The notes under the pieces were generated by a model. It was not told the DNA's origin. It searched no databases and saw only the letters and a list, made by a program, of their open reading frames with translations. The translations under genes were made by a program, and so were the position numbers. Shown in pieces: positions 1 to 41,703 of a DNA stretch of 41,703 bases (positions are counted from its first letter, which is position 1; the number at the start of each line of letters is the position of its first letter). This DNA comes from a virus: IMG/VR virus record IMGVR_UViG_3300032053_000168, positions 1-41,703 of that record. The stretch is one strand, 5' to 3'.

Positions 1-127
1 ATATAAAGGGGATGTATAAAATAATCCTCCTATCCGGTTTAATCAATGTTTTAATCTATCTTATCCAATACCTCGGCTATAACCCCTTTACCCCCGATAG
101 TGGAAATAACGGGGGAATGTTGCATAA
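1..127. repeat. Terminal direct repeat (contig closure overlap), left copy
   Basis: These 127 bases are identical to the last 127 bases of the window (41577-41703). The overlap lies inside one open reading frame, which continues in frame when the ends are joined. This means the molecule is circular or circularly permuted, and one copy should be removed to give 41,576 bp. An exact 127-base overlap equals a k-mer size commonly used by metagenome assemblers, so it is more likely an assembly overlap than a biological terminal repeat. Confidence 0.95.
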
Positions 128-734
128 CAGCCCAAGGCTGGCAAATTATTTATCTTTAATCCTGCCGATGTGCGACATACCCTTTGCTATTATTTGTATT
201 ATAGTAAGTGTCCTGATAAAACAGAAAGTTTTAATATTTATTTCCAGTTTATTCTTATTATTAAAAACCAAGAATAAAAAATTGATACTGGGGTTTCTGC
301 CAGTCCTACCGATACTTTTACTTTTTTATCCGGAAGGCAGGTCGTTCTTCTATAAGACAGGGCATATCTCTGTCAGGTTAGAAACATACAAAAATGTGAT
401 AACTGGTTTTCTCGTCCATCCCCTGTCCGGTTTCGGATTGGGCGTATTCCCGTGGGGTCAAGATAAAATTCCACAAGGAGTGGATGCTGTTATTTACAGT
501 AGTGTCCTGCAGTTTATCTGCGGTCTTGGGATACTATCTCTGTTCTGGTTATTTTTTGTAATAAAGAAAAATTTTAAGTTTAGTTATTCAGTTTCGGCAA
601 TATCAATAACAATCTTTGCCATATTATCCGCATTTGAATACACAATAGAGATACCAAAATTATGGCTTATTATAATGACGATAATCTCATTTTATTTAAT
701 AGAGAAAACAAAAAAGGAGGGTGTGATATGTTAG
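3..734 (+). CDS. O-antigen polymerase/ligase-like membrane protein (C-terminal part; gene starts at 41279)
   Basis: This is the C-terminal 240-odd residues of a gene that begins at 41279 and crosses the contig ends; the joined protein is 343 residues with about ten hydrophobic segments. Between the later membrane segments lies a long extracytoplasmic-type loop with an R-L-E-T-Y-K start followed by HPLSGFGLGVFPW. Arg...hP-x-x-G-x-G is typical of the Wzy_C family of O-antigen ligases and polymerases, which join lipid-linked glycans in the inner membrane. Phage-encoded O-antigen polymerases are known from serotype-converting phages, so a role in altering the host surface or blocking superinfection is an inference. 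The ATG at 12 is an internal Met, not the true start. The stop overlaps the next gene. Family assignment rests on topology and one motif. Confidence 0.75.
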   Translation: MKGMYKIILLSGLINVLIYLIQYLGYNPFTPDSGNNGGMLHNSPRLANYLSLILPMCDIPFAIICIIVSVLIKQKVLIFISSLFLLLKTKNKKLILGFLPVLPILLLFYPEGRSFFYKTGHISVRLETYKNVITGFLVHPLSGFGLGVFPWGQDKIPQGVDAVIYSSVLQFICGLGILSLFWLFFVIKKNFKFSYSVSAISITIFAILSAFEYTIEIPKLWLIIMTIISFYLIEKTKKEGVIC

Positions 735-976
735 TTAAATACATCGGGCATGATCCATTGTTGTTGACAGAATACAACGGAAAGAAGTATGCGTTCCATA
801 AGAACCAACCGGTAGAGATAGACGAGAAGATTTTTAAGGAAATAATTCTCTCCGGTCATATCAGTTCTGTAGATGTGGTGGTTGTGGAGACCCCAAAGGT
901 TGTGGAGAAACCAAAGGAGACTCTCATAGAAAAAGCAAGGGCAATTATAAAGCCGAAAGGTAAAAAAAGAAGATGA
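728..976 (+). CDS. Small phage protein, unknown function
   Basis: An 82-residue protein whose ATG at 728 lies 7 bases after a strong AAAAAGGAGG site and overlaps the end of the previous gene. The open frame extends upstream to 662, but the ribosome binding site fixes the start at 728. The N-terminus (MLVKYIGHDPLLLTEYNG) has alternating hydrophobic residues suggesting a small beta fold. The last 30 residues are rich in Lys, Pro and Val and end KGKKRR. Small proteins of this type are common between capsid and tail genes of podovirus-like phages, but I do not recognise a named family. It overlaps the next gene by ATGA, so it is probably translationally coupled. Confidence 0.8.
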   Translation: MLVKYIGHDPLLLTEYNGKKYAFHKNQPVEIDEKIFKEIILSGHISSVDVVVVETPKVVEKPKETLIEKARAIIKPKGKKRR

Positions 977-1317
977 GGACTAACCGACATTCGGATAAAC
1001 AGTTTCCTGTCAAGGTAGCGGAAGAACTCTATGATATTTATGATTTTGTAAACAGTTTTACAGTAGCCGACTCTACCACGGATTATGACCTAAAGACCCA
1101 GCAGGCAACCGCCTTTAAGAACTTATCGCAGGCGTGGCTAGTGATTATCTGGACAGACCAGGATATAACTATTAAGTTTAACTCAACTTCCAATCCGGCA
1201 ATCACTGTTCCTGCAGGCGAAAGCCCTTTTGAATTCAGGAATATCATCGAGGTATCAAATATCTATATTACCAATGCTTCCGGTTCAACGGCAAATATAA
1301 AGGTGATGTTGGTATGA
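973..1317 (+). CDS. Small beta-rich putative virion protein
   Basis: A 114-residue protein starting at an ATGA overlap with the gene before. After a charged helical N-terminus, the rest is beta-strand-like and ends with the pattern NIYITNASGSTANIKVMLV. Short proteins with an ITVPAGESPFEF...ITNASGSTA pattern are common among phage virion accessory or capsid-decoration proteins. This is recognition of a style rather than of a defined family. It lies between the small gene at 728 and a coiled-coil gene, in a run of tightly overlapping genes that points to co-translation. Confidence 0.75.
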   Translation: MRTNRHSDKQFPVKVAEELYDIYDFVNSFTVADSTTDYDLKTQQATAFKNLSQAWLVIIWTDQDITIKFNSTSNPAITVPAGESPFEFRNIIEVSNIYITNASGSTANIKVMLV

Positions 1318-2135
1318 GCGAGGCACTTGATTTCATAAAGAATTTTGAGGATTTACTTAAAGCAAACGAAATAGAACAACGCAAGACCACTTCCTTAAAA
1401 AGTGTAAAAGAGGCACTTGACAAGGAAGTCGTGGAATTACTTGCAAAGAAAAAAAGGATAGAACAACAGACAGAGGAAAAATTATCTCTTTGTGATAAGG
1501 AACTCTCCGAACGCAATGAAAATATGGAGAGGAACTTTGAGGCGGAAAGAATCCGGATTGTTACTTTAAGTGAGAAACTAGACAAGCAAAGAACAGAATC
1601 AGAGCAAAGAGAGGCAGATATAAGACACAAGGAATCCGTAGCAAACGAAAGGGAACGCCTATTAACCGAAAGAGAACATAGGTTAGATCATAAGGAAGTT
1701 GACCTGCTGACCAAGGAAGAACAGATAAAGAATGATAACCAAACCATCGCTGCTGCCAATATGGGAATACAGAGGCAACTTCAAACCATAGAGGAGCAAT
1801 TGAAGGGCATAGGAGAGGCAAGGCAAGGCATACAGGATAACCAGGCAGAACTTAGGAAGCAACAATCTGCTATACGAGAGGCAAGGGAAAAGTTAGAACT
1901 TGAAACAACAAACCTTGAAACCGAGAAAAAAGAAATAACCAAGAGCAAGGAAGAATTAGAGTCGGCTCAAATCAAATTATCGGAAGCCAATAAACTAGTT
2001 GATGCGGAGAGATTTATTCTAGATAAGCAGAAAAAGGATAATCTTGATAAGGAGAACGCACTTAAGGCAATGCAGGTGGAAATGGATTTTAAGTTAGCGC
2101 AATTTAAGAGGAAGTATGAAAAAGATAATAAGTAG
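1314..2135 (+). CDS. Long coiled-coil protein, probable virion or assembly component
   Basis: A 273-residue protein that is almost wholly coiled coil: rich in Glu, Lys, Gln and Leu, with few Pro or Gly. The densest heptad stretch covers about residues 50-260. There is no signal peptide or membrane segment. It overlaps the previous gene by 4 bases and the fibre-like gene after it by 20 bases, so it may be made together with that fibre. A tail-fibre chaperone, tape-like rod or structural spacer would all fit; the sequence does not decide among them. Confidence 0.8.
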   Translation: MSEALDFIKNFEDLLKANEIEQRKTTSLKSVKEALDKEVVELLAKKKRIEQQTEEKLSLCDKELSERNENMERNFEAERIRIVTLSEKLDKQRTESEQREADIRHKESVANERERLLTEREHRLDHKEVDLLTKEEQIKNDNQTIAAANMGIQRQLQTIEEQLKGIGEARQGIQDNQAELRKQQSAIREAREKLELETTNLETEKKEITKSKEELESAQIKLSEANKLVDAERFILDKQKKDNLDKENALKAMQVEMDFKLAQFKRKYEKDNK

Positions 2136-4512
2136 TGTCATTATATTTTTATTAAGCGTAGGTCTTGCCTTTGCCGATGTGGCTAGTAAAAATCCTATTC
2201 TCCAAGATGAGGGAACAACTGTTGCAGGTAGTGGTCGCATACTTAACTTTACTGGCGCAGGGGTAGCGGTAACTTTTGCGGGTGGTAAATATGTAATTAC
2301 GATAGGCGGTGGTGCTGGTGGCAATAACTGGACAGCCGCAGGTGATACCGGCACCCCATTTTTAGTAGGTGATACTGCTGAGACCGTAACCTTAAAAGGT
2401 GCAGGTATAAATACGGTCTCTGCTGGTGGTAATGTATGGACAGTAACAGGGACAGAGGTTGATGGCTCTATCACAAATGAGATTGAAGTTGTTGATGATA
2501 CTTATGGAATAGCTTGGAGTGTTGATACTACCCACGCCGCCTCAAAGAAATCCCTATATGATAAAATAGAGACTCTTGGAGTTGGTTCAGGCGATGTAAC
2601 CTCTGTTGGTGATTGCACTGGTGGTGCTTGCTTAGACGGAACTTCAGATGGTGGCACTTATATTAAATTCTATGATGCAGAAGGGGCAGGAACTTTAATT
2701 CTTCCTGATATAGCAGGTGCGGTTACTTGGACATTACCTTCTACGGGCGGAACACTTATTCATACCGAAGTCGACCCTACCGTTGATACTGATGACGAGA
2801 TAATCGCCATTATTAACGCTTCGCCTTCAACCACGATTAAACACGAAGCGGGCGGATTAGAGGCAGATGTCTCTGCTTATGCAGGTCTTGTTCATATTAC
2901 TGGTGGTACGACTTCTGCAAAGACATTAGGCATTGCTGATACTAATATATCACCGATTAACGCCGCAGATGTAGCTGACAATGATTATGCTAAATTTACA
3001 GCAACGGGATTAGAAGGCAGAAGTTACTCGGAAGTTTTATCTGATATAGGGGCTCAAGCAACAGTAACAGAAGGAAGCTTAGCGGATAGTGTGATAATTT
3101 CTGCCGACATTAAAGACACTGTAATTATTGCCGCAGATATGGCTAATGCCGACCACGGAGATATGGGCTGGACTGCTGGGGTAGGATATGTTGATGATGA
3201 TAGCCATGCCCATACTGCTTCTACTATATCAGGATTAGGGACTGATGATATTTCAGGATTAGATATTTCAGCAGATACTAATTTAGCAGTAACTGCCCCG
3301 ATAGTCTTAACTGATGATACTATTTCTATTCCCAAAGCCGATGATACCACCAATGGCTATTTATGGTCAACAGATAGAGTTACTTTCAATGGCAAAATGG
3401 ATGGTGCTTTAGCCAAAGATTTAGTAACTACTACTCCATTAGCTGGTGGAACTGACAATATCTTGCCAGGTGCGGATGCTGATATAACTTTATCAATAAC
3501 AAAAGCAGATACTTCTACAAACGGATACTTATGGTCAACTGACTGGAATACATTTAACGACAAGATGGCGGGAACACTTTTAAAGGACTTAGTTACTACC
3601 GCACCCTTAACAGGTGGCACAAACGATATTTTCCCAGGAGCAGATGCGGATATTACGATTGCCATACCTGTTGCCACTTCTACCGCAAATGGGTATTTGT
3701 GGTCAACCGATTGGGTTAGTTTTGATGGAAAAATGGCAGGCACCTTAGCGGGTGATCTAGTTACCACCGCCCCGATTACAGGGGGAGTAAATGATATTTT
3801 TCCTGGTTCTGGAACGAAAGCTACGATTGCAATTCCAGTAGCCACCACTTCTGCGAATGGATATCTTTGGAGTACAGACTGGACGACTTTCAATGCTAAG
3901 CAAGCGGCGTTAGGTTACACACCGAGTTATCAATGGACAGTAGCAGGAACAACTGGTGCTGACCTAATTGGCAACACTGCCGAAACTTGGACTCTTGTGG
4001 GTGCAGGTGGGAACTCCACAGCAGAGAGTGGTAACACTATGACTATTACTTGGACTTCTGTTGGGTTGGGATGGAACGGAAATGCCATAGCAAATACCAA
4101 AGGCGGGACAGGACAGGACTCCTCCACTTGGACGGGAATAGGCAGGGTTGCGGCAGGAACTTGGACGGTAGACCCACAAAAAATAACCTTTCATATAAAC
4201 ACACCAAATGCCACTACATTTTCAAATAATATCTGGGCGGCAGACAGGGCGATAACATTAACTTCAGTAGACCTTACTTTGGGTAGTGGAACTTGGAGCA
4301 TAAAAGGTCAACTTTTGGAATGTAATAATGCAGGGGCTTCGTGCGTTGTTACTTCGGCTACTAATTGGACAGTAACAGCAGGAACGACTTTAACCTGGAC
4401 AACTTTTAGTAATGCGACAATTGCTTCGGGAGGGCAAATCGGATGGACTACGAGTGCTTGCTCGTGGACAACAGGCAATGGTAGTGTTGGCGTAACTATG
4501 AAATATCAATGA
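2116..4512 (+). CDS. Large tail-fibre-like protein with an N-terminal signal peptide
   Basis: A 798-residue protein. The first 21 residues (MKKIISSVIIFLLSVGLAFA) form a textbook Sec signal peptide with Ala at the likely cleavage site, which is unusual for a virion protein. The body is rich in Thr, Gly, Asp and Ala with little Lys, as in beta-helical fibres. Residues about 390-600 carry 56-residue repeats built around GYLWSTDW...F..KM and TTAPLTGG...FPGADADITI. A later GGTGQDSSTWTGI motif is typical of phage tail fibres, and the C-terminal 110 residues look like a beta sandwich. The start follows an AAGAGGAA site. Probable role: receptor binding or a long tail fibre. The stop is overlapped by the 3' end of the leftward HNH gene. 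Confidence 0.85.
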   Translation: MKKIISSVIIFLLSVGLAFADVASKNPILQDEGTTVAGSGRILNFTGAGVAVTFAGGKYVITIGGGAGGNNWTAAGDTGTPFLVGDTAETVTLKGAGINTVSAGGNVWTVTGTEVDGSITNEIEVVDDTYGIAWSVDTTHAASKKSLYDKIETLGVGSGDVTSVGDCTGGACLDGTSDGGTYIKFYDAEGAGTLILPDIAGAVTWTLPSTGGTLIHTEVDPTVDTDDEIIAIINASPSTTIKHEAGGLEADVSAYAGLVHITGGTTSAKTLGIADTNISPINAADVADNDYAKFTATGLEGRSYSEVLSDIGAQATVTEGSLADSVIISADIKDTVIIAADMANADHGDMGWTAGVGYVDDDSHAHTASTISGLGTDDISGLDISADTNLAVTAPIVLTDDTISIPKADDTTNGYLWSTDRVTFNGKMDGALAKDLVTTTPLAGGTDNILPGADADITLSITKADTSTNGYLWSTDWNTFNDKMAGTLLKDLVTTAPLTGGTNDIFPGADADITIAIPVATSTANGYLWSTDWVSFDGKMAGTLAGDLVTTAPITGGVNDIFPGSGTKATIAIPVATTSANGYLWSTDWTTFNAKQAALGYTPSYQWTVAGTTGADLIGNTAETWTLVGAGGNSTAESGNTMTITWTSVGLGWNGNAIANTKGGTGQDSSTWTGIGRVAAGTWTVDPQKITFHINTPNATTFSNNIWAADRAITLTSVDLTLGSGTWSIKGQLLECNNAGASCVVTSATNWTVTAGTTLTWTTFSNATIASGGQIGWTTSACSWTTGNGSVGVTMKYQ
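3290..3915 (+). repeat. 168-bp tandem repeats inside the fibre gene
   Basis: The codons for G-Y-L-W-S-T-D occur at 3355, 3523, 3691 and 3859, exactly 168 bases (56 codons) apart. Three full units and flanking partial ones are visible. Protein identity between units is high but the DNA has diverged at third positions, so these are old repeats kept in register by selection on the protein. Confidence 0.9.
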
Positions 4513-4973
4513 TGAAACTTTCTACCGTCAAAAATTATTTCGTGAGGTTTAACTATATCGGGTTTTTTTTCAAATCTTATATGGGCAGAATTACTAATAA
4601 AAGCCATAAGATTTTGAGGGTTATTATTAGCTTTATTTTTGTCTATATGATGACAATGTTCTTCTGCTTTAAGATATCTTCCAATTTGTTTTTCTACTAT
4701 AAGACGATGTTCTTTAACATATCCAAGATGATTAGCAAAAGGGTGAGTAGGAATTTTTATAGAAACATAACCATATTTATCAATTATTCGTCCACCTTGC
4801 CAATTATAGTGTTTTTCCATTGCCATATAACCCCTAAGACCTTTATTCCACGGTGGCATTCCAAGTGTATAATGTTTTCCTTTCATTCTTTCCTTATTAA
4901 CCTTAGCAGAAATTTCTTTCCATTCATCAAGAACTTTGTGTCCTTTTATAAATCTTCCTTTACTATCTCTCAT
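4506..4973 (-). CDS. HNH homing endonuclease, copy 1 (leftward)
   Basis: A 155-residue protein on the minus strand. A short N-terminal region with PWNKGLRG resembles a NUMOD3 DNA-binding motif. It is followed by the HNH_3-type core: YGYVSIKIPTHPFANHLGY, EHRLIVEKQIGRYL and HCHHIDKNKANNNPQNL, carrying the His-His and Asn residues of the ββα-metal site. The family makes site-specific DNA breaks that spread its own gene. The start follows GAGGTGAT on the minus strand. Its stop overlaps the fibre stop by a few bases, and a structured leader with its own promoter lies directly upstream. It is one of four HNH genes in the genome. Confidence 0.9.
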   Translation of the reverse strand: MRDSKGRFIKGHKVLDEWKEISAKVNKERMKGKHYTLGMPPWNKGLRGYMAMEKHYNWQGGRIIDKYGYVSIKIPTHPFANHLGYVKEHRLIVEKQIGRYLKAEEHCHHIDKNKANNNPQNLMAFISNSAHIRFEKKPDIVKPHEIIFDGRKFHH

Positions 4974-4984
4974 CTCATCACCTC

Positions 4985-5084
4985 AAAAATTAAAGGGCTT
5001 CTTTCAGCGTGGTTATCAGAAACGGTGAAGTTTCTCCGCCTACTCAAAGCCCGATTAGACATAAAAATACCGCTTCCGATAACC
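4985..5084 (-). ncRNA. Structured leader RNA of HNH copy 1 (pseudoknot or attenuator-like)
   Basis: Read on the minus strand, the RNA should start at G5084 and open with GGTTATCGGAAGCGG (5084-5070). This pairs over all 15 positions, two of them G-U, with CCGTTTCTGATAACC (5025-5011). The segment between holds GGGCTTT (5052-5046), which pairs with GAAGCCC (5001-4995), and a hairpin (5037-5018) that shares bases with the long helix. GAAGCCC is followed by TTTAATTTTT and then the HNH ribosome binding site. The two folds compete, as in an attenuator, and could also form a pseudoknot. A 30-codon reading frame inside the RNA (ATG at about 5062) ends overlapping the HNH start. No known RNA family is recognised. 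Confidence 0.7.
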
Positions 5085-5090
5085 AAAATA

Positions 5091-5118
5091 AGTATACCAC
5101 AATTAGGAACTTTGTCAA
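5091..5118 (-). promoter_or_regulatory. Minus-strand promoter of the HNH copy 1 leader RNA
   Basis: On the minus strand there is TTGACA (5118-5113), a 16-base spacer and TATACT (5096-5091). The seventh base after the -10 box is G5084, the first base of the structured leader. The -35 box lies only 2 bases from the start of the rightward gene at 5120. Confidence 0.8.
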
Positions 5119-5119
5119 T

Positions 5120-6367
5120 ATGAAAAAACTCCTTTTACTTTTATCTCTCCTTTTCCTCACCTCAACTTGTTTTGCTCAAACCTCTGTCAAACCAATCATC
5201 AAAGATAAAGACAAACAAGTCTATCGCACCCAGTTAGGCGAAGACAATGACGAAGTCATCATCGGTGGCAAAAATCCTCTTGTCTTTGAGCCAGAAATCC
5301 AATTTTTTAAATGGAACAAAGAAAACTCCCTCACCATCAAACCCCTCTTTGATATCCCTAACGCCACTACCTCACTTGTAGGAAATAAAATAGAACACAA
5401 AGGGGATAAGATAGGTTGGTATGCTAATCCTGACCCTGAGAATGCAGATAACCTTAAATTCGGTCTTATCCTCTATGAGAAACCTGCCACAAATGTATTT
5501 CAATTCCAGTTAGAAGGTTGGGAAGAGTTTGATTTCCTTTATCAGAAACCTTTAGCTAATCAATATCCTAATGGTTCATATTGGGAAGATGATGGTAAGG
5601 GTGGAATTAGAACTTGCCCTGAAGAAATTGCGGGAAGTTATGCTGTATATCATAAGACAAAAGCGAATTATGAAATAGGTAAAGTTAATTATCAAATAGG
5701 AAAGTTTGGACACATATTTAGACCTCGTTTATTAGATACTGATGGTCTTTTTTTATGTTGGGTAGATTTACTTATTAAAGATGGGATTTATACTCTAACC
5801 GTTGACCAGAAAACTTTAGACACCGCAAAATATCCCCTAAAATTTAATGACTGGTTTGGAAATCAGGGAACAGGAGCAAAAACTGCTACCAATAATAATT
5901 GTCCTAGTTATTGTCTTTCCCTTTCAACTCCTGCGAGTAATGGTGCTATGACGAGTATGTCAATTTATGGAAGAGACTGGGATGGCGATGGAGAGCGTTT
6001 TTGTCCTGCTTTATACTCTAATGTTTCAAGTTTACCAAGTGCAAGATTAGCTAAGGTTGATTCAGGGGGAACTGCATTTGATGTCACCACAACTTGGTAT
6101 ACTACCAATCTTGCTTATGCGAGTATAGTTGCAAGCACGCAATATTGGTTGGGTATGAAAAGTGGAATAAATGGCACACATTTTCTTTTCAATTATGATG
6201 ATGGAAGTGCTGGTGAAAGACAAATGGGTGCTTCAGGCGAAGGAGCATATCCCGACCCTGCCACTGTAATTGGAGAAGATGCTATGGCTTATAGAGTTTC
6301 CATCTACGCCACCTACACCCCAGCAGGGGGGGCGGCAGCCACAGGAACAATTATGATGGTGGATTAG
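5120..6367 (+). CDS. Tail-fibre or receptor-binding-like protein with a signal peptide
   Basis: A 415-residue protein. I take the start at 5120 because residues 1-19 (MKKLLLLLSLLFLTSTCFA) then form a clear Sec signal peptide followed by QTS; the open frame extends upstream to 5009, but that part lies inside the HNH element. No good ribosome binding site precedes 5120, which may reflect damage from the insertion. The N-terminal half has a VYRTQLGEDNDEVIIGG region. The C-terminal 170 residues look like a lectin or jelly-roll fold: Gly/Ser/Tyr-rich, with RDWDGDGERF as a possible metal site. The C-terminus, GGAAATGTIMMVD, is typical of virion fibres. The host receptor is unknown. Confidence 0.75.
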   Translation: MKKLLLLLSLLFLTSTCFAQTSVKPIIKDKDKQVYRTQLGEDNDEVIIGGKNPLVFEPEIQFFKWNKENSLTIKPLFDIPNATTSLVGNKIEHKGDKIGWYANPDPENADNLKFGLILYEKPATNVFQFQLEGWEEFDFLYQKPLANQYPNGSYWEDDGKGGIRTCPEEIAGSYAVYHKTKANYEIGKVNYQIGKFGHIFRPRLLDTDGLFLCWVDLLIKDGIYTLTVDQKTLDTAKYPLKFNDWFGNQGTGAKTATNNNCPSYCLSLSTPASNGAMTSMSIYGRDWDGDGERFCPALYSNVSSLPSARLAKVDSGGTAFDVTTTWYTTNLAYASIVASTQYWLGMKSGINGTHFLFNYDDGSAGERQMGASGEGAYPDPATVIGEDAMAYRVSIYATYTPAGGAAATGTIMMVD

Positions 6368-6377
6368 GAGAGAAAAT

Positions 6378-7331
6378 ATGGAGACTTTAATTGTGAATGG
6401 AGTTTTATCAGTAATTTTTATAGGGGGGCTTATAACATACCTTAATTCCTTTAGGATGATGAAATTTTTGATGTTCAATTTCATTAATAAAAAGTTGCAA
6501 ATTTTCAATTCTGTTATCATTCTTAATTCCGTTTATATGATGTGCTCTTTCTTCTGGTTCAAGATAACGACCAAGTTTTTGCTCTATTACAAAACGGTGT
6601 TCAAAAATGTAACCAACATTATTACAAAATGGATGATTAGGTTGAAAAATATAAATATACCCATCTTTGTCTATTTTTCTACCGCCTTTCCAATGAGATG
6701 CCTTTTCTCCTTTACGCAATTTCATTTTTTCTCTTGTTTTCAACGATGCTTTTTTACCAATCATCCAAAGACCAAAACCCTTTTGTTTGGCAATTTTAGA
6801 AAGTTTTTTGCGATGCTTGATAGAAAGTTTTCTACCTATCAACATTTTAATCATATGTTTTCTATATTCAGAATTTTGCCAAAGCAATTTTGTTTTTTCT
6901 CCTGTAGGCATTTTATCACCTCAAAAATAAGGGCTTCGTTCAGCACTGCTTACAAGAAATGGTTAAATTTCTTAGTGCTTACTAAAAGCCCAATTTTAGG
7001 CATAAAAAATCCACTCCCTGTAAGCATATTTATTTTAGTACTTATTTTAGGATTGTCAAGGAATGTTTATGCTCAAGATAATATAGCTAAAGAGATTTAT
7101 CTGCCGATAGGAAGTTTATTGATTTTTATAATTGGTTCATTAGTTGTAGTAAAGGTAAATTTAAAGGACAAAATTTCTTATAAGGACGCCGATGAACGCT
7201 ATAAAAAGGCAGAGGTCTGCGATGAAATCCATAAATCCGTTAATGAGAAACTTAATTGTCTTCCAGAAATAAAAGAAACTGTAACCGAGATAAAAACTAA
7301 GATAGATATATTATTGCAAAATGGAAAATAA
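6378..7331 (+). CDS. Small membrane/coiled-coil phage protein gene split by an HNH element, frame still open
   Basis: The first 20-odd codons (METLIVNGVLSVIFIGG) encode a membrane helix. The end of the frame, from about 7066, encodes a hydrophobic segment and then KDADERYKKAEVCDEIH...KLNCLPEIKETVTEIKTKIDIL, a coiled coil typical of small phage membrane proteins. Everything between is antisense to the HNH gene and its leader, yet stays open, giving a 317-codon frame. The native gene was probably about 80-110 codons. The 3' part may now be made separately from TTG 7119, which has AGGAAG just upstream. Whether the fused frame is ever translated is unknown. The exact insertion boundaries cannot be set without an uninterrupted relative. 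Confidence 0.5.
   Translation: METLIVNGVLSVIFIGGLITYLNSFRMMKFLMFNFINKKLQIFNSVIILNSVYMMCSFFWFKITTKFLLYYKTVFKNVTNIITKWMIRLKNINIPIFVYFSTAFPMRCLFSFTQFHFFSCFQRCFFTNHPKTKTLLFGNFRKFFAMLDRKFSTYQHFNHMFSIFRILPKQFCFFSCRHFITSKIRASFSTAYKKWLNFLVLTKSPILGIKNPLPVSIFILVLILGLSRNVYAQDNIAKEIYLPIGSLLIFIIGSLVVVKVNLKDKISYKDADERYKKAEVCDEIHKSVNEKLNCLPEIKETVTEIKTKIDILLQNGK
6408..6911 (-). CDS. HNH homing endonuclease, copy 2 (leftward)
   Basis: A 167-residue minus-strand protein. The first 65 residues are basic, with repeats of NUMOD3 type (HRKKLSKIAKQKG, TREKMKLRKGEK). The HNH_3 core follows: DGYIYIFQPNHPFCNNVGY, EHRFVIEQKLGRYLEPEE, then AHHINGIKNDNRIENLQLF with His-His and Asn of the metal site. The start follows GAGGTGAT. 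Copy 2 sits inside the rightward gene at 6378 and carries the same kind of upstream structured leader and promoter as copy 1, so the mobile unit seems to be leader plus endonuclease. It is probably an active or recently active homing gene. Confidence 0.9.
   Translation of the reverse strand: MPTGEKTKLLWQNSEYRKHMIKMLIGRKLSIKHRKKLSKIAKQKGFGLWMIGKKASLKTREKMKLRKGEKASHWKGGRKIDKDGYIYIFQPNHPFCNNVGYIFEHRFVIEQKLGRYLEPEERAHHINGIKNDNRIENLQLFINEIEHQKFHHPKGIKVCYKPPYKNY
6922..7025 (-). ncRNA. Structured leader RNA of HNH copy 2
   Basis: On the minus strand the stem TGCTTACAGGGAGTGG (7026-7011) pairs over 16 positions, three of them G-U, with CCATTTCTTGTAAGCA (6962-6947). The predicted start is G7025. GGGCTTT (6991-6985) pairs with GAAGCCC (6937-6931), which is followed by TTATTTTT and the HNH ribosome binding site. 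The hairpin AAGAAAT/ATTTCTT (6973-6954) with a flanking AGCACT/AGTGCT helix competes with the long stem. Relative to copy 1 the long stem has changed sequence on both sides while keeping pairing, which is good evidence for a selected RNA structure. The loop motif GGATTTTTTAT after the first strand is shared. Confidence 0.7.
7032..7059 (-). promoter_or_regulatory. Minus-strand promoter of the HNH copy 2 leader RNA
   Basis: On the minus strand: TTGACA (7059-7054), a 16-base spacer and TAAAAT (7037-7032), with the expected start at G7025, seven bases on. The geometry is the same as in copy 1. Confidence 0.75.
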
Positions 7332-7503
7332 ACGCAATCCCCAATGTTCCTGCGGAAGTAAATTACGATGCCTTGAGATTATAAATGGAAGGGCTTATGT
7401 CCTATGTGTTGGTGTGGATTGTGATAAAAAGTGGATTGCCAAGAGGTCGATGGACAAAAACTTGATGATATTCAAAGATGCAAAACAAGAATTTCACGGA
7501 TAA
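7321..7503 (+). CDS. Small cysteine-rich protein, probable zinc ribbon
   Basis: A 60-residue protein whose start overlaps the previous frame by 11 bases. Its cysteines (CSCGS near the N-terminus, then CVGVDCDKKW) could form a small zinc-binding knuckle. No catalytic motif is visible. It lies just before the holin-like genes. Function unknown. Confidence 0.7.
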   Translation: MENKRNPQCSCGSKLRCLEIINGRAYVLCVGVDCDKKWIAKRSMDKNLMIFKDAKQEFHG

Positions 7504-7521
7504 AAATAGGGGAGGTGAAGG

Positions 7522-7752
7522 ATGGCTGAGGAAGTAATTAAGAAAGAAATATCAGGACGCAAGTTTGCAACCATAGCGGTAATATCTACATTTTGTCTTA
7601 TACAGGTTGGTTCTTTAATTCTTACTGTTGCTGGAAAGATGTCAATAGAGGTTTATCTGGCAAGCACAGGAAGTTTAGGAACGATAACTTTATATATTGT
7701 GAAAGCATATTTTGATGATAAAGATAGGACACAAAATGGAGGTGTAAAGTGA
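7522..7752 (+). CDS. Small two-helix membrane protein, holin candidate
   Basis: A 76-residue protein with a very strong ribosome binding site (GGGGAGGTGAAGG). The N-terminus is charged; two hydrophobic segments follow (residues about 17-37 and 43-63), and the end is charged and acidic (KAYFDDKDRTQNGG). That size and topology fit class II holins, which form pores in the inner membrane to time lysis. The gene overlaps another short two-helix gene at 7749. The endolysin lies far away at 19204, so the lysis role is inferred from shape only. Confidence 0.7.
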   Translation: MAEEVIKKEISGRKFATIAVISTFCLIQVGSLILTVAGKMSIEVYLASTGSLGTITLYIVKAYFDDKDRTQNGGVK

Positions 7753-7913
7753 AAGTCTGGCAGAAAATTTTAATTGTATTTGCAGGTGGTGGCATTGTTT
7801 GGGCGTTGTCATATCTAACTAGTATAAAACCAGATTTAGCTATGGTGTTGTCATCGGCTAACGCTACAATAGTCGGATTAGTAGCTTATTTTACAGGTTT
7901 TACTGCTAAATAG
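7749..7913 (+). CDS. Second small two-helix membrane protein, holin or antiholin candidate
   Basis: A 54-residue protein starting with GTG at 7749, with GGAGGTG upstream, overlapping the stop of the previous gene by 3 bases. It has two hydrophobic segments (about 6-24 and 31-51) separated by a short IKPD turn. The pair 7522 and 7749 has the look of a holin/antiholin couple made from one transcript. No sequence family is recognised. Confidence 0.75.
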   Translation: MKVWQKILIVFAGGGIVWALSYLTSIKPDLAMVLSSANATIVGLVAYFTGFTAK

Positions 7914-7921
7914 GAGGTCAT

Positions 7922-8146
7922 ATGGCTCTTGGCACAATTTTAAATATCCTCGATTGGCTCAAGAATAAATTACCTATACCTAATCGCCTTGAAGGGATAA
8001 AAAACGAAATAGACAAGTTAGAAAAAGAAAGAACAAGTTTATTATCCGGAGGTGCGGATGTTAAGAAAGCTAAGCGTATTATTGTTATTAATGATCGTCT
8101 TGACAAGCTCGCTGGCATGCTCAAGAATGCGACAGGAAATTCCTAA
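7922..8146 (+). CDS. Small helical protein carrying an overlapping lipoprotein frame
   Basis: A 74-residue protein with a good TAGGAGGTCAT start. It has an amphipathic N-terminal helix (MALGTILNILDWLKNKLPI), then a charged coiled coil (residues 24-68). Its 3' third is overlapped in another frame by a small lipoprotein-like gene at 8058. In Gram-negative phages such embedding is typical of the Rz/Rz1 spanin pair, in which Rz has an N-terminal membrane anchor and a coiled-coil body. Here the N-terminal helix is only weakly hydrophobic, so an inner-membrane spanin role is possible but not established. Confidence 0.7.
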   Translation: MALGTILNILDWLKNKLPIPNRLEGIKNEIDKLEKERTSLLSGGADVKKAKRIIVINDRLDKLAGMLKNATGNS

Positions 8147-8258
8147 GCAACCGGAGTCTATCAAAGTATGGTGGGGGAGCAAAGAGGAAGTTATAAACTT
8201 TCTCAATAGCCCTAATGCACAAGCAAGACGTTGGATGGTAAATAGCTTGGGAGAATAA
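8058..8258 (+). CDS. Embedded lipoprotein-like gene (o-spanin candidate)
   Basis: A 66-residue protein read in a different frame from the gene at 7922, with 89 bases of overlap. The start at 8058 is chosen because GGAGG ends 6 bases before it; GTG 8052 in the same frame lies too close to that site. Residues 1-20 form a lipoprotein signal (MLRKLSVLLLLMIVLTSSLA) ending at Cys21. The lipobox S-L-A-C is imperfect because Leu is expected at -3. The mature part is about 46 residues and charged. Position, overlap and lipidation signal match Rz1-type outer-membrane spanins, although the usual Pro-rich segment is absent. Confidence 0.65.
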   Translation: MLRKLSVLLLLMIVLTSSLACSRMRQEIPKQPESIKVWWGSKEEVINFLNSPNAQARRWMVNSLGE

Positions 8259-8259
8259 G

Positions 8260-8745
8260 ATGAACGAATTTAAACTAGGGACTTTAGCGGCCATAGCTTT
8301 AGGTGTATGCGTAATTGATTGCTTTTTTTGGATGTGGGGCGGTCGTTCTAGAAAATGGAGGCGCAGGTTTATAGGTTCAACTATCCAAATATTAGGCATA
8401 AATATCCTTGCTTTGATAACTGGCACTTGGGTATGGCAGTTTGCTCTTTCCTTGGGCCCGGAAATAGGATCTCGGTCTATGGGCTACGGTGGCGAAAGCA
8501 CCAGAGAGAAGCTAATGCGTAGATCCGTCTTTGCTTTAGGTAGTTTAGCTGTTGGCACGGTATTGGCATGGGGATTAGGTTTTAATAGCAAAGCAATATG
8601 GCTCTTAGTATGCCAAGCTATTGCTTCAGTAGTAAGTATAATTTTAGGAATTAAGAACCCTTTACCTGCGGCAGTAGAGGAAGTTTTCGTATGTCTTAGT
8701 TTAAAATATATAAATTATGGATATTTGTTTATAGGGATTACATAG
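8260..8745 (+). CDS. Membrane protein, unknown function
   Basis: A 161-residue protein with hydrophobic segments at about residues 6-26, 40-66, 92-110 and 112-130, and a short basic loop (GGRSRKWRRRF). The C-terminal 25 residues become polar then hydrophobic again. It follows the lysis-like small genes with only a 1-base gap, after a GGGAGAATAAG site. I recognise no family. It could belong to the lysis group or be a virion or host-membrane protein. Confidence 0.7.
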   Translation: MNEFKLGTLAAIALGVCVIDCFFWMWGGRSRKWRRRFIGSTIQILGINILALITGTWVWQFALSLGPEIGSRSMGYGGESTREKLMRRSVFALGSLAVGTVLAWGLGFNSKAIWLLVCQAIASVVSIILGIKNPLPAAVEEVFVCLSLKYINYGYLFIGIT

Positions 8746-8753
8746 GAGGTTCT

Positions 8754-9515
8754 ATGTTTCAACTATTTTGGTTTATTTTGATAGATGAGAAAGGTGGTTT
8801 AGGAATTACAAGAGCATCTCTTTGTTCATCCATTTGCGAACGGACAGGCGATGAGTCTTTGGATGCCGCCGTGAAGGTAAACCGCCTTATCAACGAGCAA
8901 GGGCCCTTATTCTGCCAACTTACCAATTTCCCATTCCTACGCAGTGATATATCTTTTAGCATAACTTCATCTGCCTATAAATACTCCGGGGCAAGTTACC
9001 TACCGACGACTTTCAAGAAAGTTACTGCCGCATTTCTTCTTGATGGCTCGGACAGATACCCATTGACCGAAGTAAGTATTAAGGAAAGTTACGAGTGGAA
9101 AAATCCTGATGAGAACTCCGGTCGTCCGGATGAGTTTTGTATTACCCGGATTGAAAGTGGCTATTGGGAGATTCAGTTTAACCGCATACCGGATACTACC
9201 TACACAGTTTATTTGGAGATAGAACTGCAATGGGCTGACCTGACTGCATCCACAAGCGAGACCGTAATCACTAAAGAATACTATCCTTCCTTTACGCACT
9301 TTGTGAGTATGGCGCGATTCATTCAGCAGGGGGATACTGGCAACTATCTAATAGCCAAAGACCAATGGTGGAATGCCGGACACCCGAAAGCAACGATATT
9401 AGGAACGATATTGTCGGCACTATCAAGTCCATTAAGGAAAAAATCTGTATTTATGGATAGTAATTATATGAAACCATTATCGCCACCTCAGAGCGATTAT
9501 TCGGAGAGAGAATGA
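8754..9515 (+). CDS. Adaptor/tail-tube-like protein with a D-E-K-G leader-like N-terminus
   Basis: A 253-residue protein with a strong TAGGAGG site. From about residue 20 it reads like podovirus head-tail adaptor or tail tubular A proteins: a helical start (DESLDAAVKVNRLINEQG), then a beta-rich middle, a long helix near FTHFVSMARFI, and an unstructured end. It lies directly before the P22 gp10-like gene, as expected for portal-ring-to-tail genes. The N-terminus MFQLFWFILIDEKGG is a hydrophobic stretch ending D-x-x-G that is shared with four other virion proteins of this genome. Specific function is inferred from order and fold style. Confidence 0.75.
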   Translation: MFQLFWFILIDEKGGLGITRASLCSSICERTGDESLDAAVKVNRLINEQGPLFCQLTNFPFLRSDISFSITSSAYKYSGASYLPTTFKKVTAAFLLDGSDRYPLTEVSIKESYEWKNPDENSGRPDEFCITRIESGYWEIQFNRIPDTTYTVYLEIELQWADLTASTSETVITKEYYPSFTHFVSMARFIQQGDTGNYLIAKDQWWNAGHPKATILGTILSALSSPLRKKSVFMDSNYMKPLSPPQSDYSERE

Positions 9516-11059
9516 TATCACGCGATTACATACCTCTATTATTGGCGGAAAATTTCCTTGGCGTAAACTGCAAGGATAGTGAAGAAAATAAAAACAACGG
9601 CGAATGGGATGCCGACTCCCTTGATGTCTTTAGCGACCCGCAAGGTGCTCTTGGTTCGCGCCCGGGTTTTACCGCCCTAACTACTGCTTCCATCGGCACA
9701 GCAACCGCCTGGTGCGGATTTTATCAGTTTGACAAACAGGCAGGTGGTTCTACCACATCTTATTATGTAGGTGGTGGAGCTAACGGAAAACTTTATGATT
9801 ATACAGGTGGGGCATTTGTAAATATATTCTCTGGTCTGACTACCACAAAGGATGATGATAAGAGATATGCTTTCTTTACTCTTGATAATACCGTAATGAT
9901 ATGTTGCGACGAAGACCCACCGGTTGTCTATGCAGGTTCGGGTTCGGCCACTACTTTTGCCACAAGTGTAACCGCCGATTGGGGCCTTGAATGGCAAAGA
10001 TATGGATGGCTTCATTCTACCGTAGATCCACGCCTGTTATATTACTGCACGACTTTAGGCGATATAGACAGTGCCTATACCTCATTCCTGAACTTTGATG
10101 ATGACCAAGGCAAGCTTACCGGCGGTTGTAAGCAGGGCGATGATATGATCATAGGTAAGGAATGGTCATTATTCAGGATACAGTATCGCGGAACAACGCC
10201 TTTATTCAAGAAATACAGGATACCCTCAAAGATTGGCCCGGTGAACTACTGGACTATGAAAGAACTTCCTGATGGCAGGGTGGTATTCCTCGCTCCTGAC
10301 TTTAACTTCTATATGGTAGCAGGGGATAATGTAACACCTTGTGGAGACAATATCCGCAAATATGTTCAGGATGGAGTGAATGCACGGCTTAAATACGCTG
10401 TTTCAGGACTTCTCCACAACCGTTCCCAATATTGGTGCAGTTTTACATATACATCCGGAGCAACACAGAACGACCGGACTTTAGTGATGGACTGGTCTCG
10501 GCCTTATACGGATAAATGGGGCAAGATGCAATTCCCCTGGTTTATCTACTCCATAGGCGCAAACTGCTTTGCCGAGATGAATATATCAGGCAAGGCTTGG
10601 CTTTATCACGGTAGTTATGCAGGGTTGATACATAAAGATGACACCGGCACAAACGATAATGGTGTAGTATTCAAGCCGACTTATGTATCTAAGAAGATTA
10701 GTCATGGCGATCCTGTTTTAGAGAAGAAGTATGAGAATATAAACTTTGCTCTTGCCAGAAAAGGCGATTGGGATTTGAATATCCAGATAGTTTGCGATGG
10801 AAATGCGTCGACAGAAAAGACTATATCGCAGAATTTACTTTCAGGTTTGGGTTACCAATCCTTATTTGATGTAGCAAAATTTGACGAGGATTACTTCTCA
10901 AGCGAAAGCGACATGGACATAACGAGGGAGATACGCAGGCAGGGAAAAGTTATACAAATAAGATTTGGAACTACTGGTTTGGACGAGGCGTTTTTAGTTT
11001 ATCATTATTCTTTATTAAGTCGCCCAATACAACGTGGAATCCGCGTAAGGGAGAGTTAA
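9512..11059 (+). CDS. Tail hub/stabilisation protein (P22 gp10-like)
   Basis: A 515-residue, beta-rich protein with many Trp, Tyr and Gly residues and a SRPGF...YQFDKQ...YYVGGGANGKLYDY pattern typical of phage tail-needle or stabilisation proteins with a beta-propeller fold (P22 gp10 and podovirus tail tubular B relatives). Repeated segments such as GGGANGKLYDYTGG and HGSYAGLIHKDD are blade-like. The start overlaps the adaptor gene by ATGA. No leader-like N-terminus is present here, unlike its neighbours. It most likely extends or closes the tail tube below the adaptor ring. Confidence 0.75.
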   Translation: MISRDYIPLLLAENFLGVNCKDSEENKNNGEWDADSLDVFSDPQGALGSRPGFTALTTASIGTATAWCGFYQFDKQAGGSTTSYYVGGGANGKLYDYTGGAFVNIFSGLTTTKDDDKRYAFFTLDNTVMICCDEDPPVVYAGSGSATTFATSVTADWGLEWQRYGWLHSTVDPRLLYYCTTLGDIDSAYTSFLNFDDDQGKLTGGCKQGDDMIIGKEWSLFRIQYRGTTPLFKKYRIPSKIGPVNYWTMKELPDGRVVFLAPDFNFYMVAGDNVTPCGDNIRKYVQDGVNARLKYAVSGLLHNRSQYWCSFTYTSGATQNDRTLVMDWSRPYTDKWGKMQFPWFIYSIGANCFAEMNISGKAWLYHGSYAGLIHKDDTGTNDNGVVFKPTYVSKKISHGDPVLEKKYENINFALARKGDWDLNIQIVCDGNASTEKTISQNLLSGLGYQSLFDVAKFDEDYFSSESDMDITREIRRQGKVIQIRFGTTGLDEAFLVYHYSLLSRPIQRGIRVRES

Positions 11060-11412
11060 TGTTTAAACATAAATATCACGAACCTAAAGATTGTCCACTT
11101 TGCGAAAAGATAATCTATATATTTGACAAGCGAAATAAGCCCATAGAATTAAATGATGATGGGGTGTTATTTGCGGCCTTATTCAACGATAACTCAAATG
11201 CTGAATTTGCTATCTGCAAAGATTGCTTTGCTACCCTAAATCAAGAAAAGTTAGACAAAATTATGTCAGATGAAATTTACACCTGGGGTATGCAGATTAT
11301 AAATACTCCACTTAGTTTATTGGAATTTAGCAAGCAGTTACAGTGGTTCATAAATACGGCAGTTCATCTTAAAATAGTCAAACACGCAAGGACAAAAGAG
11401 GAGTTAGGATAA
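11059..11412 (+). CDS. Small protein with a four-cysteine zinc-binding motif
   Basis: A 117-residue protein overlapping the previous stop by 1 base. CPLC near residue 13 and CKDC near residue 54 could bind one zinc ion. The rest is helical. It lies between tail genes and may be an assembly helper, but no family is recognised. Confidence 0.75.
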   Translation: MFKHKYHEPKDCPLCEKIIYIFDKRNKPIELNDDGVLFAALFNDNSNAEFAICKDCFATLNQEKLDKIMSDEIYTWGMQIINTPLSLLEFSKQLQWFINTAVHLKIVKHARTKEELG

Positions 11413-12336
11413 GTGGATTTAAAACTTAACTTAGGCGAACTAAAAACTCCGCAGGATATATTAAAACTTACATCAACTATATCCATATTAGCTGATGAAC
11501 TCGATACGATTATAACCACATCCGCGCCCAATGGAAGCATATCTGCAAGAGAAGGCCGAAGATGTCTTTATAAAAATGGTGCTAATTATGAAGTTTGGGT
11601 TAATGTAGACGGCGGAACCGTCTGGCAACAGATAGACGCTGGCATATCCATACCATTAACTTATATAGATACCGACGGTGCACTTGCCGCTAATTCTGAT
11701 GTCAAGGTAGCCTCGCAAAAGGCCACAAAGACCTATGTGGACACAAAAGTTCCAGTTCCCCTGACTACCGCCAAAGGTGGCACAGGTTCTACCGCAAATG
11801 CCAATGCGGCAAATGGAGCAGTAATATTAGGTGCTGATGGAAAAATTCCTATACTGGATGGAAGCCAATTGACTGGAATTCCTGTTCTTTCCAATGTTAT
11901 CTTTGAATGGTATGGCATTGATACAATAGATACTGCTAGTAATCCAGATGGGGGAGAAATAACAAGTGCGAGTTTAGCAGATAATACAACGGTAGCACTT
12001 TATAGGTATATAAGAATAGAACAATCAACTTATAGGACAATTTTGACAGGTAGATTTAAGAAGATTGCAGGAATATCTACTATAACTATTCAGGCAAAAT
12101 TATGGTCAACCAGCACTGACGCTGATAAAGAGGCGGTTTTATTAGTAGATGTCGGCGGGCAATCCAATACAGTAAAAACTATTACCTCTATCACTCCCAC
12201 TTGGGTAACGAGTGCAGATATAGATGTATCAAGTTTAACCAATGGGACTGTTTACGATATTACCATACAACTTAAAAGCGAATATTCTACTGGTTCTTGG
12301 GTTAATTGCAGTGCAGTAGTTTTAATAGCAAGTTAA
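11413..12336 (+). CDS. Tail fibre/appendage protein
   Basis: A 307-residue protein starting at GTG directly after the previous stop. The N-terminal 100 residues are a small fold with YKNGANYEVWVNVDGGTVW. Then comes a typical fibre linker (TTAKGGTGSTANANAANG and LGADGKIPILDGSQLTGIP), and the C-terminal 150 residues form a Thr- and Ser-rich beta sandwich. The GGTGST and LDGSQLTGI motifs are widespread in phage tail fibres. It probably attaches to the tail tube made by the preceding genes. Confidence 0.8.
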   Translation: MDLKLNLGELKTPQDILKLTSTISILADELDTIITTSAPNGSISAREGRRCLYKNGANYEVWVNVDGGTVWQQIDAGISIPLTYIDTDGALAANSDVKVASQKATKTYVDTKVPVPLTTAKGGTGSTANANAANGAVILGADGKIPILDGSQLTGIPVLSNVIFEWYGIDTIDTASNPDGGEITSASLADNTTVALYRYIRIEQSTYRTILTGRFKKIAGISTITIQAKLWSTSTDADKEAVLLVDVGGQSNTVKTITSITPTWVTSADIDVSSLTNGTVYDITIQLKSEYSTGSWVNCSAVVLIAS

Positions 12337-12352
12337 TTTTAAAGGAGGATTT

Positions 12353-13141
12353 ATGAACTTATTATTAAAGATTTTATTCGATGAAGAAGGTGGAACACTT
12401 GCGATTACGAGAAAAACAGCGAATACTCTAATAACGGCGGCGGGATTTAACACCAACTATGGTGAAATCGAGGCCGTCGTCAATGGTGATATTGACGCGA
12501 CAAACCTCGAGGACGATGCTGTAACGGCCGCAAAATTAAACTCCGATGTAGTGCGTGCTGATTATGGTCTTCTGATGCATACGACAGGTGCATTACAAGT
12601 AGATGTCTCTGATACTAACCCTTGCCTTGAAATCTCCGACGGGGGGGTTAGGATAAAGGTAGACGATAGCACGATAGAAAGGGCAAGTGGAGGAATACAA
12701 CTAAAGGATGGCGGGATAGCGGCGGCAAAGATTGCCTCTAATGCAGTAACCACTGCTAAGATTACTGATAGTAATATTACGACTGCCAAGATTGCCGACG
12801 CTAATGTAACTACCGCCAAGATTGCCGACGCTAATATTACTACTGCAAAGATACTTGATGATAATGTAACCGAAGATAAACTTGCCGACTATGCTGAAAG
12901 TTTTGGCACAAGTGGGTATGTAAAACTGACAGGTGGTCTGACAATCCAATGGGGGACGGTATCCGCCGATGGTGCTGTTACCTTTCCCGTCGCTTTTTCT
13001 CATGCTTGTTATTCTGTTATGTTGACTCAGAATCATGAGACAGATAATAACGCCAATCTTAAAGCTACAGGAGTATCTACTACTGGATTTACGGCGGATG
13101 CTATTGGAGGGACAACATTCTATATGGCGATAGGATATTAA
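12353..13141 (+). CDS. Tail fibre with gp53-like C-terminal domain and D-E-E-G N-terminus
   Basis: A 262-residue protein with an AAAGGAGG site. After the leader-like N-terminus MNLLLKILFDEEGG come helical and beta segments, then about five 10-residue repeats of the form TTAKI-DAN-V/I (12721-12890), a trimeric fibre shaft pattern. The last 75 residues (GYVKLTGGLTIQWG ... FPVAF ... TGF ... FYMAIGY) match the gp53-like tail-fibre C-terminal domain, often the receptor-binding tip. Start and fibre role are well supported; the receptor is not known. Confidence 0.85.
   Translation: MNLLLKILFDEEGGTLAITRKTANTLITAAGFNTNYGEIEAVVNGDIDATNLEDDAVTAAKLNSDVVRADYGLLMHTTGALQVDVSDTNPCLEISDGGVRIKVDDSTIERASGGIQLKDGGIAAAKIASNAVTTAKITDSNITTAKIADANVTTAKIADANITTAKILDDNVTEDKLADYAESFGTSGYVKLTGGLTIQWGTVSADGAVTFPVAFSHACYSVMLTQNHETDNNANLKATGVSTTGFTADAIGGTTFYMAIGY
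12721..12890 (+). repeat. 30-bp tandem repeats encoding a fibre shaft
   Basis: Five or so units of about 30 bases encode decapeptides of the type T-T-A-K-I-A-D-A-N-V. Two neighbouring units near 12784-12840 are nearly identical in DNA, so recent slippage or expansion is likely. Confidence 0.8.
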
Positions 13142-13178
13142 CGGAATTGGTATATTAACTAAATTATAGGGAGGGGAT

Positions 13179-14093
13179 ATGAGATTATTGAAATTGCTAT
13201 GGAAAATATTAAAAGATGAAAGAGGATTATTACCTTTACTTTTAGGTTTAGGCGCAGGGGCTATGGGTGCAGGCGGTCTTATGTCTGCCTTTGGCGGAAA
13301 TGATGAGGAGATATACGATCCTTATGCAGGTTTACGTGGCAAATGGCAGGAATGGCTTACTCCCAAGCTCGGCACATCCACCCCCTATAAGGATAATCCG
13401 GCTTTCAATCTTGAGCAACCTGCGGTAGAGAGTGCCGCAGAAAAGAATATTCTCGGATATTTCCAAAATCCTAATACCAATGTTGCCGATTATTCAGAAG
13501 CGACAAAGAAATACTCCGAGGCCAGCAAGGCCAGTATGGCGGAAACTTATGCTGAGGAAAAAAAGAAAACCCAAGATATGTATAACCGGCTTGGACTTGT
13601 TTCTTCAACGCCCGGGCTTACCGCACAAAGTGATTTATTTAGAAAACAAGCAACAGAACAAAATCTTTTTGATACCGAATTAACATATAAAAACCTTGAT
13701 AGGCAGTTACAGGCGATGGGGCTTGATATAACCCAATTAAACAGTATGCTCGGCCAGGCAGGGAATATGGCTGGGGCCCAGACAGGCAGGACACAATGGA
13801 GCAAAACAATGTCTATGGCTGACTTAGAGAGAATGTTGTCTGAGGAAATGGGATATGGCAGTGCGGCCAGTAGTATTTTAGGCAGTAATCCCCCAGAGAG
13901 AACACTAACACCTGACTGGTTAAGCCAATTAGGGGGAACGCTGACCAATATCGGGAGTTTAGGAATGACAGCTGGAATATTAGGGAATGGAGGCTCTTCT
14001 TCATCTGGATCTGGTGTATCAGATATCGGAGGAGGGAATACGACCAATTCTCATTATAAACTTGTAAATGGAAAATTAACTTATGTGCCATAG
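13179..14093 (+). CDS. DNA ejection/internal virion protein 1, with D-E-R-G leader-like N-terminus
   Basis: A 304-residue protein with a strong GGGAGGGG site. It starts MRLLKLLWKILKDERG and continues with a second hydrophobic, Gly-rich stretch (LLPLLLGLGAGAMGAGG), so this is the closest of the five shared N-termini to a genuine Flp-type prepilin. The middle is helical and Gln/Ala-rich (residues 85-225); the C-terminus is Gly- and Ser-rich. It starts a three-gene run of helical proteins with membrane-active segments, in the position where podoviruses keep ejection proteins that line the DNA channel. Confidence 0.75.
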   Translation: MRLLKLLWKILKDERGLLPLLLGLGAGAMGAGGLMSAFGGNDEEIYDPYAGLRGKWQEWLTPKLGTSTPYKDNPAFNLEQPAVESAAEKNILGYFQNPNTNVADYSEATKKYSEASKASMAETYAEEKKKTQDMYNRLGLVSSTPGLTAQSDLFRKQATEQNLFDTELTYKNLDRQLQAMGLDITQLNSMLGQAGNMAGAQTGRTQWSKTMSMADLERMLSEEMGYGSAASSILGSNPPERTLTPDWLSQLGGTLTNIGSLGMTAGILGNGGSSSSGSGVSDIGGGNTTNSHYKLVNGKLTYVP

Positions 14094-14107
14094 ATAAGGG
14101 GGTAGTT

Positions 14108-15070
14108 ATGCCGACAATCTATCGAGAAGGGAAGTTAGCAGGGTTGAATAATGCGATTAGTGGAGTGGGGAATGTATATCTTCAGAAGATGCTCCAAGAG
14201 CAACAACGCAAGAAACAATTAGAGGATACGATTGAGTTAGTAAAAAAGAAAGCAGAAGTAGAAGCCCAATATAATCCTGATACAAAATTAATGAATGAAT
14301 TATTTGATAGTAATACAACCTTATTGGGTAATTCAGGAAACATCCCAATGAAAAATAGAATAAATGGTGGACAAGAAAGTATTCTAGGTGGGGTAAATTT
14401 AAATAAAGGAATGCTTTTGCGCGGTATTTTAAGTAAAAAATTCGGGGTTCCTTTTGAACAAATGATGAGTCCAGAAGAAAAACAAACACAATTAACTCAA
14501 GATGTTGAAAAAACTCAAGCACAGGAATTAGCAAAAGGTATTCCGACATCTGAAACAGGGAAAGTGGCATTGGCAAGAGAATCTATAAAAAATATTCAAG
14601 ATATTAAAAGTATACTTTTTCCTACTGGAGAAGCTAAATCATTCAAAAGGTCAACCGCCTTTGCTTCTAATTTACCTGGAGGTTCTTTGCCTATCTTACC
14701 CTCAAGAGGTTGGGGAAAAGCAGAACAAGAAATCTTTAGAAAAATGGGGGCAGCCTTATCGGGTAGACAGTTAATACAAACAGGGGTTGCAGCAAGACCA
14801 GAAGAAACACAAAAACTTATTTCGCAATTTGCCCCAAGTGGAGGTAGTAATCCAGAAGCGGCTTTAAATGGATTAACTGAATTAGAAAATTTTTATAAAG
14901 ATTATCTGAATACATTAGAAACAAGAGGCATTAAAAATAGATTTTCTGGACAATCTATGCAATCGCAACAACAATATCAAGTCGGACAAACAATATCAAA
15001 AGGTGGTAAACAATATCAAATTACTGGTTTTGATACCGACGGAGAACCATTAGTTGACTTAGTGAGGTAA
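14108..15070 (+). CDS. DNA ejection/internal virion protein 2
   Basis: A 320-residue, mostly helical protein. A coiled coil at about residues 28-60 (EQQRKKQLEDTIELVKKK) is followed by a polar helical middle and a compact C-terminal piece (QYQVGQTISKGGKQYQITGF). It follows the first ejection-type protein after 14 bases. The N-terminus has amphipathic helices rather than a leader. I infer an internal virion role from order, length and helical character; no named domain is recognised. Confidence 0.7.
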   Translation: MPTIYREGKLAGLNNAISGVGNVYLQKMLQEQQRKKQLEDTIELVKKKAEVEAQYNPDTKLMNELFDSNTTLLGNSGNIPMKNRINGGQESILGGVNLNKGMLLRGILSKKFGVPFEQMMSPEEKQTQLTQDVEKTQAQELAKGIPTSETGKVALARESIKNIQDIKSILFPTGEAKSFKRSTAFASNLPGGSLPILPSRGWGKAEQEIFRKMGAALSGRQLIQTGVAARPEETQKLISQFAPSGGSNPEAALNGLTELENFYKDYLNTLETRGIKNRFSGQSMQSQQQYQVGQTISKGGKQYQITGFDTDGEPLVDLVR

Positions 15071-15072
15071 AT

Positions 15073-16698
15073 ATGTCTATACGATTAAGCGACATACCTG
15101 ATATAGAACCGACAATTAAAACTAAAGGGATTAGATTATCTGATATTCCTGATGAACAACCCAAATTCACAGGAAAACCCATTCAACCAATTAGTGCTTT
15201 ACTTGGAATTTCTCCCGAAGAATTATCTCAAAAAGGTTCTTGGGTTAAAGGCGGTTTATTACAAACAGCAGAAGATATTTATAGAGAAGGAATATCGCCT
15301 ATAATGTCAGGTGGTTCTACTTTTGCCGCTGGTATTCCTAAGATGATAGCAAAGGCACAAGGAAAAGAGGCAGGAGAGATAACTTTTCCAGAACAAACAT
15401 CAATCCCAGGAAAACTTTTACGAGGTATTTCTGAAATTACAGGATTTACGGCAGGAACCCCAAGTCGAGTAACAACCTTTGTGGGCAAAACAATACCTAA
15501 AATTTTGCCTAAAGTATTGCCTAAGTTTGCAGGTAGAATATTAACAGGCGCAGGGGCAGGTGCGGCAGGGATGGCTACGGCTGGGGATACATTAAAGAAT
15601 AGAAAAGAAATGGCTAAATGGGGAGCAATTTTAGGAGGTGCAATTCCTATTGTAGAAGCAGGTGGAAATTTTGCAAAAGGTGTTGTTACGAAATCAGGTC
15701 GTTGGTTATCCAAAAACATAGGTGGAATTACCGATGCAACAGTTAATACTATAAAACGACTTGGTGCAAATAGAGTTTTTGACCCATTAAAAGCAAAAGC
15801 GGATTATATCTCACAGAATATAGCCCCTAAAATATATGATAAATTTGTTGAATTTGAGAATCGTGCTAATAGTGCTTATAGGCAAGCTATCAAATCTGCG
15901 CCTGAAGGAAAACAAATAAATATAAAACCAGCTATTCAAGAAACTGGAAAAAGATTAAAAAGTTTGGGCTTAATTACTGAAACAGGTAATTTAACAGAAT
16001 TAGGTCAGAGTGAGATAGCAAGAGATTCTGTTTATGGTAAATTATTAGATTTTTATAAAAGTGCAGATGCTATATCTGGTGTAAAAAAATTACAGAATGT
16101 ACCATTAACGCAAAGTCAAATAATAAAGGCTTCTAAGGCAATGAATGAAACCCTTGTTAATAAAGAACAATTTACATTTTTAAGGGATAAATTAAATTCT
16201 CTTTATAAAAATAAACCTTCCGATATTGATGTTAGTAAGGTAGTTAATGAATTCTATCAAGCAGGGGAAAATTCTGGAATGAAAGGATTGCAACAAGCAA
16301 GAAAGTTGCAGAGAACGCTTTTTGATATTGAGGATAGGATTGATGTAAATAAAATAACTAGAGATTTGGTCAAAGCGAAGAATCCCCAATGGTCTAAAGT
16401 AATACAAAAAGACTATCAAAGTTTGGTAGATAAAGGTGTTTTAAATAAACAAGATTACCAAAATTTCTTTGATGATTTGATGGCTCATTTTGCCAATATA
16501 GATTTTGAATTAGTAAGCGAAACCCCAGGAGTAGGTGGTGGATTTTATCCAAGTAGAGCAGGATTTCTTAGAAAAGGGATTGCGGGCACAGCAAAACAAT
16601 ATTATAAGAATGTTGCTCCACAAACAGAAAAATTGGGGAAGTTTACAGGAGGGATTTTACAAAAAGGGAAACAATTAATAGAGAAACTACAAAAATAA
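15073..16698 (+). CDS. DNA ejection/internal virion protein 3
   Basis: A 541-residue protein and the last of the ejection-type run. The N-terminus repeats IRLSDIPD twice (residues about 3-10 and 20-27), perhaps a docking motif. A hydrophobic Gly/Ala-rich region at about 145-205 (ILTGAGAGAAGMATAG and AILGGAIPIVEAGG) could enter the membrane, and the rest is helical and basic. No lysozyme or transglycosylase motif is seen. Large helical proteins with a membrane-active patch in this position are typical of the long ejection proteins of podoviruses. Confidence 0.7.
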   Translation: MSIRLSDIPDIEPTIKTKGIRLSDIPDEQPKFTGKPIQPISALLGISPEELSQKGSWVKGGLLQTAEDIYREGISPIMSGGSTFAAGIPKMIAKAQGKEAGEITFPEQTSIPGKLLRGISEITGFTAGTPSRVTTFVGKTIPKILPKVLPKFAGRILTGAGAGAAGMATAGDTLKNRKEMAKWGAILGGAIPIVEAGGNFAKGVVTKSGRWLSKNIGGITDATVNTIKRLGANRVFDPLKAKADYISQNIAPKIYDKFVEFENRANSAYRQAIKSAPEGKQINIKPAIQETGKRLKSLGLITETGNLTELGQSEIARDSVYGKLLDFYKSADAISGVKKLQNVPLTQSQIIKASKAMNETLVNKEQFTFLRDKLNSLYKNKPSDIDVSKVVNEFYQAGENSGMKGLQQARKLQRTLFDIEDRIDVNKITRDLVKAKNPQWSKVIQKDYQSLVDKGVLNKQDYQNFFDDLMAHFANIDFELVSETPGVGGGFYPSRAGFLRKGIAGTAKQYYKNVAPQTEKLGKFTGGILQKGKQLIEKLQK

Positions 16699-16884
16699 TT
16701 ATCTGAAAAGAGTAGAATTAGGAAACTTTGTATTCCATATTCCAACAAAAGACCAAATTGCGATACTTAAAGCTATGAGTGTTATTAAAGACCAAAAGAA
16801 TATCCTCCAAGCAAATCTCAAGATTATGAATATCTTTAATGGCAATGTAGTTTGTTCGGGTCCATATTCTTCAATGGTAGGCAT
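16699..16884 (-). CDS. Small leftward membrane protein
   Basis: A 61-residue minus-strand protein with a good AAAAAAGGAG site. It has one strong hydrophobic segment (residues about 17-50) and polar ends. It is the last gene of a leftward cluster of small proteins between 17427 and 16699 and runs convergent into the ejection-protein operon, with its stop directly against the upstream one. Function unknown. Confidence 0.65.
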   Translation of the reverse strand: MPTIEEYGPEQTTLPLKIFIILRFAWRIFFWSLITLIALSIAIWSFVGIWNTKFPNSTLFR

Positions 16885-16897
16885 TTTTTCTCCTTTT

Positions 16898-17032
16898 TTA
16901 ATATGAGGCTTTATAACCGAGTAAAGCTATGAACATGCAATCTTCTATAAAGCCTATAATCATTACAAATATTTTAAAGGATAGGGGGGTATTCTTAATA
17001 CGAGCTAATAATAGGGATAAGGCAGTAAACAT
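16898..17032 (-). CDS. Small leftward membrane protein
   Basis: A 44-residue minus-strand frame with two hydrophobic stretches (MFTALSLLLARI and FKIFVMIIGFI). No clear ribosome binding site precedes it, so translation may depend on the gene just upstream. Support comes mainly from its place in the leftward cluster. Confidence 0.4.
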   Translation of the reverse strand: MFTALSLLLARIKNTPLSFKIFVMIIGFIEDCMFIALLGYKASY

Positions 17033-17041
17033 CAGTTTTTA

Positions 17042-17176
17042 TTAGAAATCTAGAGATGCGGGTTCTGGATTGCCACCGCGATGTTTTATTATCCAATTAT
17101 TATCCATATATTTTTGAAAGCCGATGGCTATTGTAAAAGCTATTATCCAAAATAATAATTTCCAGCGTAGTTTCAT
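17042..17176 (-). CDS. Small leftward membrane-anchored protein
   Basis: A 44-residue minus-strand protein: MKLRWKLLFWIIAFTIAIGF forms a membrane anchor with a positive start, followed by a polar tail ending PEPASLDF. A weak AAAGAG site lies upstream, and the start overlaps the stop of a 16-codon frame that follows the leftward gene at 17224, so coupling is possible. Confidence 0.5.
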   Translation of the reverse strand: MKLRWKLLFWIIAFTIAIGFQKYMDNNWIIKHRGGNPEPASLDF

Positions 17177-17207
17177 CGCTCTTTAAAATCACTAACTGGA
17201 GGTGTAT

Positions 17208-17372
17208 ATGAAAAATGGTTCATTTAAGATTGTGGCAGATTCTCTGGCTCATCTAACGCTTTCTGGAAATTCTTTACGATTGACTGCAACTGGGGAGGAT
17301 CAACAATCCACTGCAAAGAACGCTTTTTTACTTCTTCAGGAGCATCTCCAGGCTCTTGCCAATAAAGAGTAA
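17208..17372 (+). CDS. Possible small rightward gene antisense to the leftward cluster
   Basis: A 54-codon plus-strand frame with an excellent CTGGAGGTG site, encoding a polar helical peptide (ends LLLQEHLQALANKE). It overlaps the leftward gene at 17224-17427 almost completely, so at most one of the two is likely to be the main product. The strong ribosome binding site is the only support. Confidence 0.35.
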   Translation: MKNGSFKIVADSLAHLTLSGNSLRLTATGEDQQSTAKNAFLLLQEHLQALANKE

Positions 17373-17427
17373 TACAATATTTGCCTGTTAATCGTTCATA
17401 CCTTATTTTAAAACCGATATCAGGCAT
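17224..17427 (-). CDS. Leaderless leftward gene, small protein of unknown function
   Basis: A 67-residue minus-strand protein starting MPDIGFKIRYERLTGKYC. The ATG at 17427 falls seven bases after a TATAAT box, so the transcript should begin at or next to the start codon and lack a ribosome binding site. The frame stays open upstream to 17502, but that part lies within and beyond the promoter. The protein has a short beta-type start and a C-terminal helix with mixed charge. It is the first gene of the leftward cluster opposite the early regulators, where phages often keep a control gene, but no DNA-binding motif is clear. Confidence 0.6.
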   Translation of the reverse strand: MPDIGFKIRYERLTGKYCITLYWQEPGDAPEEVKKRSLQWIVDPPQLQSIVKNFQKALDEPENLPQS

Positions 17428-17433
17428 ACCATA

Positions 17434-17463
17434 ATTATAACCATATTTTTCTTTACTTGTCAA
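17434..17463 (-). promoter_or_regulatory. Leftward near-consensus promoter
   Basis: On the minus strand: TTGACA (17463-17458), an 18-base spacer, TATAAT (17439-17434). Both boxes match the bacterial housekeeping-sigma consensus exactly. The predicted start coincides with the ATG at 17427, giving a leaderless mRNA for the leftward cluster. Confidence 0.8.
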
Positions 17464-17470
17464 GTCTAAA

Positions 17471-17668
17471 ATGACCCAGATAATCACTTCCGATAAAAAC
17501 ATAACTTTCGGTTATCATAGAAAACCTAAAATGGAACAAGATACTCCTGATGATTTATACTGCCGATTTCACGAAATACCAGTAAAAAAAGTCCAATGTG
17601 GAAGATATTTTTACTGTCCTACCTGTAAAGGAAAACCTCGTTTATCGTCGGGAAAACCAATTAGATAA
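17471..17668 (+). CDS. Small Cys/His protein, probable zinc finger
   Basis: A 65-residue frame. The likely domain is in the C-terminal half: CRFHEIPVKK, CGRYFYCPTCKGK. These are four cysteines and a histidine that could bind zinc. Neither the ATG at 17471 nor the one at 17531 has a ribosome binding site; the latter would give 45 residues containing the whole motif. It lies between the leftward promoter and the rightward promoter at 17701. Role unknown. Confidence 0.55.
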   Translation: MTQIITSDKNITFGYHRKPKMEQDTPDDLYCRFHEIPVKKVQCGRYFYCPTCKGKPRLSSGKPIR

Positions 17669-17700
17669 TAATTAGATAAATTTAGGACAAAAGAATCTAC

Positions 17701-17729
17701 TTGACAAACTCACTTTTTCAATGTATACT
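17701..17729 (+). promoter_or_regulatory. Rightward early promoter for the regulator genes
   Basis: TTGACA (17701-17706), a 17-base spacer and TATACT (17724-17729). The expected start at about 17736-17737 is 1-2 bases before the GTG of the next gene, so the message is effectively leaderless. Confidence 0.85.
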
Positions 17730-17737
17730 TTTGTATA

Positions 17738-17983
17738 GTGAAAAAGAAAGCGGTTTCAAATGATTACAGGTTTACCCATATCCGCTTCAAAAAAGAAGAA
17801 TGGCATAGGATTTCTTTAGAGGCGCATAATCAACATTTAAAAACATCTACTTGGATTAAAAAGAAAGTTTTGGATTTATTCAATGGGATTAAAACTTGGG
17901 ATGAACTTCCAAAATCCAAACAGGAATCATTGAAACAAAAAGCAAAGGATTTAATAAAGGGTCGGGAAGGGAGAAATAGATAA
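17738..17983 (+). CDS. Ribbon-helix-helix-type regulator, leaderless GTG start
   Basis: An 81-residue basic protein. Residues 10-46 (YRFTHIRFKKEEWHRISLEA followed by a second helix ending IKKKVLDLF) have the strand-helix-helix pattern of Arc/MetJ-like DNA-binding proteins, which bind as dimers to operators. The remaining 35 residues are charged and helical. GTG at 17738 is used because a promoter places the transcript start directly at it and no ribosome binding site exists. It probably controls the divergent early promoters at 17434-17463 and 17701-17729. Its stop overlaps the next start by 1 base. Confidence 0.75.
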   Translation: MKKKAVSNDYRFTHIRFKKEEWHRISLEAHNQHLKTSTWIKKKVLDLFNGIKTWDELPKSKQESLKQKAKDLIKGREGRNR

Positions 17984-18408
17984 TGCTTGGCTTGGTCAGT
18001 AGGATTTTACAAGGGGCAAGGAAAAGAGACAAATCTGTTTTGCCGAATCCTAATCTTGAATACCGGTTAATCTTCAAAAAAGGAGCCGTAGATACTATCA
18101 AAAGGGCTAAGGGTTGGCGGACGGATGCTGATATGGGGCGCGCCTTGGGGCTTACAAGGGCCTATATCGCTATGCTACACAGGACAAAGGTATCGGTTAC
18201 TGCTACTGTGATTACCCGCTTGGCAGCCCAAATGGGCAATACTGATGATAACTGGTGGATATATTACCAGATCGTTCCTTGGGGGGTTACCGATTTGAGA
18301 CATCCGGTCTGGAATGAGGAGAAATATCAAGGCAGAATGCCCTATGGCCAGTATTCCTCAAGTGCAGAGCTAAGAAAACGAGATTATAATACAGAAATTC
18401 AAAAATGA
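17983..18408 (+). CDS. Helix-turn-helix regulator
   Basis: A 141-residue protein. Residues about 35-80 (IKRAKGWRTDADMGRALGLT ... AYIAMLHRTKVSVTATVITR) form a Cro/cI-type helix-turn-helix: a helix, the turn at LGLT, and a recognition helix starting AYIAML. The C-terminal 55 residues are aromatic and polar (WWIYYQIVPWGVTDLRHPVW) and not a peptidase-type repressor domain, so it lacks the LexA/cI cleavage module. It follows the ribbon-helix-helix gene in the same message. Likely an early transcription regulator of the phage. Confidence 0.8.
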   Translation: MLGLVSRILQGARKRDKSVLPNPNLEYRLIFKKGAVDTIKRAKGWRTDADMGRALGLTRAYIAMLHRTKVSVTATVITRLAAQMGNTDDNWWIYYQIVPWGVTDLRHPVWNEEKYQGRMPYGQYSSSAELRKRDYNTEIQK

Positions 18409-18416
18409 AATAACTC

Positions 18417-18445
18417 TTGACAGATATAGGGTTATATGGTAGGAT
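18417..18445 (+). promoter_or_regulatory. Rightward promoter of a short terminated transcript
   Basis: TTGACA (18417-18422), a 17-base spacer and TAGGAT (18440-18445). The start is expected near 18452, one base before an ATG at 18453. A terminator follows about 85 bases later. Confidence 0.75.
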
Positions 18446-18451
18446 GATGAC

Positions 18452-18570
18452 AATGGCAAGATTACATAAGAACTACAATAAAAACTCCGACGATAAAGTA
18501 AAATCTGATTTACTTTTAAGTCAAATTATTTTTAACCTCAATTTCTTAAATAGAGAGATTGAGGTTTTTT
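18452..18570 (+). ncRNA. Candidate small RNA or leaderless mini-gene (about 119 nt)
   Basis: The transcript would run from the promoter above to a terminator at 18534-18570. It contains a second hairpin, GTAAA/TTTAC (18498-18513). It also carries a 41-codon frame from the ATG at 18453 (MARLHKNYNKNSDDKVKSDL...), whose last codons overlap the terminator stem and which ends at 18578. A coding role is therefore doubtful, and either a regulatory RNA or a leaderless peptide is possible. Confidence 0.55.
18534..18570 (+). terminator. Rho-independent terminator
   Basis: AACCTCAAT (18534-18542) pairs perfectly with ATTGAGGTT (18558-18566), and the run of T continues to 18570. Confidence 0.85.
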
Positions 18571-18595
18571 GTTTATGAAAAATTAAGGAGTAAAT

Positions 18596-19225
18596 ATGTT
18601 GAAGCAAGGCGAGCCAAAAAGCACGGATTTTTTATTAACCAATTTAACCTCCACTTGTAAACCTGAACAAACTACTGTGCGGTCAGGTGAGGCTCGCCAA
18701 GAATCTCAAGCAAGTGGGGGTTTTAAATTTATAGATGGTCAAAAAAGAAGAGTTATATTAACTAATTGTAAAAAATGCAATAAAAGTTTTTATATAAGAA
18801 AAGACAAAATTAAAAAAGGATTTGGAAAATTTTGTTCAAGAAAATGTTATGGAAATTCTAAAAAAGGTATGACTGGTTGGATGAAAGGGAAAAAACTTCC
18901 TCGAGGCAAAGATCATTGGCTTTGGAAAGGTGGACATTGTTATAACACTGAAGGGTATATTCTTATTCATAAACCTAATCATCCATTTGTTCAAAGTAAT
19001 AATTATGTAAAAGAACATCGTCTTATAGTAGAAAAACAAATAGGTCGTTATCTTAAGCCAGAAGAAGTTACTCATCATCTTGGTGCAAAAGACGATAACC
19101 GACCCCAGATGTTGATGGCGTTTGTTAATCAATCTACTCATCAATGCTTTGAACGGGGTAGCATTGTTAATCCTCAGAATATTATTTTTGATGGAAGGAA
19201 ATTATGCAAAACTTTAGTCGGATAA
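18596..19225 (+). CDS. HNH homing endonuclease, copy 3, with zinc ribbon
   Basis: A 209-residue frame with an AAGGAG site. Residues about 58-87 hold CKKCNKSFYIRKDK ... FCSRKCYG, a four-cysteine DNA-binding ribbon. A NUMOD3-like MKGKKLPRGK follows, then the HNH_3 core (EGYILIHKPNHPFVQSNNY, EHRLIVEKQIGRYLKPEEVT, HHLGAKDDNRPQ). The core is close to copy 1, including the C-terminal IIFDGRK. The first 50 codons read through a structured RNA element related to the leaders of copies 1 and 2 and look unlike protein, so the functional start may be later, although no good later start is visible. It overlaps the endolysin start. Confidence 0.85.
   Translation: MLKQGEPKSTDFLLTNLTSTCKPEQTTVRSGEARQESQASGGFKFIDGQKRRVILTNCKKCNKSFYIRKDKIKKGFGKFCSRKCYGNSKKGMTGWMKGKKLPRGKDHWLWKGGHCYNTEGYILIHKPNHPFVQSNNYVKEHRLIVEKQIGRYLKPEEVTHHLGAKDDNRPQMLMAFVNQSTHQCFERGSIVNPQNIIFDGRKLCKTLVG
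18608..18730 (+). ncRNA. Structured RNA element overlapping HNH copy 3 (divergent member)
   Basis: GGCGAGCC (18608-18615) pairs with GGCTCGCC (18691-18698), and the adjoining AGCACGG and CTGTGC pair inside it. CCACTTG (18651-18657) pairs with CAAGTGG (18711-18717), which is followed by GGGTTTTAAATTT. The order of pairing strands is the same as in the leaders of copies 1 and 2, and the first strand is followed by CGGATTTTTTAT, nearly identical to their loop. Unlike them, it lacks a clear own promoter and is read through by the HNH frame. Confidence 0.5.
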
Positions 19226-19677
19226 TTTTTTTATATCTACTCATCATAGGCATATTGTCTCCACAGGCAAGGGCGACCGAGCCTTTATTTATCGCACAAT
19301 CCCAAATCGGTTTAGGTGAGTTAGGCGCTAATAATCAAGGGCAATATGTTAAAGAATATCTTAATGGACAAGAAAACTTACCTTGGTGCGCAGGATTTAT
19401 CTCTTATTGTTTTAAGAAAGCAAATTATCATTTGCCTTATTTATTAAGGGCAAAAAGTTATCTTAAAATCGGCACAAAAGTTACCAACCCAAAGGCAGGA
19501 GATTTGATTATATTCTCTCGGAAAAACGGAGGGCATATCGCAATTATAGAAAAGGTTACCAAAGATACCATTATCACCATAGAAGGAAATTTGGGCGAGT
19601 ATCCTTCCAAAGTTAAACGAGTAATCTACAAAAGAAATCATATTAAAAACTTATTAGCATTTGTGAGGATAAAATGA
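19204..19677 (+). CDS. Secreted CHAP-type endolysin
   Basis: A 157-residue peptidoglycan hydrolase. Residues 1-24 form a Sec signal peptide (hydrophobic IIFLYLLIIGIL, Ala-x-Ala ending). The domain begins AQSQIGLGELGANNQG; the catalytic Cys62 lies in PWCAGFISYCF and His111 in NGGHIAII, the Cys-His pair of the CHAP superfamily (TIGR02594-like: short proteins with E-x-G and PWCA motifs). The enzyme cleaves an amide bond in the cell wall. Export by Sec would let it act without a large holin pore. It overlaps the HNH gene and is followed by a lipoprotein-like gene. Confidence 0.85.
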   Translation: MQNFSRIIFLYLLIIGILSPQARATEPLFIAQSQIGLGELGANNQGQYVKEYLNGQENLPWCAGFISYCFKKANYHLPYLLRAKSYLKIGTKVTNPKAGDLIIFSRKNGGHIAIIEKVTKDTIITIEGNLGEYPSKVKRVIYKRNHIKNLLAFVRIK

Positions 19678-19808
19678 AAATAATCTGGAACGAATTTACT
19701 GATACTTGGGTTTTTGGAATTATCTGTGGGGCGGTAATTGTAGGTTGCATCTGGTTTCTTTCGGGTTGTGGTTTTACAATGAAAGGCGGAGGATTACCAC
19801 AATGGTAA
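19674..19808 (+). CDS. Very small lipoprotein-like peptide after the endolysin
   Basis: A 44-residue protein starting in an ATGA overlap with the endolysin. It has a single hydrophobic helix (residues 12-30) and a canonical lipobox L-S-G-C with Cys32, leaving a mature lipopeptide of only 13 residues (CGFTMKGGGLPQW). Its place next to the endolysin suggests a lysis role, such as a reduced o-spanin, but the mature part is much shorter than known spanins. Confidence 0.65.
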   Translation: MKIIWNEFTDTWVFGIICGAVIVGCIWFLSGCGFTMKGGGLPQW

Positions 19809-19829
19809 TAAATTACAAGGGAGATTGGA

Positions 19830-20009
19830 ATGAAAGGACTAACAGAAATCAACAAAAATTTAGAGAAATCATTTAAGGGGACTTTTAAAAGTGCTTTAAT
19901 GAACGGTTACAAAATGGATAAGCATTATGTAATTATAGATTGGATTTATTTTCATTCATTATTGCAAGAAGAAAGAGAGGAGACGGAAAATGGAGCAAGA
20001 AACTTATAA
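19830..20009 (+). CDS. Small early protein, unknown function
   Basis: A 59-residue protein with a GGGAG site 7 bases upstream. It is polar and helical, with an aromatic patch (HYVIIDWIYFHSLL) and an acidic end. It overlaps the next gene by 20 bases. No family is recognised. Confidence 0.65.
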   Translation: MKGLTEINKNLEKSFKGTFKSALMNGYKMDKHYVIIDWIYFHSLLQEEREETENGARNL

Positions 20010-20451
20010 GAAATTTATGATAAATTTTGATAGAGGAAAAGATTGCTTTGTTGCTTTTGAAGAAGGCGAGGAAGTTCATCGGGATATCTCTTTAAGAAAT
20101 CTTAAATTATGGATTGATGATTATTGTAAGAAAGAATTTAAGCGGACAGAGGTATATGAATTAACATCTAATAACGAGATAACTATCGGAACGATTACTT
20201 CATTTAATTCACAAGAAAAAGAAATTTGGGTTACATCGTCAGATAAAAACCGACAAAAACATTCCTTAAGATATTCGTGTAATTTATATTTAAAAACACC
20301 AGAGAACAAAAGGGTTTTAGAAGAGATTGTAAAGTTAAAGTGGGAGCAAGAAAGATTAGAAAAAAAAATTGAAAAAACAGAAAATTCATTATCTTCGATT
20401 ACATATAAAGAAATGTGTAAAATTACAGGAGAAAAGGCAATAGATGATTAA
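19990..20451 (+). CDS. Early protein with C-terminal coiled coil, unknown function
   Basis: A 153-residue protein. The N-terminal 100 residues are a mixed alpha/beta fold with many acidic residues; residues 105-140 form a coiled coil (VLEEIVKLKWEQERLEKKIE). No catalytic or DNA-binding motif is visible. It lies in the run of small genes leading to RecT and is probably part of the same early transcript. Confidence 0.7.
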   Translation: MEQETYKKFMINFDRGKDCFVAFEEGEEVHRDISLRNLKLWIDDYCKKEFKRTEVYELTSNNEITIGTITSFNSQEKEIWVTSSDKNRQKHSLRYSCNLYLKTPENKRVLEEIVKLKWEQERLEKKIEKTENSLSSITYKEMCKITGEKAIDD

Positions 20452-20557
20452 ACTAATCCTATGTTCTAAAGGGACAACAATGACCTTCAAACTTCTCTCC
20501 AAGAAACCAAGTCGGCGGTTGATTGAATTATTGGTAATGGCAAAACTAATTAAGTAG
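20444..20557 (+). CDS. Very small basic protein
   Basis: A 37-residue protein overlapping the previous stop by 8 bases (MIKLILCSKGTTMTFKLLSK...), strongly basic. Support comes from tight packing and a stop just before the next ribosome binding site; function unknown. Confidence 0.5.
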   Translation: MIKLILCSKGTTMTFKLLSKKPSRRLIELLVMAKLIK

Positions 20558-20565
20558 GAGATAAT

Positions 20566-20760
20566 ATGAATATTGATACCAAAAAGCTCAAGCAATCCTT
20601 AGAAAAACAAAAGTTTACTGAACCAAAAGGTTTTATGAATAGTGTTATAGAACGAAACTATAATCGCGGGATAAATACAGCAATTAAGATTATTGAATTT
20701 TATGAAGAGGATGAAATAAATGAAAAAGTCAATGAAGGACAAAGTAGCCGAGAGATTTAA
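20566..20760 (+). CDS. Small early protein, unknown function
   Basis: A 64-residue protein with a TAGGAGATAAT start region. It is helical and charged with no recognisable motif. It overlaps the next small gene by 41 bases. Confidence 0.65.
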   Translation: MNIDTKKLKQSLEKQKFTEPKGFMNSVIERNYNRGINTAIKIIEFYEEDEINEKVNEGQSSREI

Positions 20761-20854
20761 GAGGATACAAGAAGATAGGCGCGAACAACAAAGATTGCGG
20801 CATAGTCCAGAGTATCAACCGGAACAGGATGGGTTTATATCGGACAAAACCTAA
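20720..20854 (+). CDS. Small basic early protein
   Basis: A 44-residue, very charged protein (MKKSMKDKVAERFKRIQEDR...) with GAGGA 5 bases before the ATG. The helical, Arg/Gln-rich middle could bind nucleic acid, but no motif is defined. It ends 12 bases before recT. Confidence 0.6.
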   Translation: MKKSMKDKVAERFKRIQEDRREQQRLRHSPEYQPEQDGFISDKT

Positions 20855-20866
20855 AAGGAGGATGAG

Positions 20867-21766
20867 ATGGTAGAAGAAAAAAAAGAAGTGGCAAAAAAAG
20901 ACGATATAAGAAGTTTGATTGCTTCCCCAGAAGCCAAGAAACAATTTGCTTTAGCATTGCCAAAACATTTAAAGCCAGATAGGTTTATTAGGATTGCTAT
21001 AACTGCAATAAATAAAAACCCGAAATTATTGCAATGCACAAAAGCAAGTTTAATTTCTTGTCTTATGGATTTATCGCAATTAGGACTTGAACCAGATGGT
21101 CGGAAGGCACATCTTATTCCTTATGCTGATAAATGCACTCTTATTATTGACTATAAAGGTCTTGTTGATTTAGCACGCCGGAGTGGAGAGATAGCCGATA
21201 TACACGCTGATATAGTTTATGATAATGACGAGTTTGAATATTCTTTCGGCACAGAGGGTAAATTAATCCATAAGCCAAGTCTTAAAAGCCGTGGCCTTGC
21301 AAAAGCGGCCTATTCTTTTGTCCGGCTAAAAGACGGTTCTTTCAGCTATGAAGTAATGAATATTGAGGAAATAGAAGTAATCCATAAGCGTTCAAAAGCA
21401 GGAACTTCTGGCCCCTGGATTACCGATTGGGCCGAGATGGCCAAAAAAACAGTATTCCGCAGACATTCAAAATGGTTGCCAGTATCGGCAGAATTTCAGA
21501 TGGCAACTGAAAAAGATTATGATGTGCCTATTGACATTAAGGCTGAGCCATTTGAAGAAACAAGTATTAAGCCAGAGGTTGAAATGCCGCAAGAGAAAAA
21601 AACCGAAGAAAAAAAGACCGAAGAAGATAAACCACCGGAAATCAAAGAAATGCTTTGCCCAGGTTGTGATCAAATTATCACAAAGGCAGAGGAAGAATAC
21701 TCTATGAAGAAGTTTAATAAAAAACTCTGCCGGAGTTGTCAACGCGAGGAAGGTAAGCGTGAATAA
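20867..21766 (+). CDS. recT: RecT single-strand annealing protein with zinc-ribbon tail
   Basis: A 299-residue protein with an AAAAGGAGG site. Residues about 20-210 match the RecT family: LPKHLKPDRFIRIAITAI, NPKLLQC, SLISCLMDLSQLGLEPDG, HLIPY, CTLIIDYKGLVDLARRSG and WAEMAKKTVFRRHSKWLP. RecT anneals complementary single strands in recombination-dependent phage replication. A Lys/Glu-rich linker then leads to CPGC (about 264) and CRSC (about 288), a four-cysteine ribbon that may bind DNA or a partner. It is followed by an overlapping PD-(D/E)XK nuclease gene, the usual exonuclease/annealase pairing, and farther on by SSB. Confidence 0.92.
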   Translation: MVEEKKEVAKKDDIRSLIASPEAKKQFALALPKHLKPDRFIRIAITAINKNPKLLQCTKASLISCLMDLSQLGLEPDGRKAHLIPYADKCTLIIDYKGLVDLARRSGEIADIHADIVYDNDEFEYSFGTEGKLIHKPSLKSRGLAKAAYSFVRLKDGSFSYEVMNIEEIEVIHKRSKAGTSGPWITDWAEMAKKTVFRRHSKWLPVSAEFQMATEKDYDVPIDIKAEPFEETSIKPEVEMPQEKKTEEKKTEEDKPPEIKEMLCPGCDQIITKAEEEYSMKKFNKKLCRSCQREEGKRE

Positions 21767-22358
21767 TTTTGCAGTAATTGACATAAAAACAGGATTTGAA
21801 ATGTTACCCTATACAGCCATCCAAGAGGCGGCCTATGAGTTTATCTATGCCGAAACCCTAAAGAGAAAAGAGGAAATCAATCTCCAATTCTTTGAGGATA
21901 AGCATATTTATAAACTCAATGGTATGCCTCTTGTTTCGGTTACTAAAATATTGCAGATGGCGGGGCTTGCCGATTTTTCTAAAATCCCATTTGAAAGACT
22001 TGAGGCTTCAAGGAAATTCGGCCAAGCCGTCCATAGGGCTTGCGAATTATTTGATAAAGGCACTCTTGACGAACGTTCTCTTGACACTAATCTCTGGCCA
22101 TATCTTGATGGATGGGTTGCTTGCAAAAAGGAATATAAATGGGATTTTGTAGCCATTGAGCAACCTATTATTTCTACTATCTACCGAGTAGCCGGAACAC
22201 CCGACAGGATAAGCAAAAGCGACAAAAGGCACAGATTGGCGGTTTTGTTAGGGCCAGAAGGAACTTACAAAGTAACCGAATACACAAACAAGGGCGACTG
22301 GCAGGTGTTTTTAGCGGCCCTGTCAGTCGTTAATTACAAAATAAGAAATAAAATTTAA
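21759..22358 (+). CDS. PD-(D/E)XK nuclease with rearranged catalytic segment
   Basis: A 199-residue protein starting at GTG inside the end of recT. Phage nucleases of this type usually run: SVT-x-IL, a helical region, G-x-PD, then ViDiKTG and a QxAaYE helix, then a C-terminal D-x-x-VFL-x-AL piece. Here AVIDIKTG and TAIQEAAYEF are at residues 5-28, before H-I-Y-K-L-N-G and SVTKIL (about 58-65). After GTPDRI (about 148) the chain goes straight to RHRLAVLL and GDWQVFLAAL. The catalytic strand and helix have therefore moved to the front. All active-site residues are present, so it may still fold. It probably partners RecT as a nuclease. Confidence 0.8.
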   Translation: MNNFAVIDIKTGFEMLPYTAIQEAAYEFIYAETLKRKEEINLQFFEDKHIYKLNGMPLVSVTKILQMAGLADFSKIPFERLEASRKFGQAVHRACELFDKGTLDERSLDTNLWPYLDGWVACKKEYKWDFVAIEQPIISTIYRVAGTPDRISKSDKRHRLAVLLGPEGTYKVTEYTNKGDWQVFLAALSVVNYKIRNKI

Positions 22359-22366
22359 GGAGAAAT

Positions 22367-22897
22367 ATGCCTAAGGGAACTTATATAAGAACTAAACCAG
22401 TTTGGAATAAAGGGAAAAAATGCAAACCTCTATCTATAGAACATAGGAAAAAATTAAGTTTATCTTTAAAAGGTATTAAGCGAAAACCTTTTACTGAAGA
22501 ACATAGAAAGAAGTTAAGCATTAGTCATAAAGGGTGCTTCCCATCAGAACAAACTCGTAAAAAATTAAGTATCGCACATAAAGGTAAAATTGGATATCAA
22601 AGGGGTAAGTCTGGGGAAAATACTACAAATTGGAGAGGCGGAAAAAGAATCCATTCAAATGGTTATGTATGGATTTATTCTCCTCTTCATCCCTATCACT
22701 CTGCACAAAAATATGTGCTTGAACATCGTTTGGTTATGGAGAAAAACCTTAAAAGATACCTTAATCCTAACGAGATTGTTCATCATATAAATGGAAACCA
22801 TCAGGATAATCGGATAGACAATTTGATGCTTTTTTCAGATAGTAAATCACATTTAAATTACCATCGTTTAATATTAAAAAAGGAGAGGAACAAATGA
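22367..22897 (+). CDS. HNH homing endonuclease, copy 4, with triple NUMOD3 repeats
   Basis: A 176-residue protein with an AAGGAG site. The N-terminal 75 residues hold three NUMOD3-type repeats (S/T-x-E-HRKKLS...KG), which bind DNA along the target site. The HNH_3 core is NGYVWIYSPLHPYHSAQKY, EHRLVMEKNLKRYLNPNE and VHHINGNHQDNRIDNLMLF, with intact His-His and Asn. It is inserted on the plus strand between the nuclease and the gene at 22894, whose start it overlaps. Unlike copies 1-3, I see no structured leader upstream. Confidence 0.9.
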   Translation: MPKGTYIRTKPVWNKGKKCKPLSIEHRKKLSLSLKGIKRKPFTEEHRKKLSISHKGCFPSEQTRKKLSIAHKGKIGYQRGKSGENTTNWRGGKRIHSNGYVWIYSPLHPYHSAQKYVLEHRLVMEKNLKRYLNPNEIVHHINGNHQDNRIDNLMLFSDSKSHLNYHRLILKKERNK

Positions 22898-23556
22898 TTA
22901 CAGAAACCTTAGAATTAAAACCCGAAGAACAGGCAATAGTCAAAAGGGCAGAGGATATTTCTACCCGGATAAGCAATTTCAAGATCACTAGCCAGGATGA
23001 ATACAATGTATCCGGGGAATATCTTAAATCCATAAAGTCCACCTATAAACAGATTGAGGATTTAAGGATGTCAATGACCCGGCCCCTTGATGATAGCAAA
23101 AAGCGGATTATGGATTTCTTCCGCAAGCCCCTTGATATACTTACTAATGCCGAGGGAGTGCTAAAAAGGGGTATTCTTATGTATCAGCAGGCTCAGGAGA
23201 GGGCAAGGATTGAGCAGGAGAGGAAGTTACAGGTAGAGGCCGAAAAGAAACGCCAGGAAGCCTTAGCAAAGGCAGAGGCGGCTAGGGCTGAGGGTAAAGA
23301 GGCAAAGGCCGAGAAATATGAAGATAAGGCCAATGGGATTATTGCTCCCACACTTGCCCCGACTGTCCAAAAGGTATCAGGGATTTCAACCAAGATGGTA
23401 TGGAAGTTTGAGGTAATAGATGAAAAAGCCATACCAAGAGAATATCTTATACCTGATTTGGTAAAAATAGGCAAGGTTGTCCGATCCGTAGGAAATACCT
23501 TACCAATCCCAGGGGTAAGGATATACCCAGAAGAAACAATAGCCGCAGGGAGGTAG
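22894..23556 (+). CDS. Recombination-operon protein of unknown function
   Basis: A 220-residue protein. Residues 1-70 are helical with an IVKRAEDISTRISNFKITSQ start; residues 75-150 are a long Lys/Glu/Ala coiled coil; the C-terminal 60 residues (GISTKMVWKFEVIDEKAIPR ... YLIPDLVKIGKVVRS ... IPGVRIY) form a compact domain. Proteins of this design are common between recT and ssb in phage genomes, but their role is not established. Start chosen at ATG 22894, which follows GGAGAGG and overlaps the HNH stop. Confidence 0.8.
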   Translation: MITETLELKPEEQAIVKRAEDISTRISNFKITSQDEYNVSGEYLKSIKSTYKQIEDLRMSMTRPLDDSKKRIMDFFRKPLDILTNAEGVLKRGILMYQQAQERARIEQERKLQVEAEKKRQEALAKAEAARAEGKEAKAEKYEDKANGIIAPTLAPTVQKVSGISTKMVWKFEVIDEKAIPREYLIPDLVKIGKVVRSVGNTLPIPGVRIYPEETIAAGR

Positions 23557-23559
23557 ATA

Positions 23560-23931
23560 ATGCTGAATAAAATTATTGTTGTAGCTAATCTTACCAAAGA
23601 CCCGGAACTTCGTTATACCCCTAATGGAACAGCAGTTTGTAATTTGCGCCTTGCCATTAACCGTAAATATAAATCAGGGGAAGAGTTTAAGGAAGAAACC
23701 TGTTTTATAACTGCAATCGTTTGGGGTAAACGAGCCGAGAATTGTAACCAATATCTACATAAGGGCAACCCTATTTTTATTGAGGGCCGGTTACAATCCC
23801 GTTCCTGGGATGGAAAAGATGGCAAGAAACAATATGCCACCGAGATAGTGGCAGAGAATATCCAATTTTTAGATAGGACAAAAGAAGGAACATCACAAGA
23901 AGAAACAGAAGAATTACCGCCAGAAGCATAA
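23560..23931 (+). CDS. ssb: Single-stranded DNA-binding protein
   Basis: A 123-residue protein with an OB fold over residues 1-105: NKIIVVANLTKDPELRYTPN, AVCNLRLAINRKY, ETCFITAIVWGKRAENC, GNPIFIEGRLQSRSW and YATEIVAENIQFL are the standard SSB blocks. It coats single-stranded DNA during replication and recombination. The tail is short and acidic (TEELPPEA) but lacks the usual DDIPF-type tip that recruits host repair proteins, so it may not bind them in the normal way. It follows the unknown recombination gene by 3 bases. Confidence 0.93.
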   Translation: MLNKIIVVANLTKDPELRYTPNGTAVCNLRLAINRKYKSGEEFKEETCFITAIVWGKRAENCNQYLHKGNPIFIEGRLQSRSWDGKDGKKQYATEIVAENIQFLDRTKEGTSQEETEELPPEA

Positions 23932-24171
23932 ATGCCTCTCCAATTAGAACTTTTTACCACAAAAGAACAAAATCTCGAAGAGTGGTGCAGAGATAAGGGG
24001 TTTTTTACTTCTCACGATGTCAATTTTTACGGAACTACCCACTTTTACGATAGTGCAACAAGACGGATAAGAGAGTGGGTTCAGGCTGGCAAGGTTAAAC
24101 ATTTGAGTAAGGATGAGGCAATTTTTCGGGGATTTAAAACAAAGTGTGCGGTGTATGAATATGTCCACTAA
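23932..24171 (+). CDS. Small winged-helix-like protein
   Basis: A 79-residue protein starting directly after the ssb stop. The order of predicted helices and the basic recognition-like helix (SATRRIREWVQAGKVKHLSK) suggest a small winged-helix fold of the type found in phage replication operons. This is a pattern judgement without a family match. Confidence 0.65.
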   Translation: MPLQLELFTTKEQNLEEWCRDKGFFTSHDVNFYGTTHFYDSATRRIREWVQAGKVKHLSKDEAIFRGFKTKCAVYEYVH

Positions 24172-24301
24172 CTTAATCTACTTACTGATTGGGTTTTATA
24201 TTGTGATATTGATTGCGTCGGCTTTTGAGAGGAATTGGATGCGATGTCTGTATTGGTTTGGGGCGATTTTGATTGTGATAGCGACGATGAGGATTAAATA
24301 A
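24161..24301 (+). CDS. Small two-helix membrane protein
   Basis: A 46-residue protein overlapping the previous stop by 11 bases. It has two hydrophobic helices (LIYLLIGFYIVILIASAF and YWFGAILIVIATM) joined by a short Arg-containing loop. No ribosome binding site is visible; coupling to the previous gene is likely. Function unknown. Confidence 0.6.
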   Translation: MSTNLIYLLIGFYIVILIASAFERNWMRCLYWFGAILIVIATMRIK

Positions 24302-24462
24302 TGCCTACCAAAGAAGAAATGATGAAGGGTTTAGACGCACTTGAAAATTTAATCAACGAACAACAGCAATTAGGTAAAGATGGTTTGATATTCATATTTG
24401 AACATAATCTTTGGAAGAAATTTATGGAATATCACGCCAAAAAATATATAGAAAGGAAATAA
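24301..24462 (+). CDS. Small helical early protein
   Basis: A 53-residue protein sharing 1 base with the previous stop (TAATG). It is polar and helical (EEMMKGLDALENLINEQQ). No motif is recognised. Confidence 0.6.
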   Translation: MPTKEEMMKGLDALENLINEQQQLGKDGLIFIFEHNLWKKFMEYHAKKYIERK

Positions 24463-24463
24463 A

Positions 24464-24646
24464 ATGGATAATTTTATTAAGGATTTATGTAAAAATAAAT
24501 CTCTTGACTGGCTTGATGGTTTTGCCAAAGGTGTATGGGCTTTTGCTCATTGGAAAGATGGCGTGCAATATGTTGGAACTACGGGCACTTTATTAAAAGA
24601 TATAATCGCAGATATACAAACTATAGCAAAAGAGAGGATAAAATGA
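24464..24646 (+). CDS. Small early protein
   Basis: A 60-residue protein with GAAAGGAAAT upstream and a 1-base gap to the previous stop. Aromatic residues cluster in LDWLDGFAKGVWAFAHWKDG. Function unknown. Confidence 0.65.
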   Translation: MDNFIKDLCKNKSLDWLDGFAKGVWAFAHWKDGVQYVGTTGTLLKDIIADIQTIAKERIK

Positions 24647-24864
24647 AAAAGGTTAAATGGTTAAATTGCCCGAAGTGTGGACATCCAAAATCCTTTAAAT
24701 TGGAGATTGGTCAAATCTGGATGAACGATAGAGATTATAAAGTTAAAATCTTGGATTTCGGTTTTGAGGATGTATGGTTACTATATTTAGATAACGGAAA
24801 CAAGGTTGCCTGGAAACAAGATAAATTCTTTGAACAATATATTTTATGTCAGAAATCAAACTAA
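24643..24864 (+). CDS. Small zinc-ribbon-like protein
   Basis: A 73-residue protein. The start at 24643 is chosen because AGAGAGG lies just upstream and it overlaps the previous stop by ATGA; the frame is open farther up. CPKCGH near residue 8 and a Cys near the end may bind zinc, and the middle is beta-rich (YKVKILDFGFEDVWLLYLDN). It overlaps the methyltransferase gene by 19 bases. Confidence 0.65.
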   Translation: MKKVKWLNCPKCGHPKSFKLEIGQIWMNDRDYKVKILDFGFEDVWLLYLDNGNKVAWKQDKFFEQYILCQKSN

Positions 24865-25610
24865 TCCTCGGCGACTGTCTTGAGGAAATGAAGAAGATAC
24901 CTGATAAGTCAATAGACCTTGTGCTGACTGACCCGCCGTATGGGATAACTGCTTGTGTTTGGGATAAGAATATTGATTTAAAAAAGATGTGGCAAGAACT
25001 ATTGAGAGTGGGAGGAACTTTTATATTTACTGCCAGCCAACCATTTACTTCAATATTAGTTATGAGTAATTTGGAATTATTTAGACACGAATGGATTTAT
25101 AAAAAGAGATGTGCTTCTAACTTTGCACAAGCACGATATTCTCCAATGAAAGAACACGAAAGCGTTTTAGTTTTTAGTAAAGATAAGGCTAATTATTATC
25201 CAACCAAAGAGGTAAGACAAGGAAGTGGAAAGGAAAGGGCAAGGTATAAATATACAGATGCTTCAAGAAAAAATAGCGGGGAGTTTGTAGGCAAAATGGA
25301 AAGGGGAGCAATAGAAAATGATAGTGGTAATGATGAATTAAGGTATCCTTCGTCTGTCCAAGAATTTAATAATAGAGCAAGTGGCGATAGAGGGAAACAT
25401 CCAACACAAAAACCAATAGAACTAATGAAATATTTTATTAAGACATATTCAAAACAAGACCAAACCGTCCTTGACCCCTTTATGGGTTCAGGCACAACTG
25501 GAGTCGCCTGTAAAGAGTTAGGCAGGAACTTCATCGGTATTGAAATAGAACCCAAATACTTTGAAATTGCCCAGAGGCGTATTAACCAAACAATAGAAAG
25601 TATGTTTTAA
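24846..25610 (+). CDS. DNA (adenine-N6 or cytosine-N4) methyltransferase
   Basis: A 254-residue enzyme. DPPYG (Asp29-Tyr32) is the catalytic motif for exocyclic amino methylation; DPFMGSGTTGVACKELGRNF (from Asp210) binds S-adenosylmethionine. The catalytic motif precedes the binding motif, the beta-class order. The target-recognition part lies in the middle (residues about 95-190). No partner restriction enzyme is adjacent, so it most likely protects phage DNA from host restriction or marks it. The target site cannot be read from sequence. Confidence 0.92.
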   Translation: MSEIKLILGDCLEEMKKIPDKSIDLVLTDPPYGITACVWDKNIDLKKMWQELLRVGGTFIFTASQPFTSILVMSNLELFRHEWIYKKRCASNFAQARYSPMKEHESVLVFSKDKANYYPTKEVRQGSGKERARYKYTDASRKNSGEFVGKMERGAIENDSGNDELRYPSSVQEFNNRASGDRGKHPTQKPIELMKYFIKTYSKQDQTVLDPFMGSGTTGVACKELGRNFIGIEIEPKYFEIAQRRINQTIESMF

Positions 25611-25632
25611 CCCACCCCCAGAGGTGAGATAG

Positions 25633-26541
25633 ATGGGTAAAGAGAAAATGCAAGGTTATGTTCCACTCCGAAGGGGGATCATTGAGCATTTTAAAGTGAT
25701 GTCCTCTTCCGAAGTAAAGGTTTATATAGGAATTTTGTTATTAGCCAATTATAAAACTGCTGAGGTAAAAATTACATTAGCAGAATTGGTAGATACCATT
25801 AGTTTAGATAAAAAAATTATAATCAATTCTTTGCACCGTTTAGACAAATTTGGTTATGTAAAATATACACCAGCAAAAAACCAATGGCATAGCAATATTA
25901 TTAAAATAATCAATTATAATGGTAGGGTAAAAAATACACTACCGACTACACCACCAACGCCACTACCAACACCACCACCAACTACACTAGCAAAAGATAT
26001 AACTAGTAATAAAGGTAAAGGTTTACAAAACCCTAATAATTATAAAGAAGTATTAAAGAATAAATATAAATACTTAAAAGAAGAAACCTTTGTTGGTCTT
26101 TATGGAAATTATCTTGAAATGCGCAAGAAAATCCACAGACCAGCTACCGAAAAAGCGGAGGATCTTGCACTTGATAAACTCCATAAACATCCCTTAGAAA
26201 CCGCTATTAAAATGCTTGAGCAAAGCATACTCAATTCTTGGCAAGGGATTTTTCCTTTAAAAACAGAACAATTTATGCAAAGTAGAAATTCCACTTCGTT
26301 TAATCTTACAAACGAGGCGATAGAAAAGACACTTGGCAAGATAGCCACTAAAGAAATGATTAAGAATTTTCTTAGAGATTTACCCCAATCTTTATGGCCA
26401 AGAGTAAGTTCTTTTTTAGGAAGGCGCTTTCCAGAAGATGGCGATAGGGCTTATACGCAGGCCGAAAGAGAAGTTTTGTCGGAGATAAGACAAATTCAAG
26501 ATAAACTAAACCCTCTAATTGGGAAAATAGGCAATGAATAA
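25633..26541 (+). CDS. Replication-initiator-like protein with winged-helix N-terminus
   Basis: A 302-residue protein with an AGAGGTGA site. Residues 5-90 form a winged helix of the type seen in phage and plasmid replication proteins (VPLRRGIIEHFKVMSSSEVK ... LAELVDTISLDKKIIINSLH). A Pro/Thr-rich linker (residues about 100-120) leads to a helical C-terminal half (TFVGLYGNYLEMRKKIHRPA ... AIKMLEQSILNSWQGIFPL) reminiscent of DnaD or helicase-loader type domains. By position after RecT, SSB and nuclease it is the best candidate for the initiator. The repeat-rich linker DNA could serve as origin. Confidence 0.65.
   Translation: MGKEKMQGYVPLRRGIIEHFKVMSSSEVKVYIGILLLANYKTAEVKITLAELVDTISLDKKIIINSLHRLDKFGYVKYTPAKNQWHSNIIKIINYNGRVKNTLPTTPPTPLPTPPPTTLAKDITSNKGKGLQNPNNYKEVLKNKYKYLKEETFVGLYGNYLEMRKKIHRPATEKAEDLALDKLHKHPLETAIKMLEQSILNSWQGIFPLKTEQFMQSRNSTSFNLTNEAIEKTLGKIATKEMIKNFLRDLPQSLWPRVSSFLGRRFPEDGDRAYTQAEREVLSEIRQIQDKLNPLIGKIGNE
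25935..25990 (+). repeat. CCACCA/CACTACC low-complexity repeats, possible origin
   Basis: A run of short C- and A-rich repeats (ACTACC, CCACCAAC, CACTACCAAC) lies inside the initiator-like gene and is followed by an AT-rich stretch (25991-26020). Lambda-type phages have origin iterons inside the initiator gene. The coding reason (a Pro/Thr linker) may be sufficient, so the origin role is only a suggestion. Confidence 0.35.
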
Positions 26542-26890
26542 AAAGGTTGAATTAACTTCTCCGGAAGAAAAATTTTATGACTTATTGGTTGATTATGAGA
26601 TTATGTCTATGGTCAGAGATTTTAAAAGCCAAGTTTGGATGGAAACTTCTAATGGCTATCGTAGGATAGATTTTATTTTAATTATTGACGATACTAAGGG
26701 TATATATATCGAAATAGACGATCCAAGTCATAATAGACCAGAAAGAATGTTGGATGATGAGAATAAAACGCGAGAAATATTCCACGCCTCCTATCCATTA
26801 TTGCGTTTTACTTATAATGCAATCTTTAATAACACAGAACGGGTGATGAATGAAATTGAAGGATGTATTGATTTAATGCGAAATGCTTGA
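26534..26890 (+). CDS. Small PD-(D/E)XK-type endonuclease (DUF559/Vsr-like fold)
   Basis: A 118-residue protein overlapping the previous stop by 8 bases. The block RRIDFILIIDDTKGIYIEID, followed by H-N-R and D-x-x-K, resembles DUF559/DUF2726 nucleases: Asp in the first strand, Glu-x-Asp in the second, then a basic helix and a final LRFTYN strand. These are single-domain endonucleases related to the Vsr/restriction fold. Its job here could be recombination or branched-DNA processing. Active-site spacing fits, but the family call is from pattern only. Confidence 0.65.
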   Translation: MNKKVELTSPEEKFYDLLVDYEIMSMVRDFKSQVWMETSNGYRRIDFILIIDDTKGIYIEIDDPSHNRPERMLDDENKTREIFHASYPLLRFTYNAIFNNTERVMNEIEGCIDLMRNA

Positions 26891-27005
26891 CCAGAAACTT
26901 AAGCACCCAGACCCGATGAAAGAACTGATAAAAACAATAGAAAAAGATAATTTCAAACCCAAAAGTGAACCTATGAGCATAAAGGAAATCTTAAAAGGAG
27001 GATAG
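26883..27005 (+). CDS. Small polar protein
   Basis: A 40-residue protein overlapping the nuclease stop by 8 bases ([19 protein letters not shown]...). Charged and helical. Ends KEILKGG just before the next gene, whose ribosome binding site lies in its last codons. Function unknown. Confidence 0.55.
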
Positions 27006-27007
27006 AG

Positions 27008-27499
27008 ATGAAAATAGAAATTCTAAACCGTTATGATAACAAGGTAATTCTCTGCGGGGAATATGAGGGCATTAGGGATTGTCTGGAGAAGAATAGAGAT
27101 GCCTATCTTGAGGGTGCCAATCTTTGGGGTGCCAATCTTTGGGGTGCCAATCTTGAGGGTGCCAATCTTAGGGATGCCTATCTTGAGGGTGCCAATCTTA
27201 GGGGTGCCAATCTTAGGGATGCCAATCTTGAGGGTGCCAATCTTTGGGGTGCCAATCTTAGGGGTGCCAATCTTGAGGGTGCCAAAAATTATTATAACTC
27301 CATAGACTTTGCCATAGAAATCATCAGACGGCAAGAGATAAAATACTTTACCCCAAAAGAATGGCAGATAATCGGGCAGATTACAGTGCATAGATTATGT
27401 TGGGAGGAAATCAGGAAAGATTATAAAGATGTAGTTTCTATCTTAAAGAAATTAGACAAATTAGGTTGGGGTGAGTATTTGAAAGAATTTAGTAAATGA
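27008..27499 (+). CDS. Pentapeptide-repeat protein
   Basis: A 163-residue protein with AAGGAGG upstream. Residues about 32-91 are twelve pentapeptides of the form A-N-L-x-G or A-Y-L-E-G, which coil into a right-handed square beta-helix. A short N-terminal domain (residues 1-30) and a helical C-terminal domain (residues 98-163, [20 protein letters not shown]) flank it. Some pentapeptide proteins mimic DNA to inhibit gyrase, and others are structural; nothing here decides. The repeat array is shorter than in the Qnr group, and the helix is probably only three turns long. Confidence 0.85.
27101..27280 (+). repeat. 15-bp tandem repeats encoding pentapeptides
   Basis: Twelve consecutive 15-base units of the type GCCAATCTTNGGGGT, nearly identical in DNA. 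The array is free of stops in at least three frames. DNA identity this high implies recent expansion or ongoing slippage. Confidence 0.95.
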
Positions 27500-27524
27500 T
27501 ATTAAGTAGAAAGGATTTTGGGGA

Positions 27525-27992
27525 ATGAATAAAACTAAAATTGAGTGGTGCAATTATAGTTGGAATCCACTTGTAGGTTGTAAACGAGGATGTCCATATT
27601 GTTATGCGAGAAAAATCTTTAATCGTTTTAATCCCACTATGCCATTTGAGCAAATATCAAATTGGGATGAACGATTAGAACAACCATTGAAAATCAAAAA
27701 ACCAAGCCGTATCTTTGTTGGGTCAATGTCTGATATTGAGTTTTGGTCAAAGGCACAGATGATAAATGTTTTAGATATAATTAAACAATGCCCCAAACAC
27801 ATTTTTATTTTTCTTACAAAGAATCCTTATGCTTATAGGAAATTTGGGAAATATCCTAAGAATTGCTGGCTCGGATTTACTGTTACACGAAGAGAAGAAT
27901 GGGGTAGAGCGGTAAAAATGGTTAGGGTAAAAAGAGATAACTTAAAATTTATCAATATTGAACCGATACTTGGAGAAATAAATACTTCTTAA
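27525..27992 (+). CDS. DUF5131 (phage Gp37/Gp68) radical-SAM-like protein, truncated
   Basis: A 155-residue protein. KIEWCNYSWNPLVGCKRGCP followed by YCYARK carries the C-x3-C-x2-C cluster motif (Cys19, Cys23, Cys26) of the DUF5131 family, with the family blocks RIFVGSMSDIEFW, HIFIFLTKNPYAY, WLGFTVT and FINIEPILGEI. Family members normally continue for some 60-100 residues past EPLLG with a G-G-E and KQWG region. Here a stop follows INTS, so the protein is a C-terminal truncation. Known relatives are of uncertain function and common in phages. It may be inactive. Confidence 0.8.
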   Translation: MNKTKIEWCNYSWNPLVGCKRGCPYCYARKIFNRFNPTMPFEQISNWDERLEQPLKIKKPSRIFVGSMSDIEFWSKAQMINVLDIIKQCPKHIFIFLTKNPYAYRKFGKYPKNCWLGFTVTRREEWGRAVKMVRVKRDNLKFINIEPILGEINTS

Positions 27993-28038
27993 ATATTGAA
28001 ATCCCAAGTGAAAAAGGTTATAGAGGAGTTATAAATAA

Positions 28039-28704
28039 ATGCGAATAAAAAGTAGGTATAGAGTCTATTATTCCAGGGTTAAATTTTGGCTGTATGAGAT
28101 GTTGGGGTTGCCGAACATGACTGGAAAGGAAGTAAGGATAGTCAAATACATACTTAGCCAACTTAAAAACAAGGAAATCACGGTATTTGAATGGGGGATG
28201 GGCTCAAGCACAATATATTTTACTGACTATCTGAGGTCTATCGGGAAGAACTTTCGTTGGTTCGCAATAGATAACGACAAGGAATGGTTCGATAAGATTT
28301 CCGATAAGGTAAAAAATCATAATTCACAGGGCATAAACCTTTACCTTAGGGAGTTTGTTCCGTTTTGGGAGAAGGCAAGCGGAAACTTTTGCGCAAGGGA
28401 AAAGAACGAGCTTGATTATATCAACTTTCCTAAAACCTTGCCGGATAAATTCGATGTTTTGCTGATTGATGGGCGTTTCCGACGTTGCTGCCTTGAGGTG
28501 GCTAAAGAGGTGCTAACGGATGACGGGGTCATAATCCTACACGACGCCCACAGGCCTCATTATCAGAGAGGGCTAAGTGAGTTCCCCTGCCAGGCAACAA
28601 TCAGTGGTTCGGACTTCGCCCCTTTTCAAAAATGGCATAATAAGACATGGGTTGGCTCTAATTATAATAATAAAATCATCAACAATTTAAAGGGAAGGAA
28701 ATGA
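28039..28704 (+). CDS. SAM-dependent methyltransferase-like protein, glycan-associated
   Basis: A 221-residue protein with a Rossmann-type methyltransferase core: VFEWGMGSSTIYF (residues about 50-62, cofactor loop), WFAIDNDKEWFDKI (acidic ribose-binding end of the second strand), FDVLLIDGRFRRCC and GVIILHDAHRPHY. The basic N-terminus may contact membrane or nucleic acid. Enzymes of this type often methylate sugars or small molecules in polysaccharide clusters. The large glycosyltransferase gene downstream supports that reading. Confidence 0.7.
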   Translation: MRIKSRYRVYYSRVKFWLYEMLGLPNMTGKEVRIVKYILSQLKNKEITVFEWGMGSSTIYFTDYLRSIGKNFRWFAIDNDKEWFDKISDKVKNHNSQGINLYLREFVPFWEKASGNFCAREKNELDYINFPKTLPDKFDVLLIDGRFRRCCLEVAKEVLTDDGVIILHDAHRPHYQRGLSEFPCQATISGSDFAPFQKWHNKTWVGSNYNNKIINNLKGRK

Positions 28705-28826
28705 AAGAATATTTTGCGGATTTAATCTCTGGCTTAATCCTAGCTTTAGTCTTTATCCCCTGTTTGCTGGTGGCAGTTTGCATCTGCTGTCTTGAGGGGA
28801 TGAAAAAAAATATCGCTAAAATTTGA
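28701..28826 (+). CDS. Very small membrane protein
   Basis: A 41-residue protein starting in an ATGA overlap with the methyltransferase gene, with GGGAAGG upstream. One hydrophobic helix (LISGLILALVFIPCLLVAVC) and several cysteines (ICCLEG). Function unknown. Confidence 0.65.
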   Translation: MKEYFADLISGLILALVFIPCLLVAVCICCLEGMKKNIAKI

Positions 28827-28835
28827 GAATGGATT

Positions 28836-29108
28836 ATGTTGAGTTCATGTCATAGATTTATGGATTTAGCCGACATAAAAGTAGCGCAATACAAGGAGAG
28901 GGTTTTGGATTTGGCAGTTGCCTTTGCTTTAAGGCTAAAATGGTATTGGAACAGGCTGACAATATCAGATGGGCTGGTGCTTATTCTGATAGCGGAAATA
29001 GCTTATCTGATTTGGATGCAACGGCAAACCCGCACAAGATTCTCTTCTCGGCACTTTTGGAGGGGATGGAGGGAAAATGAGAAAAGACACAAGCGATTGG
29101 TGGGATAG
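28836..29108 (+). CDS. Small membrane protein
   Basis: A 90-residue frame with one clear hydrophobic helix at residues about 46-60 and a basic C-terminus (RHFWRGWRENEKRHKR). The ATG at 28836 has a weak site; the ATG at 28860 is an alternative. It overlaps the next gene by 32 bases. Function unknown. Confidence 0.55.
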   Translation: MLSSCHRFMDLADIKVAQYKERVLDLAVAFALRLKWYWNRLTISDGLVLILIAEIAYLIWMQRQTRTRFSSRHFWRGWRENEKRHKRLVG

Positions 29109-29319
29109 GCAAAACGAGAGGTTCGATAATACGCCATTGGGTTTCAAATTGTTGGTCTTGCTCTTGCCATTTATCATTTTTTTCTTGATGAACATTGATG
29201 ATATCAAGGTTGAATATTCGGAACGGATAAAAAACGTAGAATTATCAATACAGGAATTTTCTGAACAGATAGAGATTTTAAGGACGCAAATAAACCAATT
29301 GGGACTAAGCGAACAATAG
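29077..29319 (+). CDS. Membrane-anchored coiled-coil protein, spanin-like shape
   Basis: An 80-residue protein with GGAGGGA upstream. Residues 22-39 form one membrane helix (LGFKLLVLLLPFIIFFL), and residues 43-80 a coiled coil (ERIKNVELSIQEFSEQIEIL). This is the shape of an inner-membrane spanin or a small membrane tether. No lipoprotein partner overlaps it, so the lysis role is a suggestion only. Confidence 0.65.
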   Translation: MRKDTSDWWDRQNERFDNTPLGFKLLVLLLPFIIFFLMNIDDIKVEYSERIKNVELSIQEFSEQIEILRTQINQLGLSEQ

Positions 29320-29332
29320 AAAGGAGTATTTA

Positions 29333-31639
29333 ATGGTTAGTATTTTAATCCTTTGCTATGGACAAATCACCTATACCAAACAATGCCTAAAAAGCCTCTT
29401 TGAGTTCACTTCGCAAGTAAAGACGCCTTTTGAGGCAGTCGTAGTGGACAATGGGTCGGTTGATGGCACAAGAGAATATCTGCAAGGTCTTGAGAGTGCA
29501 GGTAAGATTAAGGCGATATATAATCAGGACAATAGGGGTTTCCCGGCAGCCAACAATCAAGCGGCCAAGGTTGCCACAGGTGAATACCTATGTTTGCTTA
29601 ATAACGACACAATCCTTACTGATGGTTGGCTAGAAAAACTTCTTCGTTGCATAAAATCAGATAGTCAACTTGCCGCAGTGGGCCCCTATACTTCGTTTTC
29701 TTCTGGTTATCAACAAGTGCATCCACAACCTAATTATCGGGGAGAAGAAGAATTAAAGAAATATGCGGAGAAATTTAATGGAGAAGAGAAGTATGTGGAT
29801 TTTCTGGTGTTCTTTTGCGTACTGATAAAGCGCAAGATATGGGATGAGATGGGTGGTCTGGATGAGGACTTTGGCCAGGGGTGCTTCGAGGACAATCTTT
29901 TTAATTATCGTTGTCTTGAGAAAGGTTACAAACTCAAAGTAGCCGGGGATTGTTTTATTCATCACTATGCTGGGATTACATTTAACACGAAAGACCCTAA
30001 GAAACTCAAAGAATATGCCTCGCTTATGGCACGCAACCAGAAGATATTCCTAAAGAAGATAGAGAGATATGAAACGGTATCTTTATGTATGATTGTAAGC
30101 GACCAAGAAAAACCGGAAACCCTAAAGAAATGCTTGGATAGTATCTATGAGTGGGTGGATGAGATTTGTATTGTATTTAATTATAAATGGTTTAAGAATA
30201 TATGGAAATTAAAGATGTTTAAACAACTTGTGGATAGTTATCGTAATATAATTATTATACCTACTAAAGACAAATTGCTATTGGAAAGTTCTAACATATC
30301 AGGTAACGATGTGTTGACAGGAAATGAAGAAGAGTTATTCTTTGGTTATAAATTTAGAACCCAAATCGAAACTCAATATTTTAAATTCACTAACTTCTCC
30401 GATATGCGCAACAAATCCCTTGCTATGGCTACAAGTCGGTATGTTCTTTGGCTTGACTGTGATGATAAAATGATATCTCCTGCTAGTATTCGAGACCTCA
30501 TACTCAAGAATCCACACATAGATGTGTTTAAGGTTAAGATATTGTCTTATACCGAAATCAAGACCATAGAAACTATCATCCACAACCGGCTATTCCGTAG
30601 GGTGAAAGACGGCAAAACCCCCTATTGGGTTAATTCTTGTCACGAAGATATTTCCTACTCGATGAATGAATTAAAATATACCTACGCCATAACTGACCTG
30701 ACTATAAAGCATTTCGGCTATCTAAACCCAAAGGCCTGGTTAGCCAAGAACAAGCGTAACCTGAAACTTATGCTTGAGGATATAGCCGAGATAAAAAATG
30801 AAATAGAAAAATTTCCTGTAGTAATTGAAGAGATTAAAGAAAAACGAGAAGGCCGCCTAAGTATGATTTACTATGGCTTAGTGAATGCCTATATCATACT
30901 AGCAAGTGTGATGAAGCCTAAGCAGAAACACGATACTCTTGTTCAAGCATTGAATACAACCGATGAATGTATTAAATTACTCAAGAACGAAGATCCGCTT
31001 ATGGCAAAGATGTGGATGCTACGCGGAACGGTCTGTATGGATGCTGGGCAGGAACTAGCGGCCAAGCAGTCATATCACAAGGCTTATGACGAATTCAAGC
31101 AGCCAGAAGCAGGAATAAATTTATCTCACATATACCTTGGTGAAAAGAAGTGGAATAAGGTGATAGAGATACTTGATGAGATAAACGCCAAATACAAGGG
31201 GGCATACCCTTTTGGTAGCCTTTCGCATGACCCTGTTCAGATGCATACCTTGCTTTTAGAGAAACTCGGTCATGCCTGGGCGAATAAGGGGCAGGAGTGC
31301 AAAAACAACCCAGAGGCCTTTGATGAGTATATGAAGAAAGCCGAGGGTTACTACCGTGAGTGCCTGAACATCCGGCCGAAGTTGGAGATAGCGAATATTC
31401 TTATCCAGATGTTACGCAATTCTAATCGTCTTGACGAGGCGACCTTTCTGGCTATCAAGACGATAAATAAATGGCGAGGCTATTTTATGGGTTGGTATTA
31501 TGTTGGGGAATACGAGCAAATGAATAACAGGCCGGTTACCGCAAAGTTGTATTACAGAGAATGTTTGAAATTAAAGCCAGGGCACAAAGAGACGTTGCAT
31601 AATTTAGGGATGATAGAAATGAGGGGAAAGAGAAGATAA
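29333..31639 (+). CDS. Large GT2 glycosyltransferase with second GT domain and TPR tail
   Basis: A 768-residue protein with GAAAGGAG. Residues 1-220 are a GT2 family domain: VSILILCYGQ, VVVDNGSVDGT, NRGFPAANN, YLCLLNNDT (metal-binding site) and a GCFEDNLFNYRC block. Residues 240-470 hold a second, more diverged GT2-like domain (SLCMIVSDQEKPETLKKCLD, YVLWLDCDDK). The C-terminal 250 residues are TPR-like helical repeats (AKMWMLRGTVCMDAGQELAA, ATFLAIKTINKWRGYFMGWY). Such enzymes transfer sugars to surface glycans or to proteins. In a phage it may decorate the host surface or virion proteins. Confidence 0.88.
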   Translation: MVSILILCYGQITYTKQCLKSLFEFTSQVKTPFEAVVVDNGSVDGTREYLQGLESAGKIKAIYNQDNRGFPAANNQAAKVATGEYLCLLNNDTILTDGWLEKLLRCIKSDSQLAAVGPYTSFSSGYQQVHPQPNYRGEEELKKYAEKFNGEEKYVDFLVFFCVLIKRKIWDEMGGLDEDFGQGCFEDNLFNYRCLEKGYKLKVAGDCFIHHYAGITFNTKDPKKLKEYASLMARNQKIFLKKIERYETVSLCMIVSDQEKPETLKKCLDSIYEWVDEICIVFNYKWFKNIWKLKMFKQLVDSYRNIIIIPTKDKLLLESSNISGNDVLTGNEEELFFGYKFRTQIETQYFKFTNFSDMRNKSLAMATSRYVLWLDCDDKMISPASIRDLILKNPHIDVFKVKILSYTEIKTIETIIHNRLFRRVKDGKTPYWVNSCHEDISYSMNELKYTYAITDLTIKHFGYLNPKAWLAKNKRNLKLMLEDIAEIKNEIEKFPVVIEEIKEKREGRLSMIYYGLVNAYIILASVMKPKQKHDTLVQALNTTDECIKLLKNEDPLMAKMWMLRGTVCMDAGQELAAKQSYHKAYDEFKQPEAGINLSHIYLGEKKWNKVIEILDEINAKYKGAYPFGSLSHDPVQMHTLLLEKLGHAWANKGQECKNNPEAFDEYMKKAEGYYRECLNIRPKLEIANILIQMLRNSNRLDEATFLAIKTINKWRGYFMGWYYVGEYEQMNNRPVTAKLYYRECLKLKPGHKETLHNLGMIEMRGKRR

Positions 31640-31812
31640 TGCTGGAAGATAAGCAAGAAACCATAAAGGATTTAGCCCTTAAATTCGCCGAGAAGAACCC
31701 TTCGCTCTTAAGGGATATAATGGAGAGTCATTTCATCAGGTTTGAGGAGTTAGAGTTTAGTCAAGGTAAACAGGTAAAGGGTAAGGCAATAAAGAACTAT
31801 AAGGGGAGTTGA
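31639..31812 (+). CDS. Small helical protein
   Basis: A 57-residue charged protein overlapping the glycosyltransferase stop by 1 base. It begins MLEDK, as does the small gene at 32124; the two may be related in their first residues. Function unknown. Confidence 0.6.
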   Translation: MLEDKQETIKDLALKFAEKNPSLLRDIMESHFIRFEELEFSQGKQVKGKAIKNYKGS

Positions 31813-31814
31813 AC

Positions 31815-32123
31815 ATGGCTAAACTAAACGAGGCTTACAGAGAGCAAATCCGCAATATGCGCAAAGACGGCAAGAAATATCCCGAAATCAGGGATTTTTT
31901 CAAGGAGAATTATAAGCTTACTTTATATGATGCCCAGATTGCCGCAACGATGCGAGGGCCTAAAGCCTTTGGGATAAAGGCATCAAAACATAAAGAAAGG
32001 AAAGAAATATCGAAGGAGACAATCCGCGAGGCCCCCAAAGACGAGTTTACCCTGCACATAAGGACGGCTTTCGATATCTTTAAGAAAAGATTTCTCAGGG
32101 AAGTGGAGGAAGTAATTTCCTAA
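31815..32123 (+). CDS. Small basic protein, probable DNA-binding
   Basis: A 102-residue protein. The ATG at 31815 is preferred because GGGGAG lies 8 bases upstream; the TTG at 31809 would add two residues. Residues 3-45 (YREQIRNMRKDGKKYPEIRD) suggest a helix-turn-helix that reads DNA; the rest is basic, then helical. It overlaps nothing and is followed directly by a 50-residue gene. It stands just upstream of the packaging genes, so a terminase-related or regulatory role is possible. Confidence 0.65.
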   Translation: MAKLNEAYREQIRNMRKDGKKYPEIRDFFKENYKLTLYDAQIAATMRGPKAFGIKASKHKERKEISKETIREAPKDEFTLHIRTAFDIFKKRFLREVEEVIS

Positions 32124-32276
32124 ATGCTAGAAGATAAAGAAGGGCAGATTATAAAGGAACTCAAGCGCAGGGCCGAAACTGATATAAAATTTGGGAAAAT
32201 AGTGGTTGAGTTTATTATTCATCAAGGAAAAATCTCAAGTGCGGAAATATTAGAACAACGAGTAAAATTAGGATAG
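32124..32276 (+). CDS. Small helical protein, similar start to the gene at 31639
   Basis: A 50-residue protein starting directly after the previous stop (MLEDKEGQIIKELKRRAETD). Mixed charge, helical. No motif is recognised. Confidence 0.55.
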   Translation: MLEDKEGQIIKELKRRAETDIKFGKIVVEFIIHQGKISSAEILEQRVKLG

Positions 32277-32341
32277 AGAGAAAAATGATTGGAAGAGATG
32301 AAAATGGAAGAAACTAAATAGCGCTGACTTGTCAGTCAAGA

Positions 32342-32397
32342 GGCCGAAGGTATTAAGATGCGTTTCTTAGTAAGAGCGCACGCCTTCGGTTTTTTAT
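32342..32397 (+). terminator. Terminator before the packaging genes, with upstream TAGCGC motif
   Basis: CCGAAGG (32344-32350) pairs with CCTTCGG (32383-32389), followed by a run of T. A TAGCGC at 32319-32324 and a CTGAC-TT-GTCAG inverted repeat (32324-32335) precede it. The inner part can pair differently (AGCGC 32319-32325 with GCGC near 32377), again giving an alternative fold. Confidence 0.75.
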
Positions 32398-32401
32398 TTA
32401 T

Positions 32402-32623
32402 ATGGTAAAAGAAAAGATATGCCAGTTTAAAATGATAAAAGTAAATGTGCCGCAGAAATTCCTTATCAAATGCTTTCACCATAAAGGATACCTTTCTCAA
32501 GAAAAAAGTCATAAAATTGGCCAGAAATTGAAGGAAATCGAACAAGCCCTTTTAAGGTTGAACCACCTACGTTCTATCGTCGATATAATATGGCTAAAGT
32601 GTCAGGGAAAAAAGGGTGATTAG
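32402..32623 (+). CDS. Small basic protein before the terminase genes
   Basis: A 73-residue basic protein directly after the terminator, with no ribosome binding site. It is Lys-rich with a helical middle (KSHKIGQKLKEIEQALLRLN). Function unknown. Confidence 0.45.
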   Translation: MVKEKICQFKMIKVNVPQKFLIKCFHHKGYLSQEKSHKIGQKLKEIEQALLRLNHLRSIVDIIWLKCQGKKGD

Positions 32624-32670
32624 TTGATTTAATTTATTGGTAATATAGACTTTATATTAGAGATATAAAA

Positions 32671-32736
32671 ATGCTTAAAAAGAAAGAAACTAAGGTTTGT
32701 GCAGAGTGTGGTGAAAAAACCTTTGTGCCTCTATAA
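32671..32736 (+). CDS. Possible 21-residue zinc-knuckle peptide
   Basis: A tiny frame with two cysteines (CAECGEKTF). Upstream TATTAGAGATATAAAA gives no good ribosome binding site. Weakly supported. Confidence 0.25.
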   Translation: MLKKKETKVCAECGEKTFVPL

Positions 32737-32753
32737 ATTTAAAAGAATTTTTA

Positions 32754-33134
32754 ATGATAAACCCAATATCTTTAAAGAATCTTAGACCTCTCAAGAAAGG
32801 TTATGCTTCTGGTAATCATACTCAGAAAGGCCCATACCTAACTTGTCTTCTTAAAAGACTAATCGAAAAGAAAATCCGCTACGAAGACCCTGAAACCCAA
32901 AAGAAAATTAAAGGCACAGTTAAAGACGCAATCATCTGGCGTTATATTCTTAATGCAACACAGGGAGAAACACAGGCTATAGAGGGTATATTCGATAGGA
33001 TAGATGGTAAACTCGGAACAAATGGTAATGGAAAAGGAGGGATATCTGCAGTCATCATCAACATTAGAAATCAATCTGGACTACTTAGCCCAGCCGAAGC
33101 AAGCACTATTCCATCAGAACGAAGCCAAATATAG
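32754..33134 (+). CDS. Terminase small subunit, probable
   Basis: A 126-residue basic protein directly before, and overlapping by 131 bases, the large terminase. The N-terminal 20 residues (LRPLKKGYASGNHTQKGPY) are disordered and basic as in phage packaging proteins; the middle is helical and ends in a low-complexity linker (GKLGTNGNGKGGISA). The position upstream of terL and the packing strongly suggest the small terminase that recognises the packaging site. Sequence family recognition alone would not be enough. Confidence 0.7.
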   Translation: MINPISLKNLRPLKKGYASGNHTQKGPYLTCLLKRLIEKKIRYEDPETQKKIKGTVKDAIIWRYILNATQGETQAIEGIFDRIDGKLGTNGNGKGGISAVIINIRNQSGLLSPAEASTIPSERSQI

Positions 33135-34365
33135 GCTTTATATCGGGGCTTGGAGAGCAGGTAAGACTTACGCCGGTTGCCAAGAGGCCTTAAAGAAATC
33201 CATCCTCTTCCTTGGCAACTGCGGAGTGATAGGCCGCAAGGACTTCACTGACTTGCGCGATACTACTCTTAAAACTTTCCTTGAAATCTGCCCCGAAGAT
33301 TTTATCGCTAATTACAACAAGACAGAACACCATATCAAATTCGTCAATGGTTCAGAGTTATACTTCCGGGAATTAAAAGACCGCACAGGATTAGGTTCTC
33401 TTAATTTGGGATGGTTTTACATAGATGAAGCAGAAGAAGTAGAAGAGAATATTTTTACTATGCTACAAGGCCGCCTTTCTCTTAAGGGCGTAGGAAAAAC
33501 ATCCGGATGGCTTACCTCAAATCCCCCGAATGAAAACCATTGGATATATAATCAATTTGAATTATCTCACGACTTAGAGTTTTTTACTATCCACGCCTCA
33601 ACTTACGAGAACAAGGAACATCTGCCACTTGGTTATATTGAAGACCTAGAGAAACTTCCACCTTCTTGGCGCAAAAAATATCTTGAAGGCCAGTATGGTT
33701 TTACTCCTGATGGAATACCTTACTATCAGGGTTATCTAGAACATCTGCACAAGAAACCCTTAACTTGGAGCAATCAACTGCCTCTGCATTGCGGATGGGA
33801 TTCAGGCCGCAGGCATCCGGCTTTTGTAGTAACGCAATGGGATGGCAAATACTGGAAGATATTAGCCGAGATACTTGGGAGCAATATCGGGATAGAGAGA
33901 TTTGTAGATACGCAGGTTGTTCCTCTTATCAACACTAAATTCATTGGCGCAAATTGTATTCATTGTGCTGGACCTGAATTTATGCAAGTCAACGACAAAT
34001 CAGATTTTACTTCCTACCAAATCTTGCAATCAAAAAATATACAACTTCATATTAAGCACTCCGAATACTCCTTACGTAAGCAGATAATTGAAAAGAAGAT
34101 TAACTCAATCATAGATGGTGAACCTTGCCTACAAGTAAATAATTCCTGCCGGATAATCAACGATGGCTTCTTAGGTGGTTATAGATATCCCACAGTAAAA
34201 GAAGGTCAGGAGTTCGGAGCAAGAAAAGAACTACCCTGGAAAGATGGTTTCTATGAACATCCGATGAACGCAATGGAATATATTGCTATACAGATATTCT
34301 CGCCCATAGAAACAAAACATAAACCAACACAACCCCAAAACTTTAAATCCATAAGTAGTCTGTAA
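33004..34365 (+). CDS. terL: Terminase large subunit
   Basis: A 453-residue packaging motor. Walker A is GAWRAGKT (residues 48-55), Walker B FYIDEAEE (about 139-145), with LTSNPPNENHW as the coupling motif. The C-terminal RNase-H-like nuclease domain has LHCGWDSGRRHPAFVV with its metal-binding Asp. The frame could start at ATG 33004 (AGGATAG just upstream) or slightly later; the first 20 residues are not conserved-looking. The protein binds the portal and fills the capsid with DNA, cutting it at both ends. Confidence 0.92.
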   Translation: MVNSEQMVMEKEGYLQSSSTLEINLDYLAQPKQALFHQNEAKYRLYIGAWRAGKTYAGCQEALKKSILFLGNCGVIGRKDFTDLRDTTLKTFLEICPEDFIANYNKTEHHIKFVNGSELYFRELKDRTGLGSLNLGWFYIDEAEEVEENIFTMLQGRLSLKGVGKTSGWLTSNPPNENHWIYNQFELSHDLEFFTIHASTYENKEHLPLGYIEDLEKLPPSWRKKYLEGQYGFTPDGIPYYQGYLEHLHKKPLTWSNQLPLHCGWDSGRRHPAFVVTQWDGKYWKILAEILGSNIGIERFVDTQVVPLINTKFIGANCIHCAGPEFMQVNDKSDFTSYQILQSKNIQLHIKHSEYSLRKQIIEKKINSIIDGEPCLQVNNSCRIINDGFLGGYRYPTVKEGQEFGARKELPWKDGFYEHPMNAMEYIAIQIFSPIETKHKPTQPQNFKSISSL

Positions 34366-34374
34366 GGAGAAGAT

Positions 34375-36387
34375 ATGCCACAACCCCTAACTGACCCAAA
34401 GATAAATGTAGAGAGTTCTGTTGCCAAAAATATCGCCCAAATCATCTGTAAGGAAATTAAGAATTCCCTCTCTGAGAACAAGAAACGCTATGACCTTGCC
34501 GAACGCTGTGAACACCAATACCAACAGATGACAAAATGGGATGTGGCGGGCAAAGAATGTGATGTGCCCTGGAAGGGTGCAAGCAACTACTTCGTAGCTC
34601 TCACAGAATGGATAGTTGATGCTATCTGGGCTCGGCTTATGAATATACTGTTTTCACAACAGCCATATATGAAAGCAAAAGGCGTAGAGGCTTCTGATGT
34701 AGGCAAGCAGGACGCAGTAACTGACTTTACTGATATGACTTTGCGCGAGAAAGTGAAGTTATACGAGAACTCAAACTTCTTCTTCAAACAACTGATTAAA
34801 CTCCCTTTTGCTGTGCTTAAATTCTGTTGGGTTCAGGAATACGACAGGATGATTACAAAAGAAAGCGCGATTGTGTTTGTAAATCAAGCAACCGGTGATC
34901 AGCAAATGGTGCTTCCCGATGACCCGGAAATACAGATTAAACAAGCAGAGTTTATGATGAACGGCTACCAACAAGCAGGCAATCAGGATGTCTGGGTAGT
35001 GCAAGATGAAGAATTGATAAACGCTCCGCAATTAAAATATATCCGCTTTAAGGATTATGTCTACTCACAACATGCCAAAAGAAATCAACGCCTATTCTGG
35101 GAAGGTGATAGGTTTTGGTTAACCATAAATGAGATGATGCTTAAAGCTCAGCAAGAGAAGTTTATCCAGGATAGTGTGGATAAGGTGAGGACACAACGCA
35201 AAGACTCAACTAAATCAGGCGTAGATGCGGTGGTGGCAGACAGAGAAAGTCTTTTAGAATGCTTCCATTGGTATGGCCGTTTGCCTTTCAATAAGAATAA
35301 CGAGATAGACTTCCAAGACCAAGAGGCTATTGAGCAAGAAGTTTATTGTGTGGTTTCTTTCAAGGAAGAGGAACTTTTAGAGATAGATCATTGGTATTAT
35401 CGCAGGAAACCCTGGCCGGATAGGGTATATATCCGAGGCGAGTTTGAGGAAACAGAAGAATTTGAAGGCCGCTCAATGTGCCAGAAGTTATTCAAGACAC
35501 AGACTGAGCTGAACGACTTCCATAAGACCCTGATGGATAACGCCTGGCTTGCGATGCAAAAGATATTCGTCAAGAAGAGGACTCTTACAGGCGAGGATTG
35601 GGAGAAGCCGACCGTGTATCCCGGCGCTATGTGGGAAGAAGATATGGCAGGGGATGTCCGGGTGCTTGAAGTGGGTGATATAAAGGCAATAGGCATAGAA
35701 CTAGAACAGATGCTCTTAAACTTCGCAGAACGCATAAGCAACATAACCAGCTGGAATGTAGGCACAAAGCCACAACAAGAAGGCGGCAAGACCACTGCAA
35801 CGCAATTCTCTGGCATAATCCAGGAAGGCAACATAGGCAGGGAGCCGTTATTGCAACGCTGTTATCTAATCCTAAAGAAAATCTGCCAATGGAATTATGA
35901 CTACTACTATGAACGCATGCCGGAAGGCCTTGAACGCAGGATATTAGGTGATACAGGGGAACCGATATTTCCTACACAAGAGAATATGCCTGTCTATGCA
36001 GAGAAAGGGATAAACCCGACTTGGCGACAGGATGATATCGCCGGGCAATTTGATTTTAACTGGTCAGGCACATCACAGAACTCAGACCAGCAATGGAATA
36101 TCCTTGTGGCGAATGACTTGATGGATAGGTATTTACCGCATCCAATGATACAAGGCAATATGCTTGCGACCTGGGAGATACTTAAAGAAGGGCTTATCGC
36201 AAGAGGCAAGAAAGATTGGCAAACGATACTACCGCCTAAACAGGCGATTATTGCGGAGATGAAAAAAATGGCTCAAGAGGCGTCTGCGCAAAGAGGAATG
36301 CCGCCAAATAAACTCGGACAACCAAGTGCGCAACCAAATCCGCAGGTTATAGAGACAATTAGGCAGAGGGCAATGCAAGGTGCTTAA
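34375..36387 (+). CDS. Portal protein
   Basis: A 670-residue protein starting 9 bases after terL, with AAGGAGAAG. Features expected of a portal: a helical, acidic start, a WKGASNYFVALTEWIVDAIW region near residue 63, the long stem/wing (FKTQTELNDFHKTLMDNAWL) and a C-terminal helical crown with Gln-rich end (GMPPNKLGQPSAQPNPQVIE). It forms the dodecameric ring through which DNA enters and leaves. Size, position after terL and fold style all agree, although no single motif is diagnostic. Confidence 0.85.
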   Translation: MPQPLTDPKINVESSVAKNIAQIICKEIKNSLSENKKRYDLAERCEHQYQQMTKWDVAGKECDVPWKGASNYFVALTEWIVDAIWARLMNILFSQQPYMKAKGVEASDVGKQDAVTDFTDMTLREKVKLYENSNFFFKQLIKLPFAVLKFCWVQEYDRMITKESAIVFVNQATGDQQMVLPDDPEIQIKQAEFMMNGYQQAGNQDVWVVQDEELINAPQLKYIRFKDYVYSQHAKRNQRLFWEGDRFWLTINEMMLKAQQEKFIQDSVDKVRTQRKDSTKSGVDAVVADRESLLECFHWYGRLPFNKNNEIDFQDQEAIEQEVYCVVSFKEEELLEIDHWYYRRKPWPDRVYIRGEFEETEEFEGRSMCQKLFKTQTELNDFHKTLMDNAWLAMQKIFVKKRTLTGEDWEKPTVYPGAMWEEDMAGDVRVLEVGDIKAIGIELEQMLLNFAERISNITSWNVGTKPQQEGGKTTATQFSGIIQEGNIGREPLLQRCYLILKKICQWNYDYYYERMPEGLERRILGDTGEPIFPTQENMPVYAEKGINPTWRQDDIAGQFDFNWSGTSQNSDQQWNILVANDLMDRYLPHPMIQGNMLATWEILKEGLIARGKKDWQTILPPKQAIIAEMKKMAQEASAQRGMPPNKLGQPSAQPNPQVIETIRQRAMQGA

Positions 36388-36559
36388 CATAGACGAAGAA
36401 TTAAAGCAGAACGATGTAATGTGGAATTCGACAATGGATTCTATTTTAAGAATTCCTGAAATTGAAATATGGAAATATGTAAATGTCTGCCGGACTCTAA
36501 CAGAAGAAAGGAATAGGTTGATTAACTTAAGGGAGAAAGATGCTGGGACAATGGTTTAA
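36380..36559 (+). CDS. Small protein after the portal
   Basis: A 59-residue protein starting at GTG within the end of the portal gene. Helical and acidic (MLNIDEELKQNDVMWNSTMD). It overlaps the next gene by 20 bases. Function unknown. Confidence 0.6.
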   Translation: MLNIDEELKQNDVMWNSTMDSILRIPEIEIWKYVNVCRTLTEERNRLINLREKDAGTMV

Positions 36560-36887
36560 GCCAAAACCAAAGGCAACGGAAGAGCAGATAAAAGTTGACC
36601 GCGAAAAATGGCTTCAGGAAATGCTTGATAAATCAGGGGAACTTAACCGACTTATTAAGGCAAGCAATACTGGGTGGAAAGAATTCTGTGGACTGCTTAA
36701 TGACTACATAGCCAAAGCCAAGAAGCGCAAGGCCATAACTGCGCTTGACAGGGCAACAGACGCGGACATATTCCAATTAAAATTATTAGACCACGAGATA
36801 TATATTTTGTCTTGGGTATTAAAAATCCCAGAACAGTTTATTGGTCAAGTTGAGGCAGAGATAAAGAAAAATAACGAGGAGGAATAA
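36540..36887 (+). CDS. Small helical capsid-region protein
   Basis: A 115-residue helical protein with GGGAGAAAG (LGQWFKPKPKATEEQIKVDR ... KIPEQFIGQVEAEIKKN). It sits between the portal and the gene at 36887, where small head-completion or accessory proteins are usual. No motif is recognised. Confidence 0.7.
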   Translation: MLGQWFKPKPKATEEQIKVDREKWLQEMLDKSGELNRLIKASNTGWKEFCGLLNDYIAKAKKRKAITALDRATDADIFQLKLLDHEIYILSWVLKIPEQFIGQVEAEIKKNNEEE

Positions 36888-37261
36888 TGGAACTAAAGGA
36901 TATGGGTTTTAAGGATAATGTTTCAACAGCAGTACCTTCAGAGGCAAAGCAACCACAGATAAGGTTCCCTTCATTTAGTTTAGAAAGAAATATCCCCGAA
37001 GATTTAATAGGTAAAGATATTGGCGAGATATGCCGATTAGAATTAGTTGTCAAGGTAGTCGGTAAATCTATAAACCAATATTCAGAAAACAAGAATGAAA
37101 GGATTGAATTAGAAATCCACAAACTCGGCTACATCGGCAAAGCAGGAAAACTTTCCAAAGAAGAATATCTTGCTAAGTCAGAGGATGAAAGAACCAAGTA
37201 TGACGCAGAGCAGATGAAAGAAGAACCAAAAGAAGAAGAAAAAGGAGAAAGAGAGGAATAA
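36887..37261 (+). CDS. Capsid-associated protein sharing the scaffold C-terminal motif
   Basis: A 124-residue protein sharing its first base with the end of the previous stop. The beta-rich middle (GEICRLELVVKVVGKSINQY ... RIELEIHKLG) is followed by a helical tail beginning KLSKEEYLAKSEDE and ending in Lys/Glu. The same KLSKEEYLAKS motif stands at the end of the scaffold-like protein at 38441. Scaffold C-termini usually contact the capsid protein, so this protein may contact the same partner. It may be a capsid accessory protein. Confidence 0.75.
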   Translation: MELKDMGFKDNVSTAVPSEAKQPQIRFPSFSLERNIPEDLIGKDIGEICRLELVVKVVGKSINQYSENKNERIELEIHKLGYIGKAGKLSKEEYLAKSEDERTKYDAEQMKEEPKEEEKGEREE

Positions 37262-37420
37262 ATGCCACTAACTAAATCTGGTCAGTCGGTATTAGGTTCA
37301 ATGAGAAAGCAATATGGCGAAGAAAAAGGCGAAGATGTCTTTTATGCTTCAATAAATAAACATAAAGCAGGAAGTGAAAAGTGGCATGGTAAAACTAAAT
37401 TAGGACAGAAACACAAATGA
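37262..37420 (+). CDS. Small basic protein ending KTKLGQKHK, copy 1
   Basis: A 52-residue basic protein starting directly after the previous stop (MPLTKSGQSVLGSMRKQYGE). It ends KTKLGQKHK, identical to the end of the next protein. Function unknown; perhaps a small structural component. Confidence 0.65.
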   Translation: MPLTKSGQSVLGSMRKQYGEEKGEDVFYASINKHKAGSEKWHGKTKLGQKHK

Positions 37421-37560
37421 ACGGAATTACTGAAAAGAAAAAACCCATCATTCTTCCGGACGGCACCGAACTATCACAAGAGGAACTTGACAGAATGGAC
37501 GAGAGGCATTGGTGGGGTAGAGAGACCAAGAAAACAAAGCTAGGGCAAAAACATAAATGA
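37417..37560 (+). CDS. Small basic protein ending KTKLGQKHK, copy 2
   Basis: A 47-residue basic protein overlapping the preceding one by ATGA. Its last nine residues equal those of the previous protein, while the rest is unlike (KKPIILPDGTELSQEELDRM). The stop overlaps the prepilin peptidase start by ATGA. Confidence 0.65.
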   Translation: MNGITEKKKPIILPDGTELSQEELDRMDERHWWGRETKKTKLGQKHK

Positions 37561-37922
37561 CCACTTATATCTTTATCTTACTAATGGCATTCTTCTGTTT
37601 TACGGATATTAAGTATTATACTATCTCGAATTGGGTGATATTACCAGCAATTATTTTAGGTGGGATACTGACAGGTTATTGGTTGCCTACGATTGTTATG
37701 TTTTTATTAGGCGCATTATTATTCAAACAGGAAAGACTCTGCGGTGGTGATGTAAAATTGATGGCGATGGCAGGGGCGTTCTTGGGGGTAAAGGGATTAT
37801 TCGCTTTTATGTTATCACGATGTTTTATCTGGCTTTATAGGATTATCAAAAAGGAAACTAGGATATTGCCATATGCACCTTTCATCGGATTGGCGAGTAT
37901 TCCGTTTTTATGGATAAGATAG
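37557..37922 (+). CDS. Type IV prepilin peptidase (A24 family, TadV/CpaA-like)
   Basis: A 121-residue polytopic membrane protein starting in an ATGA overlap. The two catalytic aspartates are both present: Asp17 in FTDIKYYTISNW (the usual D-x-[KR]-x-x-x-I-[PS]-N pattern) and Asp65 in GGDVKLMAMAGAFLG. Members this short lack the N-terminal methylase domain, as in TadV/CpaA of Flp pili. They cut prepilins after a Gly. A phage gene of this kind inside the capsid operon is unusual; possible substrates are host pilins or, more interestingly, the phage virion proteins with D-x-x-G N-termini. See findings. Confidence 0.85.
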   Translation: MTTYIFILLMAFFCFTDIKYYTISNWVILPAIILGGILTGYWLPTIVMFLLGALLFKQERLCGGDVKLMAMAGAFLGVKGLFAFMLSRCFIWLYRIIKKETRILPYAPFIGLASIPFLWIR

Positions 37923-38125
37923 AATTACTGATAAAATTATTGAAGGAGTTATTTACTAAACATTATACAGGTCAACTCCGTCTTAACTTCCACGAAGGGA
38001 ATTTGTCGGAAAAGATTGAGAAGAAGGACAGTATAAAATTAATTGAAGAATGTATATGTGGACATAATGGAATAACAACTATAAGTCATATAGATTTAAT
38101 TTCACCACCCGAAAGGAAGGAGTAA
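37910..38125 (+). CDS. Small protein, unknown function
   Basis: A 71-residue protein overlapping the prepilin peptidase gene by 13 bases. Mixed charge; two cysteines in CICGHNG. No motif is recognised. Confidence 0.6.
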   Translation: MDKIELLIKLLKELFTKHYTGQLRLNFHEGNLSEKIEKKDSIKLIEECICGHNGITTISHIDLISPPERKE

Positions 38126-38126
38126 A

Positions 38127-38300
38127 ATGGCTAATGCTACTATTGCATCATCTAAAAAAAATAAAGAAGAAGGAACTCTTATCCCAGAATGTTGGGCTAT
38201 GAAATTTTATGGTTATACACTATTTGAAATTAAACAATTCATAGATTTTGGAAAGAGTAAAAATTTTGAACCTGAAAAGACAGTATTTGATAGAGAATAA
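38127..38300 (+). CDS. Small protein, unknown function
   Basis: A 57-residue protein with GGAAGGAGTAAA upstream. Mixed charge, with aromatic residues in CWAMKFYGYTLFEIKQF. It is the last gene before the terminator at 38327. Confidence 0.65.
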   Translation: MANATIASSKKNKEEGTLIPECWAMKFYGYTLFEIKQFIDFGKSKNFEPEKTVFDRE

Positions 38301-38326
38301 TTAGTTAGCGCACCACCAGTTTACTG

Positions 38327-38368
38327 AAGGCGATAGTTAAGCAGTAATGCTTGATTATCGCCTTTTTT
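38327..38368 (+). terminator. Strong rho-independent terminator before the scaffold gene
   Basis: AAGGCGATAGTTAAGCA (38327-38343) pairs over 17 positions with TGCTTGATTATCGCCTT (38348-38364), followed by T. TAGCGC (38306-38311) and a CAGT-TT-ACTG inverted repeat precede it, as in the terminator at 32342. Confidence 0.9.
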
Positions 38369-38440
38369 ATTTGTAACCAAAGGGAATAGCCGTAGCAAAT
38401 AATGGTATTTGCGAAAGCACCCTATAAACAGGAGGTAAAG

Positions 38441-39373
38441 ATGTGGTGGAAATTGTTGTGGTCAATAATACTTGACCAAAGAGGAGAAGAACCCGGACTA
38501 GGTGCACCTGCTAGTGGAAAACCAGGAGCAGGAGAACCCCCGGTACCAATAGAACCAGGCGCAGGTGAACCCGGAGCAGGTGGAGAACCCCCGGTACCAC
38601 CCAAGTTTGGGGAATTCGGCGATGACCCAAACGAAGCCGCAGGAAAGCTTTTTGAGGCCCTTAACAAAACCAAAGGCGACTTTGACAACTTCAAGACTAA
38701 GTCTGGCTTAACCGAGAGAAATCTCGGAACATTAAGAAAGACCCTTGAAGCATCCGGTATCCGAGCAGTTGAGGATGAGAACGGACAGATACGCCTTGAG
38801 GTAGCCACGAAAGAGCCGAGGAAATCACGCTTCACAGATGAGCATGCTAAAATGTGGGATAAACCAGTTCTTGAAAGTGTGCGACTGCTTATTCAAGATT
38901 TATTCGACGAACAATATGAAGGCAGAGAACGCATGAGCCAGGAACAGAAGCAGAAGATGCAACAGTTTATGTCAGAGAAGCAGGAGGTTGAAGAATTGAT
39001 GACTAGTTACTTTCCACAATTGGAAGGCCAGTTTAAAGATGGAAAAGCGACTAATCCAAACTTCAACAAAGCTTTCTATGACAGGGCGACTGAGATATGG
39101 GAAACCGATTACCGGAAAAATCCCTTGAAACAGTTGTCGGCTGCTCTGCGTGCTGCTAAAGAGTTAAACATTATTCCGCAGATGATAGAGGCCGCCAAGA
39201 AAGAAGGTGTCAAGATAGGCAAGGATGGGAAGAAGATCCTTGGGCCAGTCGGCGGAGGCGGTGCTCCTGCAGGTGGTGGTGGTTTCCGAAAGTTAAGCAA
39301 GGAGGAATACCTTGCAAAATCGCCGGAAGAGAAACTGGCATACGATCAAGCAAATTTAAACCAAAAGAAATAA
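38441..39373 (+). CDS. Scaffold-like protein with D-Q-R-G N-terminus
   Basis: A 310-residue protein. ATG 38441 is chosen because AGGAGGTAAAG precedes it exactly; an upstream in-frame ATG at 38402 lacks such a site. It starts MWWKLLWSIILDQRG, then a long Pro/Gly/Glu-rich linker (about 16-60), helical coiled-coil regions and a basic C-terminal part ending in KLSKEEYLAKSPEEKLAYDQ. High helix content and position directly before the major capsid gene are typical of scaffolds that guide capsid assembly and then leave. The N-terminal hydrophobic stretch is unusual for a scaffold. Confidence 0.75.
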   Translation: MWWKLLWSIILDQRGEEPGLGAPASGKPGAGEPPVPIEPGAGEPGAGGEPPVPPKFGEFGDDPNEAAGKLFEALNKTKGDFDNFKTKSGLTERNLGTLRKTLEASGIRAVEDENGQIRLEVATKEPRKSRFTDEHAKMWDKPVLESVRLLIQDLFDEQYEGRERMSQEQKQKMQQFMSEKQEVEELMTSYFPQLEGQFKDGKATNPNFNKAFYDRATEIWETDYRKNPLKQLSAALRAAKELNIIPQMIEAAKKEGVKIGKDGKKILGPVGGGGAPAGGGGFRKLSKEEYLAKSPEEKLAYDQANLNQKK

Positions 39374-39382
39374 GGAGAGTAT

Positions 39383-40702
39383 ATGTTAGAACATCTAAAG
39401 AAATTCTTTCTTGCCATACTCCTTGATATTCGCGGATGGGACACAGAGATGTCGGTAACCGGAATTGCAGAAATTGATGCAGCAATCCCGGAGTTTTGGG
39501 GCGAAGGAATTATTGCCGACGGAAACCGCGAATCATTCTGGGGTTCATTGGCAGGTAAAGAAGGTTCGTTTATGCCTGTTATTGACAAGACAGGCCCCTT
39601 AAAGGCAAAGGGCAACCAAATAACCTTTAATACCATTGAGCAATTAATGGGGACAGGGGTTACTGGTGAAAGTGTCTTGAAAGGCCAAGAAGAAAAACTT
39701 GGCATCGGTTCATTCACGGTAACAGCAGATGTGGTAAGGCATGCAGTCGCTGTAAGTAGAAAATCCACAAAGCAGGCCAACTTTGATGAAGTCCAACAAG
39801 CACGGACTCTACTCAAAGATTGGTGGTCAAGGAAACTTGACAATGATGTGTTTAGTTCCATCATAGACAGTACTGTTGTGGATACTATCTACGCAAACAG
39901 CAAGACTTCGCAAGCAACTCTTAATACTACATCAGGCGATTACTTTGGGCCAACCGAGATTAACCTTATCCGTATGGCTCTTATCCGCCAAGGAGCGATT
40001 CCCTTGCGTGTAACCAAGTCAAACGGAAGGACTATCCCGATTTACGGTATTGCTTACGGCGAAATGGAAGAGTATTACCTAAACCAGAATACATCCTTCG
40101 TCAATACCGTGAAAGAAGCATGGGAGCGATTCAAGGGTTCAAAGGATATGCATCCGTTGTTTGAAGGCGCAGTGGGTATCTTCCGTAATATGGTACTTTA
40201 TCCATATTACTCGCTTTTACCGATACCTCAAGGAACACCACTTAGGCCTGAAACAACCCTATCCGCAACACTTGCTACCAATGCTACTTCTGCTGTTGTA
40301 GGCGTAGCTGGTGATTCAAACACAAAGGCAAATTATACGCTTTTCTTTGCCACAACCGGTTCTTTGCAGATAGAAGATGAGATTCTAAGTTATAGTGCAA
40401 AGACTGTTTCAACTTTTACCGTTACCAGAGGTATATCAGGCACAACCGATGTTCAACATGTGGCGGGTACCCTTGTTACACAGAGAAATGTGTCAACGGT
40501 AGTTGGTTTCGGTGCGCAGGCAGTATTCAGGGCTATGCCTGAAGATGTTGAACCGATTGGCGAGAAAGACGATTATGGCGAACAGATAGGGCTTGGAGTA
40601 CGTATCTATTATGGTCATAAAGTCCGGACAGACAAACGGCGTGGTAAAGGCGCAAGCCTTGTAATTTGTAAATGTATTTCACCTAACCCAGGAACCATAT
40701 AA
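39383..40702 (+). CDS. Major capsid protein (N4-gp56 type) with D-I-R-G N-terminus
   Basis: A 439-residue protein with AAGGAGAG. The core matches N4-gp56/DUF4043 major capsid proteins: GTGVTGESVLKGQEEKL, TADVVRHAVAVSRKSTKQAN and ARTLLKDWWSRKLDNDVF. Near residue 290 the sequence becomes Thr/Ala/Ser-rich (TLSATLATNATSAVVGV ... TRGISGTTDVQHVAGTLV), probably an inserted beta domain displayed on the capsid surface. It then returns to the core. The N-terminus MLEHLKKFFLAILLDIRG belongs to the shared leader-like set. It follows the scaffold-like gene by 9 bases. Confidence 0.9.
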   Translation: MLEHLKKFFLAILLDIRGWDTEMSVTGIAEIDAAIPEFWGEGIIADGNRESFWGSLAGKEGSFMPVIDKTGPLKAKGNQITFNTIEQLMGTGVTGESVLKGQEEKLGIGSFTVTADVVRHAVAVSRKSTKQANFDEVQQARTLLKDWWSRKLDNDVFSSIIDSTVVDTIYANSKTSQATLNTTSGDYFGPTEINLIRMALIRQGAIPLRVTKSNGRTIPIYGIAYGEMEEYYLNQNTSFVNTVKEAWERFKGSKDMHPLFEGAVGIFRNMVLYPYYSLLPIPQGTPLRPETTLSATLATNATSAVVGVAGDSNTKANYTLFFATTGSLQIEDEILSYSAKTVSTFTVTRGISGTTDVQHVAGTLVTQRNVSTVVGFGAQAVFRAMPEDVEPIGEKDDYGEQIGLGVRIYYGHKVRTDKRRGKGASLVICKCISPNPGTI

Positions 40703-40717
40703 TCAGGAGGATTTAAG

Positions 40718-41233
40718 ATGAAAAAGTTATTTCTTATTGCCCTCTTGATTATGGCATTAGCAATTCCTTCGTTCTGTATGGCTGCCGATAATGCACATGC
40801 AATCGCAGTTAGCGGAGATATTGGCGAAGTTGTTGCTATTGCTGATGGATCAACAGGGAATTGCACGGAAGTTGATTCAAGTGGTAATTTAGCCGTAGAG
40901 ATAAAGAACGATGCATATACCATGGTAGTTGATGCTGATGGTGCTGCGCTTACCGAAGAAATAACAAAGACCATAGCGTATAAGACCGCTGATGGCGCGG
41001 CATATAATGGGGCAGCGACGGTTTATGGTATGATATTGAGTAGTGCAACTGCAGGCGACGCAGCTTGCTTATACGATGCTGCAACGGCTACCGGAACACC
41101 AGTATTTGACATAGTAGTTCTTGCTAACAGCACCACATCCTTTTATATTCCTGGAGGTGTTGCTTTTGCTACTGATGTCTATGTTGATGTTATCGGAACA
41201 GCTCCGAGAGTTATGGTTATTTACGATCACTAA
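40718..41233 (+). CDS. Secreted beta-rich putative virion/decoration protein
   Basis: A 171-residue protein 15 bases after the capsid gene, with TCAGGAGG. Residues 1-22 are a Sec signal peptide (MKKLFLIALLIMALAIPSFC, then MAAD). The rest is beta-rich with many Ala, Thr, Asp and Val, a style typical of capsid decoration or fibre-like proteins. A signal peptide on a gene in that position is unusual. It is the last gene before the terminator at 41246. Confidence 0.75.
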   Translation: MKKLFLIALLIMALAIPSFCMAADNAHAIAVSGDIGEVVAIADGSTGNCTEVDSSGNLAVEIKNDAYTMVVDADGAALTEEITKTIAYKTADGAAYNGAATVYGMILSSATAGDAACLYDAATATGTPVFDIVVLANSTTSFYIPGGVAFATDVYVDVIGTAPRVMVIYDH

Positions 41234-41245
41234 TTTAGAGGGAAT

Positions 41246-41273
41246 GGGGTCGGAAGAAATTCCGGCCCCATTT
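41246..41273 (+). terminator. Terminator after the capsid operon
   Basis: GGGGTCGGAA (41246-41255) and TTCCGGCCCC (41260-41269) pair over 10 positions, with one G-U, around a GAAA tetraloop. A short T-rich stretch follows (ATTTTAATAAT). It lies directly before the O-antigen-like gene, whose start has no ribosome binding site. Confidence 0.8.
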
Positions 41274-41278
41274 TAATA

Positions 41279-41703
41279 ATGGTAAACAAAGCATTAAAGA
41301 TAATCTTGTTTCTTACTCCCTTAGTTTACTTAAGGGGGATTACCCCTAATGTATTTGATATTATGGTATTCCACTTAAGTGTTATCGCATTATTCTTGGC
41401 CTCCTTGTTTGATACCCCAAAACGTGAGTTTAAATTTAATAAAGAACTATTCTATTTACTTATTTTGTGTTTTTTAAACATAGCATTATCGCAGTTCAAT
41501 GTGTATGTATTGAACGCAACGGTAAATTTATTCCTTGCCATTATAGGAATTTTTGTAATCGTAAAATATGTGGATGATATAAAGGGGATGTATAAAATAA
41601 TCCTCCTATCCGGTTTAATCAATGTTTTAATCTATCTTATCCAATACCTCGGCTATAACCCCTTTACCCCCGATAGTGGAAATAACGGGGGAATGTTGCA
41701 TAA
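41279..41703 (+). CDS. O-antigen polymerase/ligase-like membrane protein (N-terminal part, continues at position 3)
   Basis: The first 141 codons of the gene whose end is at 734. In the closed circle the frame runs from ATG 41279 through 41576, into position 1 and on to 734, giving 343 residues. Here I see five hydrophobic segments (for example LKIILFLTPLVYL, FHLSVIALFLASLF, LFYLLILCFLNIAL and LFLAIIGIFVIV). The C-terminal motif is described in the first entry. No Shine-Dalgarno site precedes the start, and a terminator ends a few bases upstream, so expression may be low or depend on read-through. Confidence 0.75.
   Translation, partial: MVNKALKIILFLTPLVYLRGITPNVFDIMVFHLSVIALFLASLFDTPKREFKFNKELFYLLILCFLNIALSQFNVYVLNATVNLFLAIIGIFVIVKYVDDIKGMYKIILLSGLINVLIYLIQYLGYNPFTPDSGNNGGMLH
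41577..41703. repeat. Terminal direct repeat (contig closure overlap), right copy
   Basis: Identical to positions 1-127; see the left copy. The last 127 bases should be dropped when the genome is circularised. Confidence 0.95.

Follow-up and report, generated by a model that had tools for sequence, protein, structure and literature searches.

A predicted pseudoknot leader RNA and an opposite-strand open frame in HNH endonuclease cassettes of viral contigs

Two HNH genes with a promoter and a leader RNA

The window analysed here, that is, the whole stretch of 41,703 nucleotides of IMG/VR virus record IMGVR_UViG_3300032053_000168, contains four HNH endonuclease genes. Copies 1 and 2 lie on the minus strand, each preceded by a promoter and a leader RNA of about 90 nt. 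The original prediction had placed an RNA with a promoter of its own ahead of copy 1, and the element is present there, on the minus strand and at the coordinates proposed. The features are listed below, P1 to P4 being helices and R1 the covariance model described in the following section.

4506..4973, minus: HNH endonuclease copy 1, 155 aa, PF13392 by Pfam; no TTA, CTA or TCA codon
4985..5084, minus: leader RNA of copy 1, from the P1 5' strand to the end of the U-tract; R1 score 85.4 bits, E 5e-16, copy 1 being included in the model
4985..4994, minus: U-rich run UUUAAUUUUU, terminator-like, immediately 3' of P2
4995..5001, minus: P2 3' strand GAAGCCC, covarying
5003..5005, minus: GAA, 3' half of the internal loop, from sequence
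5006..5009, minus: P4 3' strand CGCT, 0-2 nt after P1
5011..5026, minus: P1 3' strand ACCGTTTCTGATAACC, pairing with the P1 5' strand
5018..5035, minus: P3 hairpin AGAAAC-UUCACC-GUUUCU, exclusive with distal P1
5037..5040, minus: P4 5' strand GGCG; GC/CG/UA covariation at the third pair
5041..5044, minus: AGUA, 5' half of the internal loop (AGUA/GAA); sequence signature of a G-bulged (sarcin-ricin-like) motif
5046..5052, minus: P2 5' strand GGGCTTT; up to 4 pair types at positions 1-6
5053..5068, minus: unpaired J1/2 motif AUUUUUAUGUCUAAUC, conserved in sequence
5069..5084, minus: P1 5' strand GGTTATCGGAAGCGGT; proximal half variable, distal half purine-rich
5091..5096, minus: copy 1 -10 box TATACT; 16-nt spacer, 6 nt before the P1 start at G5084
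5113..5118, minus: copy 1 -35 box TTGACA; -35/-10 pair at the same place in 28/28 family copies
6408..6911, minus: HNH endonuclease copy 2, 167 aa, PF13392 and NUMOD3 by Pfam
6931..7025, minus: leader RNA of copy 2, from the P1 5' strand to the P2 3' strand; R1 score 86.6 bits
7032..7037, minus: copy 2 -10 box TAAAAT; 16-nt spacer, 6 nt before G7025
7054..7059, minus: copy 2 -35 box TTGACA, from sequence
18596-19225, plus: HNH copy 3, HNH_3-like, 52% identical to copy 1 in the matched part; no RNA leader
22367-22897, plus: HNH copy 4, HNH_3-like, 41% identical to copy 1 in the matched part; no RNA leader

The two promoters share one layout, as had been claimed, which reads TTGACA, a 16-nt spacer, the -10 box, 6 nt and then a G, and the elements of copy 2 follow in the same order at 7059-6911, with 75% identity to copy 1 over 114 nt. 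Between the paired strands of copy 1, a G stands before AGUA, GAUAACC forms the rest of the P1 3' strand and is followed by an A, and GAA-A precedes the P2 3' strand; a Shine-Dalgarno sequence, GAGG, lies at 4981-4984 between the U-rich run and the HNH ATG. The first helix occurs in both copies, although it is longer than the arms first given for it (GGTTATC/GATAACC and GCTTAC/GTAAGC): P1 is GGTTATCGGAAGCGGT/ACCGTTTCTGATAACC in copy 1 (16 bp) and GCTTACAGGGAGTGG/CCATTTCTTGTAAGC in copy 2 (15 bp). Its G-U pairs carry the G in the 5' strand, as stated, and the second helix GGGCTTT/GAAGCCC and the competing hairpin AGAAAC-TTCACC-GTTTCT are likewise present. Helix P4 (GGCG/CGCT in copy 1, AGCACT/AGTGCT in copy 2) had been overlooked, as had the pseudoknot strand order and the open frame on the opposite strand. 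A third RNA copy had also been claimed; the window holds only two matches to the model, HNH copies 3 and 4 being without a leader. These two genes run in the same direction as the surrounding genes and show normal use of TTA, CTA and TCA. From the sequence comparisons given below, the structure and promoter layout of the leader RNA are almost certainly real.

A family of covarying RNAs next to HNH genes

Searches of IMG/VR contigs yielded 26 further copies, or 28 in total, with two or three copies in several contigs. The copies were gathered by DNA patterns in IMG/VR, one HNH-protein scan and one covariance model, R1, which represents P2, P4 and P3 and leaves out P1. Such a model search of viral metagenomes had been suggested as a check; it found relatives and added seven copies, and these have a P1 of 13-21 pairs (13/14 in L205x by the automatic measure). 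The original prediction depended on the first helix being conserved in homologues, and over the 28 copies P1 is paired at 456 of 474 positions. The promoter is found in 28/28 copies, with 8-12 of 12 consensus bases, a spacer of 16-18 and a gap of 4-8 nt between the -10 box and P1. Part of the first 21 copies had passed a filter that required helices, so that their paired percentages are somewhat favoured, a bias that is answered by the R1 results and by a pattern (pattern D) made of unpaired and loop sequence only: its 16 loci comprised 12 family members (11 distinct and one duplicate) and four unrelated sequences, with no intermediates. Three of the pattern searches gave 59, 60 and 34 raw matches, most of which were due to chance and lacked promoter, U-tract and helices.

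All sources are metagenomic viral contigs except for one Omnitrophota MAG contig, which is identical in sequence to one of them, and no further copy was found in 285 genomes of this phylum. BLAST comparison of the RNA with cultured phages returned promoter-like fragments only, and no matches were obtained with the HNH copy 1 protein as query. None of the Rfam 15 covariance models (including HEARO, HDV-like ribozymes and the group I intron) reached its gathering score; at a permissive E-value there were only chance matches to miRNA, snoRNA and ToxI models.

The helices of the family measure 13-21 bp (P1), 7 bp (P2) and 3-5 bp (P4), in addition to the hairpin P3. The claim that pairing is kept while both strands change holds over the first 21 copies, far beyond chance. 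P1 positions 9-16 are paired in every one of these copies that has them, with up to five pair types; P2 positions 1-6 (mostly three or four pair types) and P4 positions 1-3 are paired in 21/21. When strands were swapped between these copies, the pairing of proximal P1 fell from 1.00 to 0.43, that of distal P1 from 0.90 to 0.76, P2 from 0.96 to 0.70, P4 from 0.98 to 0.65 and P3 from 0.91 to 0.70, and for each of the P1 halves, P2, P4 and P3 none of 5000 permutations reached the observed pairing. For P2, P4 and P3 in alignment A3, 96.5% of cells were paired compared with 71.3% in shuffles, and the covariation score was 0.743 compared with 0.250 (0/500 shuffles as high); in the same alignment 79 cells were changed on both sides compared with 25.5 in shuffles (0/500). 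The P1, P2 and P4 cells comprise 478 Watson-Crick pairs, 42 G.U and no A.C, which indicates that selection for the structure acts on the HNH strand. The internal loop AGUA/GAA is invariant in the first 21 copies and reads GUA/GAA in variants; to judge from this signature, it may form a G-bulged motif in three dimensions.

P1 crosses P2 and P4 (strand order P1-P2-P1'-P2'), which makes the fold a pseudoknot. Since distal P1 and P3 draw on one and the same 3' strand, they are mutually exclusive, as the original prediction had it, although the arrangement differs from the simple alternative hairpins envisaged there. Compensation occurs in both distal P1 and P3, so both pairings are kept by selection, and mutually exclusive helices that are both conserved are what would be looked for in an attenuator.

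The RNA had been expected to travel with a homing-endonuclease gene, and it nearly always lies directly before an HNH-type ORF. Promoter, P1 and an HNH-type ORF or its remnant follow in fixed order in 28/28 copies, a few of the ORFs being truncated or degraded. Among eight relatives compared with Pfam, HNH_3 (PF13392) was found in L109, L158b, L202 and L204, and a weak PF01844 HNH match in L021 and the truncated L203 ORF; L205 and L208 had nothing above the Pfam threshold, with HNH-like motifs visible by eye. The remaining downstream ORFs were called HNH-type by eye from motifs, without a family model. The partners thus span at least two recognisable HNH families (PF13392 and, weakly, PF01844) plus divergent ones, which makes the RNA a module common to different nucleases. 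In L120 (the same sequence as L175) the RNA at 2781-2874 (plus strand) and the promoter are kept, only a C-terminal remnant of the HNH gene is left, and the opposite strand is open. The compact HNH ORFs, with sites that are empty in close relatives (L233, L236 and L237), have the character of free-standing homing endonucleases of putative cleavage activity.

An open frame on the opposite strand

The strand opposite to HNH copies 1 and 2 carries long open frames, here called bridge frames:

4509..5123, plus: open frame of 204 codons through HNH copy 1, its RNA and its promoter
6378..7331, plus: frame through HNH copy 2, its RNA and its promoter into the next operon CDS; ATG preceded by AGGAG

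At copy 1, the ATG of the frame overlaps the stop of the gene at 2116-4512 and its TGA overlaps the ATG of the gene starting at 5120. The CDS that follows copy 2 (7045-7331, plus strand) is in frame with the copy 2 bridge and has no obvious start of its own; its first residues, the signal-peptide-like VSIFILVLILGLSRNVYAQ, are encoded opposite the copy 2 promoter and P1.

In cassettes that are antisense to their operon (n = 21), the operon strand is open through nuclease, RNA and promoter, with the exception of L208, where the frame stops at the first base of P1, the 5' edge of the RNA. These frames extend over about 140-325 codons and are codon-aligned with the HNH gene wherever it is intact. 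Through the RNA (-20 to +96), exactly one frame is open in 20 of the 21 antisense copies, and in 19 it is the HNH-aligned one; L120 is the antisense copy whose HNH start is spurious. By comparison, none of the 7 sense-oriented copies has any open opposite frame through the RNA. The difference gives p ~ 7e-6 by Fisher's test with copies treated as independent; related copies are not, so that sequence counts overstate the number of independent events. The codons TTA, CTA and TCA are nearly absent from the antisense HNH genes (0 in most, where 4-9 would be expected per intact gene from the codon usage of the window), and the exceptions that we checked lie beyond the start of the bridge frame, whereas the HNH genes of sense copies and HNH copies 3 and 4 of the window use these codons freely. 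A 4-nt overlap joins the bridge start to the upstream stop in copy 1, L047, L153, L195, L200 and L201, and the bridge stop to the downstream start in copy 1, L034, L120, L133 and L202. Two antisense HNH genes that lack the RNA (L064 and L088) also have an open opposite strand, of 189 and 198 codons, and the bridge frame may accordingly belong to antisense HNH insertion in general.

A separate observation concerns the 5' ends of several cassettes (e.g., L109, L133, L200 and L225), where the complement of CTCCTTG at the -35 box is CAAGGAG, the Shine-Dalgarno sequence of the next operon gene; promoter and ribosome binding site thus share bases on opposite strands.

Empty sites indicate what the cassettes interrupt. 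Two genes, A and B, are common to L225 and L233, at 96% and 91% identity, respectively; between them lies a short spacer with AAGGAG in L233 and a cassette of about 600 nt in L225. The two genes run into each other at a TAATG overlap in L236-L239, L241 and L242. Insertion of the cassette thus separates adjacent genes whose translation may be coupled, and a bridge frame would restore their coupling.

These data make it very likely that the opposite-strand frame is under selection, and it probably serves as a bridge for ribosomes. It also seems likely that both strands are written at once: one with promoter, leader and nuclease, the other kept free of stops only when the cassette is antisense, so that ribosomes cross and the flanking genes stay translated. 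As the stop-free strand runs over the structured RNA, the RNA would meet the constraints of base pairing and of the opposite-strand frame together.

A possible two-state leader and its alternatives

The end of the leader had been likened to a terminator placed just before the HNH ribosome binding site, and the GC-rich P2 does run into a U-tract. The outer pairs of P2 are nearly always G-C, the next 9 nt contain 4-8 T in 21/21 aligned copies, and GAGG or GGAGG and then ATG follow the U-tract in most copies. A GC-rich stem directly followed by a U-run ahead of the gene is the second property that would be looked for in an attenuator. Since the loop of P2 is longer than 8 nt, an automatic terminator scan (loops of 3-8 nt) did not call it. 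A U-rich stretch ahead of the Shine-Dalgarno sequence is also common in AT-rich phages. By simple energies that ignore pseudoknot costs, full P1 is favoured over proximal P1 plus P3 by 5-13 kcal/mol in every copy, so that a switch would need kinetic or ligand-driven control. On geometric grounds, full P1 may hinder P2, since the 16-20 nt of J1/2 would then need to reach across roughly 30 bp.

A cis-acting leader is favoured by the constant placement of the RNA immediately ahead of the HNH Shine-Dalgarno sequence in the copies examined, and we regard it as quite likely that the RNA is a cis-acting element of the HNH gene. More tentatively, we propose a two-state cis leader of a mobile nuclease cassette, with transcription attenuation by switching as the leading, still doubtful, candidate. 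The mobile phage cassette would consist of a sigma-70-type promoter, the leader of about 90 nt and the HNH homing-endonuclease gene. P3 would form first as RNA polymerase leaves the promoter; its combination with proximal P1, P4, P2 and the AGUA/GAA loop would then give the pseudoknot, where the U-tract follows immediately on the GC-rich P2 and transcription could terminate. Alternatively, the 5' strand would displace P3 and zip up the full P1 of 15-16 bp, P2 would be strained or delayed, and the HNH gene would be read. The conserved unpaired motifs (UUUUUAUGUCUAA and UUAACC) could be sites for a host or phage factor that biases the choice. Where the cassette lies against the operon, the other strand would provide an open frame along which ribosomes pass from the upstream gene into the one downstream, and this, as we propose, lowers the cost of insertion.

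Two further ideas about the unpaired segments were rejected. An upstream ORF (AUGUCUAA) with translation attenuation does not hold, since the AUG of the J1/2 motif is lost in several members (AUA in L034 and L195, GUA in L205, UUG in L208, AUU in L225) and reading frames differ, leaving no conserved upstream ORF. Pairing of the P3 loop with the Shine-Dalgarno sequence (UCACC/GGUGA) is possible in copy 1 and L034 and is not general. The P3 loops UUAACC and AUAACU contain UAAC, the sequence that also forms the loop in the T4 gene 43 translational operator (PMC3014915); a match of four bases may well be due to chance.

Other readings of the leader have to be weighed against attenuation. A translational operator, in which a protein (a single-strand-binding one, for example) is nucleated at the pseudoknot and spreads from there across the U-rich stretch and the ribosome binding site, in the way that T4 gp32 covers its own mRNA, would have the same anatomy of 5' pseudoknot, A+U-rich stretch and Shine-Dalgarno sequence (PMC3014915), and the conserved unpaired motifs could be its protein sites. 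We consider this unlikely: the downstream HNH families differ, which makes self-binding improbable and calls for a shared third protein, and the GC-rich outer P2 pairs directly against the U-tract are better explained by termination. That termination could instead end most transcripts at about 100 nt and yield a self-standing small RNA that acts in trans, with the HNH gene read by leakage. A promoter at the first paired base, a compact pseudoknot and a terminator-like end would suit such an RNA, as would L120, where the RNA outlives an HNH gene reduced to a remnant; however, the copies found adjoin an HNH-type ORF or remnant and none was found without one, and the proximal P1 sequence varies freely as long as it is self-paired, so that there is no conserved antisense guide. 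We find this reading rather improbable, and give much the same weight to a constitutive 5' stabiliser, whose P1 at +1 and pseudoknot would shield the HNH mRNA from 5'-end-dependent decay without any switching. P1 begins 4-8 nt after the -10 box in 28/28 copies, which would leave the 5' end paired, but the conservation of P3 alongside distal P1, the conserved loops and the U-tract would go unexplained.

Two more readings are far less probable. The strand order P1-P2-P3-P3'-P1'-P2' and a proximal P1 of 7-8 bp resemble the HDV nested double pseudoknot, including a P1 that starts from the 5' G and a P3 that abuts P1', and could suggest that the mRNA begins with a self-cleaving HDV-like ribozyme. 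The resemblance is one of topology only: the 0-2 nt between P1' and P4', which itself covaries, leave no room for the linker with the catalytic C, the promoter sets the start at P1 so that nothing lies 5' to be cut off, and there is no Rfam match. We reject this identity as very improbable. The least credible explanation is that the conservation of the RNA is a by-product of protein coding on the operon strand. Antisense copies do have that strand open along the RNA, but sense-oriented copies keep the same RNA without an open frame, which contradicts this reading; moreover, covariation links the helix arms, G.U pairs are present and A.C absent, and the frame from HNH to the RNA core differs between copies.

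HEARO, or IscB omega RNA, is a structured RNA that adjoins the gene for an HNH-containing protein of a mobile element, and the present RNA resembles it in lying beside a mobile HNH gene. The present HNH proteins are mostly of 150-240 aa with only HNH/NUMOD domains detected, there is no Rfam match, and the variable 5' strand pairs within the RNA and has no guide role; a RuvC-like partner domain was absent by Pfam from the window copies (HNH_3/NUMOD3 only) and from the eight relatives. RNA hairpins control the T4-type homing endonucleases I-TevI, segB, mobE and seg43(25) of Aeromonas phage 25, and all T4-type homing-endonuclease genes except segD are oriented with their neighbours (PMC2988022). 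Those leaders and ours have in common that the 5' UTR of a phage homing-endonuclease gene contains an RNA structure tied to promoter position, and in seg43(25) the hairpin lies, as here, just upstream of a free ribosome binding site (PMC2988022). The T4-type leaders consist of one hairpin each, and in most the ribosome binding site is sequestered by it, whereas the present leaders form a family of covarying pseudoknots with a U-tract and a promoter of their own, and their Shine-Dalgarno sequence follows P2 and the U-tract on the 3' side and is part of none of the covarying helices. The autoregulatory pseudoknot of T4/T2 gene 32, a 5' pseudoknot before an A+U-rich operator, shares with our leader the succession of 5' pseudoknot, A+U-rich stretch and ribosome binding site in a phage mRNA (PMC3014915); the present leader differs in strand lengths and topology, has an additional P3 and internal loop, and would control unrelated HNH genes. 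In the ShiLan domain of Pacc40 gp60, an HNH endonuclease is hidden in an in-frame insertion, and there too the HNH DNA is open in a second frame and the host gene is not broken (PMC11855218). The ShiLan HNH is read in another frame of the host gene transcript with no detectable ribosome binding site (PMC11855218), whereas the present HNH genes are on the opposite strand, between genes, with their own promoter and RNA leader.

The T4-type, gene 32 and ShiLan systems show neither this RNA nor the opposite-strand bridge, and judged by the open-access PMC literature the two together appear to be new. If our interpretation is correct, the leader would represent a widespread RNA family with clear covariation, beyond the handful of T4-type hairpins that control phage homing endonucleases. 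The orientation-dependent open frame, with 21 antisense and 7 sense copies and the empty sites, would amount to a natural experiment on how selfish genes limit the damage to a host operon. It would also be a warning for genome annotation, as gene callers may accept the opposite-strand frame as a genuine protein gene and overlook the nuclease as well as its RNA.
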